Assembly: GCA_011774835.1 (NCBI GenBank)
Contig: JAACAK010000049.1
Span: 79,653-143,652 of the forward strand
From: Candidatus Kutchimonas denitrificans
GTDB taxonomy: Bacteria; Gemmatimonadota; Gemmatimonadetes; Palauibacterales; KS3-K002
Length of the DNA stretch: 64,000 nucleotides
Direction of reading: 5' to 3'
A program made the position numbers and the translations under genes. The stretch's first letter is position 1; every line of letters begins with the position of its first letter. Under the pieces are notes generated by a model. It saw only the letters and a list, made by a program, of their open reading frames with translations, was not told the origin of the DNA and did not search any database. Below, piece after piece: positions 1 through 64,000 of the stretch.

Positions 1-1673
1 TCGGCGCGAACGTGCACGGTGTCGAGGCCCGGGACCAGACCCTCGTCTACCACGGCGCTGTAGCGGCCGTCCACATCTTCGCGCAGCGTCAGCTCGCGTC
101 CGCCGATCCGCGCCGTGACGCGAGCGCCCGGCACGCCGGCATCCTGGGCGATCCTCAGCGTGATGTCGAACGGCGCGCCGTTGGTGGTCACGCGCCCGGC
201 CTCGGCCTCGATCGACCAGGGCAGGCGCCGTTCCAACGAGATCCGGCGCGGGACGAAAGCCAGGCCATCCGCTGCGGCGGTCAGCGTCGCACGGTGTGAC
301 CCGACCTCCAGACCCGTCAGGCTCATCGAGTAGCGGCCCGTCCCCGTCTCCTCCAGCCGCACCGTGTCCCCGCCCAGCGCCGCCTCGATTCTGGCGCCCG
401 CTACCCACGGGCCGCCGCCGCCCAGTCGGGCGCGACGAACCTCGACCTGCAGCGTACCCGCGTCACCGCCAGATCCGCTCCCGGCGCCACCGGCATACGT
501 GACGATCCGCGGCGGCGCGCTCAGATCGCCCATGCCGAGGCCCACGACCTCCGCCGCCGCATCGCCCACCGCGACCCGCGCCACTCGGCCCTCGGCCGGC
601 ATCGGAAGCCAGGCGGCGTGGTAGTCGCCCTCGAACAGCACACGCCCGTCGAAGTCGGTGTGGCGGTAACGGCGTGCGGGCAGGGTCGCCCCGCCGGCCC
701 CACTGACCCGGACGGTCGTCGCCGAATCGCCGCCCGCCACCGGAAGGTAGACCGAATCGTTGGCGTCGCTGAGGAAGATCCGCTCGTAGAGGGGACGTGG
801 ACCCGTGCGCTGCCGCCGATCCACGCTCCGTCCGTAATCGAGGGCCAGCCACCGCTCTCGTGGCGTCCGTCCCAGCATCCAGCCGTAGTAGACCAGCTGC
901 ATCGCCCACGGGTAGGTCGCTCTGTTGGCGAGCTCCCGCTCGGCGTAGCTTACCATCTCGTCGTCAGAGTAATATGGGAGGAATGCCCCGGGGCGCTCCT
1001 CCAACAGCGTCGACATGTTGCGGCTCATCTCGTCGGAGTTGAGGAAGCCGTCGGGCATGCCGCTCATCGAGAACATGTCGTCGATGTTGTGGAGCACCTC
1101 GTGGATCATGATCTGGGAGATGCGGCCGGGATCCCAGGCGAAGACGCCGATCGAATTGTAGCCGGCATCGCCGAGGAAGCTGCCGTCGGGTCCTACCGCA
1201 CCGCCCCCATACGCGAGGGCCGCCCCGTCGGGATTGGCGTTGTTCCAAGCGTAGAGCGCGATCACCTCGTCGAAGCCGTACTCGAGCATGCCCAGCGCGA
1301 CGAGCTCGGCTTCGATGTCTTCGCGAGCCAGGTAGTAACGCCCGGGCGCGACCTCGGAAACCTCGGCCAAGGCGAGCTCGCGATCGATCTGGAGATACGA
1401 GATCTGGAACTCCACCGCATCGCCGGCCGCGGTCCGGTAGAAGTCGACGAACTCGAGGACTTCCTCGTGCACGCGCTCGACCTGCTCCCGATCCAGCGTC
1501 TGCGCGAACGACCGCGTGTAGAGGACGATCAGCAGATCGAGACGGCGAACTCGATCGGGGGAATCGGTCGAGCGTGCCCCGAGAGGAGCCGACAGCGCCA
1601 GCGACAGGATCGTGCCGGCCGGCAGGAGCCAGCGACTGACGCGGCCGGGCAGCGAGCGAGCGATGCGTTGCAT
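1..1673 (-). CDS. Partial secreted protein with HExxH metalloprotease-like motif and C-terminal Ig-like repeats (C-terminus beyond window start)
   Basis: Reverse-strand frame from ATG at 1673 is open to base 1: MQRIARSLPGRVSRWLLPAGTILSLALSAPLGARS... (signal peptide), ...ISQIMIHEVLHNIDDMFSM... (HEVLH). Missing from the ORF track because there is no in-window stop. Confidence 0.75.
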   Translation of the reverse strand, partial: MQRIARSLPGRVSRWLLPAGTILSLALSAPLGARSTDSPDRVRRLDLLIVLYTRSFAQTLDREQVERVHEEVLEFVDFYRTAAGDAVEFQISYLQIDRELALAEVSEVAPGRYYLAREDIEAELVALGMLEYGFDEVIALYAWNNANPDGAALAYGGGAVGPDGSFLGDAGYNSIGVFAWDPGRISQIMIHEVLHNIDDMFSMSGMPDGFLNSDEMSRNMSTLLEERPGAFLPYYSDDEMVSYAERELANRATYPWAMQLVYYGWMLGRTPRERWLALDYGRSVDRRQRTGPRPLYERIFLSDANDSVYLPVAGGDSATTVRVSGAGGATLPARRYRHTDFDGRVLFEGDYHAAWLPMPAEGRVARVAVGDAAAEVVGLGMGDLSAPPRIVTYAGGAGSGSGGDAGTLQVEVRRARLGGGGPWVAGARIEAALGGDTVRLEETGTGRYSMSLTGLEVGSHRATLTAAADGLAFVPRRISLERRLPWSIEAEAGRVTTNGAPFDITLRIAQDAGVPGARVTARIGGRELTLREDVDGRYSAVVDEGLVPGLDTVHVRA

Positions 1674-1735
1674 GCGATGACCTGGAATGGGGGCGAACCA
1701 CTAACCGTCGTCGAGACTAGACCGAGCGCTGAACG

Positions 1736-2941
1736 ATGTCAACGATGAAGAGCTCGAAGCGCGAGCCGGTCGATGCAGCCCGGGACGCTTTTCGCGATAC
1801 GTTCTCCGCGCAGCCGCAGTGGACCTGCCGGGCGCCGGGTCGCGTGAACCTGATCGGCGAGCACGTCGATTACAACGAGGGGCTGGTGCTGCCCGTGGCC
1901 ATCGACCTGGAGATCGGCCTCGCTTTCCGCCGCCGCGACGACCGCCGGGTGCGGATCCACTCTCTCTCCTTCGACGAAACGGCCGAGTTCGACATCGATG
2001 ATCTGGCGCCCGGCTCGCCCGTCGCGCCGCCCCCGCCCCCCTCCTGGTCGGTCTACCCGGCGGCGGTCGCCTGGGCGATGCGGCGCGCCCATCTGCCCCT
2101 GCTGGGCATCGATGCGACGATCGCCGGTGACATTCCGCCGGGCGCCGGCCTGTCGTCCTCCGCCGCCGTCGAGATCGCCTTCGCCGCCGCCTTCCGCCAG
2201 GTCGCCGACCTCGGGCTCTCCGATCTCGAGCTCGCCCGTCACGCCCACGCTGCGGAGAACGATTTCGTAGGCGTCCGCTGCGGCATGATGGACCAGATCG
2301 CTTCGGCCTGTGCCCGGCGCGGCCGCGCCGCCCTGATCGACTGCCGCAGCCTGGAGGTCCGTCACATCGCGTTGCCACCGGCGCTCCGCATGGTGATCGT
2401 CGACAGCGGCGTGGACCGCGAGCTGAGGGATTCCGAATACAATCAGCGTCGGCTCGAGTGCGAGGAGGCGGCGCGCCGCCTGGCGGCGCTCGACGATGGC
2501 ATCGCATCGCTCCGTGACGTTCCGGCCGAGGCCCCGACCTCGCTGCTCGATGCGCTGCCGGCGCCCCTCGATCGGCGAGCCCGACACGTTGTCGGCGAGA
2601 TCGAGCGCGTGCGGCTCGCTGCGGCCGCGCTGGAGAACAACGAGACCGAGCGGTTCGGCGAGCTGCTCTTCGCCTCACACCGCTCGCTGCGCGACGACTT
2701 CGAGGTCAGCTGCGAAGAGCTCGACACGCTGGTCGAGCTCGGCCGCCAGGCCGCCGGCGTCATCGGGTCGCGGCTGACCGGCGCCGGGTTCGGCGGCTGC
2801 ACGGTCAACGTCGTGAGCGCCGCGCTGGTGAGCGATTTCCGCCGCTACGTCGCGGACGGCTACGAACGGCTGTACGGACGGCGGCCGCGGACCTGGGTAA
2901 GCGATCCGGCACCCGGTGTCAGCGTCGATCCCGTCTGGTAG
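1736..2941 (+). CDS. galK: Galactokinase
   Basis: CRAPGRVNLIGEHVDYNEGLVLPVAI signature and GHMP motif PPGAGLSSSAAVE; length about 400 aa. Confidence 0.93.
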   Translation: MSTMKSSKREPVDAARDAFRDTFSAQPQWTCRAPGRVNLIGEHVDYNEGLVLPVAIDLEIGLAFRRRDDRRVRIHSLSFDETAEFDIDDLAPGSPVAPPPPPSWSVYPAAVAWAMRRAHLPLLGIDATIAGDIPPGAGLSSSAAVEIAFAAAFRQVADLGLSDLELARHAHAAENDFVGVRCGMMDQIASACARRGRAALIDCRSLEVRHIALPPALRMVIVDSGVDRELRDSEYNQRRLECEEAARRLAALDDGIASLRDVPAEAPTSLLDALPAPLDRRARHVVGEIERVRLAAAALENNETERFGELLFASHRSLRDDFEVSCEELDTLVELGRQAAGVIGSRLTGAGFGGCTVNVVSAALVSDFRRYVADGYERLYGRRPRTWVSDPAPGVSVDPVW

Positions 2942-3007
2942 GTCGAAAGGGCGCCGCCAGGTGTGGAACTGGCCGCAGCATCGATTCCTACATATGTTGC
3001 GAGTCCA

Positions 3008-4060
3008 ATGTCACTCTTCTCGACTCGCTTCCGCGACGCCGTAACCAACGGGACCGCGCTCGTGCAGGCGCCGGGTGCGGAGGACACGGTGATGACCTTC
3101 GCGCGCTCGGTCGCCGCCGGTCTGTCCGACGATCCGAAGTGGCTGCATTGTCGCTTTCTTTACGATGCGGAAGGCAGTCGTCTCTTCGAGCGGATCACCG
3201 AACAGCCCGAATACTATCCCACCCGGACCGAGGCGGCGATCCTCCAGGCCCACGCCGACGAGATCCGCGCGCTCACCGGGCCGGTCGCCATCGTCGAGCT
3301 GGGCTCGGGCTACTCGGTCAAGACCGAGCATCTGCTGGGCGCCTACGCGGGCGACGGGAAGGACGTGCTCTACGTTCCCGTCGATGTGAGCGCCAGCGCG
3401 CTGCGCGAAGCGAACCGCTCGATCGCGTCCAACTTCCCGGCGGTCCGCTTCACCGGGATCACGGGCCCGTACCCCAGCGCCTTTCCCGTGCTGCGCCAGC
3501 TTTCACCGCAGCTGGTGGTGTTCCTGGGCAGCACGATCGGAAACTTCAACCCCGGCGAGATGACCGCCTTCTTCAGCGCGCTGAGCGGTCACATGCCCGC
3601 ACACGACTTCTTCCTCCTGGGCGCCGACCTGGTGAAGGACCCCACGGTGTTGGAGGCGGCCTACAACGATGCGGCGGGCATCACGGCGCGGTTCACGAAG
3701 AACTATTTCGTCCGTTTGAACCGCGAGCTGGGCGCCGAGCTCGACCTGGACGCCATCGAGCACGTCGCCGTATGGAACCCCGAGTGGGAGCGGATGGAGA
3801 TTTACGCCCACTTCCATCGGGCCCAGGAGATCTACATCGAACCGCTGGACGAATCCTATCAAATCGCCGCCGGCGAGCGGATCCTGATCGAGATCAGCCG
3901 CAAGTTCCGCCTGCCCATGCTGCGGGCGGAACTCGCCAAGCACGGTTTCCGTTCGAGACGCAGCTTCAGCGACGAAAAAGGATGGTTCGCGCTGCTCCTG
4001 CTGGAGCGCCTTGACGACCGTCTGATGCGGCGCGCCCCTTATCCAACAACGAAACGATAA
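3008..4060 (+). CDS. egtD: L-histidine N-alpha-methyltransferase (EgtD-like)
   Basis: FLYDAEGSRLFERITEQPEYYPTRTEAAIL, ELGSGYSVKTEHLL, FLGSTIGNFNPGE, HVAVWNPEWERMEIY, ILIEISRKF are typical of the EgtD family; stop lies 2 nt before the next ATG. Confidence 0.9.
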   Translation: MSLFSTRFRDAVTNGTALVQAPGAEDTVMTFARSVAAGLSDDPKWLHCRFLYDAEGSRLFERITEQPEYYPTRTEAAILQAHADEIRALTGPVAIVELGSGYSVKTEHLLGAYAGDGKDVLYVPVDVSASALREANRSIASNFPAVRFTGITGPYPSAFPVLRQLSPQLVVFLGSTIGNFNPGEMTAFFSALSGHMPAHDFFLLGADLVKDPTVLEAAYNDAAGITARFTKNYFVRLNRELGAELDLDAIEHVAVWNPEWERMEIYAHFHRAQEIYIEPLDESYQIAAGERILIEISRKFRLPMLRAELAKHGFRSRRSFSDEKGWFALLLLERLDDRLMRRAPYPTTKR

Positions 4061-4062
4061 GT

Positions 4063-7000
4063 ATGCACGAAGCGACGATGGGCGGCCGGGCAACGGCCGA
4101 CGCCGGTATTGATGTCATCGAGAAAGACGGGGTCTGCGGGATCTGCCCCGCCGGCTGCTGGGTGACCGTGACGATGGAGGACGGCCGGATCCGCGCCGTC
4201 CGCCCGCAAGATCACCCGCTCGGCATGATCTGCACCAACGGAGCACATTCGGCGGAGATCGTCCACGACCCCGACCGCTTGAGACATCCGCTGCGCCGAG
4301 TCGGCCCGAAAGGCACGTACGAGTTCGAGCGCATCGGCTGGGACGAGGCGTTCGAGATCATCGTCGAGAATCTCGAGACCATGAAGGCCCAGCACGGGCC
4401 CGAGTCCACGGCCATCTACACGGGGCGCGGCAGCTTCGAGCTGGCGCTGTGTGACGTCTTCCAGCCCGCCGACGTGGCCATATCGTCCGCCTCCAGCGTG
4501 CTCTTCCCCTTCGGCTCGCCCAACACGCTGGGCGTCGGCGCGCTCTGCTACGTGTCGTTCGCCATGATCGCCCCCCACGTCACGTTCGGCGAGTACTACC
4601 ATACCACCGAGCACGACATAGAAAACGCCGAACTGATCGTCATCTGGGGCGCCAACCCGGCCACCGACTCGCCGCCGCTCGCCCACGAACAGATCAAGCA
4701 GGCCGTGCTGCGCGGCGCCGACGTCATCTGCATCGACCCACAGCGCAACTACACGGCCCGCGAGGTCGACGCGACCTGGGTGCCCATCCGTCCGGGCACC
4801 GACGGCGCCCTCGCCCTCGGTATGATCAACGTCCTCATCGAAGAAGAGCTGTACGACGACGACTTCGCCGAGAACTGGACCGTCGGCTTCGAGGAGCTGT
4901 CCCAGTACGTCCAGCATTTCCGGCCCGAAACGGTCGAGGAGATCACCGGCGTGCCCGCTGCCACGGTGGCCGAGCTCGCCCGACGCATCGCCCGTGCCCG
5001 TGGCGCCGCCCCGGTCATGTACACCGGCCTCGAGTACTCCGACAGCGGCGTGCAGGCCATCCGGGCCGTCTTCACCCTCTGGGCCCTGGCCGGCCAGCTC
5101 GATGTTCCCGGCGGCCTCAACATCCGGATGCGCGAGAACCAGTTCCCGATCAACCGGGACGGCCTGGTGCCGAACCCGAACCCGAAGAAGGCGCTGGGAC
5201 GCGACCGCTTCCCGGTCTACAGCATGTACCGGGGCGAGTCGCACGCCATCGCGCTCCCCGACTCGGTGGTGGCAGGCGAGCCGTACAAGATCCGGTCGCT
5301 GATCATACTGGGCGGTTCGATCGTCACCGCGTGGCCGCAGCCGGAGATCTGGCGGAAGACGCTGGAAGGGCTCGAGTTCGTCGTGAGCATCAACCGCCAC
5401 CACACCGCCGACTCGGCCTACGCCGACATCGTGCTGCCGGCCACGACCTACTACGAGATCACGTCGTACATGACCTACGGCCCGGTGTTCAAGATCCGCG
5501 AGAAGATGGTCGAGCCGGTAGGCGAGTCGCGAAACGATTACCTGATCCTGACCGAGCTGGCAGAGCGTCTCGGTTACGGCGACCGCTACCCGCGCACCGA
5601 GGAGGACCTGCTCCGTCATGTTCTCGACGGTTCAGGATTCACCCCCCAGCAGGTGCGCGAGGCCGGTGGTTCCGTCCAGATCCCCACCGTAATGATGGAA
5701 TACAAGAAGTGGGAGAAGGGGAAGTTGCGGGAGGATGGCCAGCCCGGATTCAACACGCCGTCCGGAAAATTCGAGATCAAGTCGAGCGTCCTCGAGGAGC
5801 ACGGCTACGACGGGCTGCCCGTCTACACCGAGCCGGGCGAGGGACCGCTGGCGCAGCCTGCGCTGGCGAAGGAGTACCCGCTCGTCTTCAACTCGGGCGC
5901 GCGGATCTTCGCCGACTTCCGTAGTCAGCATCATGGCGTTCCCGGTTTGAACCGGAAGGCGCCGGTGCCCCAGGTGACGCTGAACAGCAAGGACGCGACG
6001 GCTCGCGGGATCGAGGACGGCGATTGGGTCTGGGTCGTCACGCCGCGGGGCAAGGTCAAGTACAGTGCACGGGTCACCGATCACATCGTCGAGGGCGCCA
6101 TCGACGCCAACATGGGAGGCGGCGGACCGCTGGGTCCGAAGGAGTGGCAGGACTGCAACGTCAACGACCTGACCGACCTGCAGCGCTACGACCCGATCTC
6201 CGGCTTCCCGGTCTACAAGGCGCTGCTCTGCGATGTGGTGAAGGCCGAAGGCGGCAACGGGGCCTGCCGGACCGGCGAAGCGGAGAGCGAGGCGGTGGTC
6301 GAAGTGAAGAAGCACGAGGGTCCACGCCGCCACGTGTACTTCGATCACAACGCGACGACGCCCCTCGACCCCGAGGTGCTCGAGGCGATGCTGCCGTTCC
6401 TCGAAAGCGAGTTCGGCAATCCGTCCAGCATCCACTCCCGGGGCGGCGAGGCGAAGGACGCGGTGGAAGCCGCGCGCCGTAAGGTGGCACAGGCCCTCGG
6501 CTGCACCGCGCGCCGCGTCGTCTTCACCGGCGGCGGCTCCGAGGGCGACAACCTGGCCATCAAGGGGGTGGCCCTCGCGAGGCGCGAGACGGGGGCGCAC
6601 ATCGTCACCAGCGTGGTCGAGCACCCGGCGGTGTTGCGCACCTGCGAGGCGCTGCAGGAGCTGGGCTTCGAGGTGACCTACCTGGAGGTCGACGCCACGG
6701 GTCGCGTCGACCCGGATTCGCTCGTAGAGGCGATCCGGCCCGACACGGTTCTGGTCAGCGTGATGCTGGCGAACAGCGAGGTGGGGACGATCAACCCGAT
6801 CCGCGAGCTGGCGGAGATCGCCCACGAACACGACGTGCTCTTCCACACCGACGCGGTGCAGGGTCTGGGCAAGCTGCCCATCGATGTCGAGGAACTCGGG
6901 GTCGACCTGCTCAGCGTTTCCAGCCACAAAATCCACGGCCCCAAGGGCGTAGGCGCTCTGTACGTGAGGAAGGGCGTGGAGCTGTCGCCGGTGATCCACG

Positions 7001-7491
7001 GCGGCGGCCAGGAGCACAAGCTCAGGGCCGGCACGGAGAACGTCCCCGGGATCGTGGGCTTCGGAAAGGCGTGCGAGCTAGCGGTCCGGCGACTCAACGG
7101 CCGGGAGATGGACCGAGTGCGGGGCCTGCGCGATCGGCTGGAGGCGGGCATCCGCGAGATCGTGTCCGAGGCGCGGCTCAACGGCCATGCCGACGAACGA
7201 CTCCCCAACACGCTGAACCTCACGCTGCCGGGGATGCGCGGCGAGTCGCTCGTGCTCTTCCTCGACCGTTACGGCGTCTACTTCTCTTCCGGCTCCGCCT
7301 GCAAATCGGGCAACCCCGATCCGTCACACGTTCTGAAGGCGCTGGGCCTAAGCGACGAAGACGCTCACTGCGCGATCCGCATGTCGCTGGGCGTCGGCAA
7401 CGAGGAGGCGGACATCAATTACGTCCTGGAGAGCCTGCGCGAGATCGTCGGCGATCGCCAGAGCAGCGTTCGCTTCGTCGGCTGCCGCTGA
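4063..7491 (+). CDS. Fused molybdopterin oxidoreductase / cysteine desulfurase; candidate metallopterin-dependent ergothioneine synthase
   Basis: N-terminal CGICPAGCW...MICTNG (C-x2-C-x3-C...C 4Fe4S motif) and molybdopterin-oxidoreductase body to about nt 6300; C-terminal VYFDHNATTPLDPEVLEAM, SSHKIHGPKGVG (PLP Lys), SSGSACKSG (catalytic Cys) cysteine desulfurase; one uninterrupted 1142-aa frame. Confidence 0.92.
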   Translation: MHEATMGGRATADAGIDVIEKDGVCGICPAGCWVTVTMEDGRIRAVRPQDHPLGMICTNGAHSAEIVHDPDRLRHPLRRVGPKGTYEFERIGWDEAFEIIVENLETMKAQHGPESTAIYTGRGSFELALCDVFQPADVAISSASSVLFPFGSPNTLGVGALCYVSFAMIAPHVTFGEYYHTTEHDIENAELIVIWGANPATDSPPLAHEQIKQAVLRGADVICIDPQRNYTAREVDATWVPIRPGTDGALALGMINVLIEEELYDDDFAENWTVGFEELSQYVQHFRPETVEEITGVPAATVAELARRIARARGAAPVMYTGLEYSDSGVQAIRAVFTLWALAGQLDVPGGLNIRMRENQFPINRDGLVPNPNPKKALGRDRFPVYSMYRGESHAIALPDSVVAGEPYKIRSLIILGGSIVTAWPQPEIWRKTLEGLEFVVSINRHHTADSAYADIVLPATTYYEITSYMTYGPVFKIREKMVEPVGESRNDYLILTELAERLGYGDRYPRTEEDLLRHVLDGSGFTPQQVREAGGSVQIPTVMMEYKKWEKGKLREDGQPGFNTPSGKFEIKSSVLEEHGYDGLPVYTEPGEGPLAQPALAKEYPLVFNSGARIFADFRSQHHGVPGLNRKAPVPQVTLNSKDATARGIEDGDWVWVVTPRGKVKYSARVTDHIVEGAIDANMGGGGPLGPKEWQDCNVNDLTDLQRYDPISGFPVYKALLCDVVKAEGGNGACRTGEAESEAVVEVKKHEGPRRHVYFDHNATTPLDPEVLEAMLPFLESEFGNPSSIHSRGGEAKDAVEAARRKVAQALGCTARRVVFTGGGSEGDNLAIKGVALARRETGAHIVTSVVEHPAVLRTCEALQELGFEVTYLEVDATGRVDPDSLVEAIRPDTVLVSVMLANSEVGTINPIRELAEIAHEHDVLFHTDAVQGLGKLPIDVEELGVDLLSVSSHKIHGPKGVGALYVRKGVELSPVIHGGGQEHKLRAGTENVPGIVGFGKACELAVRRLNGREMDRVRGLRDRLEAGIREIVSEARLNGHADERLPNTLNLTLPGMRGESLVLFLDRYGVYFSSGSACKSGNPDPSHVLKALGLSDEDAHCAIRMSLGVGNEEADINYVLESLREIVGDRQSSVRFVGCR

Positions 7492-7531
7492 TCGTTCACT
7501 ACAGCCGCCACGACCGGAGGAGGTGAGTCGC

Positions 7532-7837
7532 ATGGAGCGCGCGCAGCTCGAGTTCTCGGAGGGGTTCAACGTCCTCGTCGACAACGGCCGCGCCCAGGCG
7601 GCCGTCATGACGCTCGCCGCCGGCACCTCGATCGGCGGTCCCGAGAACCAGCACGAGGGCAGCGATCAGTGGCTGTACGTCGTGGCCGGAAGCGGAACGG
7701 CCATCGTCGCCGGCGAAGAGCACGAGCTGGAGACGGGCACCCTGCTGCTGATCGAGCGCGGCGAAACGCACGAGATCCGCAACACCGATGACCGCCCGCT
7801 CGAGACACTCAACGTGTACGTCCCTCCCGCATACTGA
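7532..7837 (+). CDS. Small single-domain cupin
   Basis: GSDQWLYVVAGSGTAIVAGEEHELETGTLLLIERGETHEIRN cupin pattern; strong SD (ggaggaggtg) before ATG 7532; 40 nt after the fusion gene. Confidence 0.85.
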   Translation: MERAQLEFSEGFNVLVDNGRAQAAVMTLAAGTSIGGPENQHEGSDQWLYVVAGSGTAIVAGEEHELETGTLLLIERGETHEIRNTDDRPLETLNVYVPPAY

Positions 7838-7888
7838 GGCGGCTCGATTGCCCGCATCAGCGCCGCCAGCGAGTCCGCCGGTTCCGTG

Positions 7889-8221
7889 TCATCCTCGTCT
7901 GGCGGACCACGCGGCTTTTCGATCAGCGAGCGAGCCGACGAGACCGCCGACCGCCATCCCCGGAACGATCAGCAGAAAGCCGGCGTAGGCTTCCATTCCG
8001 TCCGAGGTGAGCAGGATGAGGAACGGGATGGCTCCGCCCAGGATCGCCCCCTGCAGGGCATAGTTTCCCCGCGCTTCATCCTGACCCGACGTTAGTGGCA
8101 GCGGTGAGACAATGAAGAATGGTTCATCGATGCTGGCCGGCGCTGGCGGCAACAGGCGTGGGTCGGATGCGACTCGCAGGGCTTCGCCTCTTTCGGGCGT
8201 CGGGTCCCGCTGCTGCGCCAT
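7889..8221 (-). CDS. Small putative membrane protein
   Basis: Two predicted hydrophobic helices (GAILGGAIPFLILLTSDG, AGFLLIVPGMAVGGLVGSLADRK); no recognised family. Confidence 0.5.
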   Translation of the reverse strand: MAQQRDPTPERGEALRVASDPRLLPPAPASIDEPFFIVSPLPLTSGQDEARGNYALQGAILGGAIPFLILLTSDGMEAYAGFLLIVPGMAVGGLVGSLADRKAAWSARRG

Positions 8222-8367
8222 CAGGGACCGACACACCCGATGAGCGCGACGTGGATCAAGCGAAAGTTCGTCCGGTACGCACTTCCCCCCCTGGAACCAG
8301 AAATTGGCGTTCAGCCGGGGAGCGAACCAAAAGCGGCCTGGCGTGGCCCCGCAGAGGTCGGCCGAAG

Positions 8368-10251
8368 CTAGGGCAGCGCCTCGCGGGCCGAGCCCCAGCC
8401 CGTCATCGCCTCGAACACCTCGAGGGCGAAGTCGACCTTGCCGAAGGGCGCGCTGACCTGCACGCCCTGTACATGAGGCTCGATCGCGGCGACCATCTCC
8501 CTGGCGATGGCCAGCCCCTCGGCCATGCCCGCCTCTTTCCCCTTGTCGGTGGCGGCCCTCATCCGCTCGAGCACGGAATCGGGCACCTCGATGCCCGGGA
8601 CCTCGTTGTTGAGGAACTCGGCGTTGCGGTAGGAGACCAATGGCCAGATCGCGGCGATGGTCGGGATACGGATTCCCATCTCATCGATCCGTCCCAGAAA
8701 GTCGAGGAAGCGGTCGGTGTCGAAGATCGGCTGGCTGATGGCGTACTGGGCGCCCGCATCCACCTTCCAGTAGAAATGGTTCAGCTCGTAGTCCAGGTCC
8801 ACCGACGCGTGGTTCATGCCCACGCCGAGGAAGTAAGCCGTGGGCTCGCCGATCGAATTGTCGCCCGGATCCAGACCTTCGTTCAGCTTGCGCACCAGAT
8901 TGGTGAGCCCCACCGAGTCGATGTCGAAGACCGCGGTGGCGTCTGGGTAAGGACCCATCTTGGGCGGGTCGCCGGTGATGATCAGCAGGTTCCGGATCCC
9001 CAGCGCGTGCGCGCCCAGCAGGTCGCTCATCATCCCCAGCAGGTTCCGATCGCGACAGCAGTAATGCGGTATCGTCTCCAACCCCACCTCGCGCTCGATG
9101 ATCGAGCAGCTCGCCAGCACGCCCATCCGCATCATCGCCCGTGGGCCGTCCGGCACGTTCACCGCATCCACGCCGGCCGCCTTGAGCCGACGCACCTTCT
9201 CCAGCACGTCGGCCGGATTGGACCCCTTGGGCGGCAGGATCTCGACGCTGGTCACCCGCTGGCCATCGACGATCTTGCGGGCCAGCCGCGAGCGTTCGGC
9301 CACCGGCACCGGCTCGACGCCCTTCGGCTCCTCGGCCGCCGCCGTCTCTCTGGGCACCACGACCAGTTGACGCCGCGGCCGCAAGGCACGCACCTGGCCC
9401 GACATCACCTTGATGTGATCCGGCGTCGTCCCACAGCAGCCGCCGACGAAGCGCACACCTGCCTGGATCAGCCGGCGCGTGTACTTCGAGAAGTACTCGG
9501 GCGACGCCATGTACATCTTGCGGCCCTCCACCTCCCGCGGCAGCCCGGCGTTCGGCTGCGCAGAGAGCGGGCGGTTCGTCACCTGCGCCATCTTCTGGAT
9601 CGCCTTCAGGATCATCGCCGGACCCACGCTGCAGTTGAGCCCGACCACATCGGCGCCCGCCTCGTCCAGGTGGCGGGCGATCCGCTCCGGCTCGGCTCCC
9701 AGCGCGGTCGAGCCGTCAACCTGCACCGTCATCTGGGCGATCGCCGGCAGATCCGCCGCGTCGCGGCACCCCCGAATCGCCTGCTCGGCCTCGGAGATGT
9801 CGCTGAACGTCTCCACGATGAACGCGTCGACACCGCCCTCGGCCAGCGCCTCGGCCTGCTCCCGGAACAGCGCCCGCGCCTCGTCACGACCCGTCGGGCC
9901 GAAGGGCTCGATTCGCACCCCCAGCGGCCCGATCGAACCCGCCACGTAGACGTCGTCGGCCGCCACCTCACGGGCCAGCTCCGCCGCCACCCGGTTGATC
10001 TCGTGCACCCGATTGCCCAGACCGTGCCGGTCCAGCCGCAGGCGGTTCGCGCCGAAGGTGTTCGTCTCCAGAATCTCGGCGCCGGCGTCTCGATAGGCAC
10101 GATGCACCTCGCGCACCAGCTCGGGCCGCTTCAAGTTCAGCTCGTCGTACGAGACGTTGATGAACACGCCTCGTCGATACAGCTCGGTGCCGATCGCCCC
10201 GTCGAACAGATGCGCGCTGCCGTTCTCGATCAGCGCTCGAAAGTCTGGCAT
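8368..10251 (-). CDS. Bifunctional homocysteine S-methyltransferase / methylenetetrahydrofolate reductase
   Basis: N-terminal LFDGAIGTELYRRGVF...ETNTFGANRLRL and GGCCGTTPDHI (Zn Cys pair); C-terminal MTHFR domain (VEILPPKGSNPADVLEKVRRL, LLIITGDPPKMG, AQYAISQPIFDTDRF). Confidence 0.93.
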   Translation of the reverse strand: MPDFRALIENGSAHLFDGAIGTELYRRGVFINVSYDELNLKRPELVREVHRAYRDAGAEILETNTFGANRLRLDRHGLGNRVHEINRVAAELAREVAADDVYVAGSIGPLGVRIEPFGPTGRDEARALFREQAEALAEGGVDAFIVETFSDISEAEQAIRGCRDAADLPAIAQMTVQVDGSTALGAEPERIARHLDEAGADVVGLNCSVGPAMILKAIQKMAQVTNRPLSAQPNAGLPREVEGRKMYMASPEYFSKYTRRLIQAGVRFVGGCCGTTPDHIKVMSGQVRALRPRRQLVVVPRETAAAEEPKGVEPVPVAERSRLARKIVDGQRVTSVEILPPKGSNPADVLEKVRRLKAAGVDAVNVPDGPRAMMRMGVLASCSIIEREVGLETIPHYCCRDRNLLGMMSDLLGAHALGIRNLLIITGDPPKMGPYPDATAVFDIDSVGLTNLVRKLNEGLDPGDNSIGEPTAYFLGVGMNHASVDLDYELNHFYWKVDAGAQYAISQPIFDTDRFLDFLGRIDEMGIRIPTIAAIWPLVSYRNAEFLNNEVPGIEVPDSVLERMRAATDKGKEAGMAEGLAIAREMVAAIEPHVQGVQVSAPFGKVDFALEVFEAMTGWGSAREALP

Positions 10252-10278
10252 CGTCTTTCTCCTGGCCAGATACAAAAA

Positions 10279-10309
10279 GCGACCCGGGCTCGCTTCGAAC
10301 CCGGGTCGC
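10279..10309 (-). terminator. Strong hairpin plus U-tract in the 5' leader of the minus-strand homocysteine methyltransferase/MTHFR gene
   Basis: Perfect 10-bp stem GCGACCCGGG / CCCGGGTCGC followed on the minus strand by TTTTTG; lies upstream of the ATG at 10251. Confidence 0.7.
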
Positions 10310-10390
10310 GTGAGATCTCCTTTTCGGAGCCGCCGCAGCCGTCCCCGGTCTGCAGCGCCCGGCTCTTTAGCCTTTTTTTAAGGTGGTTGC
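10310..10390 (-). promoter_or_regulatory. Candidate structured leader (riboswitch/attenuator-like) upstream of the hairpin terminator
   Basis: Minus strand can form GAGCC...GCAG...CTGC...GGCTC nested helices (10327-10365) and alternative short hairpins GGCT-AAAG-AGCC and CTCC-GAAAA-GGAG. Confidence 0.4.
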
Positions 10391-10554
10391 AAGCGGCCAC
10401 AAATCAGTCCACCGAAATCCCAAGCTACAACCGCCGTCCCACCAGTCAAGCTCCGGTCCGATACGGGCAGGAACAAGCCGAGGGGTACCCGCGTTGCTAG
10501 CGGTAGCCCAAGCGCAGCTCGCAGGCCATCACAACGAGAACGGGAGAACTCGAG

Positions 10555-11652
10555 ATGAGAGCCAAGCGCACGATCACGATCGTGGCGGCGGCCACCGTCA
10601 TATTCGTGGCGACCGCCGCCACTGCCGTGGCCCAGCCGCTCACGCGCCGGACGCCGAACACTCTGGGGTCCTGGGTGACGTCGCCCTGGAACCTCTACTT
10701 CGCCTTCAATCATCGCTTCCGAATTCTGGGCGACGAGAACATCGGCGGTATCTTCGACGAAGGCGTGGTCGAGAACTCGCCTTCCTTCAACCTCGCGCTC
10801 GGACTCTGGGCTCCGTTCATGGCCGGCGTCATGTACAGCTCCGCTCCCAGGATCTCCAACGACCGCCGGAGCAACGAGTGGTTCCCCTACGCGAAGTGGT
10901 CGCCGCTCCGCACCGACCGCTGGTCGATCTCCCTGCTGGGCGGCTACAACTCGCAGGCCGAGAGCGCCGACGGTGTGCTGGCGGGCCAGGTGAACGCCGC
11001 GGGCTTCGAATTCACCGGCGAGGTCCGGGGCTTCAGCGACGCCCTGCACACCGACGAGGCCGGGCTGGCCCTGGCCGGCGGCCTAGGCTATCGGCCCACC
11101 GAGTACATCGCGCTCTCCGCGGACGTGGGCGGCTTCGTGACCGGCCCGGACACCGGTGTCGCCTGGAGCGCCGGGATCGCCATCGGCATCCCGTTCACCC
11201 CGCACACCTTCTCGCTCCAGGTGAGCAATGCGCTCTCGACGATCCCGCAAGAGGCGTCGTTCAACAGCGCCGAGACACCGAGCAGCGATCTGGTCTGGGG
11301 CTTCGAGTTCACCGTTCCGTTCAGCGGCTTCGCCCGCTGGGGCCGGATCTTCGATCCCCGACAGAGCGCCGCCGAAGGACAGAACGTGGTCCCGATGGTC
11401 GCCGAAGTCGACATCAAGCGCTTCGCCTTCCACGGCTCCGACGTCATGGTCTCCGAGGGCGGCCTCGTACGGTGGATCAACCGGGACCCGATCGCCCACA
11501 CGGTGGCGGCCGCGGACGGCAGCTGGAGATCCCCACCCATCGGCCCGGGCGAGACCTACACGGTGCACCTGGACGAGGCCGGCCGCCACGAGTACGTATG
11601 CACCCTGCATCCCAAAGACAGGGGGACGATCCTGGTCGAGCCCGGAAGTTGA
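10555..11652 (+). CDS. Outer-membrane beta-barrel-like protein with C-terminal cupredoxin-like domain
   Basis: Signal peptide; aromatic/alternating beta-barrel-like central region; C-terminal VRWINRDPIAHTVAAADGSWRSPPIGPGETYTVHLDEAGRHEYVCTLHPKDRGTILVEP. Confidence 0.75.
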   Translation: MRAKRTITIVAAATVIFVATAATAVAQPLTRRTPNTLGSWVTSPWNLYFAFNHRFRILGDENIGGIFDEGVVENSPSFNLALGLWAPFMAGVMYSSAPRISNDRRSNEWFPYAKWSPLRTDRWSISLLGGYNSQAESADGVLAGQVNAAGFEFTGEVRGFSDALHTDEAGLALAGGLGYRPTEYIALSADVGGFVTGPDTGVAWSAGIAIGIPFTPHTFSLQVSNALSTIPQEASFNSAETPSSDLVWGFEFTVPFSGFARWGRIFDPRQSAAEGQNVVPMVAEVDIKRFAFHGSDVMVSEGGLVRWINRDPIAHTVAAADGSWRSPPIGPGETYTVHLDEAGRHEYVCTLHPKDRGTILVEPGS

Positions 11653-11711
11653 GCCGCCCGGGGGAGCGGGGTACGCAGGGCCACCGGGATCGGGGCGGCC
11701 GGCGGCCGCCA

Positions 11712-12389
11712 TCACCTCCGGGAACCGGGTTGGCCTTTCGCCATTGAGATCTCGGCGAACGAATCGACGACCATGTCGGCGTCGGCGAGCTCATCCCGTC
11801 GGTGGGTCGAGGCCAAGGCGATGGTCGCCATCCCGGCGCGGCGCGCCGCCTCGATCCCCTGGGGCGCGTCCTCGATCACCACGCAGCCCCTGGGATCGCT
11901 GCCCAGCTGCTCGGCCGCGTGCAGGAAGATGTCGGGGTGCGGCTTGGAGCGGCAGCCGACCGTCTCGATGTCGTAGATCCGGTCGTCGAACAGGTCGGCG
12001 AGCCCCAGACGCCGATCGACGACGGCCAGAAGCTCGGGGGTCAGCGCCGTCGCCAGCGCCGTCCTGTGCGCGTCGCGCACGTCCTCGAAGAACTCCTGGA
12101 AGCCCCACACGAACCCGACGCCGTCGGCGAACAGCTCCCTCACGATCGCCAGCCGCTCGGCGGTGAGTTCCTCGAGGCCGCCCTCGAGCGCGCAGACCTC
12201 CTGAAGCAGCCGGGTGCCCTCCAGCAGCGAGCGACCGGTGAGCCGCGGCTTGATGCTCGCGCGATCGTAGACACGTCCGTGCCGGCGGAGGAACTCGGCC
12301 TGGCCCAGGTCCCAGACCGGCTCGCTGTCGACGACGACACCCTCACAATCGAAGATGATCGCGTCGACGGGGGGGATCGGCTCACTCAT
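11712..12389 (-). CDS. HAD-superfamily hydrolase, beta-phosphoglucomutase-like
   Basis: IIFDCEGVVVDSEPVW (motif I), KPHPDIFLHAAEQLG and VIEDAPQGIEAARRAGM (motifs III/IV). Confidence 0.88.
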   Translation of the reverse strand: MSEPIPPVDAIIFDCEGVVVDSEPVWDLGQAEFLRRHGRVYDRASIKPRLTGRSLLEGTRLLQEVCALEGGLEELTAERLAIVRELFADGVGFVWGFQEFFEDVRDAHRTALATALTPELLAVVDRRLGLADLFDDRIYDIETVGCRSKPHPDIFLHAAEQLGSDPRGCVVIEDAPQGIEAARRAGMATIALASTHRRDELADADMVVDSFAEISMAKGQPGSRR

Positions 12390-12400
12390 GCTTCATCGCT

Positions 12401-12669
12401 TGGGATTCTACGAAGTCGGATATCGGGATTCCGATTGGGGAAATCTCGAGTTCTCCCCGAATTGCCGAAGGAGGTTCGGGGATTCGGGGGTTCGGGGATT
12501 CGGGGAAATACGAAACGATAGCGGATGGCTCGCGCCTTTTCCTTCCCTGCCTCCCCGATGCCTCGAATCCCCGAATCCCAAAATCGTCTTCAACAATTCG
12601 GGAAGAGCTGGATATTCCTGAAATCAGAATCCCGATATCAGAGTCCCGAAATCCGAACTCGAATTCCCA
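12401..12669. repeat. Long imperfect palindromic intergenic repeat, copy A (longest)
   Basis: Arms GAAGTCGGATATCGGGATTC...CCCCGAATTGCCGAAGGAGGTTCGGGGATTCGG and reverse complement of ...CCGAATCCC...CTTCAACAATTCGGGAAGAGC...GAATCCCGATATCAG...CCGAAATCCGAACTC; ends at the next gene's stop codon. Confidence 0.8.
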
Positions 12670-13935
12670 TTACTCCCTCCGAAAGACAAGGGTCGCGTTT
12701 ATCCCCCCGAACCCGAACGAATTCGAGATGGCGAATCGCGCGCCCGCAGCACGGCCGGCGCCGGCGACGAGATCGAGATCGCATTCGGGATCGGGCTCGC
12801 TCAGGTTCAGCGTCGGCGGCAGCCACCCCCGTTCCATCGACAAGGCCGTGATCGCCGCCTCGATGGCCCCGGATGCGCCCAGTGGGTGGCCGTAGTAGCC
12901 CTTGGTGCCGCTGACGGGAATTCCGCGGGCTCGCGCGCCCAGCGCCGACTTGATCGCCCGCGTCTCCACCGGATCGTTCAGCCGCGTGGATGAGGCGTGG
13001 GCGTTCACGTACTCCAAGTCATCGGCGTCGCCGCCCGACCCGGCCAACGCCAGCTCGATCGCCCGGGCCGACTGAGCACCGTCGGGACGCGGTGCAGTCA
13101 TGTGATAGGCATCGTTGGTGGTGCCGAACCCGCACAGCTCGGCATAGATGCGCGCGTCGCGCGCCACCGCCCGCCCCCACTCCTCCAGCACCAGAACCGC
13201 CGCGCCCTCGCCCATGACGAACCCGTCACGGTCCCGGTCGAACGGACGGCTAGCGGTGGCGGGGTCATCGTTGCGCTTCGACATGGCGCGGATCAACGCG
13301 AACGCGCCGTACGATAATGGCGCCAGCGGGCACTCGATTCCGCCAACCAGCACCGCATCGGCCCCGCCGCCCCGGATGAGCTCGAAGCCGCGCCCGACGG
13401 CGATCGCCCCCGAGGCACAGCTCATCCCGTTGGTCGAGTTGGGACCGGTGAACCCGAACTCGATAGCGATGTTGCAACTCGCGGCGCCGGTGAAGACGGC
13501 GAGGGCGACCAGCGGGTTCACCGCCGAAGGCCCTTTCTCTACGTAGACGTGGTGCTGGCTCTCGGCGAACGCCACGCCTCCGAGCGCCGAGCCCATCTGC
13601 ACCGCCACCCGGTCCGGTGACAGCGACTCCGGTGCGAGCTCCGCGTCGGCCAACGCCATGCGCGCGGCAGCCACGCTGAACTGCCCGTAGCGGTCGAGCC
13701 GTTTGGCACGCTTCGCGTCCATGTGGTCGGCCGGGTCGAAGCGCTCGACCTCGGCGGCCATCCGACTACGGAAGCGCGACGGATCGAACCGCGTGAGCTC
13801 GCGCACCGCCGAAGCACCGAGCCGTAATCCGTCCCATAGCCCTTCGGTGCCGGTACCGATAGGCGTGATGCAGCCGATGCCGGTGACGGCGACCCGGCGG
13901 CCGTCGCGAGACTGCACTCCGCTGTCCAGTATCAC
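12670..13935 (-). CDS. Beta-ketoacyl-ACP synthase II-like (KAS II / FabF family)
   Basis: RVAVTGIGCITPIGTG; Cys in GMSCASGA; His in NAHASSTRLND and KGYYGHPLGASGAIEA; GTG start overlaps the stop of the preceding gene by 4 nt (GTGA). Confidence 0.88.
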   Translation of the reverse strand: MILDSGVQSRDGRRVAVTGIGCITPIGTGTEGLWDGLRLGASAVRELTRFDPSRFRSRMAAEVERFDPADHMDAKRAKRLDRYGQFSVAAARMALADAELAPESLSPDRVAVQMGSALGGVAFAESQHHVYVEKGPSAVNPLVALAVFTGAASCNIAIEFGFTGPNSTNGMSCASGAIAVGRGFELIRGGGADAVLVGGIECPLAPLSYGAFALIRAMSKRNDDPATASRPFDRDRDGFVMGEGAAVLVLEEWGRAVARDARIYAELCGFGTTNDAYHMTAPRPDGAQSARAIELALAGSGGDADDLEYVNAHASSTRLNDPVETRAIKSALGARARGIPVSGTKGYYGHPLGASGAIEAAITALSMERGWLPPTLNLSEPDPECDLDLVAGAGRAAGARFAISNSFGFGGINATLVFRRE

Positions 13936-14393
13936 CTCGACTCCGCCTCTCTCTTTACGCCGGCGAGGGTTTCGCCGGCGACGTGATGGATGAAGACCGG
14001 ACCGATCACCGCGTTCGCGGCGAACTTGCCGATGAGCGGCCACCCCGGCCCCTCCGGCCAGGCGTGGACGATCTCGACTCGCGTGGCGTCGTCCGCGGGA
14101 TGGAAACGCCACTCCACATCCATTCCGCGCGTGATCCCGTCGACGTGGTGGTAGCGGACCAGCGGCGTAGCCTCCTCGATCTCCATCTCGCTGACCCACC
14201 AGACCGGGTACCCCAGCGGCCCGAAGTTTCGGCGCGCCGCCATCTCCACCCGGCCGCGGCCGAAGCCATCGCGACGCTGGAAGCGGACCCAGCGATAGTG
14301 GGGCAGGATCTCGGGCCAGCGCTCGACATCGGCCGCCACCCGGAAGCAGCGGTCCACGTCGGCCCACATTCGCATTTCGTTGTGCGTCTTCAT
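13932..14393 (-). CDS. SRPBCC / polyketide cyclase-like (START fold) protein
   Basis: Short protein MKTHNEMRMWADVDRCFRVAADVERWPEILPHYRWVRF..., typical SRPBCC N-terminus. Confidence 0.8.
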   Translation of the reverse strand: MKTHNEMRMWADVDRCFRVAADVERWPEILPHYRWVRFQRRDGFGRGRVEMAARRNFGPLGYPVWWVSEMEIEEATPLVRYHHVDGITRGMDVEWRFHPADDATRVEIVHAWPEGPGWPLIGKFAANAVIGPVFIHHVAGETLAGVKREAESR

Positions 14394-14397
14394 GTCA

Positions 14398-15615
14398 TCA
14401 TAGCTCGCCGATCAGCGATGGCAGCGCCCGCAACCAGAGCCGCGGGTCCAGGACCGCCGCCGGATGGGTCAGGTCGCCCGTCGCCCGGATCAACCGCGTC
14501 GCCAGCGCCGGATTCGCTGCCATCGCCGCCACCAGCCACCCCATCAGCCCCGGCCGGCGGATGACCGACTCGATCGTCCGCTGCAGAGCGCGGGTCGGGG
14601 CCAGCTCGAACCGGAGCCGCCAATCGTAGCGCCGCAGGCTCGCGTTCGCGGCGTCGGAATCCTCCAGGGCGACGGCGATCGCCGCCGCCGCCAGCCGCGC
14701 GCTGCGCAACGCCTGATGGATCCCCTGCCCGGTGAAGGGATCGTAGTACCCGGCCGCGTCCCCGACCAGAACCGCGCCCGGCGCCCAAGCCCGGCGGACT
14801 GGCCGATCGAACGGCCCGGTGACGAGCACATCGTCCTCCAGCCCGGCAGAGCGGACGCGGCGCTCGATCTCCGGAAACGCGCCCAATCCGCGCTCCAGAA
14901 AGCGGCGTGGATTACCGCCCATCGCCGCTGCGTCCGAGCGCGGCACTACCAGCGTCACGTTGCCACCCTCGGCGAACGGGGCGTAGCCGCAGCTTCGCCC
15001 AACCCGAACCCGGAGCTCACCCCGGTCGCCGGCCCCGTTCGGCCCGGCGAGGTGCCCCACGATCGCGATCTTCCGCAGGCGCGGAGGGCGGGACGCGAGC
15101 CCCAACCGCCGCTGCACCACCGAGCGGAGACCATCGGCGCCCACCACCAACGACGAGCGCAATTCGCCCACCGCACCTCCCCGACGAAAGCGCACGCCGA
15201 CCACACGATTCTCCGTGCCGGTGACGAGGCCGAACACGCGAGCCCCGTGGCTGACCCGGGCGCCGGCGAGCTCCGCTTCGGCCAGCAGTGCCGCATCGAA
15301 GTCCCGACGCCGAACCGCCCACCCGGTCTCCCCCACACCGAACTCGGCTCGAAACCTTCTCCCGTTCGGCGCTTCGATGCTCCACCCCTTCAACCCCTGT
15401 GGCTCGAGGCGCTCAGCCAGCTCGCTCGCCAACCCCAATGCCTCGAGCTCCGCCACCGCTCCCGGATTCACACAGTCGCCGCACGGCTTGTCCCGTGGGA
15501 ACGCCGCTCGCTCCAGTACCATCACGTCGTGGCCGCCCCGGGCCAGGCGCAGCGCCACGGCCGAACCCGCGGGGCCACCACCCACCACGATCACATCAGC
15601 ATCACGCACGGTCAT
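14398..15615 (-). CDS. FAD-dependent oxidoreductase, geranylgeranyl reductase-like
   Basis: DVIVVGGGPAGSAVALRLARGGHDVMVLER; PRDKPCGDCVNPGAV; VLVGDAAGYYDPFTGQGIHQALRSA. Confidence 0.9.
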   Translation of the reverse strand: MTVRDADVIVVGGGPAGSAVALRLARGGHDVMVLERAAFPRDKPCGDCVNPGAVAELEALGLASELAERLEPQGLKGWSIEAPNGRRFRAEFGVGETGWAVRRRDFDAALLAEAELAGARVSHGARVFGLVTGTENRVVGVRFRRGGAVGELRSSLVVGADGLRSVVQRRLGLASRPPRLRKIAIVGHLAGPNGAGDRGELRVRVGRSCGYAPFAEGGNVTLVVPRSDAAAMGGNPRRFLERGLGAFPEIERRVRSAGLEDDVLVTGPFDRPVRRAWAPGAVLVGDAAGYYDPFTGQGIHQALRSARLAAAAIAVALEDSDAANASLRRYDWRLRFELAPTRALQRTIESVIRRPGLMGWLVAAMAANPALATRLIRATGDLTHPAAVLDPRLWLRALPSLIGEL

Positions 15616-16324
15616 CCGGTCCACGCTCCCAGCGAAGAGCCCAACGGAAAAATGGCTGCGGCTCCACCTCCGCATCCAGACCGGCGCGCGCCGCCAGTTC
15701 CCGCACCTCGGTCAGGTCGAACGCCGCCCGAACCGATGCCGGACCGTCATGCCGCGAATAGCGGTGCCCGCGCCAGACGGTCCGAGCGAGCAACTGAGCG
15801 CCCAGGTAACCCGGCAGGCAACGACGAAGGTCGGTGACCACGATGCCCCAGCGGCTGACCCGCGCCATCTCAAGTAACGCGTCCACCGCCTCCCCTGTTT
15901 CCAGGTGGTGCAGAACGGTGCTCGAAATCGCCACCTCGAACGCACGCTCGCCGAACGGCAGATGACGCGCGTCGCCTCCCACGAACCGGATCTTCTCACC
16001 CGACTCGGACGATGCCACCGTAGTTTCGGCACCGATACGCAGCGTCAGACGCCCACGATCCAGCCCCACGCCCTCGAACCCGATCGACCGCTCGGCACAC
16101 CAGACCGCCAGCGAGCGCAACACATCGCCGCCCCCGGCACCCACGTCCACCACCCGCACCCGGGCCGGCCTTTTCGGCTCCAACAGCCGCCGCACCTGAT
16201 GCACCACCGTGGCCGTGCCCCCCAGGTAGCGGTTGTACCAGGCCAGATCGGCGAGGCTCTCGGCCAGGCGCTCGGGATCGGGCCGAGGCTGGTCCATCAG
16301 CTCCACAACGGGTCGTCTTTGCAT
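15602..16324 (-). CDS. Class I SAM-dependent methyltransferase
   Basis: VRVVDVGAGGGDVLRSLA (motif I), GDARHLPFGERAFEVAISSTVLHHLE. Confidence 0.87.
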   Translation of the reverse strand: MQRRPVVELMDQPRPDPERLAESLADLAWYNRYLGGTATVVHQVRRLLEPKRPARVRVVDVGAGGGDVLRSLAVWCAERSIGFEGVGLDRGRLTLRIGAETTVASSESGEKIRFVGGDARHLPFGERAFEVAISSTVLHHLETGEAVDALLEMARVSRWGIVVTDLRRCLPGYLGAQLLARTVWRGHRYSRHDGPASVRAAFDLTEVRELAARAGLDAEVEPQPFFRWALRWERGPDDRA

Positions 16325-16370
16325 GAGCCAGAAGAATGGGACGACCGGCTTGGTCAGGCCAGCGGTGGCA

Positions 16371-16385
16371 TGAGAATGAGTCTCG
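16371..16385 (+). promoter_or_regulatory. Candidate Fur-box-like dyad upstream of the multicopper oxidase-ZIP operon
   Basis: TGAGAATGAGTCTCG resembles the Fur 7-1-7 inverted repeat (TGAGAAT-N-ATTCTCA); about 100 bp before ATG 16484. Confidence 0.4.
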
Positions 16386-16483
16386 CTTGCATCCCGGCGC
16401 CCCTTCCCTTATGCTACATCTTTCGTATTGGCTAAATTCGAGGTTTTGTCAGCCTAAAAACTCAACCACACCCGGTTAGTCCC

Positions 16484-17518
16484 ATGACCACTATCTCTCG
16501 GCGCCAATGGTTCAAGCTCGGCGCCGCCGCCGCCGGCTTCTCGTCCCTCGCCGCCGCACTCGGCCTCCGGCCCCGTCGGCCCCAGGCCGAGACGGGGGGC
16601 GAAGAGGTGCACGGCCACGAGGCGGCGACGGTCGGGCGCGTCTCCACGGCCGACTTCGACCCGATGGAGTACCTGACCGAGTTCGACTACGGTCGAAGCC
16701 GCCGTCTCTCCGACGGCCGGACGCTGCGCGAATACGACGTGGTGGCCGTCGATCGGGAGATCGAGGTGGCGCCGGGCGTCTACTACCCGGCCTGGACTTA
16801 CAGCGGCCGGGTTCCGGGCCCCACGCTTCGCTGCACCGAGGGTGATGTGCTGCGAGTGAACTTGCGCAACGGAGGTTCACACCCGCACACGATTCACTTT
16901 CACGGGACGCATCCGCCGGAGATGGACGGGGTGTTCCCGGTGATCGCGCCCGGCGAGTCGTTCACCTACGAGTTCGAGGCGAAGCCGTTCGGGCTGCATC
17001 TCTACCACTGCCACACCATGCCGCTGAAGCGGCACATCCACAAAGGGCTGTACGGCGTGCTGATCATCGATCCGCCCGGCGGCCGACCACCGGCGCGGGA
17101 GCTGGTGATGATGATGAACGCGTTCGACACGAACTTCGACGGCGAGAACGAGGTGTACGCCGTGAACACCGTGGCGTTCTATTATCAGCAGCAGCCGATC
17201 CCGGTGGAGGTTGGGGAGCCCGTACGGGTTTACCTGGTCAACATCACCGAGTTCGACCCGGTGAACTCCTTTCATCTACATGCCGGGATGTTCCGTGTGT
17301 ACCGGACCGGTACCGATCTGGAGCGACACGAGCTCACCGACACGCTCATGATGTGCCAGGGCGAGCGGCACGTGCTGGAGTTCGAGCTGGAGAATCCGGG
17401 CCTGCACATGTTCCACGCGCACCAGAGCGAGTTCGCCGAGCTGGGCTGGATGGGCTTCTTCGAGGCGCAGCCGCCAACGGTAGCCAGCGCCGTCGGTAAG
17501 GAAGGAGGCCGGGCATGA
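16484..17518 (+). CDS. Two-domain multicopper oxidase with Tat-like signal
   Basis: SRRQWFKLGAAAAGFSSLAAAL; copper-ligand motifs HPHTIHFHG, HLYHCHTMPLKRHIHKGLYG, FHLHAGMF, HMFHAHQSEF. Confidence 0.88.
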   Translation: MTTISRRQWFKLGAAAAGFSSLAAALGLRPRRPQAETGGEEVHGHEAATVGRVSTADFDPMEYLTEFDYGRSRRLSDGRTLREYDVVAVDREIEVAPGVYYPAWTYSGRVPGPTLRCTEGDVLRVNLRNGGSHPHTIHFHGTHPPEMDGVFPVIAPGESFTYEFEAKPFGLHLYHCHTMPLKRHIHKGLYGVLIIDPPGGRPPARELVMMMNAFDTNFDGENEVYAVNTVAFYYQQQPIPVEVGEPVRVYLVNITEFDPVNSFHLHAGMFRVYRTGTDLERHELTDTLMMCQGERHVLEFELENPGLHMFHAHQSEFAELGWMGFFEAQPPTVASAVGKEGGRA

Positions 17519-18690
17519 GCGAACGCTGGAAGAAATGGGTTACCGGCCTGACCCCGCTCGTGCTACTGGCCGCCATGACGGTCCTGTTCCTCAGGTTCGG
17601 GCCGCTGGGTGTGTTCCGGGCATCGTTCCCACCCATCGAGGAGCTGACGATCGAGCGCATCCGGTTGCCGGAGCCGGACTTGATGGAGATCAGCGTGGTC
17701 AACGGCGGGCCGGAGCCGGTGACGGTGGCGCAGATGCTTATCGATGAGGCGTACTGGCCGTTCGAGATCGAGCCGGGCCATACGATCCCGCGGCTGCGCC
17801 GCGCGACGATCCGGACCCGCTATCCCTGGGTCGAGGGCGAGCCTCACGAGGTGACGCTGCTCACCAGCACCGGTCTGACGTTCAGCGCCGAAATCGAGGT
17901 GGCGACACAGTCGCCGGCTCCGAACGCGCGGTACCTGGCGACCTTCACGCTGCTGGGCGTCTACGTCGGCGTGCTCCCGGTACTCATCGGACTACTGTGG
18001 TTCCCGTTCCTGAAGCGAATCGATCGCAAGTGGATCAACTTCTTCCTCAGCCTGACCGTGGGTCTGCTGATATTCCTGGGGATAGACGCGCTGCATGAAG
18101 CGTTCGAGCTGCAGGAGCGAGTGGCCGACGCGTTTCAGGGCGTCGGGTTGATCACGCTGGGGGTGCTGGGCGCGATGTTCGGCATCGTGGCGATCGGGCG
18201 CTGGCTGCGTCGCCGGCCGGTGGCCGCCGGTCTTTCGCAGCGGCTCTGGGTCGCGTATATGGTCGCGCTGGGGATCGGCCTGCACAATCTGGGCGAAGGC
18301 CTGGCCATCGGGTCGGCGTACTCGGTCGGCGCCATATCGCTCGGCGCCTTCCTGGTCGTGGGCTTCGCCATCCACAACACGACCGAGGGGTTGGGCATCG
18401 TCGCTCCCGTGGCAAAGGAGCGACCGTCGCTGTGGCACCTAGTGACGATGGGGGCCATCGCGGGCGTGCCGACGATTGCGGGCGCATGGATCGGCGGCTT
18501 CAACTACCGTCCGGATCTGGCCGTGTTCTTCCTCGCCCTCGGGGCCGGGGCCGTTCTCCAGGTCGTCTGGGAGCTGGGCCGAGTCATCCATCGCGAATCG
18601 AAGGCGGGGTGGATGATGCCCCTCAACGCGATGGGGTTGGTGGCCGGGTTGGTGATCATGTACACGACAGCGCTGCTCGTCGTGGCGTGA
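17515..18690 (+). CDS. ZIP-family metal transporter with N-terminal extracytoplasmic domain
   Basis: Membrane protein with ZIP signatures GLHNLGEGLAIG and AIHNTTEGLGI; ATGA overlap with the multicopper oxidase gene. Confidence 0.87.
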   Translation: MSERWKKWVTGLTPLVLLAAMTVLFLRFGPLGVFRASFPPIEELTIERIRLPEPDLMEISVVNGGPEPVTVAQMLIDEAYWPFEIEPGHTIPRLRRATIRTRYPWVEGEPHEVTLLTSTGLTFSAEIEVATQSPAPNARYLATFTLLGVYVGVLPVLIGLLWFPFLKRIDRKWINFFLSLTVGLLIFLGIDALHEAFELQERVADAFQGVGLITLGVLGAMFGIVAIGRWLRRRPVAAGLSQRLWVAYMVALGIGLHNLGEGLAIGSAYSVGAISLGAFLVVGFAIHNTTEGLGIVAPVAKERPSLWHLVTMGAIAGVPTIAGAWIGGFNYRPDLAVFFLALGAGAVLQVVWELGRVIHRESKAGWMMPLNAMGLVAGLVIMYTTALLVVA

Positions 18691-18830
18691 GTTCTCTCCG
18701 AATCGTTGAAGGTGGTTCGGGGATTCCAGGATTCGGGGATTCGGGGAGGCAGGGAAAGTGGAGGGCACGTGCCAGGCACACCACCTCCCTATTGCCCGGA
18801 ATCCCCGTATCCGACCTCGAGATTCCCACA
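18691..18830. repeat. Palindromic intergenic repeat, copy B
   Basis: gttctctccgaatcgttgaaggtggttcggggattccaggattcggggattcggggaggcagggaa...ggaatccccgtatccgacctcgagattccc; shares the core with copies A and C; begins right after the ZIP stop codon. Confidence 0.75.
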
Positions 18831-18960
18831 CCACACTTGACCGTGGGACGCTTCGGACCCATCATAGAAACCCTTGCTTAGTCGGTGACCTTCCCGAATC
18901 CCCCGAAATATTTCCCTTTCGCCTTGCATTGGCTGTTCTATGGCGCCGGGAGGCCGGCAG

Positions 18961-19953
18961 ATGTTTTCCAACTTGGACGTCGCAGGCGACTTTCCGCTTC
19001 GCGTCGACATCGTCCCATCAAAAGTGAGCGCCCGGGTCTGGGCCCACGAAGCCCGGGCCGGCCGGCAGAAGGCGCCGTGCTGGACCTACATCAGCGACGG
19101 GTTATGGACCCTGGGCCAGAAAGAAGTGATTATTACTTTAAACCGCGAGGTCGAGGAAAAGCCCACCGACTTCCCGCGCGCCCCCCTCAAGTTCTTCTCA
19201 CGCCTCCATTCCTTCGCAGATGCGGGAGCGTCGGTCGACACCGGCGACGTCACCCAGTTCGAGGGCGCCGGCTTTCTAGGTCTCGATGGCATCGTCTACG
19301 CCAACCCGCAGCCCCTCGAGGGGGTCGAGGTCCCCGACAAGGCGCTGGCGGCGGTGCTGGTCACCGAAGAGGAGCTCCGTGTATCCCAGCTGTTCGGTGC
19401 CTCCCGTGTGCTGGCCCAACTGGGTCGGGCGGCCGGGCACTATCCGTACCCCGTTTGGTCCGACCGCTCTCGAGACGGGCTGAACCTGAGCCACATGACG
19501 GAACAGAGCGTGCTCGCGCGGATCGAGCGGAAACGGATCCCGGGTGTGCGGGTCCGTGTGGAGGCGAACCGACTCATCGTCTCGGTGGCGCCCGAATCCG
19601 CTGAAGAGCTGAAGAGCACCCTCGACCAGGCGCCGACGAACGCGCCCCTCGCCATACCCACCGAGCTCGACCCCGCCGCCGACGGCTGCCTGGTCTGGGA
19701 GGCGGGGCGCCTGGAGCCGACGGTCGCCGCGCCGCCCGGCAGCCGACGTCGCCGTCTCAGCGGCTGCTTCATCGCTCTGGTTCCCGGTCAGAAAGAGGAC
19801 ATGGGCGAGATCGTCGAGGACGGGATGGTCGTATCGTTGACCGACCGGTCCTGGCTGGCGCTGAGGGGAGCGGTGGAGACGCGGGCGCCGCTGACGATCC
19901 CGGGCTCGAGCGGGCGCTTCGACTTCGCCTTCAGCTGGCACAGAGAGGTTTAG
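18961..19953 (+). CDS. Protein resembling DUF3480 (C-terminal domain of eukaryotic SARA/endofin)
   Basis: SDGLWTLGQKEVIITLNRE, ASRVLAQLGRAAGHYPYPVWSDR, LSGCFIALVPGQ...GEIVEDGMVVSLT match the remembered SARA C-terminus pattern; SD ggagg before ATG 18961. Confidence 0.6.
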   Translation: MFSNLDVAGDFPLRVDIVPSKVSARVWAHEARAGRQKAPCWTYISDGLWTLGQKEVIITLNREVEEKPTDFPRAPLKFFSRLHSFADAGASVDTGDVTQFEGAGFLGLDGIVYANPQPLEGVEVPDKALAAVLVTEEELRVSQLFGASRVLAQLGRAAGHYPYPVWSDRSRDGLNLSHMTEQSVLARIERKRIPGVRVRVEANRLIVSVAPESAEELKSTLDQAPTNAPLAIPTELDPAADGCLVWEAGRLEPTVAAPPGSRRRRLSGCFIALVPGQKEDMGEIVEDGMVVSLTDRSWLALRGAVETRAPLTIPGSSGRFDFAFSWHREV

Positions 19954-20087
19954 GGAGTCGGGGATTCCGGGATTCGGGGAGGCAGGGAAGTGCAGGGTAC
20001 GCGCCAAGCACATCACTCCCTATTTCCCCGAATCCCCTTCAACACTTCCCACTGGCCCTCCCCAACGCAGAATCCCGAAATCCGACT
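19954..20087. repeat. Palindromic intergenic repeat, copy C
   Basis: ggagtcggggattccgggattcggggaggcagggaagtgcagggtacgcgccaagcacatcactccctatttccccgaatcccc...cagaatcccgaaatccgacttc; fills the gap between two convergent stop codons. Confidence 0.75.
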
Positions 20088-20561
20088 TCAAGATGGAGGG
20101 TTCCCACCCAACCGGGGGGCGAGCAGGACTCCCAGCGTGTCCGCTATCGTCTTCACAGCCTGCTCGTCGCCCTGGCCGAACGCCGCCGGCGCGTGGCTGC
20201 GGACTTCTATGAGTCCGAGCACGCGTTCGCCGCCGCGCACCAGCACGACGAGCTCCGAGCGCGTTTCGGGGTCGCGGGCCAGGTAGCCCTCGAAGGCGTA
20301 GACGTCCGGTACGTTGATGTCACGCGCCTCGGCCACGGTCTTGCCGCATATTCCCTTCCCGACCGGGATGCGCAGCAACTCGGTGTCCGCACCGATATAG
20401 CTGTGCAGGACCAGGCTCGCGCCGCTGAGCAGGTAGACGCCAACCCAATCGTTCTCCGAACGCAACTGATGGATCCGCTCGACGGCGCGATGCACCACGG
20501 CATCCGGCCGGATCTCGGCCATGCCCCACAGCTCGTCGGCGATCGTTTCGGGATCGAGCAT
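20088..20561 (-). CDS. GAF-domain protein, free methionine-R-sulfoxide reductase-like
   Basis: DWVGVYLLSGASLVLHSYIGADTELLRIPVGKGICGKTVAEARDINVPDVYAFEGYLARDPETRSELVVLV aligns with the fRMsr family. Confidence 0.78.
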   Translation of the reverse strand: MLDPETIADELWGMAEIRPDAVVHRAVERIHQLRSENDWVGVYLLSGASLVLHSYIGADTELLRIPVGKGICGKTVAEARDINVPDVYAFEGYLARDPETRSELVVLVRGGERVLGLIEVRSHAPAAFGQGDEQAVKTIADTLGVLLAPRLGGNPPS

Positions 20562-20659
20562 GCGGCAAGTTGCGGCGCGGGCAGCGCCGTCGCAATCTGT
20601 CCAGCGTAACGCTTCCTCGAAGGCCCGATTCCCACGGTTGCCGAGCCCGGTGGGCCCCG

Positions 20660-21292
20660 ATGCGTAGCCGACCCACGAACACAGCCTGGCCAGTACCCGA
20701 TCCCGGGACACGGCTCGTCCCGGCATTGGGATTGGTTCTGGCTTCGGCCGCTGCCCTATCCGCCCAGGAACCGTACACGCCCGCGCCCACTGGCCCCGCC
20801 ATCGGCGCCAATCTGATCTTCCAGGCGTTCAGCGGTGAAGATTTCGAGACATTCCACGACGGGTTCGGCGGAACGATAACCGGGCGATACACGGCACGCA
20901 GCGGCTTCCAGCTGCTGGGTGGGGTGCACTACAGCATCCACGGCGTCACGGGGGGACCGGGCGACGTGCGGTTCCTCGAGGTCTTCGTCGACCCGCGATA
21001 CGTGCTGGAGCTCTTCAACTCGGAGCGTATCGTGCTCCTCGTCGCGGGGCGCGCGGCCTTCGTACGCCAAACGCTCAGCGGTGCGGCCCTGGAGGGCGGC
21101 GCCAGCGGCCTGGTTCTGGGAGGCTCGATGGGCGGCATCTATGGGTTGAATCGTCGCCTGGCCGTGGAACTGACTCTGTTCTTCGGCGGCCTCTGGACCG
21201 ATGGGGTGAGGGCGGTGGAAGGGGCGGAGAAATCAGGGAACGGCAACGTCACCACGCTACAGGCGGGCATCGTCTGGTCCTTCCCCCGCTGA
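20660..21292 (+). CDS. Putative outer-membrane beta-barrel protein
   Basis: Signal-peptide-like N-terminus, alternating aromatic beta strands, C-terminal VTTLQAGIVWSFPR. Confidence 0.65.
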   Translation: MRSRPTNTAWPVPDPGTRLVPALGLVLASAAALSAQEPYTPAPTGPAIGANLIFQAFSGEDFETFHDGFGGTITGRYTARSGFQLLGGVHYSIHGVTGGPGDVRFLEVFVDPRYVLELFNSERIVLLVAGRAAFVRQTLSGAALEGGASGLVLGGSMGGIYGLNRRLAVELTLFFGGLWTDGVRAVEGAEKSGNGNVTTLQAGIVWSFPR

Positions 21293-21318
21293 CGCCCGAC
21301 GGCATGCCGCGATCGCGA

Positions 21319-21951
21319 CTACCGGACCGCCAGGCTGCCGGGCGGCAGCAGGACGGCCCGCACCGGCGCGGCCTCTGCCTCGACCAGACGAATCGGCAGC
21401 GCCAGCAGATCGTACGGGGCGGCCTCGACCGCCGAGAGATCGAGGTTCTCCAGGATCGGGCAGCCGGCCAGCCCGAGGACCCGGTGAGCGCTCATGGCGG
21501 CGCTATCCACCGGATCGACGGAGGGGGCGTCGGTCCCGTACAGCAGCAGGCCACCGCTCACCAGCGCTTCCGCCGCCTCCGACTCCAGCGGTGGGAAATC
21601 GCTGACAAACTCGTCCGGCCGCACCTCGTCCAAACAGCGAACGAGCACGCGAGCGGCGCCGACGGCGCCGGCCGCCTCCAATAGCTCGACGCTCACCGCC
21701 TCGCGGCCGATCGCGTCGACGACGCGAGCCGGACCGATGAAGTTGGCGAGTTCGAACGAACTCGCGGCGGCGCCGTCCGGATCGTAATGGGCCGGAGCGT
21801 CGGCGTGCGTGCCGACATGCGGGCTGAAATCCAGGTGGGAGACCGAGACGCTGTCGCCACGGTCCAGCCGCGACGACCAATCGAGTCGGAACGCGGCGTC
21901 GCCGGGCCAGGCCGCCGTGGTCGTCGTGAGGGGCCGACTGATATCGATCAT
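21319..21951 (-). CDS. Cyclase-family protein / kynurenine formamidase-like
   Basis: MIDISRPLTTTTAAWPGDAAF; HVGTHADAPAHYDPDGA (H-x3-H-x-D metal motif); LLLYGTDAPSVDP. Confidence 0.85.
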   Translation of the reverse strand: MIDISRPLTTTTAAWPGDAAFRLDWSSRLDRGDSVSVSHLDFSPHVGTHADAPAHYDPDGAAASSFELANFIGPARVVDAIGREAVSVELLEAAGAVGAARVLVRCLDEVRPDEFVSDFPPLESEAAEALVSGGLLLYGTDAPSVDPVDSAAMSAHRVLGLAGCPILENLDLSAVEAAPYDLLALPIRLVEAEAAPVRAVLLPPGSLAVR

Positions 21952-21956
21952 CAGCG

Positions 21957-22403
21957 CTACTCTTCGAGATCGGCGCGCCGACGCGGCGGCGCGCCCCAAC
22001 CCAGTATCTCGTAGTCGACCGAGAACCGACCCCCACCCGTCACGATCAGGCAAAACGCCACCATCAGCAGGGTGAACTCGAGTTCGAAGCCGTCGATGAA
22101 GCCTTCGCTGACCCGAGTCTGAACGATGGCGACCGCCATGACCCCGGCGATGAACACGGCGGCGAAGCGGGTGAAGAGGCCGACAACGACGGCCAGGCCA
22201 CCGAAGAACTCGACGAGGGCCACGGCCCAGGCCCAGAAGACCGGGTACGGCCAGCCCCACGACTCGATGTTGAAACCTTCCGGCGTTCCCAGCGGGCCCT
22301 GCAGCTTCTCCCAACCGTGGGCCATGAACACCGTGCCCAGCGCCAGCCGCAGGTAGAACGGTCCCCAATCGTGGAAATAGCGATTCAGCAGCCACCAGCG
22401 CAT
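21957..22403 (-). CDS. DoxX-family membrane protein
   Basis: LRLALGTVFMAHGWEKLQG...VEFFGGLAVVVGLFTRFAAVFIAGVMAVAI. Confidence 0.85.
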   Translation of the reverse strand: MRWWLLNRYFHDWGPFYLRLALGTVFMAHGWEKLQGPLGTPEGFNIESWGWPYPVFWAWAVALVEFFGGLAVVVGLFTRFAAVFIAGVMAVAIVQTRVSEGFIDGFELEFTLLMVAFCLIVTGGGRFSVDYEILGWGAPPRRRADLEE

Positions 22404-22416
22404 CGACCGCCTCCCC

Positions 22417-22896
22417 TCAGCCGCCGTCGCGGCCGACCTCGCGACCGCGTCCCCGACCCGCCGCACCGGGCCCCTCTCCTGTCTCGGGCCCGCCCCGGTC
22501 CGGTGGCATGTGAACGTAGAACTGGCCGCCGCGCACCAGGCGGCCGGCGAACCGATTGACGACCCGATTCTGGAGCCAGCGCCGCGTCGGCCGCACCACC
22601 AGGCCGAACCCGACAACGTCGGTGAGCAGCCCGGGCGTCAAGAGCAGGGCACCGCCGGCCAAAATCGAAATCCCATCCATGATCTGCCGCCCGGGGACCC
22701 GACCCTGCCACATCTCCAGCTGGAACTCGCGCCACGCCCGCAGCCCCTCCCGGCTGGCCAGCGCCGCCCCGGCGATCCCGGTGATCGCGATCAGCGCCAG
22801 CGTCGGCCAGAGCCCCACCCAGCGTCCCAGCTGGATCAGCAGGGCCAACTCGACGATCGGGACGATGATGAAGAGGGGTAGCAGACGCCGGAACAT
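22417..22896 (-). CDS. fxsA: FxsA-family membrane protein
   Basis: LFIIVPIVELALLIQLGRWVGLWPTLALIAITGIAGAALASREG...DGISILAGGALLLTPGLLTDVVGF. Confidence 0.88.
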   Translation of the reverse strand: MFRRLLPLFIIVPIVELALLIQLGRWVGLWPTLALIAITGIAGAALASREGLRAWREFQLEMWQGRVPGRQIMDGISILAGGALLLTPGLLTDVVGFGLVVRPTRRWLQNRVVNRFAGRLVRGGQFYVHMPPDRGGPETGEGPGAAGRGRGREVGRDGG

Positions 22897-22917
22897 CGTT
22901 CGCGGGGACTCTCCGTG

Positions 22918-23298
22918 TTAACCGTCACGCCCTGTGCCGCGGCGACAGACGGCGCTGTCACATCCAAAGCGATGCCGCCGGCGGGCGATCCAGCGGTACA
23001 CACGCTCGGCGACGAACATCGCACCGGGCAAATAGAAAAGCCACGCCAACGGCTTCAGCCGCGGCAGCAACTTGAGAACCTCCCGAGCCGCCGCCGGCCC
23101 ACGCCACACATCACCGGCAGGCGACACGAGGTGCATCGCTTCCTCGGCCGCCTGCCGGTCGATTCCGTACCGGCTCAGCTCGGCCGTCTGAAAGGGGACG
23201 GCCTCGATCCGGCCCTTCGTGTCGTGCCGCTCGACGAAACGGACCTGGCGCTGGCAAAAGCCGCAGTCGCCGTCATAGATGAGGACCCAACGCGCCAA
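22918..23298 (-). CDS. DCC-type thiol-disulfide oxidoreductase-like (DUF393)
   Basis: VLIYDGDCGFCQRQVRFVERHD. Confidence 0.88.
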   Translation of the reverse strand: MARWVLIYDGDCGFCQRQVRFVERHDTKGRIEAVPFQTAELSRYGIDRQAAEEAMHLVSPAGDVWRGPAAAREVLKLLPRLKPLAWLFYLPGAMFVAERVYRWIARRRHRFGCDSAVCRRGTGRDG

Positions 23299-23322
23299 GA
23301 TGCCCCGTCGCCGACAGAAGCG

Positions 23323-23778
23323 TTACATCGCTGGCGCGGCCGGCCGCTCGGCGGCCGCACCCTCCTCGCGGTAAACCCAGCCGCCAGCCAGCGCGGCGAG
23401 ACAGACCTCCACCAGACCCCAGATCCAGAAGATGGCCGTCGTCCCCCACGGGAGCATGCCCATCAGGCTATCGCCGAGCAGCGGCATGAAATAGCCGACG
23501 AACCAGAAGAAGAGACCGGCGATGATGGCCGTGCCGGGGCCAGCGCCGAGCCGTGGCCGGATCGCTGCATACAACCAGACCAGCGCGATCCCCATTACGA
23601 AGCCCAGAACCATGAACACCGCGATCGTTCCTCCGCCCGGCATGACCAGTCCGAGGGCCTGCAGCACCTCTTCCATCTGGGCGCTGAAGATGAGTGAAGC
23701 GACCGTTTCACCCACATCGATGATCAGCCCGGCCAGCAAACCGCCAAGGATCACGCGACTGATATTGATGCGTCCCAT
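23323..23778 (-). CDS. Hypothetical membrane protein, about 4 TM
   Basis: Start MGRINISRVILGGLLAGLIIDVGE; several hydrophobic segments. Confidence 0.7.
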   Translation of the reverse strand: MGRINISRVILGGLLAGLIIDVGETVASLIFSAQMEEVLQALGLVMPGGGTIAVFMVLGFVMGIALVWLYAAIRPRLGAGPGTAIIAGLFFWFVGYFMPLLGDSLMGMLPWGTTAIFWIWGLVEVCLAALAGGWVYREEGAAAERPAAPAM

Positions 23779-24005
23779 GTTGCCCTCCGCGTTGATGTAC
23801 GGACCCGGGACCACCGGGCCCTCCATTGCGAGGCGACTTGGAGCTTGGAACACGGGTACAATGCCGGTCTGACCCCGGGTGTGTCCAGACCCCCTCCGAA
23901 ACCGCCTGACTTGAATCTCGAGTGGCGGGCGATCAAGATCCCGATGACCTCGACGCGCAGGTCATCAAGACGAAGAGAGCGCCAAAGTAATCTGAGGATG
24001 CGCAG

Positions 24006-25076
24006 ATGAAGAAGATAGCGATCAATACCGGCGGAGGTGACGCGCAGGGACTGAACGCCGTAATCCGCGCGGCGACTCTATCGGCGATCAATCGCGGTTG
24101 GGAGGTGTACGGGATACGCCGCGCCTATCAGGGATTGCTCGAGGAGGGCGGCATCATGCCGCTGACCCAGGACACGGTCCGCGGCATCACCCACGTGGGC
24201 GGGACCATTCTGGGCACGACCAACCGGGGCAACCCGTTCGCGATGCCGGTAACGCTGCCGGACGGCACGACGAAAACGGTCGATCGGTCCGCCGATGTCA
24301 TCACCGCGTTCGAGGAGCACGGGTTCGATGCGCTGATCGCCATCGGTGGCGATGGCAGCCTGACCATCGCCCGCGACCTGGCCAAGCAGGGCCTGCCCGT
24401 GGTCGGTGTGCCGAAGACGATCGACAACGACATCGAGGGCACCACGCTGACCTTCGGCTTCCTCACCGCCGTCGACATCGCCACCGATGCCATCGACCGG
24501 CTCCACTCGACGGCTCAGGCGCACGAGCGCGTCATGGTCGTCGAGGTGATGGGGCGGCACGCGGGCTGGATCGCGCTGTTCGCCGGCGTCGCCGGCACGG
24601 CCGACGTGATCCTGATCCCCGAGATCCCGTATCGGGTCGACAAGGTGTGCCAGAAGGTGATGGAACGTGAGGAGCGCGGCCGGCGCTTCGCCATCATCGT
24701 GGTGGCGGAAGGCGCCTACCCGGTCGGCGGCGAGCCATCGTTCACCGATCCCGAAGCACAGCGCCTCGGCGGCGTGGGCGAGGTGCTCGCCCGCCAGATC
24801 GGCGGCGCGACCGGCAAGGAAACCCGGGCCCTCGCCCTGCGCCACCTACAGCGCGGTGGCAGCCCCAACTCGTACGACCGGCTCATCGCGCTCCGCTTCG
24901 GCGCCGCCGCCGTTCGCTGCGTCGAACAGGGCGAGTTCGGCTGCATGATCGCACTCGATCCGCCCGACGTCGCCTCCATCCCCCTGGAGGAGGCGGTGGC
25001 GCGTCAGAAGCTGGTCCCCATCGATGGCGACGTTGTGGCAACCGCGAGAGACCTCGGGGTCAGCTTCGGCGATTGA
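24006..25076 (+). CDS. pfkA: 6-phosphofructokinase
   Basis: GGGDAQGLNAVIRA, IAIGGDGSLTIA, VPKTIDNDIEGT, EVMGRHAGWIAL. Confidence 0.92.
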   Translation: MKKIAINTGGGDAQGLNAVIRAATLSAINRGWEVYGIRRAYQGLLEEGGIMPLTQDTVRGITHVGGTILGTTNRGNPFAMPVTLPDGTTKTVDRSADVITAFEEHGFDALIAIGGDGSLTIARDLAKQGLPVVGVPKTIDNDIEGTTLTFGFLTAVDIATDAIDRLHSTAQAHERVMVVEVMGRHAGWIALFAGVAGTADVILIPEIPYRVDKVCQKVMEREERGRRFAIIVVAEGAYPVGGEPSFTDPEAQRLGGVGEVLARQIGGATGKETRALALRHLQRGGSPNSYDRLIALRFGAAAVRCVEQGEFGCMIALDPPDVASIPLEEAVARQKLVPIDGDVVATARDLGVSFGD

Positions 25077-25170
25077 TGGGAATCCCGAATCACGCCCCCG
25101 ATCAGGGCGACGAGCGCGCCGGCGGCGAAAGTCATCCTTGTCGTGGCCACTACCTGCGCCGGGATGGGCG

Positions 25171-25491
25171 TCACTCGGGCTCGACCGCCACGGCCGTCCC
25201 GAAAACCAGAATCTCCGCCGCGCTTCCCATCACATAGGAGGTCGAAAAGCGAACGTCGACGATGGCGTTGGCACCCAGCTCGGCGGCGTGGGCGATCATG
25301 CGGTCGATCGCCTGCTCGCGCGACTCGGCCATCATCTTGGTGTACTCCTCGATCTCGCCGCCGACCAGGTTCTTCAGCCCGGCCAGGATGTCCTTGCCGA
25401 GGTGGCGCGCGCGGATCGTGTTGCCCCGCACGAGACCGAGCGTCTCGACGATTCGGTAACCCACGATCTGCGACGAGGGCGTGATGATCAT
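25171..25491 (-). CDS. YbjQ/UPF0145-family protein
   Basis: VETLGLVRGNTIRARHLGKDILAGLKNLVGGEIEEYTKMMAESREQAIDRM...LGANAIVDVRFSTS. Confidence 0.9.
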   Translation of the reverse strand: MIITPSSQIVGYRIVETLGLVRGNTIRARHLGKDILAGLKNLVGGEIEEYTKMMAESREQAIDRMIAHAAELGANAIVDVRFSTSYVMGSAAEILVFGTAVAVEPE

Positions 25492-25952
25492 CGCTCCACA
25501 TCCTTATACCGTTGTTTGGGACCCAGAAACAGCTTCTCGCGCACCACCGATACCAGCAGAATCACCGCTCCAAAACTCACGGCCAACACCGCGGTCTTGA
25601 CGAACCACGGCATCGTCGCGTCGGCCAGCAACGTCTCTACGCCACGCCAGGCACCGTACGCCAGCAGGATAATCGCTCCGATCGACACGAACACCCAGCC
25701 GAGTCCGCGCTCCACGCGGCTGTAGACGGACGCCCAGTAGTCGTCCCACATCTCCTCGGGTGCAGGCTTGAGCGCCATCGAGTCCGTCACCTCCTTGAGT
25801 CTCTTGAACCGTTTGCGTTCCTTCGCGAGCTCCGGGTCAGCGGCGACCAGTCGTTCGAGCTCCTCTCGCTCGGATTCGGTCAGCTCCCCGTCGAGCTCCG
25901 CCATCAGCAGGCGGCGGCCACGAGAGTCCGGGGCCCGTGCTTCGCTATTCAC
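25488..25952 (-). CDS. Putative anti-sigma factor, single TM
   Basis: LDGELTESEREELERLVAADPELAKE then TM segments; ATGA overlap with the upstream ECF sigma gene. Confidence 0.7.
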   Translation of the reverse strand: MNSEARAPDSRGRRLLMAELDGELTESEREELERLVAADPELAKERKRFKRLKEVTDSMALKPAPEEMWDDYWASVYSRVERGLGWVFVSIGAIILLAYGAWRGVETLLADATMPWFVKTAVLAVSFGAVILLVSVVREKLFLGPKQRYKDVER

Positions 25953-26527
25953 AGCACATCCTCCAGTTGCTCGGCAAGGTTCCGGCGAGCCGAGTAAAGA
26001 CGCGACATGACCGTTCCGATCGGGATCGACAGCAGCTCGGCGATCTCCTTGTAGCGGAGCCCCTGAAACTCCCTGAGGACCAGCACCTCACGTTCCCTCT
26101 CCGAAAGCTCATCGATCGCCGTCTCGAGACGGGCTCGCAGTTCCGCCCGCTCCGCCTCGCGGGCAGGATCCCTCGCGGTGGCCCTAGCCTCATCCGCCAG
26201 CCAGGGGGTCGCCTCTTCCATCCGGCGACGACGGGTCCGACGGTCCCGAAGGTGATTGAAGCACAATCGCCGCACGATCTGGTAAAGCCAGGGGTAGAAC
26301 GGCCGCTCGGGATCGAGCGACGCGTGAGCTCGATAGGCTCGCGCGAAGGCGTCCTGCGAGAGGTCCAGGGCATCGTCGTGGGCGCCCACCAGCCCCAGAG
26401 CCACGTAATAGGCGCGCCGCATATAGATCGTCACCAGGGTGCCGAACGCCGTTCGATCCCCCTCCCGGGCCCGGGCGACCAGCTCACGCTCTTCCCCGGC
26501 CCTGTCTGCCTCCAACGCTGTGTCCAC
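25949..26527 (-). CDS. ECF-type RNA polymerase sigma factor
   Basis: DDALDLSQDAFARAYRAHASLDPERPFYPWLYQIVRRLCFNHLRDRRTRR; LSEREREVLVLREFQGLRYKEIAELLSIPIGTVMSRLYSARRNL. Confidence 0.92.
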   Translation of the reverse strand: MDTALEADRAGEERELVARAREGDRTAFGTLVTIYMRRAYYVALGLVGAHDDALDLSQDAFARAYRAHASLDPERPFYPWLYQIVRRLCFNHLRDRRTRRRRMEEATPWLADEARATARDPAREAERAELRARLETAIDELSEREREVLVLREFQGLRYKEIAELLSIPIGTVMSRLYSARRNLAEQLEDVL

Positions 26528-26652
26528 GGACGGCCTCCGTTTCGCCGGTCCTCGACCAGGTTACACCTCGGCGGCCGGTTTTATTCACCGGTCCGACCGC
26601 TAGCAGTTTGGGCCGCCGGCGGCCTGGAGGGTAGGGGTGGGGGTCGGCAGTT

Positions 26653-26675
26653 GGGAGTAGGGAGTGGGGAGTGGG
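26653..26675 (+). repeat. G-quadruplex-type G-run
   Basis: GGGAGTAGGGAGTGGGGAGTGGG: four runs of at least 3 G with short loops. Confidence 0.6.
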
Positions 26676-26687
26676 CTTATCGTGAGA

Positions 26688-26717
26688 GAGCCCGGAGGCA
26701 GATCTCCCTCCGGGCTC
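26688..26717. terminator. Hairpin, possible terminator
   Basis: Perfect 11-bp stem GAGCCCGGAGG / CCTCCGGGCTC, 8-nt loop; no strong U-tract. Confidence 0.4.
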
Positions 26718-27333
26718 GGGCAGCGGCGTCGCCTGGGCCTTCGGCGACCCGCGTACCGGCGGGTCAGCTCGTCAACGACGCGGCTTCGCGCCGCTCGCTT
26801 TGATGCGGTGCATCACCACGGCGACAGCAGCGGGAGGTCGGAGATTTCACCGCCGCCGCGAACTCGAGGCTCGAGACCGTGACGGCGGCGCCACGACCCG
26901 ACGCCGTCATCCTTCCCGTTGTCGCGCCGCCGCCGCCAAACGGACCAGCGTATCCTGTGCCTCAAAAGCGCCGGCGGCGATTCCATGCTGAGGTAGACGT
27001 AACTCGGCTCGTCGAACCCGACCTCCTCATGTTCGCGCGTTTCACCATCCATCGCTCGTTCCCTTTTCGCAGACGCGACTACCCGGCGTCCCCCACCCCA
27101 CCAGCGAGGTGAGGCGAAGCAGACAGGGATTCCTGTGCCTCGAGAGTGGACCTTCCGTGGGCGAGTAGAGGCAACTCGTGTGCCGCGAACGGCCGTAGCG
27201 GCGCTATCTGAATCTCGTCCAACGGCTTGCGAAATCGGATGGCGGGACCACCGCTGCTTCCATCGGTCATTCTGCCCGGGAATTCGGCGCAAGCTTTTGC
27301 AGGAGAGGGAAAACTTGTTTTCAGGTGGGGCGC

Positions 27334-28095
27334 CTACTCGTCGACTTCGATCCCCTCGCGAGCCAGGAAGTGGCGGACCTCGTAGGCGATCGCCTTGAGC
27401 AGTTCCACCTCGCGCCCATCGAGATCGGCCCGACCGGCGACGCTGCGCAACGTTCGGAGGACCGCGGTCGTTCGATGTGCCTTGAAGAAATCGATCGCGT
27501 GCAGCGACTTCTCCACCTGCTCGAACAGCTCCTCGAGCTCCATCCGAGTGGCCCGTTGTGAGTCGTGGCGCGGTGCCTTGAACGGATCGGCCACTTCGGC
27601 GGCCACGGCGATCTCGTATGCGACGACGAGCACGGCCTGAGCCAGGTTGAGGCTCGCGTGGTCGGGATCCGTCGGGATGACCACGACCCGATCGCAGAGG
27701 TCGAGCTCCTCGTTGCTCAGCCCCCGATCCTCGCGTCCGAAGACCAGGGCCACCTCCTGACCGGTGCACGCCTTCGCCAGCACTTCGGCCGCCTGCTCCC
27801 GCGGCCGCCGGTAGGCGCGCCGCACGGTCCGACCGCGGGCGCTCGTCCCCACCACCAGCTGGCTGTCAGCGACGGCCTCGGCCAGGCTGTCGAAGAGCCT
27901 GGCCGACCCGATGATGTCCATCCCCGTGTGCGCGATCCCTTCGATCCGGTAAGTGTCGAAATCGTCAGGGTCGATTAGGTACAGCCGGCTCAGTCCCATA
28001 TTCTTCATCGCCCGCACAACGGCGCCGATGTTCACGGGATCCTTGGGCCGATTGAGGACGAGGACGATGCGTCCCAACTCTTGCGGCGGAGCCAT
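27334..28095 (-). CDS. SpoU/TrmH-family RNA methyltransferase (TrmJ-like)
   Basis: IVLVLNRPKDPVNIGAVVRAMKNMGLSRLYLIDP; VALVFGREDRGLSNEELDLCDRVVVIPTDPDHASLNLAQAV. Confidence 0.93.
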   Translation of the reverse strand: MAPPQELGRIVLVLNRPKDPVNIGAVVRAMKNMGLSRLYLIDPDDFDTYRIEGIAHTGMDIIGSARLFDSLAEAVADSQLVVGTSARGRTVRRAYRRPREQAAEVLAKACTGQEVALVFGREDRGLSNEELDLCDRVVVIPTDPDHASLNLAQAVLVVAYEIAVAAEVADPFKAPRHDSQRATRMELEELFEQVEKSLHAIDFFKAHRTTAVLRTLRSVAGRADLDGREVELLKAIAYEVRHFLAREGIEVDE

Positions 28096-28161
28096 GGCGT
28101 GATTATACGGCAAGGCCCGGCTCAGGAGTAGCAGCTCGACCAGAGGAAGGGATCGATTACC

Positions 28162-28446
28162 GTGACTGAGACCAGCAACAACATAGAGTGCTCCCGCTGC
28201 GGCCAGAACCGGGCCCAGCTCGACGGGCCGCCTTTCCGCGATGAGCTCGGCGAGCGCGTACACGAGAACATATGCCAGGTCTGCTGGGACGAATGGCTTC
28301 AGCGCCAGATGCAGCTGATCAACCACTACGCGCTCGACGTGAGAACACCCGAGGCCCGGGAGTTCCTGAGGCGCAACGTCCAGGCCTTTCTGTTCGGCGA
28401 GGGGCCCGGCGACGAGATCGACACCAGCATGGAAGGCAAGCTTTAG
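28162..28446 (+). CDS. YggX-like Fe(2+)-trafficking protein with two CxxC motifs
   Basis: IECSRCGQN...LGERVHENICQVCWDEWLQRQMQLINHYALDVRTPEAREFLRRNVQAFLF resembles YggX (LGKR-WxxWxxxQxxLINExxL...FLF). Confidence 0.8.
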   Translation: MTETSNNIECSRCGQNRAQLDGPPFRDELGERVHENICQVCWDEWLQRQMQLINHYALDVRTPEAREFLRRNVQAFLFGEGPGDEIDTSMEGKL

Positions 28447-28502
28447 GTCGGTGTACTGTTTGCGGTGAGGCGGTGTGCGGTGCGGGGTGATCGGTGCGCC
28501 GG

Positions 28503-29303
28503 TCACTGAGCGACGGGTCGGTAGAGGGGGTGGCCGAAGCGTTCGACGCCGTAGTCGGTGATGACCGCCTCACCGTCGTCCGAGGTCAGCCACTTCGCGA
28601 AGGCCAGAGCCCCCTCGGGAGCCCGGGCGTCGGCGACCACGATCACGCTGTAGACGTTTCGCAGGCGCGGATCGCCCTCCACCAGGAGGTCGAGCTCCAG
28701 CGTGCTGGCCAGGGCCGTGAACGTGGCCCGATCGGCGATGGTGTAAGCGCCTCGATCGGAGGCCGCCCGGAGTACAGCGCCCATCCCCTGCCCCATCTCG
28801 CGATAACCGCTGCCGGGGTCCCGACCGCCGCGGAGCTCCAGCTCTTTTCGGTGCGTGCCCGACTCGTCTCCTCGAGACAGAAAGAGCTCGCCAGAGTCGG
28901 CGATGCGACTCAGCGCCTCGGCGGCATCGGTCATCCCGCGGATGCCGGCAGGGTCCGATTCGCGACCGACGATGACGAAGTCGTTTTCCATCACCGGCCG
29001 GCGCTCCAATCCGTGGCCCGCCTCCATGAATTCTCGCTCGGCTCGCGGCGCGTGGGCCAGCAGAACGTCCAGGTCGCCGCGCCGACCCAATGACAGCAGC
29101 TCGCCGCTGCCGGCCGCCACGAACCGCACGCGCCACTCCGGATGCGCGCGGCCAAACGCCGGGATCAGGACGTCGATCAGACCCGAGTCCTGCAGCGTGG
29201 TCGGCACCCCGACGACGATCGTTCGGAGGGCATCGCCCCGGCACCCCGCCGTCGCCAGGCCGCAGAGCAGTGTGATGAGAGTCCGAACTGTCGCGCGCAT
29301 CAT
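28503..29303 (-). CDS. Tungstate-type ABC substrate-binding lipoprotein (TupA-like), orphan
   Basis: Lipobox-like LATAGC; VVGVPTTLQDSGLIDVLIPAF; RRPVMENDFVIVGRESDPAGI; FLSRGDESGTHRKELEL; GQGMGAVL. Confidence 0.87.
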   Translation of the reverse strand: MMRATVRTLITLLCGLATAGCRGDALRTIVVGVPTTLQDSGLIDVLIPAFGRAHPEWRVRFVAAGSGELLSLGRRGDLDVLLAHAPRAEREFMEAGHGLERRPVMENDFVIVGRESDPAGIRGMTDAAEALSRIADSGELFLSRGDESGTHRKELELRGGRDPGSGYREMGQGMGAVLRAASDRGAYTIADRATFTALASTLELDLLVEGDPRLRNVYSVIVVADARAPEGALAFAKWLTSDDGEAVITDYGVERFGHPLYRPVAQ

Positions 29304-29466
29304 TTGTGAATGATGAGCAACGGCTCTACACCGCCGCCTGTTTCCCGGCTCCCCTTTCGGTTCACGGATCGGCTTTCCAATATGGAGCCACCTCACGAAA
29401 GGCCGAAACAGTGAACGCCAAGACCATCTGGATCCCGGGCTGATTCAACCGAGCGGAGGTCGTCCG

Positions 29467-29883
29467 ATGGAATTCCGTCGAGCCTTTTCCGGCGCGCCCT
29501 GGGAGTCGCGCGTCGGCTACTGCCGCGCCGTTCGCGCGGGCCCTCACATCTACGTCACCGGCACGGCCGCCGCGGCGGATGACGGCGGCGTTCACGCCCC
29601 CGGCGACGGCTACGCTCAGGCGAAACGCTGCTTCCAGATCATCGAGCGAGCCCTCGGAGAGCTGGGCGCCGAGCTGGCCGATGTCGTGCGGACCCGGATG
29701 TTCGTCACCGATATCGGCCGCTGGGAGGAGTTCGGCCGCGCCCACCGCGAGTTCTTCGGCGACCACCCGCCAGCCACGAGCATGGTCGAGATCCAGAGAT
29801 TGATCGACCCCGCGATGTTGATCGAGATCGAGGCGGACGCCGTCTGCCGCAGCGGCGACGAGGCATCCGGAAACAAGGGCTAG
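29467..29883 (+). CDS. RidA/YjgF-family protein
   Basis: YCRAVRAGPHIYVTGTAA...DVVRTRMFVTDIGRWEEFGRAHREFFGDHPPATSMVEIQRLIDPAMLIEIEADAV. Confidence 0.9.
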   Translation: MEFRRAFSGAPWESRVGYCRAVRAGPHIYVTGTAAAADDGGVHAPGDGYAQAKRCFQIIERALGELGAELADVVRTRMFVTDIGRWEEFGRAHREFFGDHPPATSMVEIQRLIDPAMLIEIEADAVCRSGDEASGNKG

Positions 29884-29905
29884 ACCGGGCGTCCAGCGCC
29901 GGCGG

Positions 29906-30748
29906 CTACATATCGCCGAGTTGCCCTTTCAGGAACGCGACCGCGCGGGGCCACGCGTTCTGTGCGGCGTTCAGGTTCGCGCCGTCGCGGCCGTCCTGCC
30001 GTCGCAGAAAGCCGTGACCCGCGCCGTCGTAGATCTCGTACTCGTAGAACTTGCCCAGACGCGCCATCTCCTCCTCGGCCGGCCCGATCGTCGCGTTGAC
30101 CCGGGCGTCGTCACCGCCGTAAAGGCCGAGTACCGGCGCCTCGATGTCGGCCAGCGCCTCGGCGTCGGGAGCGGTGCCGTAGTAGACCACCGCGGCGTCG
30201 AGCTCCGGCTGCGCCGTGGCGTACATGAAGCTAACCGAGCCACCCCAGCAGAAGCCGATCGAGGCGAAGCTCGACGTCGCCGCCGGCAGCGAGGTGGCGT
30301 AGCGCACCGCACCGTTCAGTCTCCGCACGATCTCGCCGCGATCCAGCTCCCGAATCGCGCGCCGCACCTCACCCGACTCGAACGACTCGGTACCGCCGCC
30401 GCCCGGGCCCTTACCGCTCAACAGGTCGGGCGCGACGGCGATGAACCCTTCCGCGGCCAGCTGGTCCGCCACGCCCCGCACCCAATCGGTCAGCCCGAAG
30501 ATCTCGTGGATCACGACGACGACCGGCGCCGGATCGCTCCGCTCAGGGTAGACGACCCAGGCCAGCACCGAGTCGCCCGACCCGGCGTCGTACTGGACCC
30601 ATTCGCCGTGGCGCGGCGACGACTCGAGTCGTGCCTCGACGGCCTCGGCGTCCGCCGGCAATTCCTGAGCGCTGGCCGAAGCCGCGGGCGTGACGGCCAG
30701 CGCCAGCACCGAAACGGCCCGGACACTCCATGAAGCTGCTGTTCGCAC
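29906..30748 (-). CDS. Secreted dienelactone hydrolase-family protein
   Basis: VVVIHEIFGLTDWVRGVADQLAAEGFIAVAPDLL; IGFCWGGSVS; GAGHGFLRR; signal peptide; GTG start with aggagg SD. Confidence 0.88.
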   Translation of the reverse strand: MRTAASWSVRAVSVLALAVTPAASASAQELPADAEAVEARLESSPRHGEWVQYDAGSGDSVLAWVVYPERSDPAPVVVVIHEIFGLTDWVRGVADQLAAEGFIAVAPDLLSGKGPGGGGTESFESGEVRRAIRELDRGEIVRRLNGAVRYATSLPAATSSFASIGFCWGGSVSFMYATAQPELDAAVVYYGTAPDAEALADIEAPVLGLYGGDDARVNATIGPAEEEMARLGKFYEYEIYDGAGHGFLRRQDGRDGANLNAAQNAWPRAVAFLKGQLGDM

Positions 30749-31005
30749 GATCGCCTCCTGGTCAGCGGTTAGGGCTGAGCTGAGATCGAATTCTCCCAAA
30801 GCCTCGTCATGGAAAGTCCGAAGATGCGCCGGACCGTCCGCGACTTCAAGTTGGCGGCCTCAGAGGCTGGCGCAGCCGCGTCGGGTTAGATAGAATCGCG
30901 TGGCGTCCACCGTTCAGAATATCCCCAACCATGCCCGCTTGCAGGGATCATCGGCGCGCCCGACCGGCGATCCTTTCGGACGTAACATCGACGAGGAGTC
31001 CGCAG

Positions 31006-33606
31006 ATGATGACCAAGCCCATTAGACACGCCGCAGCCCTGACACTCGCCGCGGTCAGCCTTTCCGCCCCGCGCCCCGTCAGCGCCCAGGTTCCGAACTT
31101 CGCCGAAGTATCCGGGCACGAGTTCGGCGAGCGCATCACCGTGCACGCCGAGGCGATGCGCTACCTGGAGCGGTTGGCCGAGACCTCCGATCGGGTGACC
31201 GTCGCGGACCAGGGCGTCAGCTGGGAGGGGCGTCGCCTCCTGTACGCGATCGTCAGCGCGCCGGAGAACCATGCGCGACTCGACGCGATCCGCGAGGCGT
31301 CGAACCGTCTGGGCGATCCGCGGGTCACCACCCCGGACCAGGTGACCGAGATCATCGCCGAACAGCCGGTGGTCATGTGGTACGGCGGCTCGATCCACGG
31401 GTTCGAGCTGTCGGGCTCCGAGGGCGTGCTCAAGCTTCTGGAGCATCTGACCACGCGCAGCGACCCGGCGACGATGGAGGTTCTGAACAACGCGGTGATC
31501 ATCATCGACCCGATGCTCAACCCAGACGGCCGCGACGCTTTCGCTTACCTGAACCATCAGAACATCGGCGCGGAGCCGAACCCGAACCCCGACGACTGGG
31601 TAAACGATTTCAACTTCTGGCAGGCGCTCAAGTTCCGCACCGGTCACTATTACTTCGATACGAACCGCGACTGGTTCGCCCACACACAGCGCGAGACCCG
31701 GGCTCGCGTCCCCACGATCATCGCCTGGCGCCCACAGATCGTGATCGACATGCACGAGATGGGATCCGATGTCGAGTTCTGGTTCGATCCCGGCACCGAT
31801 CCGTACGCGCCCTACTTTCCCGAACACTCGAAACGCTGGTTCGACATCTTCAGCCGCGCCTACGCCGCCGCTTTCGATTCCGCCGGCTTCGAGTACATGA
31901 CCCGCGAGCGGTTCGACTACTTCTATCCCGGCTACACCACCTCGTTCGGCGACTACCAGGGCGCCGTCGGCATGCTCTACGAGCAGGGCTCCAGCCGCGG
32001 CCTCGCCCTGGAGCGGCCCGACGGCTCGGTTCGCACGCTGGCCGACGCCCTCGAGCAGCAGTACGTGGCCGCCTGGACCGCCGCGCGTACCGCCGTCGCC
32101 AATCGCGAGCGGTTGCTGCGGGAGCATAGCGACGCGCTGCGCGCCGACGTCGCCGCCGGCCGCGAGGGGTTTCGTCGGTATCTGATCGCACCCGAGGGTG
32201 ACCCGCTGCACGTCGTCGAGCTGGCCAACTTGCTGCTGCGGAACGGGATCGAGGTGAGCGTCCTGAGCCGTCCCCAGCGGCTGAGCGGGGTTCGGGATCG
32301 GGCCGGTTCGGATGTCGGCTCGCGGGAGTTCCCTGCCGGTACGTACGTCGTCGAGGCCGCACAGCCGCGTGCCCGGCTGGTGCGCACGCTACTCGAGCCC
32401 GACGTCCCTACGCCCGAGGATTTCCTGCGCGAGGCCCGGGCGCGGGTCGAGCGTGGCGAGAGCGCCCGCTTCTACGACATCACCGGCTGGTCATTGCCCC
32501 TCCTGTTCAACGCCGGCGGTTACAGCACGTCCGACGGCCGCGACCTGGCCGCCGAGCCACTGACCGGTCCGGTGATGGCGACCGCCCGCACTCCCGGCAC
32601 GCGGCCCGGCTACGCCTATCTGATCGACGGCAAGCAGGTGGCATCGGTCGCGGCGCTGTACCATCTGAAGGCGGACGGGTACCGCGCCTCCTTCCTGACC
32701 GAGCCGACGCGAATCGGCGGCCACGACTATTCCAGCGGAACGGTTATCGTCCGGCTGGGCCAGAACGACGAGAGCGTGCACGAGGCGATCGCCGCGATCG
32801 CTGAACGGTATGGCCTGGAGGTGAGAGGAACGGAGAGCGGCTACTCGGAGCCCGGCTTCCCGACCCTCGGGTCGGGTGACGCCACGTTCATGGTGGAGAG
32901 GCCAGAGATCGCCATCCTGGGCGAGAACCCGATATCGGGATACTCGTTCGGCTGGGCGTGGTACACCCTCGACCGACAGTACGGGATCCCGGTAACCGTC
33001 CTTCGGACGAGCTCGGTCGGCGACACGCCGCTCGACGAATACAACGTGATCATCGTTCCGTCGACGTTCGGCCCCCTGGCCAACGCGCTGGGAGACGATG
33101 GAGTCGAGCGGCTGAAGACTTGGGTGCGCGACGGCGGTACGCTGATCACCATCGGCTCGGCCACCGAGTTCGCACGGCGGGGGCTCGAGCTGATCTCGTT
33201 GCGGTCGTGGTACGAGCTGGAAGAGAACGAGGAGGCGCAGCGGTTTGGGGTTCCCGGCGCCATCGTCGAGACGGAACTGAACGACCACGTCTGGATGACC
33301 GCCGGCTACGCAGGGGACCGACTCCCCGTGCTGTTGAACTCCAGCACCATCTACCTCATGCCCGAGGGGCCGCCATCGTCACGGGTGCGTGCCGTGGCCA
33401 CCTATTCGACCCCGGACCCGCTGCTCTCCGGTCACGCCTGGAGCGAGACGCTGGAGCGCGTCCCCGGCGCCGTCTACGCCTACGAGGAGCGGGTCGGCTC
33501 CGGCCGGGTGATCGCCTTCGCCGAGGACCTGAACTTCCGGGCCTACTGCCGGGGGCTCAACCGGCTGTTCCTGAACGCCGCGGTCGTGGGCCCCAGCGCG
33601 CCATAG
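31006..33606 (+). CDS. Secreted M14-family zinc carboxypeptidase-like protein
   Basis: Signal peptide; VVMWYGGSIHGFELSGSEGVLKLLEHL (HxxE); IIIDPMLNPDGRDAF; ATG 31006. Confidence 0.87.
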   Translation: MMTKPIRHAAALTLAAVSLSAPRPVSAQVPNFAEVSGHEFGERITVHAEAMRYLERLAETSDRVTVADQGVSWEGRRLLYAIVSAPENHARLDAIREASNRLGDPRVTTPDQVTEIIAEQPVVMWYGGSIHGFELSGSEGVLKLLEHLTTRSDPATMEVLNNAVIIIDPMLNPDGRDAFAYLNHQNIGAEPNPNPDDWVNDFNFWQALKFRTGHYYFDTNRDWFAHTQRETRARVPTIIAWRPQIVIDMHEMGSDVEFWFDPGTDPYAPYFPEHSKRWFDIFSRAYAAAFDSAGFEYMTRERFDYFYPGYTTSFGDYQGAVGMLYEQGSSRGLALERPDGSVRTLADALEQQYVAAWTAARTAVANRERLLREHSDALRADVAAGREGFRRYLIAPEGDPLHVVELANLLLRNGIEVSVLSRPQRLSGVRDRAGSDVGSREFPAGTYVVEAAQPRARLVRTLLEPDVPTPEDFLREARARVERGESARFYDITGWSLPLLFNAGGYSTSDGRDLAAEPLTGPVMATARTPGTRPGYAYLIDGKQVASVAALYHLKADGYRASFLTEPTRIGGHDYSSGTVIVRLGQNDESVHEAIAAIAERYGLEVRGTESGYSEPGFPTLGSGDATFMVERPEIAILGENPISGYSFGWAWYTLDRQYGIPVTVLRTSSVGDTPLDEYNVIIVPSTFGPLANALGDDGVERLKTWVRDGGTLITIGSATEFARRGLELISLRSWYELEENEEAQRFGVPGAIVETELNDHVWMTAGYAGDRLPVLLNSSTIYLMPEGPPSSRVRAVATYSTPDPLLSGHAWSETLERVPGAVYAYEERVGSGRVIAFAEDLNFRAYCRGLNRLFLNAAVVGPSAP

Positions 33607-33631
33607 GCCGAGCGGGCGGGACCGAGACCCG

Positions 33632-34564
33632 ATGAACCGAAGCATCGTCGCCGGGCACGGTGCGCTGGCCGTGGTGCAGGTGTTCTTCGGGCTCTTCCCC
33701 ATCTTCGGCACGCTGGCCTTTGCCCCTGGCGGATTTTCCCCACTGGGTGTGGGAAGCTGGCGGATCGTCGCCGGCAGCGTCGCCCTCGGCGGCCTGGCTT
33801 TCTTCGCCTACGGCCGGGCGGCGATCCCCGCAAAGGATGACTGGATCCGTTTCGCCATCTGCGGTCTGCTCGGCGTGGCGCTGAACCAGGGCCTCTTCCT
33901 CGAAGGCCTGGCCCGGTCGACGCCGATGAACGCCGGCCTGGTCATGACGCTGATCCCGGTCTTCACCTTCGCGGTCGCCGCCGCCGCGCGACAGGAGCGA
34001 CTCAGCCCGTTGCGGGCCGCGGGGGTGCTGATCGCCATGGCGGGAGCCGTGCTGCTGTTGATGGGCCGGGGCGGCGGCATGATGCGCGGCTACGGCTTCG
34101 GCAACCTGTTGATGGTGCTGAACGCCCTCTCCTACGCCTGCTTCCTCGTCCTCTCGAAGCGTCTCCTGGGCCGCTATGACTCGCTTGTCGTCATCGCCTG
34201 GGTCTACATCCTGTCGCTGCCGTACCTCCCTTACTTCGTGATCGGCGAGGACCTGCTCGCCGATCCAGGCAACCGCTCGGCCTGGCTGTCGCTCCTTTAC
34301 ATCGTTCTCTTCCCGACCGTCCTCGCCTACCTGCTCAACATGTTCGCACTCGAGCGCGTTCGCGCGACGACGACCGCGGTCTATATCTACGCGCAGCCGC
34401 TGGTGGCGGGATTGGCGGCCTGGATCGTATTCGACGAGCGGCCGTCGATCCGGATGGCCGTCGCGGCGGCTTGTCTGTTCGTCGGCATCTGGCTGGTGGC
34501 GCGCCGGCCCCCGATGGCCGACCCGAGACTTTCGGAGCAGGAGTTCGAACCGGCGGGAACCTGA
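33632..34564 (+). CDS. EamA/DMT-family transporter
   Basis: About 10 hydrophobic helices; EGLARSTPMNAGLVMTLIPVFTF; VRATTTAVYIYAQPLVAGLAAWIVFDE. Confidence 0.9.
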   Translation: MNRSIVAGHGALAVVQVFFGLFPIFGTLAFAPGGFSPLGVGSWRIVAGSVALGGLAFFAYGRAAIPAKDDWIRFAICGLLGVALNQGLFLEGLARSTPMNAGLVMTLIPVFTFAVAAAARQERLSPLRAAGVLIAMAGAVLLLMGRGGGMMRGYGFGNLLMVLNALSYACFLVLSKRLLGRYDSLVVIAWVYILSLPYLPYFVIGEDLLADPGNRSAWLSLLYIVLFPTVLAYLLNMFALERVRATTTAVYIYAQPLVAGLAAWIVFDERPSIRMAVAAACLFVGIWLVARRPPMADPRLSEQEFEPAGT

Positions 34565-34669
34565 TCGTATCGAACCCTCGGCCCCCGGTCGTCCGCTCGC
34601 GGTTCGCGCTGGCAGGCAGGAACCTCGGGCGACTATATTGCTCTTCCAGCCGCACCACCGGGAGCACCG

Positions 34670-35251
34670 ATGTCGTACCGCACCGCCAGCACCGCGCTCT
34701 TCTTGCTGGGGCTCGCCGCGACTGGCCTGGCGCAGACGGACACCACGACCCCCGTACCGTCGCCGGGCGACCCGGCGTTCGAGGCGATCCGTGCGCGTAT
34801 CGACGGCGTGAAGCGAGTGCGGGCTACCACCGAATGGGGCCGGGTCGAGCTGTACGGGCCCGAGCTCACACCCGACGGACTACGATTCGGGCGCGCCCAT
34901 TTCGAGAAGCGGCCGCGCGGGGGCGTCCGTGACTTCCACAGCCCGTTGCCCCTCGATCGGGTCTCGCGCCTCGACGTTCGGGTCGGAACGCCGACCTACG
35001 GCGCGATAGTCGGCACCGGCGCTGGCGTGCTGCTCGCGACCGCTGCCTTCGGCCTCTGCGGCGACTCGTGCGACACCGGCACGGGCTCGAAGGTCGGGGT
35101 GTACCTGGGAGTCACGACGCTGACGACGCTGGTCGGCGCGATGATCGGTCGCGATGGTTGGGGCTGGAGACCGATCTACAGGAGAGAGCGGTCGAGTGCA
35201 GCGGCAGCGCGCTTCTCCCCGGGCGACGGCCGGGTTTCGCTCAGCCGTTGA
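34670..35251 (+). CDS. Hypothetical exported protein
   Basis: Signal peptide MSYRTASTALFLLGLAATGLAQ; glycine-rich membrane segment. Confidence 0.65.
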   Translation: MSYRTASTALFLLGLAATGLAQTDTTTPVPSPGDPAFEAIRARIDGVKRVRATTEWGRVELYGPELTPDGLRFGRAHFEKRPRGGVRDFHSPLPLDRVSRLDVRVGTPTYGAIVGTGAGVLLATAAFGLCGDSCDTGTGSKVGVYLGVTTLTTLVGAMIGRDGWGWRPIYRRERSSAAAARFSPGDGRVSLSR

Positions 35252-36293
35252 TGCCCAACAGGTAGAGCACCAGCGCGCTGAACAGACCCACGACAAACAG
35301 TCCCAGGCTGGCCCATCCCATCACACGGAACACTTTCGGCTGGGGTCGCGAGCAAAGACCGACGATCGCGATCCCGGTCATGGTAAGCGCGGCGACCGCC
35401 GTCAGCAGATGCTGCTCGCTGGTCGCTGCCAGCACGGAGCCCGGCAAGTACGCGACATCCTCCACCGCTATGATGAGGAGGTCGAACAGGTTGCTGCCGA
35501 AGATGCCGCCGATCGCCAGATCGACCGCGCCGATGCGGACCGCCTGGACCGAGATGACGATCTCCGGGACCGATGTCGCGAAGGCGAGGAAGATCGTGCC
35601 CACGAAGGTTTCGTGCCAGCCCATGATCCGGGCCAGCGCCTCGCCGATCACCGGCAACACGGTGGCGGCCGCGATCAGCCCCAACGCGTTCAGGCCGAAC
35701 CGCAGGTACACCTCGGTCAGCCCGCGGTGCGCCGCCCGCGCCTTCGCTTCTGCACTGGTCAGCTCCCCGACGCCGTCGAGTCGACGCTCGAAGAAGAAGA
35801 CGCTACGCATCGCCAGCACGTAGATCACCGGTGCGATCAACGTGTAAACGCCGATTGGCCCCAGCGGCAAAATCGCGAAGTTGTGCTCGACGAATATGAC
35901 ACCGGCCACCGTTCCCAGAAGGATCACCCCGAACCCGGCCGAGAGGCTGTGGCTGTGTCGAATCCCCGTGTAGATCGAGCCGGGCCGGTAGATGAAATCG
36001 AGGATGGCGATGATGATCAGGTTATAGATGCAGCTGCCGAGCGCCGAGCCCACGGCCAGGTCCGGCTCGCCCACCACCAGGATGGCGCTCAGCCCCGTGA
36101 TCAGCTCGGGCGCCGACGTGACCACCGCCAGCAGGACCAGCCCGACCCACACTCCACCCAGTCCCGTGCGCACCGCGATCAGGTCGGCATAGCGGGACAG
36201 GCGCGTGCCGGTGTAAAGAATGAGGACGAGACAGCCGGCGAACGCGGCCCACGCCGCCGCCGGGCTCATGGCGTAGAAGAATTCCCTGAACAT
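35241..36293 (-). CDS. Sodium/calcium exchanger (CaCA) family protein
   Basis: Two repeats with VVTSAPELITGLSA and FATSVPEIVISVQAVRIG. Confidence 0.9.
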   Translation of the reverse strand: MFREFFYAMSPAAAWAAFAGCLVLILYTGTRLSRYADLIAVRTGLGGVWVGLVLLAVVTSAPELITGLSAILVVGEPDLAVGSALGSCIYNLIIIAILDFIYRPGSIYTGIRHSHSLSAGFGVILLGTVAGVIFVEHNFAILPLGPIGVYTLIAPVIYVLAMRSVFFFERRLDGVGELTSAEAKARAAHRGLTEVYLRFGLNALGLIAAATVLPVIGEALARIMGWHETFVGTIFLAFATSVPEIVISVQAVRIGAVDLAIGGIFGSNLFDLLIIAVEDVAYLPGSVLAATSEQHLLTAVAALTMTGIAIVGLCSRPQPKVFRVMGWASLGLFVVGLFSALVLYLLGING

Positions 36294-36368
36294 GTCGGAC
36301 CGTTATCTCCCGGGAAAAACGACTGCCGCGCAAGATAGCCACGGCAGCGACGCCGCGTAAAGCGCCGG

Positions 36369-39083
36369 TCAGTGCCGGGAGATCGACAGTGGTTTGAGCA
36401 GCTGGCCAATCAAGAGGGGCGTGAGGGAAGCGCCGAGGACGAGAGCCCAATCACCCACGCCCAACGGGTAGGTCCCGAGCACATCGGACAGGCCCGGCAG
36501 GTAGACCGCGGCCACCTGCAACAGGATCGTGACGGCCAGGGCCGCGGCGGTCCACGGGTTGTCGAACATGCGGCGCGTGAAAAGGATCCTGTCCGGGCTG
36601 CGCGCGTTCACCACGTGGAACAGCTGAGCCAGCGCCAGCGTCATGAAGGCCAGCGTCACCGAGTGCTCGACTTCGACCTTCCAGCCGTAAAGACCCCAGA
36701 GGAAGACGCCGAGGGTGGAGGCGGTGATCAGCGCCGAGTAAGTGCCCACGGTGGCCACGAAGGCACGAGACAGGATCGCCGACTGCGGGTCGCGGGGTGG
36801 TCGATCCATCACGTCGGGCTCCGGCGGCTCGACCGCGAGCGCCAGGGCGGGAAAGACGTCGGTGATCAAGTTGAGCCAGAGGATCTGCAGAGGCAGGAGG
36901 GGGAGCGGGGTTCGCGCGAGGCCGGCGATCAGCAGTGTCAGCACCTCGGAAACGTTGCAGGAGAACAGGTAGAAGATGAACTTGCGAATGTTGTCGAATA
37001 TGACCCGACCGTCCTCCACCGCCTTGCCGATCGTTTGGAAGCGGTCGTCCTGCAGAACGAGATCGGCGGTCTCCTTCGCCACATCGGTTCCTCGCCTCCC
37101 CATCGCCACACCGATGTCGGCCCGCTTGAGCGCCGCGGCGTCGTTTACCCCGTCGCCCAACATGCCGACGATCGCGCCACCCGCTTGATAGGCGGTGACG
37201 ATCCGCAGCTTGTCCTCCGGGGTCACTCGACTGAAGGCGGCGATGCGGGGCACGCGCTCGACCAGCTCCCCGTCGGACAGGTCCGCCAGGTCACGACCGT
37301 GCAGCGTGCCGTCGCCCTCACGCATGAGACCGAGTTCTCGCGCCACCGCCTCGGCGGTGACCGCCTGGTCACCGGTGATCATCACCGTCCGCACGCCGGC
37401 GCGGTGGAAAGTCTGGATCGTCTCTTCGACGCCTTCGGCGGGCGGGTCCTGGATCCCGACGAGACCTACAAAGGTCAGATCGTGCAGCGCGGCCTCGTCC
37501 GGCTCCTCGTCCGATCCCAGCTCGCGACAGGCCAGAGCCAGAACGCGGAGTCCGTGGCCGGCGAGTTCGCGGTTGTGGGCCAGGATGGCCTCGCGCTCCC
37601 CGGCGGCGACGGGCGCCACTCCCTCGGCGGTCACCTGCTGGCCCGATAGCTCGACGATGCGCCGGGGACCGCCTTTGACGTAGGCGACCGTCTTCCCTTC
37701 CGGAGTCCGATGGAAAGTCGCCATGAACTGCCTTTCGCTGGCGAACGGGACCTCCGCGAGCTCGGGATACGCCTCCCGGGTTCGCCCGGGCTGCACGCCG
37801 CCCTTCTCGGCCAGAACGAGGAGCGCGGCCTCGGTGGGATCGCCCTCGGCACGCCAACCCTCCTCCACCCGGCGCAGCGCCGCCCGATTCGCCAGCGCGC
37901 CGATCCGCAGAGCCAGCTCCAGGCCCGGCGTGTCGCCTCCGTCGATGGGACCCCCGTCTCGCAGCAGATCGCCTCGGGGCTCGTACCCGACGCCGGTCAC
38001 CCCGATCTCCTGGCCCGCCACGACCATCGCGGTCACGGTCATCGCGCCCGCGGTCAGCGTTCCGGTCTTGTCGGTGCAGATCAGCGTAGCCGAGCCCAGG
38101 GTCTCCACCGCCGGCAGCCGACGCACCAGGGCCTGCCGCCTGGCCATTCGGCGAACGCCCACGGCGAGGGCGATGGTCGCGACCACCGGGAGCCCTTCGG
38201 GGACCGCCGCGATGGCCAGCGCGATCCCCGTCTCCAGCATCAGCCAGATGTCTTCGCCTCGCGCCACGCCCAGCCCGGTCACGACGGCCGCCACGGCCAG
38301 CGTGAGCCAGACCAGCCGACGCCCCAGAGCCTCGAGTCGACGCTCCAGCGGCGTCTCCACCGCCTCGGTCTCCTCGACCAGCTTGCTCAGGTGACCGATC
38401 TCGGTGCCGGCACCGGTAGCCGCCACCACCGCGCGGCCAGAGCCGGCGGCAACCAGTGTGCCCTTGTAGACCATCGAGCGCCGCTCGGCGAGGGGCGTCG
38501 GTCGACCGTCCTCGTCGGCGACCGCTTCGATCGATTTGGCGACGGGCATCGATTCGCCGGTCAGCGGCGCTTCGTTGACCCGGAGTTCGGTGGCGGCGAT
38601 CAGTCGGGCGTCGGCCGGCACCGACATCCCCGCCTCCAGCACCACGATGTCTCCCGGTACCAGCTCCCAGGCATCGATCGTCCGGACCGCGCCGTCACGC
38701 ACCACGACGGCCTCCTGGACCTGAAGGCGCCGCAACGCGTCCATCGCCATCCGGGCTCGCCATTCGGTCCAGAACCCGAGCGAAGTGTTGATGACCAGCA
38801 CGGCGCCGATGGCCGTGGCTTCCGCCACATCGCCGATGGCGAGGGCGATCCCCGCCGCCGCGAAAAGCAGCAGAACCACCAGGCTCTTCAGCTGATCGGC
38901 CAGAATGCGCCAGGCGGAGATCGGGCTGGCGAGCTCGAGGACGTTGGGACCGTGGCGCTCGAAGCGGCGGCCGGCTTCCCCTTCGCTCAGACCGGCGCTG
39001 CTCGTATCGAGGAGATCGAGCACACGCTCGAGCGTCAGGCTATGCCAGGGGTTCGATGCGGCTCTTTCTCCAGACGCTAGCAC
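36369..39083 (-). CDS. P-type cation-transporting ATPase (Ca2+-ATPase-like, P2)
   Basis: LICTDKTGTLT, TGES, AAVPEGLPVVATIALAVG, MLGDGVNDAAALKRADIGVAMG; start uncertain (GTG 39083). Confidence 0.9.
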   Translation of the reverse strand: MLASGERAASNPWHSLTLERVLDLLDTSSAGLSEGEAGRRFERHGPNVLELASPISAWRILADQLKSLVVLLLFAAAGIALAIGDVAEATAIGAVLVINTSLGFWTEWRARMAMDALRRLQVQEAVVVRDGAVRTIDAWELVPGDIVVLEAGMSVPADARLIAATELRVNEAPLTGESMPVAKSIEAVADEDGRPTPLAERRSMVYKGTLVAAGSGRAVVAATGAGTEIGHLSKLVEETEAVETPLERRLEALGRRLVWLTLAVAAVVTGLGVARGEDIWLMLETGIALAIAAVPEGLPVVATIALAVGVRRMARRQALVRRLPAVETLGSATLICTDKTGTLTAGAMTVTAMVVAGQEIGVTGVGYEPRGDLLRDGGPIDGGDTPGLELALRIGALANRAALRRVEEGWRAEGDPTEAALLVLAEKGGVQPGRTREAYPELAEVPFASERQFMATFHRTPEGKTVAYVKGGPRRIVELSGQQVTAEGVAPVAAGEREAILAHNRELAGHGLRVLALACRELGSDEEPDEAALHDLTFVGLVGIQDPPAEGVEETIQTFHRAGVRTVMITGDQAVTAEAVARELGLMREGDGTLHGRDLADLSDGELVERVPRIAAFSRVTPEDKLRIVTAYQAGGAIVGMLGDGVNDAAALKRADIGVAMGRRGTDVAKETADLVLQDDRFQTIGKAVEDGRVIFDNIRKFIFYLFSCNVSEVLTLLIAGLARTPLPLLPLQILWLNLITDVFPALALAVEPPEPDVMDRPPRDPQSAILSRAFVATVGTYSALITASTLGVFLWGLYGWKVEVEHSVTLAFMTLALAQLFHVVNARSPDRILFTRRMFDNPWTAAALAVTILLQVAAVYLPGLSDVLGTYPLGVGDWALVLGASLTPLLIGQLLKPLSISRH

Positions 39084-39195
39084 ATCCCGGTCCCCGTCCT
39101 CTATTTTCGCTCCGGGAAGCGCGTCCCATGGGCGCGCGTCCCCTGTGGCCGCCGAAAAGAACTCAGCGCCCGTTAATGGGGCAAGGTGCGTCTCC

Positions 39196-39681
39196 ATGCA
39201 AGAGAACGAATTCGAGCTGTCGGAAAAGAAAGGCGCCGGCCGCGGCATGATCGTGGCCTTCGTCATCGGACTGGTCATAGGCGTCGTCGGTACGCTGGTG
39301 GCACAGCCGTTCCTCGGCCGGCGCCTGCCGGAGGCCGTGCGCGGCAAGTACGAGGTGCTCCAGGGGCCCGTTTCCGCCAAGCAACTCCAGGACGAACGAC
39401 TCCTCCTCACCGTCTCGACCTCGGCCGGCGCCATCCTCGCCACGTTCAAGAAGCAGGTGGAGGAGATCAATCTCCTGGTGGAGAAAGGGGACACCGTCGC
39501 CCTCGACGTGCCGGGCTATCAGCCTTTCATGGAAAACCCCGATATCATTCGGGTCGCCAAGCCGGACATGCCGCCGGCGACCCGTGGGCCGGCCGGGTCG
39601 GAGACCGAGCCGACATCCCGGTCCCAACCCGCAGCGACGGAGGACAGCGTCCCTCCCGACACGGTCCGTACTCCCGAGTAG
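39196..39681 (+). CDS. Hypothetical membrane-anchored protein
   Basis: MQENEFELSEKKGAGRGMIVAFVIGLVIGVVGTLVAQPF then soluble domain. Confidence 0.7.
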   Translation: MQENEFELSEKKGAGRGMIVAFVIGLVIGVVGTLVAQPFLGRRLPEAVRGKYEVLQGPVSAKQLQDERLLLTVSTSAGAILATFKKQVEEINLLVEKGDTVALDVPGYQPFMENPDIIRVAKPDMPPATRGPAGSETEPTSRSQPAATEDSVPPDTVRTPE

Positions 39682-39771
39682 TCAACCCTGAGCCAACGCC
39701 AACCAGCGAGCGGACCCGGCGGCCGCCGGAGCGCTGCCGTTTGCCCCCGAAGCCTAACAGAGGAGGTCACG

Positions 39772-40866
39772 ATGGAGATCAACCAGAGGTGGCTCCGGCG
39801 CCTGCGGACCCGGATCGCGCCCCGGACGGCACCCGGCACCTCGCCCGGCACGCTGATCGCCGATCCCACCGCACCGCCCCCCGAGATCACCGTCATCGCC
39901 TACGGCCCGGAGGAGGTGGAAGAAGCACAAATCGATGACCCGTCGCAGCTTCGTGAGTTCAAAGACAGGTGGCCCGTTCTCTGGGTGAACGTGAACGGCC
40001 TGGGCGGCATCGAGGCCATCGAGGGCATCGGTCGAATCTTCGACCTCCATCCACTGGCACTGGAGGACGTCGTCAACACGAACCAGCGGCCAAAAGTCGA
40101 GGAGTACGACGAGCATCTCTTCGTGGTCCTTCGCATGCCCCACCTGGAAGACGTGTTCAGCACCGAGCAGGTCGGCGTTTTCCTTGGACCGGGCTACGTC
40201 GTCACCTTTCAGGAGCGGCGCGGCGATCCTTTCGAGCCCGTACGTCGACGCATACGGGAACGACGAACCCGGTTGCTCAACGCCGACTATCTGGCCTACG
40301 CGCTGATCGACGCCATCATCGACAGTTACTTCCCGCTCCTCGAACGGTTCGCCGAGCAGCTCGATCGCCTCGAGGACAGCATCGCCGAGCGGCCCGCGGT
40401 CCATCTATTGAGCGAGATTCGGGAAGTTCGCCACGACCTGCTGGCGCTGCGTCGCGCCATCTGGCCGGCCCGCGACATGCTCAATGCGCTGATCCGCGAT
40501 CCGATGCCGCAGATCAGCGCCGAAACCCGCACCTACCTTCGCGACTGTCACGACCACGCCGTGCGGATCATCGATGTCGTCGAGACCTACCGAGAAACGG
40601 GGTCGAGCTTGACCGAGCTCTACCAATCGACCGTCGGACACCGCCTGAACGAGAACATGCGCGTGCTCACGGTCATCGCCACCATCTTCATACCGCTCAC
40701 GTTCATCGCCGGCATTTACGGGATGAACTTCAACACCGAGGTCTCGCCGTGGAATATGCCGGAGCTCAATTGGTACTGGGGATATCCGGCGGCGATAGCC
40801 TTGATGGCGGTCGCCGCCGGGGCCATGGCGCTCAACTTCTGGCGCCGGGGCTGGATCGGGAGGTGA
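39772..40866 (+). CDS. corA: CorA-family Mg2+/Co2+ transporter
   Basis: FIPLTFIAGIYGMNF (GMN motif); SD gaggagg upstream. Confidence 0.93.
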   Translation: MEINQRWLRRLRTRIAPRTAPGTSPGTLIADPTAPPPEITVIAYGPEEVEEAQIDDPSQLREFKDRWPVLWVNVNGLGGIEAIEGIGRIFDLHPLALEDVVNTNQRPKVEEYDEHLFVVLRMPHLEDVFSTEQVGVFLGPGYVVTFQERRGDPFEPVRRRIRERRTRLLNADYLAYALIDAIIDSYFPLLERFAEQLDRLEDSIAERPAVHLLSEIREVRHDLLALRRAIWPARDMLNALIRDPMPQISAETRTYLRDCHDHAVRIIDVVETYRETGSSLTELYQSTVGHRLNENMRVLTVIATIFIPLTFIAGIYGMNFNTEVSPWNMPELNWYWGYPAAIALMAVAAGAMALNFWRRGWIGR

Positions 40867-40952
40867 GACAAACTATACGCGGCTGGGCCAGACGCTCCAC
40901 GGCTCGAGCGACGGACGACGCGGACCGGCCTGCGGCCTGTCAAAAGAGAAAA

Positions 40953-40979
40953 GCGCAGGCCGGCAAAGCCGACCTGCGC
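40953..40979 (-). terminator. Rho-independent terminator after the Hsp20 genes
   Basis: Stem GCGCAGG...CCTGCGC with TTTTCTCTTTT following on the minus strand. Confidence 0.7.
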
Positions 40980-41011
40980 CTCCAGAGAAGGCTTGGACTC
41001 TCCTCTGACTT

Positions 41012-41509
41012 TTACTTCTTCTTCGACGCCGAAACCGGGATGCGCTTCGCAGTCGCCTTCTCGGTCTTCGGCAGGTGCACGGTCAAAACGCCGCGATCGT
41101 AATCCGCGGACACCTTCTCGGTGTCTACGTTATCGGGCAGCGTGATGCTGCGACGGAACGTGCCGAAGCGGCGCTCCGTGCGGTACACGTTCCCCTTGCG
41201 CTCCTCGCTCTCTTCCTTCTTCTCGCCCGAGATCGTCAGGACATTGCCCGTCACCGAAACATCGAACTCCTTGGGGTCGATGCCCGGGATCTCGGCGCTG
41301 ACCCTGATCTCGTCGTCGGTCTCGCTCACATCGAGCAAGGGCGCCCAACCCATGTCACCTGCGGTCATGCCCGGCGTGACACCGAACGCATCCTCGAAGA
41401 AGCGACCGAACAGGTGATCGACTTCGTCGTGCAACCGCGACAGCGCGGTCGACGCTCCGTCGTCGTCATTGCTCTTGCTTCGCCAAGGCATCAGCGTGCT
41501 CATCAACAT
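41012..41509 (-). CDS. Hsp20/alpha-crystallin small heat shock protein
   Basis: PLLDVSETDDEIRVSAEIPGIDPKEFDVSVTGNVLTISGEKKEE...GVLTVHLPKTE. Confidence 0.93.
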   Translation of the reverse strand: MLMSTLMPWRSKSNDDDGASTALSRLHDEVDHLFGRFFEDAFGVTPGMTAGDMGWAPLLDVSETDDEIRVSAEIPGIDPKEFDVSVTGNVLTISGEKKEESEERKGNVYRTERRFGTFRRSITLPDNVDTEKVSADYDRGVLTVHLPKTEKATAKRIPVSASKKK

Positions 41510-41621
41510 ATCCGCTCAACCTCCTTCCATGGTTCGTTGGAAATCATTTCTGCGTTCATCTATTATTTAGTTCGCTGGACCCGGATATTTCGGGGCCGAT
41601 CTCTCGCGAAAGCCCCGCTCC

Positions 41622-42023
41622 TCAGCGGGCTTTGACTTCCACTTTGCGCGCCTTCGCCTTTTCGGCCTTCGGCAGGTGAAGCACCAAAACGCCGTCGGTG
41701 TAGTCGGCGCTGATCCGCGAGGGGTCGATCGTCTCGCTTACCTCGAAGGCGCGATAGTAGTCACCGATCCCGTACTCGCGGATCAGGTAATTCACGTTCT
41801 CCGGCTGACGCGGCCTGACCCGCGCATGCAGCGTCAGGATCCCTTGCTCGTAGTTGATGTCAATGTCCTCCGCCTTCGCGCCCGGCACCTCGGCGATCAC
41901 CCGCAACTCATCCGCGTGCTCCTCGATGTCCACCAGCGGGCGATAACGCGGCATCGTGCGCGTCGGCTCCTGTGTGCCGACCTCGCGGCCGGTTCGCTTG
42001 TCGACAGCCGTCGTCGTTTCCAT
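41622..42023 (-). CDS. Hsp20/alpha-crystallin small heat shock protein
   Basis: PLVDIEEHADELRVIAEVPGAKAEDIDINYEQGILTLHARVRP...GVLVLHLPKAEKAK. Confidence 0.92.
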   Translation of the reverse strand: METTTAVDKRTGREVGTQEPTRTMPRYRPLVDIEEHADELRVIAEVPGAKAEDIDINYEQGILTLHARVRPRQPENVNYLIREYGIGDYYRAFEVSETIDPSRISADYTDGVLVLHLPKAEKAKARKVEVKAR

Positions 42024-42085
42024 CGCTGCTTTCCTCCTTTATCTTGTTTGTTTTGCTGTTTTTCGTTCCGCTCGTTGGCGTCCAA

Positions 42086-42544
42086 TTAGTGGTTTGACGT
42101 CTTGACCTCGATCTTCCTCGGACGCGCGCTCGGCGCCTTGGGCAACGTCACCGTCAGTACGCCATCCTCCAGGCGCGCCTCGACGTTGTCGACGTCGATC
42201 TCAACCGGCAGGCGCACCACGCTGGAGAACGAGCCGAAACCACGCTCGCGACGATGGTACGTCACCTCCTCGCGGTTCTCCATCTCGCGCTCGCCCTTCA
42301 ACGTCAGCTCGTCGCCCTGCACCAGAATCTCCAGCTGCTCCATCTTCAGGCCGGGCACCTCGGCTTCCGCGCGCAGGACATCATCTTCCTCCCACACGTT
42401 CACCGCCGGATACGTCCCCCTCCGCGCCCCCGCGCGGCCAACGGGCGCCCGCGACCATCCGTACAGGTCCCCGAACGTCCGATCGAGCTCGCTCCGCAGC
42501 TGCCCGAACGGATAGCTTCGTCTGACCAACCATCTGTTCGTCAT
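42086..42544 (-). CDS. Hsp20/alpha-crystallin small heat shock protein
   Basis: PAVNVWEEDDVLRAEAEVPGLKMEQLEILVQGDELTLKGERE...GVLTVTLPKAPSARPRKIEVK. Confidence 0.93.
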   Translation of the reverse strand: MTNRWLVRRSYPFGQLRSELDRTFGDLYGWSRAPVGRAGARRGTYPAVNVWEEDDVLRAEAEVPGLKMEQLEILVQGDELTLKGEREMENREEVTYHRRERGFGSFSSVVRLPVEIDVDNVEARLEDGVLTVTLPKAPSARPRKIEVKTSNH

Positions 42545-42756
42545 TTGTTCCTTCCTCCTTCCAGAGAGTTGCCTTTATCGCTCTTCGCCTGACGACTCGT
42601 ACGCCGGATTTGTAGTTTTCGGCTTCGCTGCTAAAGAAATGCAAACGGTATGCCAATCGAAGCCGCCGGGGCTTCGTTCAAGCCATTGTCGGACAATAAC
42701 TTAGAAAGGCAGGCCCACCCCCCGGTCGGCCGCTCCCCACGGCCCTGCCACTTTGA

Positions 42757-42779
42757 CAGACGCGCGGGCATCGCGTCTG
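42757..42779. promoter_or_regulatory. Perfect inverted repeat in the divergent Hsp20/antiporter intergenic region
   Basis: CAGACGCG-CGGGCAT-CGCGTCTG, overlapping a TTGACA at 42753. Confidence 0.4.
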
Positions 42780-42820
42780 CCTGGCTTGCACCCTTCCGGC
42801 CGCCCTGACGGACGGGTATC

Positions 42821-44695
42821 ATGCGAAGTTCACGACCGACGGCACCCGCGAAACGGAGCGTTCTTTTGAGCGAGCAGCTTCTGATTGCGTTGGCCAGCAT
42901 CATCACGCTGGGAATCGTGGCGGTGTGGATCGCCTGGCGAGTCCATCTGCCGGCGATCCTGGCGCTGCTGACGGCGGGTCTGATCGCCGGTCCCGTGACG
43001 GGCTTTCTCGATCCGGACGCGGTGTTCGGCGAGCTGCTGTTCCCCATCGTATCGATATCGGTGGCGATCATCCTGTTCGAAGGCGGCATGAGCCTGAAGG
43101 TCCGGGAGCTGAAGGAGATCGGTCGGGCCGTGATCAACCTGGTCACGCTGGGAGCGCTGATTTCGTGGGTTCTCGGTGCCGCGCTGGCGTACTACGTCCT
43201 GGACATGGGTGCCCGGAGTGCGATCCTGCTGGGAGCGATCCTGGTGGTGACGGGTCCGACGGTGATCGTTCCGCTGTTGCGCCACGTGCGGCCGGTGCAC
43301 TCGGTCAGCTACACGCTGAAGTGGGAAGGCATCCTGATCGACCCGGTGGGAGCGGTGCTGGCGGTGCTGGTCTTCGAGGCGGCGCTGGCGGCGGGGGTGC
43401 AGGCGGCGACGACGGTGGCGGCGCTGGGGCTGCTGAAGACGCTGGTGATCGGCGTCGTCCTGGCCAGCGGCGGTGCGGGGATCCTGGTTCTCCTGCTGGA
43501 CCGGGGGTGGGTGCCGGACTTTCTGCAGAGCCCGATGGCGCTGATGGTGCTGGTCGCCGCCTTCGCGGCGTCGAACATCATGCAGGCGGAGTCGGGTCTG
43601 GTGACGGCGACGCTGATGGGGGTCTTGCTGGCCAACCAGAAGCGGGTCGATGTCAAGCACATCATCGAGTTCAAGGAGAACCTGCGGGTCCTGCTGATCT
43701 CGAGCCTGTTCATCCTGCTGGCGGCACGGCTGTCGCCGGCGGACCTGACCGGCCTGGGGGCGCCGGAGCTGGTTTTCCTGGCGTCGCTGATCGTGGTGGT
43801 CCGCCCGGCGGCGGTGGCGGCATCGACGATCGGATCGAAGCTGAGCTGGCGCGAGCGGGCGGTGCTCGCCGCCATCGCGCCCCGGGGGATCGTGGCGGCG
43901 GCGGTCTCGTCGCTCTTTGCCCTCGAGCTGGCGCACGCCGGGCAGCCCGGCGCCGATCGGCTGGTCTCCATCACCTTCATGGTGATCATCGGCACCGTGG
44001 TCATCTACGGGCTGGGCGCCGGGCCGTTCGCCCGGGCGCTGCGGATGGTGCAGCCGGATCCGCAGGGTGTATTGATCGTGGGAGCGCACCCATGGGCGCG
44101 GGCCATCGCGTCGGAACTGAAGGACGAAGGCATCGCCGTCCGCCTGATCGACACCAACTACCTCAACATCGCGGAATCAAGGATGTCGGGGTTGCCGACT
44201 TACTACGGCAGCGCGCTGAGCGAGGAAGCGTTCGACCGGATCGACCTGGAGGGGATCGGTCGTCTGCTGGCGCTCACGTCGAACGACGAGGTGAACTCGC
44301 TGACCGCCGTTAGCTTCAGCGAGGCCTTCGGCCGCGACAGCGTCTACCAGCTTCCGCCCGAGCAGCTCGCCACCACGGGCGACGCGGTCCTTTCGCGTCA
44401 CCTGCGCGGCAAGTTCCTGTTCGACCCGCGGGCCACGTACTGGAACCTCACCGCCGCGTTCGACGCCGGCGCCGACGTGAAGACCACGAATTTGACTGAA
44501 ACGTTCAACTATCAAACATTCATGAATCGGTACAAAGAGGCGATCCCGCTGTTCTTGATCGGCGAGAAGGGGAAGCTGACTATCGTCACCGTCAAGGACC
44601 CGCCCGAGCCGCGGCCGGGCCAGAGACTGGTGGCCGTCGTGATGAACGGGGAGGCCAATGATCGGGCAGCAGGGTCGGGGCGCGCTTCCAGTTGA
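42821..44695 (+). CDS. CPA1-type cation:proton antiporter with C-terminal TrkA-N-like domain
   Basis: Multi-TM region (FEGGMSLKVRELKEIGRAVINLV, AILVVTGPTVIVPLLRHV, LKWEGILIDPVGAVLAVLVFE); C-terminal GVLIVGAHPWARAIASELKDEGIAVRLIDTN. Confidence 0.9.
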   Translation: MRSSRPTAPAKRSVLLSEQLLIALASIITLGIVAVWIAWRVHLPAILALLTAGLIAGPVTGFLDPDAVFGELLFPIVSISVAIILFEGGMSLKVRELKEIGRAVINLVTLGALISWVLGAALAYYVLDMGARSAILLGAILVVTGPTVIVPLLRHVRPVHSVSYTLKWEGILIDPVGAVLAVLVFEAALAAGVQAATTVAALGLLKTLVIGVVLASGGAGILVLLLDRGWVPDFLQSPMALMVLVAAFAASNIMQAESGLVTATLMGVLLANQKRVDVKHIIEFKENLRVLLISSLFILLAARLSPADLTGLGAPELVFLASLIVVVRPAAVAASTIGSKLSWRERAVLAAIAPRGIVAAAVSSLFALELAHAGQPGADRLVSITFMVIIGTVVIYGLGAGPFARALRMVQPDPQGVLIVGAHPWARAIASELKDEGIAVRLIDTNYLNIAESRMSGLPTYYGSALSEEAFDRIDLEGIGRLLALTSNDEVNSLTAVSFSEAFGRDSVYQLPPEQLATTGDAVLSRHLRGKFLFDPRATYWNLTAAFDAGADVKTTNLTETFNYQTFMNRYKEAIPLFLIGEKGKLTIVTVKDPPEPRPGQRLVAVVMNGEANDRAAGSGRASS

Positions 44696-44738
44696 CCCTG
44701 ACGGCAGAGGCGAAGAACGGCAGAGGCGAAAGACGGAC

Positions 44739-46373
44739 ATGGAACTCATCGGCGAGCTGAACCGGTTGCAGCAGGCGCAGGGCCACCTGCGAGATGAGGA
44801 CCTGCGCGATCTTTCGGAGCGGCTCCGCGTGCCGCTTTACCGAATCGAAGAGGTCATCTCGTTCTACCCGCACTTTCGGACGACGCCGCCGCCGAAGGCG
44901 GAGGTCGCCGTCTGCCGCGACCTGGCCTGTTACGTGAACGGCGGCGACGAATTCTGCGCCCGGGTGACGAAGCTGCTGGCGAACGACCCGGAGATCGAAG
45001 TCCGCGAGGTCTCCTGCCTGGGCCGCTGCGAGGCAGCCCCGGCGGCGCTGATCGGCGACGTGCCGCTCGGCGCCAGCCCCGAGGACGTGGCCCAAGCGGC
45101 GCGTCAGCCCGGGCGTCGGCGGAGCGCCGGCCCCAGCGCCGCCCGTCGCGACTGGCGCATCGACCTGTACGCCGGGTCCGAGCTCGAGCCGTACGCCGTA
45201 CTGGAGGCCTACCGAGATCGTGACGAGGAGGAGGCCGCCGCGGAGATCATCGAGCGGCTCAAGGCCTCCGGGCTGGCGGGGATGGGAGGGGCGGCCTTTC
45301 CCGCCGGGCTCAAATGGGAGCTGGTCCGCAAGGAGGCAGCGACCCCGAAGTATGTGATCTGCAACGCCGACGAGAGCGAGCCCGGCACCTTCAAGGACCG
45401 GGTGATCATGGCCGAGCTGCCGCACCTGGTGATCGAGGGGATGTGTCTGGGCGCCCTGGTCTGCGGGGCCGATCGGGGCTGGATCTACATCCGGCACGAA
45501 TACGAGCCCGAGCGCCAGGCGCTGCAGGAAGCGATCGATGCCGCCCGTTCGGCTGGCGTGCTGGGCGAACGGTTCGACATCGAGATCTTCGTCTCCCCGG
45601 GCGGCTACATCCTGGGCGAGGAGACGGCGCTGCTCGAAGCGCTGGAGGACCGGCGCGGCGAGCCACGGAACAAGCCGCCGTACCCGGGTCAGTCCGGGCT
45701 GTGGGGCAAGCCCACGCTGATCAACAACGTCGAGACGCTGGCGATGGCGCCGGCCATCGTCCAGCACGGTCCCGACTGGTGGAAGGAACAGGGGACCCGG
45801 GGCCACCACGGCCTCAAGTTCATCGGCGTTTCCGGACACGTCGAGCGACCCGGCGTGTTCGAGATCCCCATGGGCACAACGGTGGCCGAACTGATCGAGC
45901 TGGCAGGAGGGGTGAAGGACGGCCGCCGTCTCAAGGGGTTCGCGCCCGGCGGCGCCAGCTCCAACTTCCTGCCGGCGGAGGCCGCGGACGTGGAGATCGA
46001 TTTCAAGTCGATCGCCGAGGCAGGCAGCATGCTCGGATCCGCCGCCCTCATCGTGCTGGACCAGGACGCCGACATGATCGCCGCCGCGACAAACGTGGTT
46101 CGCTTCTTCCGCAACGAGTCGTGTGGCAAGTGCGTACCCTGTCGCGTCGGCACGGAAAAGGTCGTCGCGATGCTCGAGGGTACCCTGGCCGGCGACGGCA
46201 ACGGCGCCTTGCGCGAGGCCCTCCCGGACCTCGAGGTGACCCTCGCCGAGACCTCGATATGCGGGCTCGGGCAGGTGGCCCTGAATCCGATCACCTCCGC
46301 GCTGAAATACTGGGGCGACGAGATGGAGGGGGAGGGGCGTACGGCGCCGGTGAGGCGACGGGTGGGGAAGTAG
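44739..46373 (+). CDS. Fused NuoE/NuoF-type NADH-binding subunit of formate dehydrogenase
   Basis: N-terminal 2Fe2S CRDLACYVNGG...CLGRCEAAP; NuoF-like GRGG-type region GLAGMGGAAFPAGLKWELVRKE, CNADESEPGTFKDR, ESCGKCVPCRVGT. Confidence 0.92.
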   Translation: MELIGELNRLQQAQGHLRDEDLRDLSERLRVPLYRIEEVISFYPHFRTTPPPKAEVAVCRDLACYVNGGDEFCARVTKLLANDPEIEVREVSCLGRCEAAPAALIGDVPLGASPEDVAQAARQPGRRRSAGPSAARRDWRIDLYAGSELEPYAVLEAYRDRDEEEAAAEIIERLKASGLAGMGGAAFPAGLKWELVRKEAATPKYVICNADESEPGTFKDRVIMAELPHLVIEGMCLGALVCGADRGWIYIRHEYEPERQALQEAIDAARSAGVLGERFDIEIFVSPGGYILGEETALLEALEDRRGEPRNKPPYPGQSGLWGKPTLINNVETLAMAPAIVQHGPDWWKEQGTRGHHGLKFIGVSGHVERPGVFEIPMGTTVAELIELAGGVKDGRRLKGFAPGGASSNFLPAEAADVEIDFKSIAEAGSMLGSAALIVLDQDADMIAAATNVVRFFRNESCGKCVPCRVGTEKVVAMLEGTLAGDGNGALREALPDLEVTLAETSICGLGQVALNPITSALKYWGDEMEGEGRTAPVRRRVGK

Positions 46374-46428
46374 TGGGTCAGTGGGTCAGTAGGTCAGTGA
46401 GTTGGCAGCCAGGGCAACAGAATTCGCC

Positions 46429-49230
46429 ATGATTACAGGCACACGCACGATCAGTCTGGAGATCGATGGGAGGCCGGTCACGGTGCCGGAGGGCACGACG
46501 CTCTACGATGCCGCACGACAACTCGATGTAGAGATTCCCGTCCTCTGCCACGACCCCCGTATGCGACCGGTCGGTGTCTGCCGCATGTGCGTCGTCGACG
46601 TCGGCGAGCGGGTGCTGGCGGCCGCCTGCGTCAGAAAGGCCGCCGACGGCATGTCGGTGATCACCCGCTCGGACAAGATCGAGCGCTGCCGCAAGACGCT
46701 GACCGAGCTGCTACTCTCCGACTATCCCGAGGGTTCGGCTCGAGAACAGAAGAGCGCCGACGACCTGCTGCTCCAGCTCGCCCGTGACTACGGGATCGAG
46801 GGGCGTGCGCCCTCGCTGCCGAGGGGGAACGGGCGACCACAGGACGATTCATCGCCGGTCATCGCCGTCGACCACTCCGCCTGCATCCTGTGCGACCGCT
46901 GCATCCGCGGCTGCGACGAGATCCAACACAACGACGTGATCGGTCGGACGGGCAAGGGGTACGGGTCGCGCATCTCGTTCGACCTCGACAACCCGATGGG
47001 CGAGAGCACGTGCGTCGCCTGTGGTGAGTGCGCCGCCGTGTGTCCGACCGGCGCCCTGACCGTCAAGCCGATCACCGTACCGATCGAGGCGGACCGGCCG
47101 CTCGAGACCGTCGACTCGGTCTGTCCCTACTGCGGCGTGGGCTGTGCGATCACCTATCACGTGGACCGAGAGAAGAACGCGGTCGCTCGCGCCGAGGGGC
47201 GCGACAGTCCGGCCAGCGAGTCGCGGCTGTGCGTCAAGGGTCGATTCGGCTTCGACTACGCGAAGCACCCGCAGCGTCTGACGACGCCCCTCATCCGCCG
47301 CGACGATTACTATCCCAAGGGACCGCTGTCGTCGGACGTCAAAGGCGAGCGGCGCAAGAAACCGGGCGGCCTGGTCGACTACGACGAAGTGATGCCCGCC
47401 TTCCGGGAGGCGACCTGGGAGGAGGCCCTCGACCTCGCGGCGTCGCGATTGAAAGCCATCAGGGACGAGTTTGGCCCCTCGACGCTCGCCGGGTTCGGAT
47501 CGGCGAAGTGCAGCAACGAGGAGGCCTACCTGTTCCAGAAGCTGGTCCGCGCGGTATTCGGCACCAACAACATCGATCACTGCACCCGGCTCTGCCACGC
47601 ATCGTCGGTCGCGGCGCTTCTCGAGACGATCGGATCGGGCGCGGTGACCAACGTATTCTCCGACGTTCGCAACGCCGACGTGGCGATCGTCACCGGCAGC
47701 AACACCACCGAGAATCACCCGGTCGCCGCCACCTTCATCAAGGACGCGGCGTCGAAGGGCACGACGCTGATCGTCATCGACTCCCGGGAGACCGGCATCG
47801 CCCGCCACGCGCATCATTTCTTGCAGATCGAGCCGGGGTCGGACGTGGCGCTCTATAACGCGATGATGCACGTGATGATCGAAGAGGACCTGATCAAGCA
47901 CGACTACATCGCGCGCTACACCGAGGGGTTCGAGGAGCTGAAGGGTCTGGTCGCCAGGTACACGCCGGAGGTGGCCGCCAAGATCTGCGGCGTGTCGGCC
48001 GATAAGATCGCCGAGGTGGCCCGGATCTTCGGCAAGGCGAACGCCGCCATCATCTACTGGGGGATGGGGATCTCGCAGCACACACACGGCACGGACAACG
48101 CCCGTTGCCTCATCTCGCTGGCCCTGCTCAGCGGCAACATCGGCCGGCCGGGCACGGGTCTCCACCCGCTGCGCGGTCAGAACAACGTGCAGGGCGCGTC
48201 GGACGCCGGGCTGATCCCGATGGTCTACCCGGACTACCAGAACGTGGCAAGCGAGGAGGCGCGCCAGAAGTTCGAGGAGGCGTGGGGGGTACCGCTGGAT
48301 CCGAATCCCGGACTCACCGTGGTCGAGATCATCGGCGGCGCGCTGGACGGTAGCATCAAGGGCATGTACATGATGGGCGAGAACCCGTTCCTCTCCGACC
48401 CCAACGTGAACAAGGTCCGCAAGGCGCTGGCGAGCCTCGAGTTCCTTTGCGTGCAGGACATCTTCCTCACCGAGACGGCCGAGTTCGCCGACGTGATCCT
48501 GCCGGCGACCTCGTTCTTCGAGAAGACAGGCACCTACACCAATTCGGACCGCCGCGTTCAGGTGGGACAGGTCACCCTGGAGGCGCCGGGCGAGGCGCGG
48601 CTCGACTGGGAGATCGTGTGCGAGATCGCCACGCGGATGGGCTACCCGATGAGCTACGATTCCGCGTCGGCCATCTTCGAGGAGTTCACCTCGCTGGCTC
48701 CCAGCTACAGCGGACTCGACTACGACAACCTGAAACCCACCGGCAAGCTGTGGCCCTGCCCCGACCCCGAGACCAGCGACGGCGTGCAGCTGCTGTTCGG
48801 CGACGGGTTCCCGACGTCCAGCGGGCGCGGCAAGTTCGTACCGGTCGACTACCAGCCGGCAGCGGAGCTTCCCGACGACGAGTACCCGTTCGTCCTGAAC
48901 ACGGGTCGCATGCTGGAGCACTGGCACACGGGTACGATGACGCGGCGCGCGAAGGCGCTACACGCGATCGAACCGGAAGCGGTCTGCCAGATGAACCCGC
49001 AGGACCTGCAGGCGATGGGGCTGGAGCCCGGAACGCTGGTGACCCTGACCACCCGGCGCGGCACGATCACCCTGAAGGTGCGCAGCGCGCCCAGCGTAGC
49101 GCGGGGCAACGTGTTCATGCCGTTCCACTTCCGGGAAGCATCGGCCAACATCTTGACCAACGACGTACTCGACCCGCACGGGAAGATCCCCGAGTACAAG
49201 TTCTGCGCGGTCAAGGTGGAGAAGGCGTAG
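46429..49230 (+). CDS. fdhA: Formate dehydrogenase alpha subunit (Cys-type)
   Basis: N-terminal CRMC 2Fe2S and 4Fe4S motifs (CILCDRCIRGCDEIQ, CVACGECAAVCPTGAL, CPYCGVGCAITYH); HCTRLCHASSVAALLETIGSGAVTN with Cys at the Sec position. Confidence 0.92.
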   Translation: MITGTRTISLEIDGRPVTVPEGTTLYDAARQLDVEIPVLCHDPRMRPVGVCRMCVVDVGERVLAAACVRKAADGMSVITRSDKIERCRKTLTELLLSDYPEGSAREQKSADDLLLQLARDYGIEGRAPSLPRGNGRPQDDSSPVIAVDHSACILCDRCIRGCDEIQHNDVIGRTGKGYGSRISFDLDNPMGESTCVACGECAAVCPTGALTVKPITVPIEADRPLETVDSVCPYCGVGCAITYHVDREKNAVARAEGRDSPASESRLCVKGRFGFDYAKHPQRLTTPLIRRDDYYPKGPLSSDVKGERRKKPGGLVDYDEVMPAFREATWEEALDLAASRLKAIRDEFGPSTLAGFGSAKCSNEEAYLFQKLVRAVFGTNNIDHCTRLCHASSVAALLETIGSGAVTNVFSDVRNADVAIVTGSNTTENHPVAATFIKDAASKGTTLIVIDSRETGIARHAHHFLQIEPGSDVALYNAMMHVMIEEDLIKHDYIARYTEGFEELKGLVARYTPEVAAKICGVSADKIAEVARIFGKANAAIIYWGMGISQHTHGTDNARCLISLALLSGNIGRPGTGLHPLRGQNNVQGASDAGLIPMVYPDYQNVASEEARQKFEEAWGVPLDPNPGLTVVEIIGGALDGSIKGMYMMGENPFLSDPNVNKVRKALASLEFLCVQDIFLTETAEFADVILPATSFFEKTGTYTNSDRRVQVGQVTLEAPGEARLDWEIVCEIATRMGYPMSYDSASAIFEEFTSLAPSYSGLDYDNLKPTGKLWPCPDPETSDGVQLLFGDGFPTSSGRGKFVPVDYQPAAELPDDEYPFVLNTGRMLEHWHTGTMTRRAKALHAIEPEAVCQMNPQDLQAMGLEPGTLVTLTTRRGTITLKVRSAPSVARGNVFMPFHFREASANILTNDVLDPHGKIPEYKFCAVKVEKA

Positions 49231-49245
49231 GCGGGTGGGCGGCGG

Positions 49246-50403
49246 CTAGTAGCGGAAGATCGCCGCCAGCGAGCCCCCCGAGCCCCCATCCGGTATCTCA
49301 TCCGGCTTGACCGCGAAGACGTCTCCGCCGTGTGCCAGCGTCTGCACGGCCGCCAGGTCGAGCAGGTCCTGATCGCCAGGCTCCGGCTCGTCATGGACCA
49401 TCAGATCTTGGCCGCTGGGATCGTACGTACCCCAACGCTGTACCCCGACCGCGACGAAGAGTGAAGCGATGCGTCCGTTGTGGGCCGCCGGGACGATGGC
49501 ATCCAGCTCGTCGGTGGCCCGTCCGGTGCCCAGGAGCTCGTGGAACTGCGCCGCCGCTCGCTCCAGTTTGCGTGCGAAGTGTGGCTCCAGAATCGACCAG
49601 GCCCGATCGTGAAGCTCCTGATCCGACAGTGGTTCCGGGTTCCCCACGATCCCCTCCTCCATCACTTTGGCGTAGCTGTTCGCCTCGCGATAAATGGGCA
49701 GCAGGTAATCGACGCCGGCGAGCACGAGGGGAGCGCTCTCGTCGGCCAACAGCTCCTGCAGCCCGTTGTCGATCACTTTGAAATAGCGCAGCAGCGCCTT
49801 CTTGTGGACCGACTCGTCGGCGCCGCCACCGCCGTGGCCGTGAAAGATGGCCCCGCCGGCACGGTTCGCCGTATGGAACTGCAACTGCTTCTCTCGCTCT
49901 TCCGCGCCGAGCGCATCACGCAAGCTCTTCGGCAGGCTATCGAGATTGACCGGGCCGACCCGGTGGTGGGTGCCCTGGAGCAGACGGACCTCGTTCTGAC
50001 TCAAGGCCAGCACGTAGAAGCGACCGTCGACGGTGAACAGCGAGAGCAACGGCTTGATGTGGAAGCGGTCGGTCAGGACCACGAGCTCGTTGAACTCATA
50101 CGGCAAGCGGTAATGCCGGAACGTCTCGGTCGAGATGAAGACGGCGAGGCCGTCGCCCTGGTGCTGCCAGAAGTCGTCATCGTCCAGAAGCGAATGGGCG
50201 GGGGCGAGCAGCTCCTCGGCCTCGCTGCTCCGCAGCCCGCTGTCGACCAGCCGCTCGCCCGCCTGCCTCAGGACGTTCTTGAAACGTATCGGATCTTGCT
50301 TCGTCTCCACGCCCGTGCGATGTGTCGGCAGATAAAGCGAGATCGAGGGCACGTCGCGTTCGTCGATGAGCTCCCGCAACTCCGCCCGATTCAGCAAATC
50401 CAT
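49246..50403 (-). CDS. Bacterial archaeo-eukaryotic release factor (baeRF)-family protein
   Basis: SISLYLPTHRTGVETKQDPIRFKNVLRQAGERL; LLSLFTVDGRFYVLALSQNEVRLLQG; LVLAGVDYLLPIYREANSY. Confidence 0.8.
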   Translation of the reverse strand: MDLLNRAELRELIDERDVPSISLYLPTHRTGVETKQDPIRFKNVLRQAGERLVDSGLRSSEAEELLAPAHSLLDDDDFWQHQGDGLAVFISTETFRHYRLPYEFNELVVLTDRFHIKPLLSLFTVDGRFYVLALSQNEVRLLQGTHHRVGPVNLDSLPKSLRDALGAEEREKQLQFHTANRAGGAIFHGHGGGGADESVHKKALLRYFKVIDNGLQELLADESAPLVLAGVDYLLPIYREANSYAKVMEEGIVGNPEPLSDQELHDRAWSILEPHFARKLERAAAQFHELLGTGRATDELDAIVPAAHNGRIASLFVAVGVQRWGTYDPSGQDLMVHDEPEPGDQDLLDLAAVQTLAHGGDVFAVKPDEIPDGGSGGSLAAIFRY

Positions 50404-50593
50404 ACATTGCCTCCCAAACTGTCATCTTCCGAACGTGCCGCCGCAGGCCGACGATGAGGGCAAGAGCCGCAGCCGCCAACCGCCGGACTGCTTCGACAAC
50501 ACGTCCCGGGGAACTTCGAATGTCCTAGCGTCGATCTTGAACATAAGGTCCCGGGGCCCGAGGTCGCCACGCGGCACCTGAAACAGCTAAGTT

Positions 50594-50740
50594 GTGGGTG
50601 TACCGGAAGCAGTGTTCGAGGACGAGCTTGGCCGGCAAATAACGAAGAAGGACCCGTGGATCGACGAGTCGACCGACTTTGAAGCGGAGGCAAAGCGCGG
50701 CGCGATCTCGCCGCTCACCGGTTCGTTGCTCTGCTGTTGA
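50594..50740 (+). CDS. Possible 48-aa small protein
   Basis: GTG frame GVPEAVFEDELGRQITKKDPWIDESTDFEAEAKRGAISPLTGSLLCC; below the ORF-track cutoff. Confidence 0.3.
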   Translation: MGVPEAVFEDELGRQITKKDPWIDESTDFEAEAKRGAISPLTGSLLCC

Positions 50741-50778
50741 CTATTCACAATTCCCACTACAGGGGTCGGTGCCGTAAG

Positions 50779-51003
50779 ATGAGACTGGTGAAGGTGGCTT
50801 CGTTCCCGAGCCGCGTGGAAGCGGGGCTGGCTGCGGGCATCCTGGAATCGAATGGGATCATGCATACGATCCGGGCCGACGACGTCGGGATCTTCGGGCC
50901 CGGCCACCAGGGCCCTTTCCACAAGGGGGTCGACCTGCTGGTGGCCGAGACGGACCTGGCCGAGGCTCTCAGCCTGCTGCAGGACGCCGGGCTGCTGGAA
51001 TGA
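50779..51003 (+). CDS. DUF2007-like small protein
   Basis: MRLVKVASFPSRVEAGLAAGILESNGIMHTIRADDVG...GVDLLVAETDLAEALSLLQDA. Confidence 0.8.
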   Translation: MRLVKVASFPSRVEAGLAAGILESNGIMHTIRADDVGIFGPGHQGPFHKGVDLLVAETDLAEALSLLQDAGLLE

Positions 51004-51096
51004 TCCCGGCGAGACCGGTTGAATCTCGAGCCGGCGCTTCGCCGTAAGGTGTAGAAGGCCAACGGTACGTTGATCCAATGGAGGACGGAATTACAG

Positions 51097-51378
51097 ATGG
51101 GAATCGAGCTGTTGTTCGCCGGCGGTGCGGCCTACGCCGGTTTCAGATATACGAAGAAGTTCGTGGTGCGTAAGCTACGCTTCGTTCCGAACGCCCGTAA
51201 GAAAGCGACCCCGTGGATCGCGGGCGCGGGCGCCGCCATCGTCGCGGCACCTGTCGCCGCGCTCCTCCCCATCATCGGCGGCCTCACCGCGGCGGCCTTC
51301 GGTGCCGGTGTGTTCGGCGGCGTAAAGGCCGGGAACAAGGAACTGGACGGGACGAACGTCTGGGGCGATCGGCGCTGA
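51097..51378 (+). CDS. Small hypothetical protein with hydrophobic segment
   Basis: MGIELLFAGGAAYAGFRYTKKFVVRKLRF...AAIVAAPVAALLPIIGGLTAAAFGAGVFGG. Confidence 0.6.
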   Translation: MGIELLFAGGAAYAGFRYTKKFVVRKLRFVPNARKKATPWIAGAGAAIVAAPVAALLPIIGGLTAAAFGAGVFGGVKAGNKELDGTNVWGDRR

Positions 51379-51452
51379 GCCGACACAGGAGAACTCCACC
51401 ACACCACCCGACCCCACCTCCTTCCGTCCACAAACGCCAGGTGCGCTAACCG

Positions 51453-53123
51453 TTACGCCGCTGTGCCGCCCTGTAGCCATCGCTGACCGAACAGAAACGC
51501 CCCGGCGACGAGCAGCATCAGGAGCACGCCGTAGGCGGCGGCGGCGCCGAGGTCGAAGTCGCGAAGCTGAGAGAGGATCTCGATGGAGATCGGGCGGGTG
51601 CGGTGCGTGTAGAGCACGATGGACGCGACGAACTCACCCAGGCCGGTCACGAAGGCGAGGGACGCCCCGGCGGCCAGCGCCGGCAGCAGCCCCGGGAGGG
51701 TGACGCGGCGCAGCGTTCGCCACGGACCGGCACCCAGGGAGGCGGCCGCTTCCTCCAGGCTGGGATCCAGCTGCCGGAAGCCGGCCAGCGCGGCTCGCCC
51801 GGTGAGCGGCAGAACCCGGACCGTGTAGGCGAGCATGAGGATCCAGGGCGTTCCCACCAGCACCCAGCGCAGGGTCAGCGGCTGGCTGACGCTGAACGTC
51901 GTGGCCAGGGCGATGGCCAGCACCGTACCGGGCAGGGCCCAGGGCAGGATGAGGAGCCCCTCCAGCAGCTTCTTCCCGCGGACGCCCCAGCGTACGACGA
52001 GCTGACCGACGGCGACGGCGAGCGCGACGGCGGCGACCGTCGCGGCGCTGGCCATGATCAGAGAGTTGATGATCGGGCGAAGCGTGCGCGCCTCGGAGAA
52101 GAGCTCGACGTAGTTCTCGAGCGAGTAGACGGGCGGCAGTGTCTGTGTCGTCCAGCTGCCATCGGGCACGAACGAAACGAGGAGCAGGGTCAGGTGCGGC
52201 AGGACCAGGAGCGCCACCCCGAGGCCGGCGACCAGGGCGACGCCGGCGGCGGCCCAGCGCGAGCTCACTCGCACGCGGACGCTCCGGGTCCCCTTGCCGG
52301 GCGCCACGTACTCGCGGCCGCCCTCCCAGCGGGACAGCGGCCAGAGGATCAGCAAGGAGACGGCGGCCAGCATCACCGTCTCGACCATCGCCACCCCCAA
52401 CTCGCCCTGGAGCTTGCTGTTGAAGATCTGCGTGGTCATGACGCGGAAGCCGCCGCCGAGCACGTAAGGCGCGCTGAACGACGCCATCGAGGTCATGAAG
52501 GTGAGAAGCGAAGCCCCGGCCAGCGTGGGCGTCAGCAGGGGAAGCGTGACGCGGACCAGCGTGCGGAGGCGGCCGGCGCCCAACGAGGCGGCGGCCTCGA
52601 AGACGGCCGGATCGACCCGGGCCAGGCCCGCCAGGGTGAAGAGATAGAAATACACGTACATCGAGTACGCGTGGACAGCGAGGATGGCGAACGCTCCCTG
52701 GAGCCGCCACGGCGGCTCCTCGAGTCCCAGGATGCCCTGGATCATCCGGCTGGCGATACCACTCTCGCCGTAAAGGAACAGGATGGCGATGACGCCGACC
52801 AGCGGCGGCAACAGCACCGGCATCGCGGCCAGCGCGCCCAGCGCACGACGGCCCGGGAACTCGTAACCCGCGAACAGGAAGGCGAGGGGCACGCCCACGA
52901 GCGCAGATAGCGCGACGGTGGCCAGGGAGATCCAGACGCTGGACCAGAGCGCCCGCAGCTCCGACTCGGTTCGCAGGAAATCGAGGTAGCGCGTCAGCGT
53001 CAGGCCGCCCTCCGTCCTGACGCTTTCGATCAGCACGACGAAGTTCGGGTAGACCACCGCCCAAATCAGGACGGCGAAGACCAGGGCGACGAAGACGCGG
53101 GAGCCCCGCCGGGACGAGTTCAC
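51453..53123 (-). CDS. ABC transporter permease, Fe(III)/thiamine type (fused two-domain)
   Basis: About 12 TM with two EAA-like motifs (EAAASLGAGRLRTLVRVTLPLL; EAAASLGAGPWRTLRRVTLPGLLPAL). Confidence 0.92.
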   Translation of the reverse strand: MNSSRRGSRVFVALVFAVLIWAVVYPNFVVLIESVRTEGGLTLTRYLDFLRTESELRALWSSVWISLATVALSALVGVPLAFLFAGYEFPGRRALGALAAMPVLLPPLVGVIAILFLYGESGIASRMIQGILGLEEPPWRLQGAFAILAVHAYSMYVYFYLFTLAGLARVDPAVFEAAASLGAGRLRTLVRVTLPLLTPTLAGASLLTFMTSMASFSAPYVLGGGFRVMTTQIFNSKLQGELGVAMVETVMLAAVSLLILWPLSRWEGGREYVAPGKGTRSVRVRVSSRWAAAGVALVAGLGVALLVLPHLTLLLVSFVPDGSWTTQTLPPVYSLENYVELFSEARTLRPIINSLIMASAATVAAVALAVAVGQLVVRWGVRGKKLLEGLLILPWALPGTVLAIALATTFSVSQPLTLRWVLVGTPWILMLAYTVRVLPLTGRAALAGFRQLDPSLEEAAASLGAGPWRTLRRVTLPGLLPALAAGASLAFVTGLGEFVASIVLYTHRTRPISIEILSQLRDFDLGAAAAYGVLLMLLVAGAFLFGQRWLQGGTAA

Positions 53124-54220
53124 CTGGCCGCCTCGGAGGAACGGGCTGGAAAGGCGAACAGTCCGTCCGGCGCCGACGGGGGCCGTAGCCCGACCGCGGC
53201 GCCGACCCGCGCCACGTCGCCGGTCGCCTGCACCTCGAGCCGTCCGCCCTCCACCTCGATCGTATAGACATAGACCGATCCGGCGAATCGCCGGTCGTCC
53301 ACGACCCCGCGTACGGCCTCCGCCTCGTCCGGGCCGCAGATCTCGACGGCCTCAGGCCGCGCCATCAGCCGGATGGCCGCGCCGGGCTCGAGGGGGGGCT
53401 CCGCGGCCGGAGCCGTAGCCGTCCACGTGGCATCGCCGGGCAGCCGGCAGACCACATCGCCGTTCGGGCTGAAGCGCTCCACCGTCGCCGCGACGACGCC
53501 CACCCGGCCGAGGAAGGTCGCGACGAATTCCGTCGCCGGCCGCCGGTACAGCTCCTCGGCCAGGCCGACCTGGTCCAGGTGACCCTCCCGCATCACGGCG
53601 ATGCGGTCCGAGAGCGCGAACGCCTCTTCCTGATCGTGGGTCACGTAAATGCTGGTGATCCCGATCTCCTTCACCAGCGTTCGCAGCTCGCGTCGCGTGC
53701 GCTCGCGCAGCGCCGCGTCGAGGTTCGACAGGGGCTCGTCCAGCAGCAGCACTTCGGGCTCCGGCGCCAGCGCCCGGGCCAGCGCCACCCGCTGCTGCTG
53801 ACCGCCCGACAGCGAGCCCACCGACCGGCGCTGAGTACCGGGGAGCCCGACGAGATCCAAAGCGCCAGCGACCCGCACCTCCACCGCGTCGCGGTCCAGG
53901 CCGGACCGCTCGAGACCGAACGCCACGTTGCTCCCCACGTCGAGATGAGGGAAGAGCGCGTAATGCTGGAACACCATGCCGAAGCCGCGGCGCTGCGGCG
54001 CAGTCCGGGTCAGGTCACGGCCCCGCAGACGGATATGCCCGGCGTCCGGCGTTTCGAACCCGGCGACCAGTCGCAACGTGGTTGTCTTGCCGCAGCCGCT
54101 GGGTCCCAGCAGGGTGACGATCTCGTGCTCGGCGATCTCGAGCGTCAGCTCGCGGACGGCCAGGGAGCCCGAAAACGTCCGGGTCAGCCGATCGAGGTGG
54201 AGGAAGGGATCCTCGCTCAA
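53120..54220 (-). CDS. ABC transporter ATP-binding protein, Fe(III) type
   Basis: LLGPSGCGKTTTLRLVAGFE; SLSGGQQQRVALARALAPEPEVLLLDEPLSNLD; TTG start overlaps the previous stop by 4 nt. Confidence 0.92.
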   Translation of the reverse strand: MSEDPFLHLDRLTRTFSGSLAVRELTLEIAEHEIVTLLGPSGCGKTTTLRLVAGFETPDAGHIRLRGRDLTRTAPQRRGFGMVFQHYALFPHLDVGSNVAFGLERSGLDRDAVEVRVAGALDLVGLPGTQRRSVGSLSGGQQQRVALARALAPEPEVLLLDEPLSNLDAALRERTRRELRTLVKEIGITSIYVTHDQEEAFALSDRIAVMREGHLDQVGLAEELYRRPATEFVATFLGRVGVVAATVERFSPNGDVVCRLPGDATWTATAPAAEPPLEPGAAIRLMARPEAVEICGPDEAEAVRGVVDDRRFAGSVYVYTIEVEGGRLEVQATGDVARVGAAVGLRPPSAPDGLFAFPARSSEAAR

Positions 54221-55242
54221 CGCACGCCCTGGCCCCGGATGCTGGCGTCCCAATACCGCATCCACTCGCGCCCACGCGTCTCCAGCAGGGCCCAATCGAC
54301 CTCCATCGGCACCAGCTCCCGCTTGACGTTCACCAGCCAGTCGGGCAGCGAATCGTCGGGTATGTCAGTTCGAGTGATGTTGCGGTAGGCGCTGCGCGCC
54401 GCGAGCAGTTGACCCTCCACCGAGCCCAGGTAGTCGACGAACGCCCGGGCCCATTCGCCCTGCTCGGCGCCTCGCACCACCGCCACGCCGTCCACCAGCA
54501 CGGGCGTGCCGCTCTCGGGGAGTACGTAAGCGAGGTGGACACGATCCTGCACCCGGAGCACGTCCGGCAGGTTCCACAGGGTGATCACTCCCTCCTGCCG
54601 GGCCAGCTTCTGATAGAGCAGCGCCGGGTTCAGCACGTACTCCTTCGTCTGGGCGTCGAGCTTTCTCAACCACTCGTAGCCGGCGGCGGTGTCGCCGGTC
54701 TCCTGGATGCTTCGATACATGATCATCCCGAAGATCGTCCGCATCGTACCGCTGGCCAGCGGGTCGCGGATCAGCACCTCCCCCTTCCAGCGCGGCTCCA
54801 GCACATCGTCCCAGTCCCGCGGCGCTTCCGCGGAGTCCACCGCCTCGCTGTTGTAGGCGATCACCGCCGGCGTCAGGTAGACGCCGAAGTAATGGTCACC
54901 GGGACCCCGCGCCTCGGGGAGCACCGACCCGGCCCAGCTGGGTCGGTACGGCTCGAGCAGCTCATCCGCCGCGGCGCGCTCGAAAAACAGCGCTGGACCG
55001 CCGTACCAGACATCGGCCTGCGGGTTCGCGCTCTCGGAGCGAACCCGGTCCAGCACCTCCTGCGAACCCATGTCCACCCACTGCACGTCGACTTCCGGGT
55101 GCAGGGCCTCGAAGCGTTCCTCGAACAGGACGAGCTGTTCCTTTCCGTGCGGCGAGTACACGGTGAGCACGGTCCGCGAATCGCCGCAGCCGAACGCTAC
55201 AGCCATGACAGCGAGCGTGATCCCGATCAGGTGCCGCTTCAT
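54217..55242 (-). CDS. ABC transporter substrate-binding lipoprotein, Fe(III) type
   Basis: Lipobox AVAFGC; LTVYSPHGKEQLVLFEERFEALHPEVDVQWVDMGSQEVLDRVRSE. Confidence 0.9.
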   Translation of the reverse strand: MKRHLIGITLAVMAVAFGCGDSRTVLTVYSPHGKEQLVLFEERFEALHPEVDVQWVDMGSQEVLDRVRSESANPQADVWYGGPALFFERAAADELLEPYRPSWAGSVLPEARGPGDHYFGVYLTPAVIAYNSEAVDSAEAPRDWDDVLEPRWKGEVLIRDPLASGTMRTIFGMIMYRSIQETGDTAAGYEWLRKLDAQTKEYVLNPALLYQKLARQEGVITLWNLPDVLRVQDRVHLAYVLPESGTPVLVDGVAVVRGAEQGEWARAFVDYLGSVEGQLLAARSAYRNITRTDIPDDSLPDWLVNVKRELVPMEVDWALLETRGREWMRYWDASIRGQGVR

Positions 55243-57860
55243 GACGCGAGGCTCAACAGGTTAGCGAGCAGGCGATAGGCGCCGGGCACACCAGCGGGCA
55301 GCTGGCGGAAGAGAGACAGACCGGTGTAGACGTAAAGGCCGTCTCCGTAACGCGCAACCAGCAGGCCGCCGCGCCTGGCCTCCTCTCCCGGGTCGGCGGT
55401 CTCCAGCAGGGGCTGATAGCGCTCGTCCCATTCCGACGCGAAGTAGAGGCCGCGTTCCTGGACCCAGCCCTCGAAATCGCGGGAGTCGATGCGGTTCGGC
55501 CGGTTGAACAGCGGATGGTCGGGGACGAGCACGTTGACCGGCGCGCCTTCATCGCTAACCCGATCGTGCGGGAAGCGTGCGCGGAGGGGATAGGGCGCGA
55601 GGCCGCCCCGGAAAAAGCCGTACTGCTGGTACTGGACGATGAGCGTGCCGCCGCGGCGCGTCCACTCCAGGTAACGTCCGTTCGCCGCGACCAGTGCCGG
55701 ATTGGTCTCGTATGCCCGGGGACCGATGACGATCACCTCGTACCTCGACAGATCCCGGGTCTCGACCTCGCGCCCGGTGAGCACATCGACGGGCAGCCCC
55801 AGGGACGTGATGCCGGTAACCACGTTCCGGCGCGCCGCACCCGCTACGTAGGCGACGCGCTGGCTCGTGTCCGCGATCACGTCGAACGCTTCGACCTCCG
55901 CCTCGGCGTTGCTGAACATCAAGCTTCGACGCACGTGGTCGTAGTCGATGAACGTGTAGCCCGAGGTGTATCGCCGACCCCCCGACTCCGCCACCGCCTG
56001 CAGACGATAGGCGCCGGCGGCCTGGGAGTCCGGCGCCTCGACCGCGAAGTCGAAGCTGGCCGTCGCACCGGGGGCGTCGAGATCGAACTCGACCGCGGAG
56101 GGTGCGACGGTCCAGCCGCCCGGGGCCTCGAGACGCAGTCGACCCGAGGCGCCATCTGGCGCTTCGCCACGCAGGGTCACACCGAAGGCGAGGGTCCGCC
56201 CGCTACCCAGGGGTAGCACGGCGGTCCGGGGCTCCAGGCTCACCCCCACCGCCGGGACCACGGCCAGCCGCCGCCGGATCTCGCCGCGGGCCTGGTCGGC
56301 AAAGCGGTACACCACCTCGACGCGGCGGCGTACCTGCTGGCCCGCGATGGAAACGTCGAGCTCGGCCCGGATGGGCGGGGTGCCGCGAGGCCTGCCGCGC
56401 TCCGGCGTGTCGTCGGGCCAACGATAGAGCGCCCCGGCCCGCGGCTCCTGCAGGTAGTAGGGCCGACTGATCGCGGCGGCCGCCGGGACGGCGATCCGGT
56501 ACCGGAGCCGTCTCAACGACGCCGGCGCGAGCCGCGCCTCCGGTCCGTCCAGCGGCTCCACCTCCCAGCCGGCCGGGGTCTCCAGCGAGAGGCTCCCCAG
56601 CTCCACCGGCCGCTGGCCCGCGTTCCAGACCGCCACTTCCACGGCCAGCCTCTGTCCGGGCACCAGCAGATCGTCATCGGCGAAAGCGCCGACGATCACG
56701 CCGGCCGCCTCGGCCAACGCGGTTTCGAGCTTCGCCTCGTCGACCCCGAGGGCGAAGCGGAGCAGCTCGGCCTCATCGCCGGCTCGAGCAGTGGCCTCGC
56801 GGGCGCGCCGGACGGTGGCCAGCGCGGTCGCCAGGTGCGTCTCGAGCTCCGGCGTGGCCGTACGGCCCAATGCTTCCCGGGCGGCCCGCAGGTGAGCACC
56901 GTAGCCCGTCAGCAGCTCCGCCAGCTGGCCACGGAGCCCACGATCGCGGATCGCCTCGAGCCGACCGACCAGGGTGGTGTCGATCCCGTCGAAGAGCGAG
57001 GACTCGTCCTCCGGCACATCGACCCGGCTCTCCAGCAGCTGGAGCCGGGTCTCCTGCGGGCCCAACCCCTCGATGCGGCCCATGTCCTGCGACCGGTGCT
57101 GGCTGCGGGCCGCCATGGCCATCTGGTGGTACGACCGCCCGTACAGCATGTCGAGCCGGCCGGTCTCGACGGTCAACGTCGTGGCCGCGCTGTCGAAGCG
57201 CGTGGAGCGATAGAGCTTCGACGGGTTCCAGGGCGCCAGGCCCAGGTCGCCGAACCGGCCCGGGTCCCCCGCCACCTCGTACGCCTCGCGGGCCAGCATC
57301 CCCGCGGCGCGGTGCTGACCGTGTCCATCCCTGGGCGTCCCGGAGAAGATCGTGACGATGACCTGTGGTCGGAAACGGCGAATCGCCAGGACGACATCGG
57401 CCAACAGCGAGTCCCTGGGCCAGAACCGGAACGTCTCGTCGGCGGACTTCGAATAGCCGAAATCGTAGGCGCGGGTGAAGTATTGTTCAGCGCCATCGAT
57501 GCGTCGCGCCGCCAGCAGCTCCTCGGTGCGGAGCAGGCCCAGGGCGACCCCGAGCTCCGAACCGATCAGGTTCTGGCCACCCTCACCGCGGGTCAGCGAC
57601 AGATAGGCCGCGTCGGCGCCCATCCCTCGCTCCAACACCGCCAGCAACGCACTGTCTTCGTCATCGGGGTGAGCTCCGATGACGAGGACGCGCTTGATGC
57701 TCCCCAAACCGCGCAGCTCCCGGGCGACAGCGATGATGCCGTGCTCCGTGTCGACCGCACCCGCCGCCCGCGCCGCGTCCGCCTGCGCCGGAGCGTCGGC
57801 CGCGACCGAGAGCAGTATCGGGAGCGCCGCCACACTACCAGTGAGCTGACGAAATGTCAT
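55239..57860 (-). CDS. Secreted PIG-L/LmbE-family deacetylase with C-terminal extension
   Basis: VLVIGAHPDDEDSALLAVLERGMGADAAYLSLTRGEGGQN; GTPRDGHGQHRAAG; ATGA overlap with the substrate-binding protein gene. Confidence 0.9.
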   Translation of the reverse strand: MTFRQLTGSVAALPILLSVAADAPAQADAARAAGAVDTEHGIIAVARELRGLGSIKRVLVIGAHPDDEDSALLAVLERGMGADAAYLSLTRGEGGQNLIGSELGVALGLLRTEELLAARRIDGAEQYFTRAYDFGYSKSADETFRFWPRDSLLADVVLAIRRFRPQVIVTIFSGTPRDGHGQHRAAGMLAREAYEVAGDPGRFGDLGLAPWNPSKLYRSTRFDSAATTLTVETGRLDMLYGRSYHQMAMAARSQHRSQDMGRIEGLGPQETRLQLLESRVDVPEDESSLFDGIDTTLVGRLEAIRDRGLRGQLAELLTGYGAHLRAAREALGRTATPELETHLATALATVRRAREATARAGDEAELLRFALGVDEAKLETALAEAAGVIVGAFADDDLLVPGQRLAVEVAVWNAGQRPVELGSLSLETPAGWEVEPLDGPEARLAPASLRRLRYRIAVPAAAAISRPYYLQEPRAGALYRWPDDTPERGRPRGTPPIRAELDVSIAGQQVRRRVEVVYRFADQARGEIRRRLAVVPAVGVSLEPRTAVLPLGSGRTLAFGVTLRGEAPDGASGRLRLEAPGGWTVAPSAVEFDLDAPGATASFDFAVEAPDSQAAGAYRLQAVAESGGRRYTSGYTFIDYDHVRRSLMFSNAEAEVEAFDVIADTSQRVAYVAGAARRNVVTGITSLGLPVDVLTGREVETRDLSRYEVIVIGPRAYETNPALVAANGRYLEWTRRGGTLIVQYQQYGFFRGGLAPYPLRARFPHDRVSDEGAPVNVLVPDHPLFNRPNRIDSRDFEGWVQERGLYFASEWDERYQPLLETADPGEEARRGGLLVARYGDGLYVYTGLSLFRQLPAGVPGAYRLLANLLSLAS

Positions 57861-57977
57861 GGTCCGCCAAAGTATGCAGGCCGGGCCTGGGGTGCCAGCC
57901 GTTTCGCATCCTTGTGCCCGGATCGGCCAGCGGCTTAGCATCGTGAGAGGTATCGACCGCCCTCGTCCAACGCGACC

Positions 57978-58463
57978 ATGACGGAACACGACAACACCCC
58001 GACCGCCTCGCGCCCAGTAGCCGTGCCGGCCTTCCTCTGCCTGATCGCCGCCACGCATTTCTCCCACGCCTGGATCGCCGAGCTCCGCGGGATGCCCGTT
58101 CTTCCTCCCGCCGTCGCGCTGGGGTTCCTCCTGGGCCTCGCCTACGCCTGGGTCGCCTGGCTGGGCCGCCGCGGCCGCGGCTTCCGCCACGCGATCAACC
58201 TCGTAGTCGGCGAGGACCTGGGGTTCCTGGCGGCGGGCCTCGTCATGGGGTACCCCTGGGCCGAGATCCTGCGGCCCGGGACCGCAGCGATCGTCGCGTT
58301 CCAGTTCGCCCTCGTCTTCCCGGAGATCTGGCGCCGGCAGGAGCGGGGCCAGCCGATCGTCGCTCCCGCCAGGCTGGCATGGTTCATCCTGGCCTATGCC
58401 CTGGCCTTCGGGATCTATGCCCTTGTGAAACCGCGCGGTTTCTGGAATATTGGGTCAGCTTGA
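57978..58463 (+). CDS. Hypothetical membrane protein
   Basis: Four or more hydrophobic segments; clear ATG and coding bias. Confidence 0.75.
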   Translation: MTEHDNTPTASRPVAVPAFLCLIAATHFSHAWIAELRGMPVLPPAVALGFLLGLAYAWVAWLGRRGRGFRHAINLVVGEDLGFLAAGLVMGYPWAEILRPGTAAIVAFQFALVFPEIWRRQERGQPIVAPARLAWFILAYALAFGIYALVKPRGFWNIGSA

Positions 58464-58519
58464 CCCGTTCCCTGCCCGGCTGCTCGCTGGCCCTGCTTCA
58501 CGCTCGCTATTAGCTTGGT

Positions 58520-58942
58520 ATGACAAAGACCGCCAAGGGCGGGCTGCTACTGGCTTTAGGGGCGGCGGTAATCGCCGGGTCCGTTTTCATCCTGGACCTG
58601 CCCAGCGGCCTGCGAATCAGCACGACGTTCCTGTTCGGGATCGTGCCAGCGGTGATCGGCGCCGCCATGATATGGTCGGACTACCGTAGCACGTCGAAGG
58701 ACAGGGACCCGGAGTCGGCGAGGCTCGCCGGGATAAAGGAGCAGATCGTCTGGAGGGCGGTCGCTCAGGGCGGGCGAATCACGGCAGCCGAGGCGGCGGC
58801 CCATGACGGACTGGCGCCGATGGAGGCGGAGCACGCCCTCATGACGCTGGTCTCGGAGGGTCGAGCCGCGGTAGAACCCGGAGAGGAGGGCGACATCGTG
58901 TACCGTATCGACTCTCCGGTAGGTGGCGTCGTTACCGCGTGA
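58520..58942 (+). CDS. Hypothetical membrane protein with C-terminal winged-helix-like region
   Basis: Two TMs, then ITAAEAAAHDGLAPMEAEHALMTLVSEGRAAVEP. Confidence 0.75.
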   Translation: MTKTAKGGLLLALGAAVIAGSVFILDLPSGLRISTTFLFGIVPAVIGAAMIWSDYRSTSKDRDPESARLAGIKEQIVWRAVAQGGRITAAEAAAHDGLAPMEAEHALMTLVSEGRAAVEPGEEGDIVYRIDSPVGGVVTA

Positions 58943-59129
58943 CCGACTCGAGCGCGAGTGCGCTTGCGAACAGGAGCGGAGAAGGGTCCCGGAGTCACTG
59001 TCGAACTCCGGCGTTTCCTCCTGATCGTACTCGTCCTCGTACTTCCATTCGGCGCACGCCGGCGATCCGTCGCCGCGCGTGCCGCCGGTCATGTCGATCA
59101 AGAACGCTTGTCAGTGGGGATAGCGGAGG

Positions 59130-60740
59130 ATGATGTCCGATCCCTCGTCCATCGACAGCACAACGGTGGACGAGCTCACCGGTAAACTCGTCCTTGTGAT
59201 CGAGGAGAAGCGTGATTGGCGCGAGCCGGACCTGATGCACAGGCAGCTCGCCGCCAAGGTGAAGAACTACGTCCGCTATGTTCGCAGCCCCGAGTTCAGC
59301 GCTAGACACAACCAGCGACCGCAGCAGACCATCGTACGCCTGGTCACCGAGGCGCCGCCCGCTGACAGCTCGCTTCCCTTCCTCGAGCGTGTCGCCTACG
59401 AGCTGGGCAAGCACGGCCTGACTTTCGAGCAGCAGGTCGGCGAGTTCGGGACGCCGATGCCGGTGACGGCCCGCGCCGACTCGGGCGCGCGACCGCGGCC
59501 GCGGCCTCCGGCCCAACCGCCCACGCCTCCACCACCGCCGGCCGAAAAGCCGATCGAGCAAGCTCCACCACCTCCGCCGGCGCCCGAGCCGGAACCGCCC
59601 CTGGCCCACGAGCCGCCCACGGCCCAGGAGCCCCCTGCGGCCCAAGAGGCGACGCCGACCCAGGAGCCGACCGCGGAATGGGAGCCCGAATGGGCGGAGC
59701 CCCAAGAGAGGGAACTCCAGGAGACGGAGCCCGGATGGTCGGAGCCGGAATGGCCCGAGTCGGAAACGAGCGAGGCCGAGGGGGCGGAGGTCGGGCCACC
59801 GGACCCCTGGGCCACACCGGACGAGGAGGCCGTCCAGTTCGGCACGGACGCATCGATCGATCCGGAGCCGATCGAGCTCGAGCCCCAGTCGGGGGCGAGC
59901 GACTCTTTGCCGTCGTTCGACGAGTGGTACGGGGACGAGCCGGCGACGCCCACGGCCGGCGAGGATGACGCGGCCGCTTCGTTTCCCGATTTTCTCGACG
60001 CCTCCGATGCCGGGGGGCCACCCGAGGACACGGAGCCCAGCGAACTGGAGGCGTTGATCGAGAGCGACGACGCCTCCGTGGAGTTCGTCCGCGATTCGAC
60101 GGAGGCGCCGGTTCCCGGTGCCGAGTTGCAGGTCGGGGATGAGGAGGATCTCCCCCGGCCGCCCTTCTTCCCCGAGGAGGAATTCGGGCGGGCGCGCGCG
60201 GAGGGCGGCGACGTGGAGTTCCTCGATCTCGAGAGCGATACCGCGGTGATCGAGACCAGTTCGGGCCAACGCATCCGCCTCGAAGTCGACGCGGATTCGT
60301 CCTCTGGTATTCCCGGGCACGAGCGCCCCAGCCTGCTCCGCGGGATCGGCGCCGGCCTCTCCGCGGCCGTCGCCGGGGGCATCGTCTGGAGTTTGCTCGC
60401 CATCGCCGCCGAACGGAGCGCTCATCCACTCGCCGCCGCCGTCGGCGTCATGGTGGGAATCAGCGTGCGGCTGCGCGGCAACGGGCACACGCTCCCCTAT
60501 CGGATCGTGGGCTTGATCTTCACGCTGATCGGCTCGGCGCTGGGCGCGGTCCTGACGGCGGCCTCGCTGACCGGCATTCTATCGCGTGAGGGGATCACGC
60601 AGGTGGTCGCGGTCCTGTCCGACCCTAACGCGATCCTCGCCGCGCTGGAGGAGCACTTCGGTTGGGTGAGTTTGCTCTCTCTGGCTCTGGCTCTGTATAT
60701 CGCGTTCCGGCTCTCCGCCTCCAAACCGGAGGCCGGATAA
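59130..60740 (+). CDS. Membrane protein with long acidic P/E-rich linker
   Basis: Basic N-terminal domain, about 250-aa P/E/A-rich low-complexity stretch, C-terminal TMs (GIGAGLSAAVAGGIVWSLLAIAA, RIVGLIFTLIGSALGAVLTAASL, LLSLALALYIAFRL). Confidence 0.75.
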   Translation: MMSDPSSIDSTTVDELTGKLVLVIEEKRDWREPDLMHRQLAAKVKNYVRYVRSPEFSARHNQRPQQTIVRLVTEAPPADSSLPFLERVAYELGKHGLTFEQQVGEFGTPMPVTARADSGARPRPRPPAQPPTPPPPPAEKPIEQAPPPPPAPEPEPPLAHEPPTAQEPPAAQEATPTQEPTAEWEPEWAEPQERELQETEPGWSEPEWPESETSEAEGAEVGPPDPWATPDEEAVQFGTDASIDPEPIELEPQSGASDSLPSFDEWYGDEPATPTAGEDDAAASFPDFLDASDAGGPPEDTEPSELEALIESDDASVEFVRDSTEAPVPGAELQVGDEEDLPRPPFFPEEEFGRARAEGGDVEFLDLESDTAVIETSSGQRIRLEVDADSSSGIPGHERPSLLRGIGAGLSAAVAGGIVWSLLAIAAERSAHPLAAAVGVMVGISVRLRGNGHTLPYRIVGLIFTLIGSALGAVLTAASLTGILSREGITQVVAVLSDPNAILAALEEHFGWVSLLSLALALYIAFRLSASKPEAG

Positions 60741-60928
60741 AGGCGACACACCCAGCAAGGCCAAAAAGTCTTGCATCGGGCGGCGGTTTTGCTAGCTTGG
60801 TGGTTACCCGACCCCCCCTCGAGCGCCGTAACCACGGCGTGAGACCCCCTGTCAGGACTCAAAGGGAAGATGTTCCCGAGCCACTGCATGCACCCATACC
60901 CAACCCATCATTAGAGGGAGGCAACGCG

Positions 60929-61996
60929 ATGAATCGGAAACCCTTATGGTTTGCGCAGGCTGCGGTCCTCGCCCTGGCGCTGAGCGTCGTCACGGCCTGT
61001 GACGATGACGGCGCGGGCCCGGGGGACGTCGATCCGGGGCAGACGGCCGCGGTAGTCGACGCGACGGTCGATCAGTTCCTCGAGGGGAACGACGCGATCC
61101 AGAGCATCGGCGTCTTCAACGAGGCGATGGCCAGCGCGCTCGGCGGGGTGGCCCCGTCGGTGCTGGTCTGGGACATGGTCCCCGGCTCCACCAGCCCCTT
61201 CGCCTCCGCCAGCCGGATCCAGGCGAGCGTTTCGGAGCTGACCGAGGGTGAGCCGCTCAACATTCCGGTGGGCGCGCTCGGCGTGACGTTCATCTTCGAT
61301 CCGGTCGACGGATACGTCCCGTCCCAGCGCACCGGGGCTCCGGCGAACGGCGTGCGCTTCATCCTCTACGCCGTGGACCCGATTCTCGAGGAGCCGGTCA
61401 CACCGCTCCAGGAGATCGGCTGGTTCGACATCATCGACACCAGCAACTTCTCCACCGGGACGATCGACATCTCCCTCGAGGCGGTGGTCGGCGGCGTCAC
61501 GCTGGTCGATGTCACGTCCACCGGGGTGCTGACCCAGACGAGCCTCACGCTCGATTTCGACGGCACGCTCTCCGACGGGCAGAACAGCCTGAACTTCACC
61601 ATCGACGCGCTGTTCTCGGAGACGGCCTTCGACTTCACGTTCGGGATGACGGCCGACGGCGTCGGTGTATCGGTAGTCTTCTCCGGCAGCGACACCGGCG
61701 GTGCCAGCATAACCACGACGTTCAGCGACGGCGACAACTCCATCGTCGTCACCCTGAGCGTCGACGCGAGCGATAACATCCTCAGCGGCAGCGGCGTCTC
61801 GTTCAACGGCACTACGGTAGCCGTCATCTCGGATACCATCGAGAACCCGACCATCACGAACGCCGAGGGCGATCCGCTGACGGCTGAGGAGCTGGCGGCC
61901 GTCGAGGACCTGTTCATCGCCATGGTCGACGTGGTCGAGTTCGGATTCGGCGTGTTCGAGTTCGCTCTCTTCCTCATCCTCCTCGGTCTCGTCTAA
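60929..61996 (+). CDS. Putative secreted lipoprotein
   Basis: Signal with lipobox-like ALSVVTACDDD; SD gagggaggc; beta-rich repeats. Confidence 0.75.
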   Translation: MNRKPLWFAQAAVLALALSVVTACDDDGAGPGDVDPGQTAAVVDATVDQFLEGNDAIQSIGVFNEAMASALGGVAPSVLVWDMVPGSTSPFASASRIQASVSELTEGEPLNIPVGALGVTFIFDPVDGYVPSQRTGAPANGVRFILYAVDPILEEPVTPLQEIGWFDIIDTSNFSTGTIDISLEAVVGGVTLVDVTSTGVLTQTSLTLDFDGTLSDGQNSLNFTIDALFSETAFDFTFGMTADGVGVSVVFSGSDTGGASITTTFSDGDNSIVVTLSVDASDNILSGSGVSFNGTTVAVISDTIENPTITNAEGDPLTAEELAAVEDLFIAMVDVVEFGFGVFEFALFLILLGLV

Positions 61997-62023
61997 CACG
62001 GACCCGTACCGCAGGAATTCAAG

Positions 62024-62053
62024 GCGGGCAGCCTCAGGGCTGCCCGCTTTCTT
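62024..62053 (+). terminator. Rho-independent terminator
   Basis: GCGGGCAGCC-TCAG-GGCTGCCCGC-TTTCTT perfect 10-bp stem. Confidence 0.85.
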
Positions 62054-62143
62054 ATTGATGTTGACCGGCCAGCCAGCCGGTCGGTACCTTGGCGCGGCAG
62101 GGCACCCCGGCGCGGGTGCCGGGTAGCACGTTTTGGAGGTCCA

Positions 62144-62803
62144 ATGGCGAACAAGACGGTCATCATCGCGGCAGCGTTCTTTGGAATCGCGGGGACGACA
62201 TCGCCCCTGACGGCGCAGAGCTCCGCCGGACCCTGCCCCGGCATGTACCCCGCCCCCCGGGTGGGCGAGTACGCCGAGCTGCGCTTCCGCAGCTCCGAGC
62301 AGGGGACCATGCCCGTCCGTTTCGCCGTGGTCGGCGAGGAGGACGTGTTCGGCCGGCCTCACTACTGGATCGAGATCGTCAGCGTGCCGCCCGCCGTTCA
62401 GGACACCGTCGTCGTGCAGATGCTCGTCCCCCACTACCCCTTCGAGCAGAACAGCCTGCGAGGTTACATCGTACGAATGCCGGGTCAGCCTGCCATACGG
62501 TTCCCCGAGGAGATGCTCCCCGAACTGGCTGGTTCCACGGCGGGGCCCGGCTGGAAAGAGCAGTGTCAGTCGGCGGAGGATCTGGGGAACGAACGGGTGA
62601 CGGTCCCGGCGGGCAACTTCATCGCCCGCCACTACCGCGCTCCGGACGGAGGCGAGGAGGTCTGGATCGCCGACGTGCCGTTCGGGATGGTCAAGATGGT
62701 GACGGCGGACGGCGCGCTGGAACTGCTCCGGCACGGCACCGACGCGCGATCGCTGATCACCGAGGAGCCGGTCGAATACCAGCCGCAGCCGCCGGGCCGC
62801 TAG
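62144..62803 (+). CDS. Hypothetical secreted protein
   Basis: Signal peptide MANKTVIIAAAFFGIAGTTSPLTAQ; SD ggagg. Confidence 0.75.
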   Translation: MANKTVIIAAAFFGIAGTTSPLTAQSSAGPCPGMYPAPRVGEYAELRFRSSEQGTMPVRFAVVGEEDVFGRPHYWIEIVSVPPAVQDTVVVQMLVPHYPFEQNSLRGYIVRMPGQPAIRFPEEMLPELAGSTAGPGWKEQCQSAEDLGNERVTVPAGNFIARHYRAPDGGEEVWIADVPFGMVKMVTADGALELLRHGTDARSLITEEPVEYQPQPPGR

Positions 62804-62812
62804 CGCTTTTCG

Positions 62813-63403
62813 CTATCGGCTGAGGAGATCCTGCAAGGGCTGCGGCAGCCTCGAGATCACCGAGTTCGCCACCTCCGGCAGCGCGAAGTAGACGACCACG
62901 GCGGCGATCACGAGAACCAGCAGGACGATGCCCGCGCGCTTGATGCGCCGCACCGTTCTGCCCTTCCCGCGACCCCCCCGCATGATGGCGGTCGAGGAGC
63001 CGGAGACCCGCTCCGGCTCGGTCACTTGCCTCAAGCCTGCCGCCTGGCTCTTCGGCACCGACTTGGTCGAGAAGACGAACTCGATCTTGCCGAACTTGAC
63101 CTTGTCGCGCTCTCGCAGCGGCTGGGCCACGGCCACCAGGTTGCCGTTCACCCACGTGCCATTGGTGCTGTGATCGTACAGCACGTACCGGCCGCTTTCG
63201 TAGATGATGTCGGCGTGGTGGCGCGATACCGTCTTGTCGGCGATCACCAGGTCCGCGCGGCGCTCCCGTCCGACCCGCATGCTCCCGAAACCCAACGAGA
63301 ATTCCTTGCCGTCGGAGATGCGGGTCAGAAACCCGACCCGCTCCATGTCGCTCGCTGCGCGCGACGGCCGGGCTGGCGGTACTTCCCTTTCCTCCCCGTT
63401 CAT
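62813..63403 (-). CDS. FHA-domain protein with C-terminal TM
   Basis: MRVGRERRADLVIADKTVSRHHADIIYESGRYVLYDHSTNGTWVNG; C-terminal VLLVLVIAAVVVYFALP. Confidence 0.92.
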   Translation of the reverse strand: MNGEEREVPPARPSRAASDMERVGFLTRISDGKEFSLGFGSMRVGRERRADLVIADKTVSRHHADIIYESGRYVLYDHSTNGTWVNGNLVAVAQPLRERDKVKFGKIEFVFSTKSVPKSQAAGLRQVTEPERVSGSSTAIMRGGRGKGRTVRRIKRAGIVLLVLVIAAVVVYFALPEVANSVISRLPQPLQDLLSR

Positions 63404-63476
63404 GGTCCGAAACTTACCCCGGTAATGTTTCCCCCTGCAAGGTTATCGAGGCCGTAGAAATCACCGCCAGGCGCCG

Positions 63477-64000
63477 CTACCGGCCCTGTCGCTGGCGCGC
63501 CTGCTGCACGATCAGGTACGCGAGCACGGCAAACATGATCAGCGAAAGCACCGGCGCGAACGGGCCCAGCCACGCGTGACCGAACCCTTCCGGTATCCCG
63601 AATACACCGGCCCAGAAGGCGATCCCCACACCCATCAGGCCATCGCCGCCGATGAGGCCGGAGGAGAACAGCACGCCGCGCTCGCGGACCCGGCTCCTGG
63701 CCTCGGCGTCGGGTTGCCGGTCCTCGAGCAGCTTGCGGATCATGCCGCCGATGAAGATCGGCATCATGGTCGTGATCGGCAGATAGACGCCGACGGCGAA
63801 GGCCAGCGACGGTAGCCGGAAAGCCTCCGCCACCAGGGCCAGCCCGACCCCGACCAGCACGAACCGCCAGGGGATCTCGGCCTGCAGCACGCCGTCGATC
63901 ACCAGCATCATCATGTTCGCCTGGGGCGCCGGCAGCTCGGTCGATCCGAAACCGTAGGCGCCTTCCAGCGCCAGGATGCTGGCGCAGACGAAGAACGCGG
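63477..64000 (-). CDS. Partial oligopeptide transporter (OPT)-family protein (N-terminus beyond window end)
   Basis: Reverse frame open to 64000: AFFVCASILALEGAYGFGSTELPAPQANMMMLVIDGVL...FAVGVYLPITTMMPIFIGGMIRKLLE. Confidence 0.8.
   Translation of the reverse strand, partial: AFFVCASILALEGAYGFGSTELPAPQANMMMLVIDGVLQAEIPWRFVLVGVGLALVAEAFRLPSLAFAVGVYLPITTMMPIFIGGMIRKLLEDRQPDAEARSRVRERGVLFSSGLIGGDGLMGVGIAFWAGVFGIPEGFGHAWLGPFAPVLSLIMFAVLAYLIVQQARQRQGR

Follow-up and report, generated by a model that had tools for sequence, protein, structure and literature searches.

A predicted oxygen-independent ergothioneine operon with a fused metallopterin-dependent synthase in a Gemmatimonadota genome

Introduction

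Ergothioneine is usually regarded as an antioxidant of aerobes. The aerobic EgtB pathway shares its EgtD step with the operon described here and differs from it in requiring O2 and additional trimming steps. EanB, a rhodanese-type ergothioneine synthase, sulfurises trimethylhistidine without O2 (PMC9516567); it uses polysulfide and is unrelated to the metallopterin-dependent ergothioneine synthase (MES), the system closest to our locus. MES was described from Caldithrix abyssi as a metallopterin module joined to a cysteine desulfurase (Beliaeva & Seebeck 2022, PMC9516567). It was originally found among genomes that encode EgtD without a discernible sulfurising enzyme, and it was described as exclusive to anaerobes (PMC9516567), an enzyme of strict anaerobes. 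Four N-terminal cysteines of the C. abyssi enzyme were proposed as Fe4S4 ligands, the substitutions K952A, C1074S, C1135S, and C153S nearly abolished the product, and four divergent MES proteins all formed ergothioneine (PMC9516567). The same study named acetylene hydratase as a relative of the C. abyssi enzyme. Acetylene hydratase (2e7z) is the nearest solved relative of the N-module and has a cysteine metal ligand and an Fe4S4 cluster (PMC9516567), but it catalyses another reaction and lacks the desulfurase module.

Organisation of the operon

The window is a 64,000-nt stretch of contig JAACAK010000049.1 from Candidatus Kutchimonas denitrificans (Gemmatimonadota). The features relevant to this analysis are:

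1736..2941, + strand: galactokinase (TIGR00131 above cut-off), upstream of egtD and outside the ergothioneine pathway
3008..4060, + strand: egtD, L-histidine N-alpha-methyltransferase (TIGR03438 above cut-off; PF10017, 3e-100)
4063..6288, + strand: MES N-module, a predicted bis-MGD Mo/W enzyme (Pfam; 2e7z by sequence and fold), with putative ligands C25, C28, C32, and C57 (Fe4S4) and C162 (metal)
6289..7491, + strand: MES C-module, a NifS/IscS-type cysteine desulfurase (Aminotran_5, 6.7e-82), with K956 as PLP lysine, C1080 as persulfide cysteine, C1141 at the C-terminus as a possible relay residue, and conserved C1103
7532..7837, + strand: small Cupin_2 protein (PF07883, 9.8e-17), probably co-transcribed, not conserved with MES

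An earlier note, made from the DNA letters and their reading frames, had described an EgtD-like methyltransferase, a 2-nt gap, a single 1142-aa ORF at 4063-7491, and a cupin 40 nt further on, and this layout is correct in every part. The methyltransferase is histidine-specific, scoring 317.5 bits against the TIGR03438 equivalog cut-off of 290.9, and its stop (4060) lies 2 nt before the MES ORF with which it is co-encoded; an in-frame GTG at 2963 is a possible alternative start. The cupin probably starts at ATG 7532, immediately preceded by GGAGG. A bifunctional homocysteine S-methyltransferase/methylenetetrahydrofolate reductase gene (8368-10275, - strand; PRK08645 above cut-off) adjoins the operon.

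Domains and catalytic residues of the fused protein

The order of Pfam domains in the 1142-aa protein is Molybdop_Fe4S4 (23-68), Molybdopterin (72-502), Molydop_binding (618-720), and Aminotran_5 (758-1120), which bears out the earlier description of a 4Fe4S motif and molybdopterin-oxidoreductase body followed by a cysteine desulfurase. The C-module scores 513 bits with TIGR03402 (nifS), slightly under the cut-off of 530.75. Domain search and structure prediction across 4063-7491 gave MES-type modules: the best PDB match of the N-module by sequence is 2e7z (5.8e-74), and the same entry is the best fold match in a search with a predicted model of moderate confidence. This AlphaFold model has a pLDDT of 74.6 and a pTM of 0.53, with low confidence in the active-site loops; an argument from active-site geometry was dropped because these loops are too uncertain.

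The comparison with C. abyssi extends to individual residues. Based on the numbering of PMC9516567 and on Calditrichota relatives, the window residues C25/C28/C32/C57, C162, K956, C1080, C1103, and C1141 match C14/C17/C21/C48, C153, K952, C1074, C1097, and C1135 of the C. abyssi enzyme, and all nine are invariant in an alignment of 24 MES proteins that spans about ten phyla. The C-terminal cysteines are identically spaced (1080/1103/1141 versus 1074/1097/1135). K956 is the PLP lysine of the SSHK motif and C1080 belongs to SSGSAC, the two residues that had been noted as intact. Thus the two proteins have the same two-module architecture and identical Fe4S4, metal-ligand, PLP, and persulfide residues; in both cases EgtD is co-encoded and no EgtB is detected in the genome. 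The window differs in its host, a Gemmatimonadota lineage with aa3-type oxidases, and in the cupin downstream. Gene order, domains, and conserved residues are established directly.

Predicted pathway

The fused protein is a well-supported further member, judged by its sequence, of the published MES class (PMC9516567), as the earlier note had proposed, with the EgtD equivalog match, the domains, and the conserved residues all in its favour; in itself, the operon merely extends the known range of MES. We consider it very probable that this is an O2-independent ergothioneine operon of EgtD and MES, with a predicted sulfur relay to Mo/W and a cupin that is most likely a passenger. From homology to the C. 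abyssi enzyme, we infer the cofactor, the relay, and the product. EgtD would trimethylate histidine. The PLP desulfurase would draw sulfur off cysteine, using K956 and then a persulfide on C1080, and the sulfur would move from C1080 to C1141 and on to a bis-MGD centre of Mo or W, bound through C162. This centre would sulfurise C2 of the trimethylhistidine imidazole ring in a single step. The idea that the desulfurase supplies sulfur to the Mo/W centre had been put forward before, and the conservation of K956, C1080, C1141, and C162 is consistent with it.

For cofactor assembly, the host genome encodes MoeA, and it contains further molybdopterin-family oxidoreductases. A search of this ~87% complete genome with TIGR02666 gave no MoaA above cut-off (best 84 bits against 284); the missing match could come from the incompleteness of the genome.

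Neighbouring genes at other loci lend modest support to ergothioneine as the likely MES product. At two distant loci, L007 and L022, a fusion of OpuAC and permease domains is encoded with an ABC ATPase near EgtD and MES, resembling EgtU and of the ergothioneine/betaine type. The closest PDB entry to the L022 binding domain is the ergothioneine-binding EgtUC. For L007 the closest is ProX, with EgtUC lower in the list, and its domains run from permease to binding domain, as in EgtU (PMC9732360). A recurrent neighbour cluster was rejected as one functional family, being a mixture of different ABC ATPases.

Alternative explanations

A frameshift joining two genes, which the earlier note had raised as a danger to its own reading, or an assembly artefact with the same outcome, has practically no chance of accounting for the fusion. 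An uninterrupted fusion of near-equal length is present in relatives of 80-82% identity, including the closed chromosomes CP070812.1 and CP070823.1, and the same fusion occurs in five of the seven other genomes from the window's family; we therefore ruled the artefact out. In comparisons of the window with loci L001 and L002, most differences in either module fall at the third codon position (0.36-0.45 differences per codon, versus 0.09-0.11 at the second), which indicates purifying selection; this selection and the presence in relatives are direct observations. It is also very unlikely that the fused protein is a MES-like enzyme of different specificity, sulfurising another heterocycle or betaine, with the adjacency of EgtD only partly meaningful. 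Enzymes of the DMSO-reductase family readily diverge, five MES genomes have no EgtD match, and a standalone relative of the N-module exists in Desulfoluna, all of which would suit such a reading. Against it, EgtD lies 2 nt away here and is adjacent in other family members; all six same-family genomes with MES have it, as do most of the remaining MES genomes, and the two co-occur across phyla. The catalytic residues are all in common, and the four divergent MES proteins assayed earlier all produced ergothioneine (PMC9516567).

The cupin calls for a similar weighing. Its position on the same strand, 40 nt downstream and with its own ribosome site, would fit a functional third component, for example a protein that binds, senses, or degrades ergothioneine, and the earlier note had flagged it as a possible new part of the pathway. 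Among the loci examined, including relatives at 81-82% identity, a cupin stands beside MES only in the window, with some loci ending too near MES to exclude one. Its homologues of 52-62% identity come from Gemmatimonadota genomes in which MES was not detected (395 genomes searched), the nearest PDB entries, 3h50 and 2gu9, bear unrelated names, and the literature searched connects no cupin with ergothioneine synthesis. We consider a functional role in the pathway unlikely and rejected the cupin as a pathway part, since it is not conserved with MES; because it is absent at the other MES loci examined and has close homologues where MES is undetected, it is probably a passenger.

Oxygen and the co-occurrence of MES with EgtB

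The absence of EgtB claimed for this locus holds for the host genome, in which a TIGR03440 search found no match at 86.6% completeness. The same genome encodes two aa3-type oxidases. The heme-copper oxidase family (PF00115) is above cut-off in 30 of 34 MES-bearing genomes, a count from a set sampled with patterns from the window protein, so that its proportions are biased. By motif, about 21 of the best PF00115 matches are A-type and at least three are cbb3-type; the unclassified rest may include nitric oxide reductases. C. abyssi possesses cox genes without respiring O2 (PMC5317091); for this reason oxidase genes are only suggestive of oxygen use, and we rejected them as proof of aerobic life.

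EgtB itself is above its curated cut-off in nine of the MES-bearing genomes and lies near EgtD in eight of the nine. The isolate Thiorhodococcus mannitoliphagus DSM 18266 and the closed chromosome CP070707.1 are among them; the majority are metagenome bins. O2 is a substrate of EgtB, and the co-occurrence of EgtB with MES is stronger evidence on oxygen than the oxidase genes are. Genomes with both enzymes are not reported in the original MES paper and, like the oxidase count, go beyond it (PMC9516567); that study, whose search began from genomes with EgtD but no recognisable sulfurising enzyme, would have missed them. The earlier suggestion that the genomic background might be new gains some weight: oxidase-family genes occur in the host and in most of the MES genomes searched, and EgtB in some of the latter. 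In the dual genomes, MES would be an O2-independent partner of EgtB and not a marker of strict anaerobiosis.

A wider proposal, to which we give an even chance, is that MES is not confined to strict anaerobes but serves oxygen-exposed bacteria as the O2-independent partner of EgtB, giving one organism two unrelated sulfur-insertion enzymes (compare HemF/HemN), while some lineages, such as the window's Gemmatimonadota family, rely on MES alone despite their aerobic respiration genes. The genomes with MES and EgtB suggest that cells maintain a supply of ergothioneine whichever side of the oxic-anoxic boundary they are on, and the paired-enzyme idea is testable in the cultured species Thiorhodococcus mannitoliphagus.

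Distribution of MES and its relatives

A search of 395 Gemmatimonadota genomes found MES in 13, and the enzyme is patchily distributed over many phyla. In a tree built by a quick method with SH-aLRT support only, the window MES groups with its own family and with Myxococcales, Desulfobulbaceae, and Actinomycetes, apart from the other Gemmatimonadota MES, a placement that suggests horizontal transfer.

Members of the window's family may differ in their ergothioneine route. One of its genomes, G007 (loci L130 and L154), encodes EgtD and an EgtB-like protein with no MES; the EgtB-like protein scores 336 bits, under the 360-bit cut-off, and has the HX3HXE motif. A swap of EgtB for MES on one EgtD lineage within the family was rejected, the G007 EgtD not being close to that of the window.

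Two further arrangements were observed. Genome G001, apparently the one that L001 comes from, has a second locus (L084) where EgtD precedes a possibly truncated MES gene, of which the initial third is followed by a run of unknown bases; the intact MES of G001 is located elsewhere, with no EgtD within 6 kb. In Desulfoluna, a standalone MES-like N-module of ~50% identity (L035:5893-8211 and L040:5947-8256) lacks the desulfurase, and no EgtD lies within 6 kb of it. The metal-ligand cysteine is retained in this module, and there is a cysteine in its short C-terminal tail (PSLGCVG).
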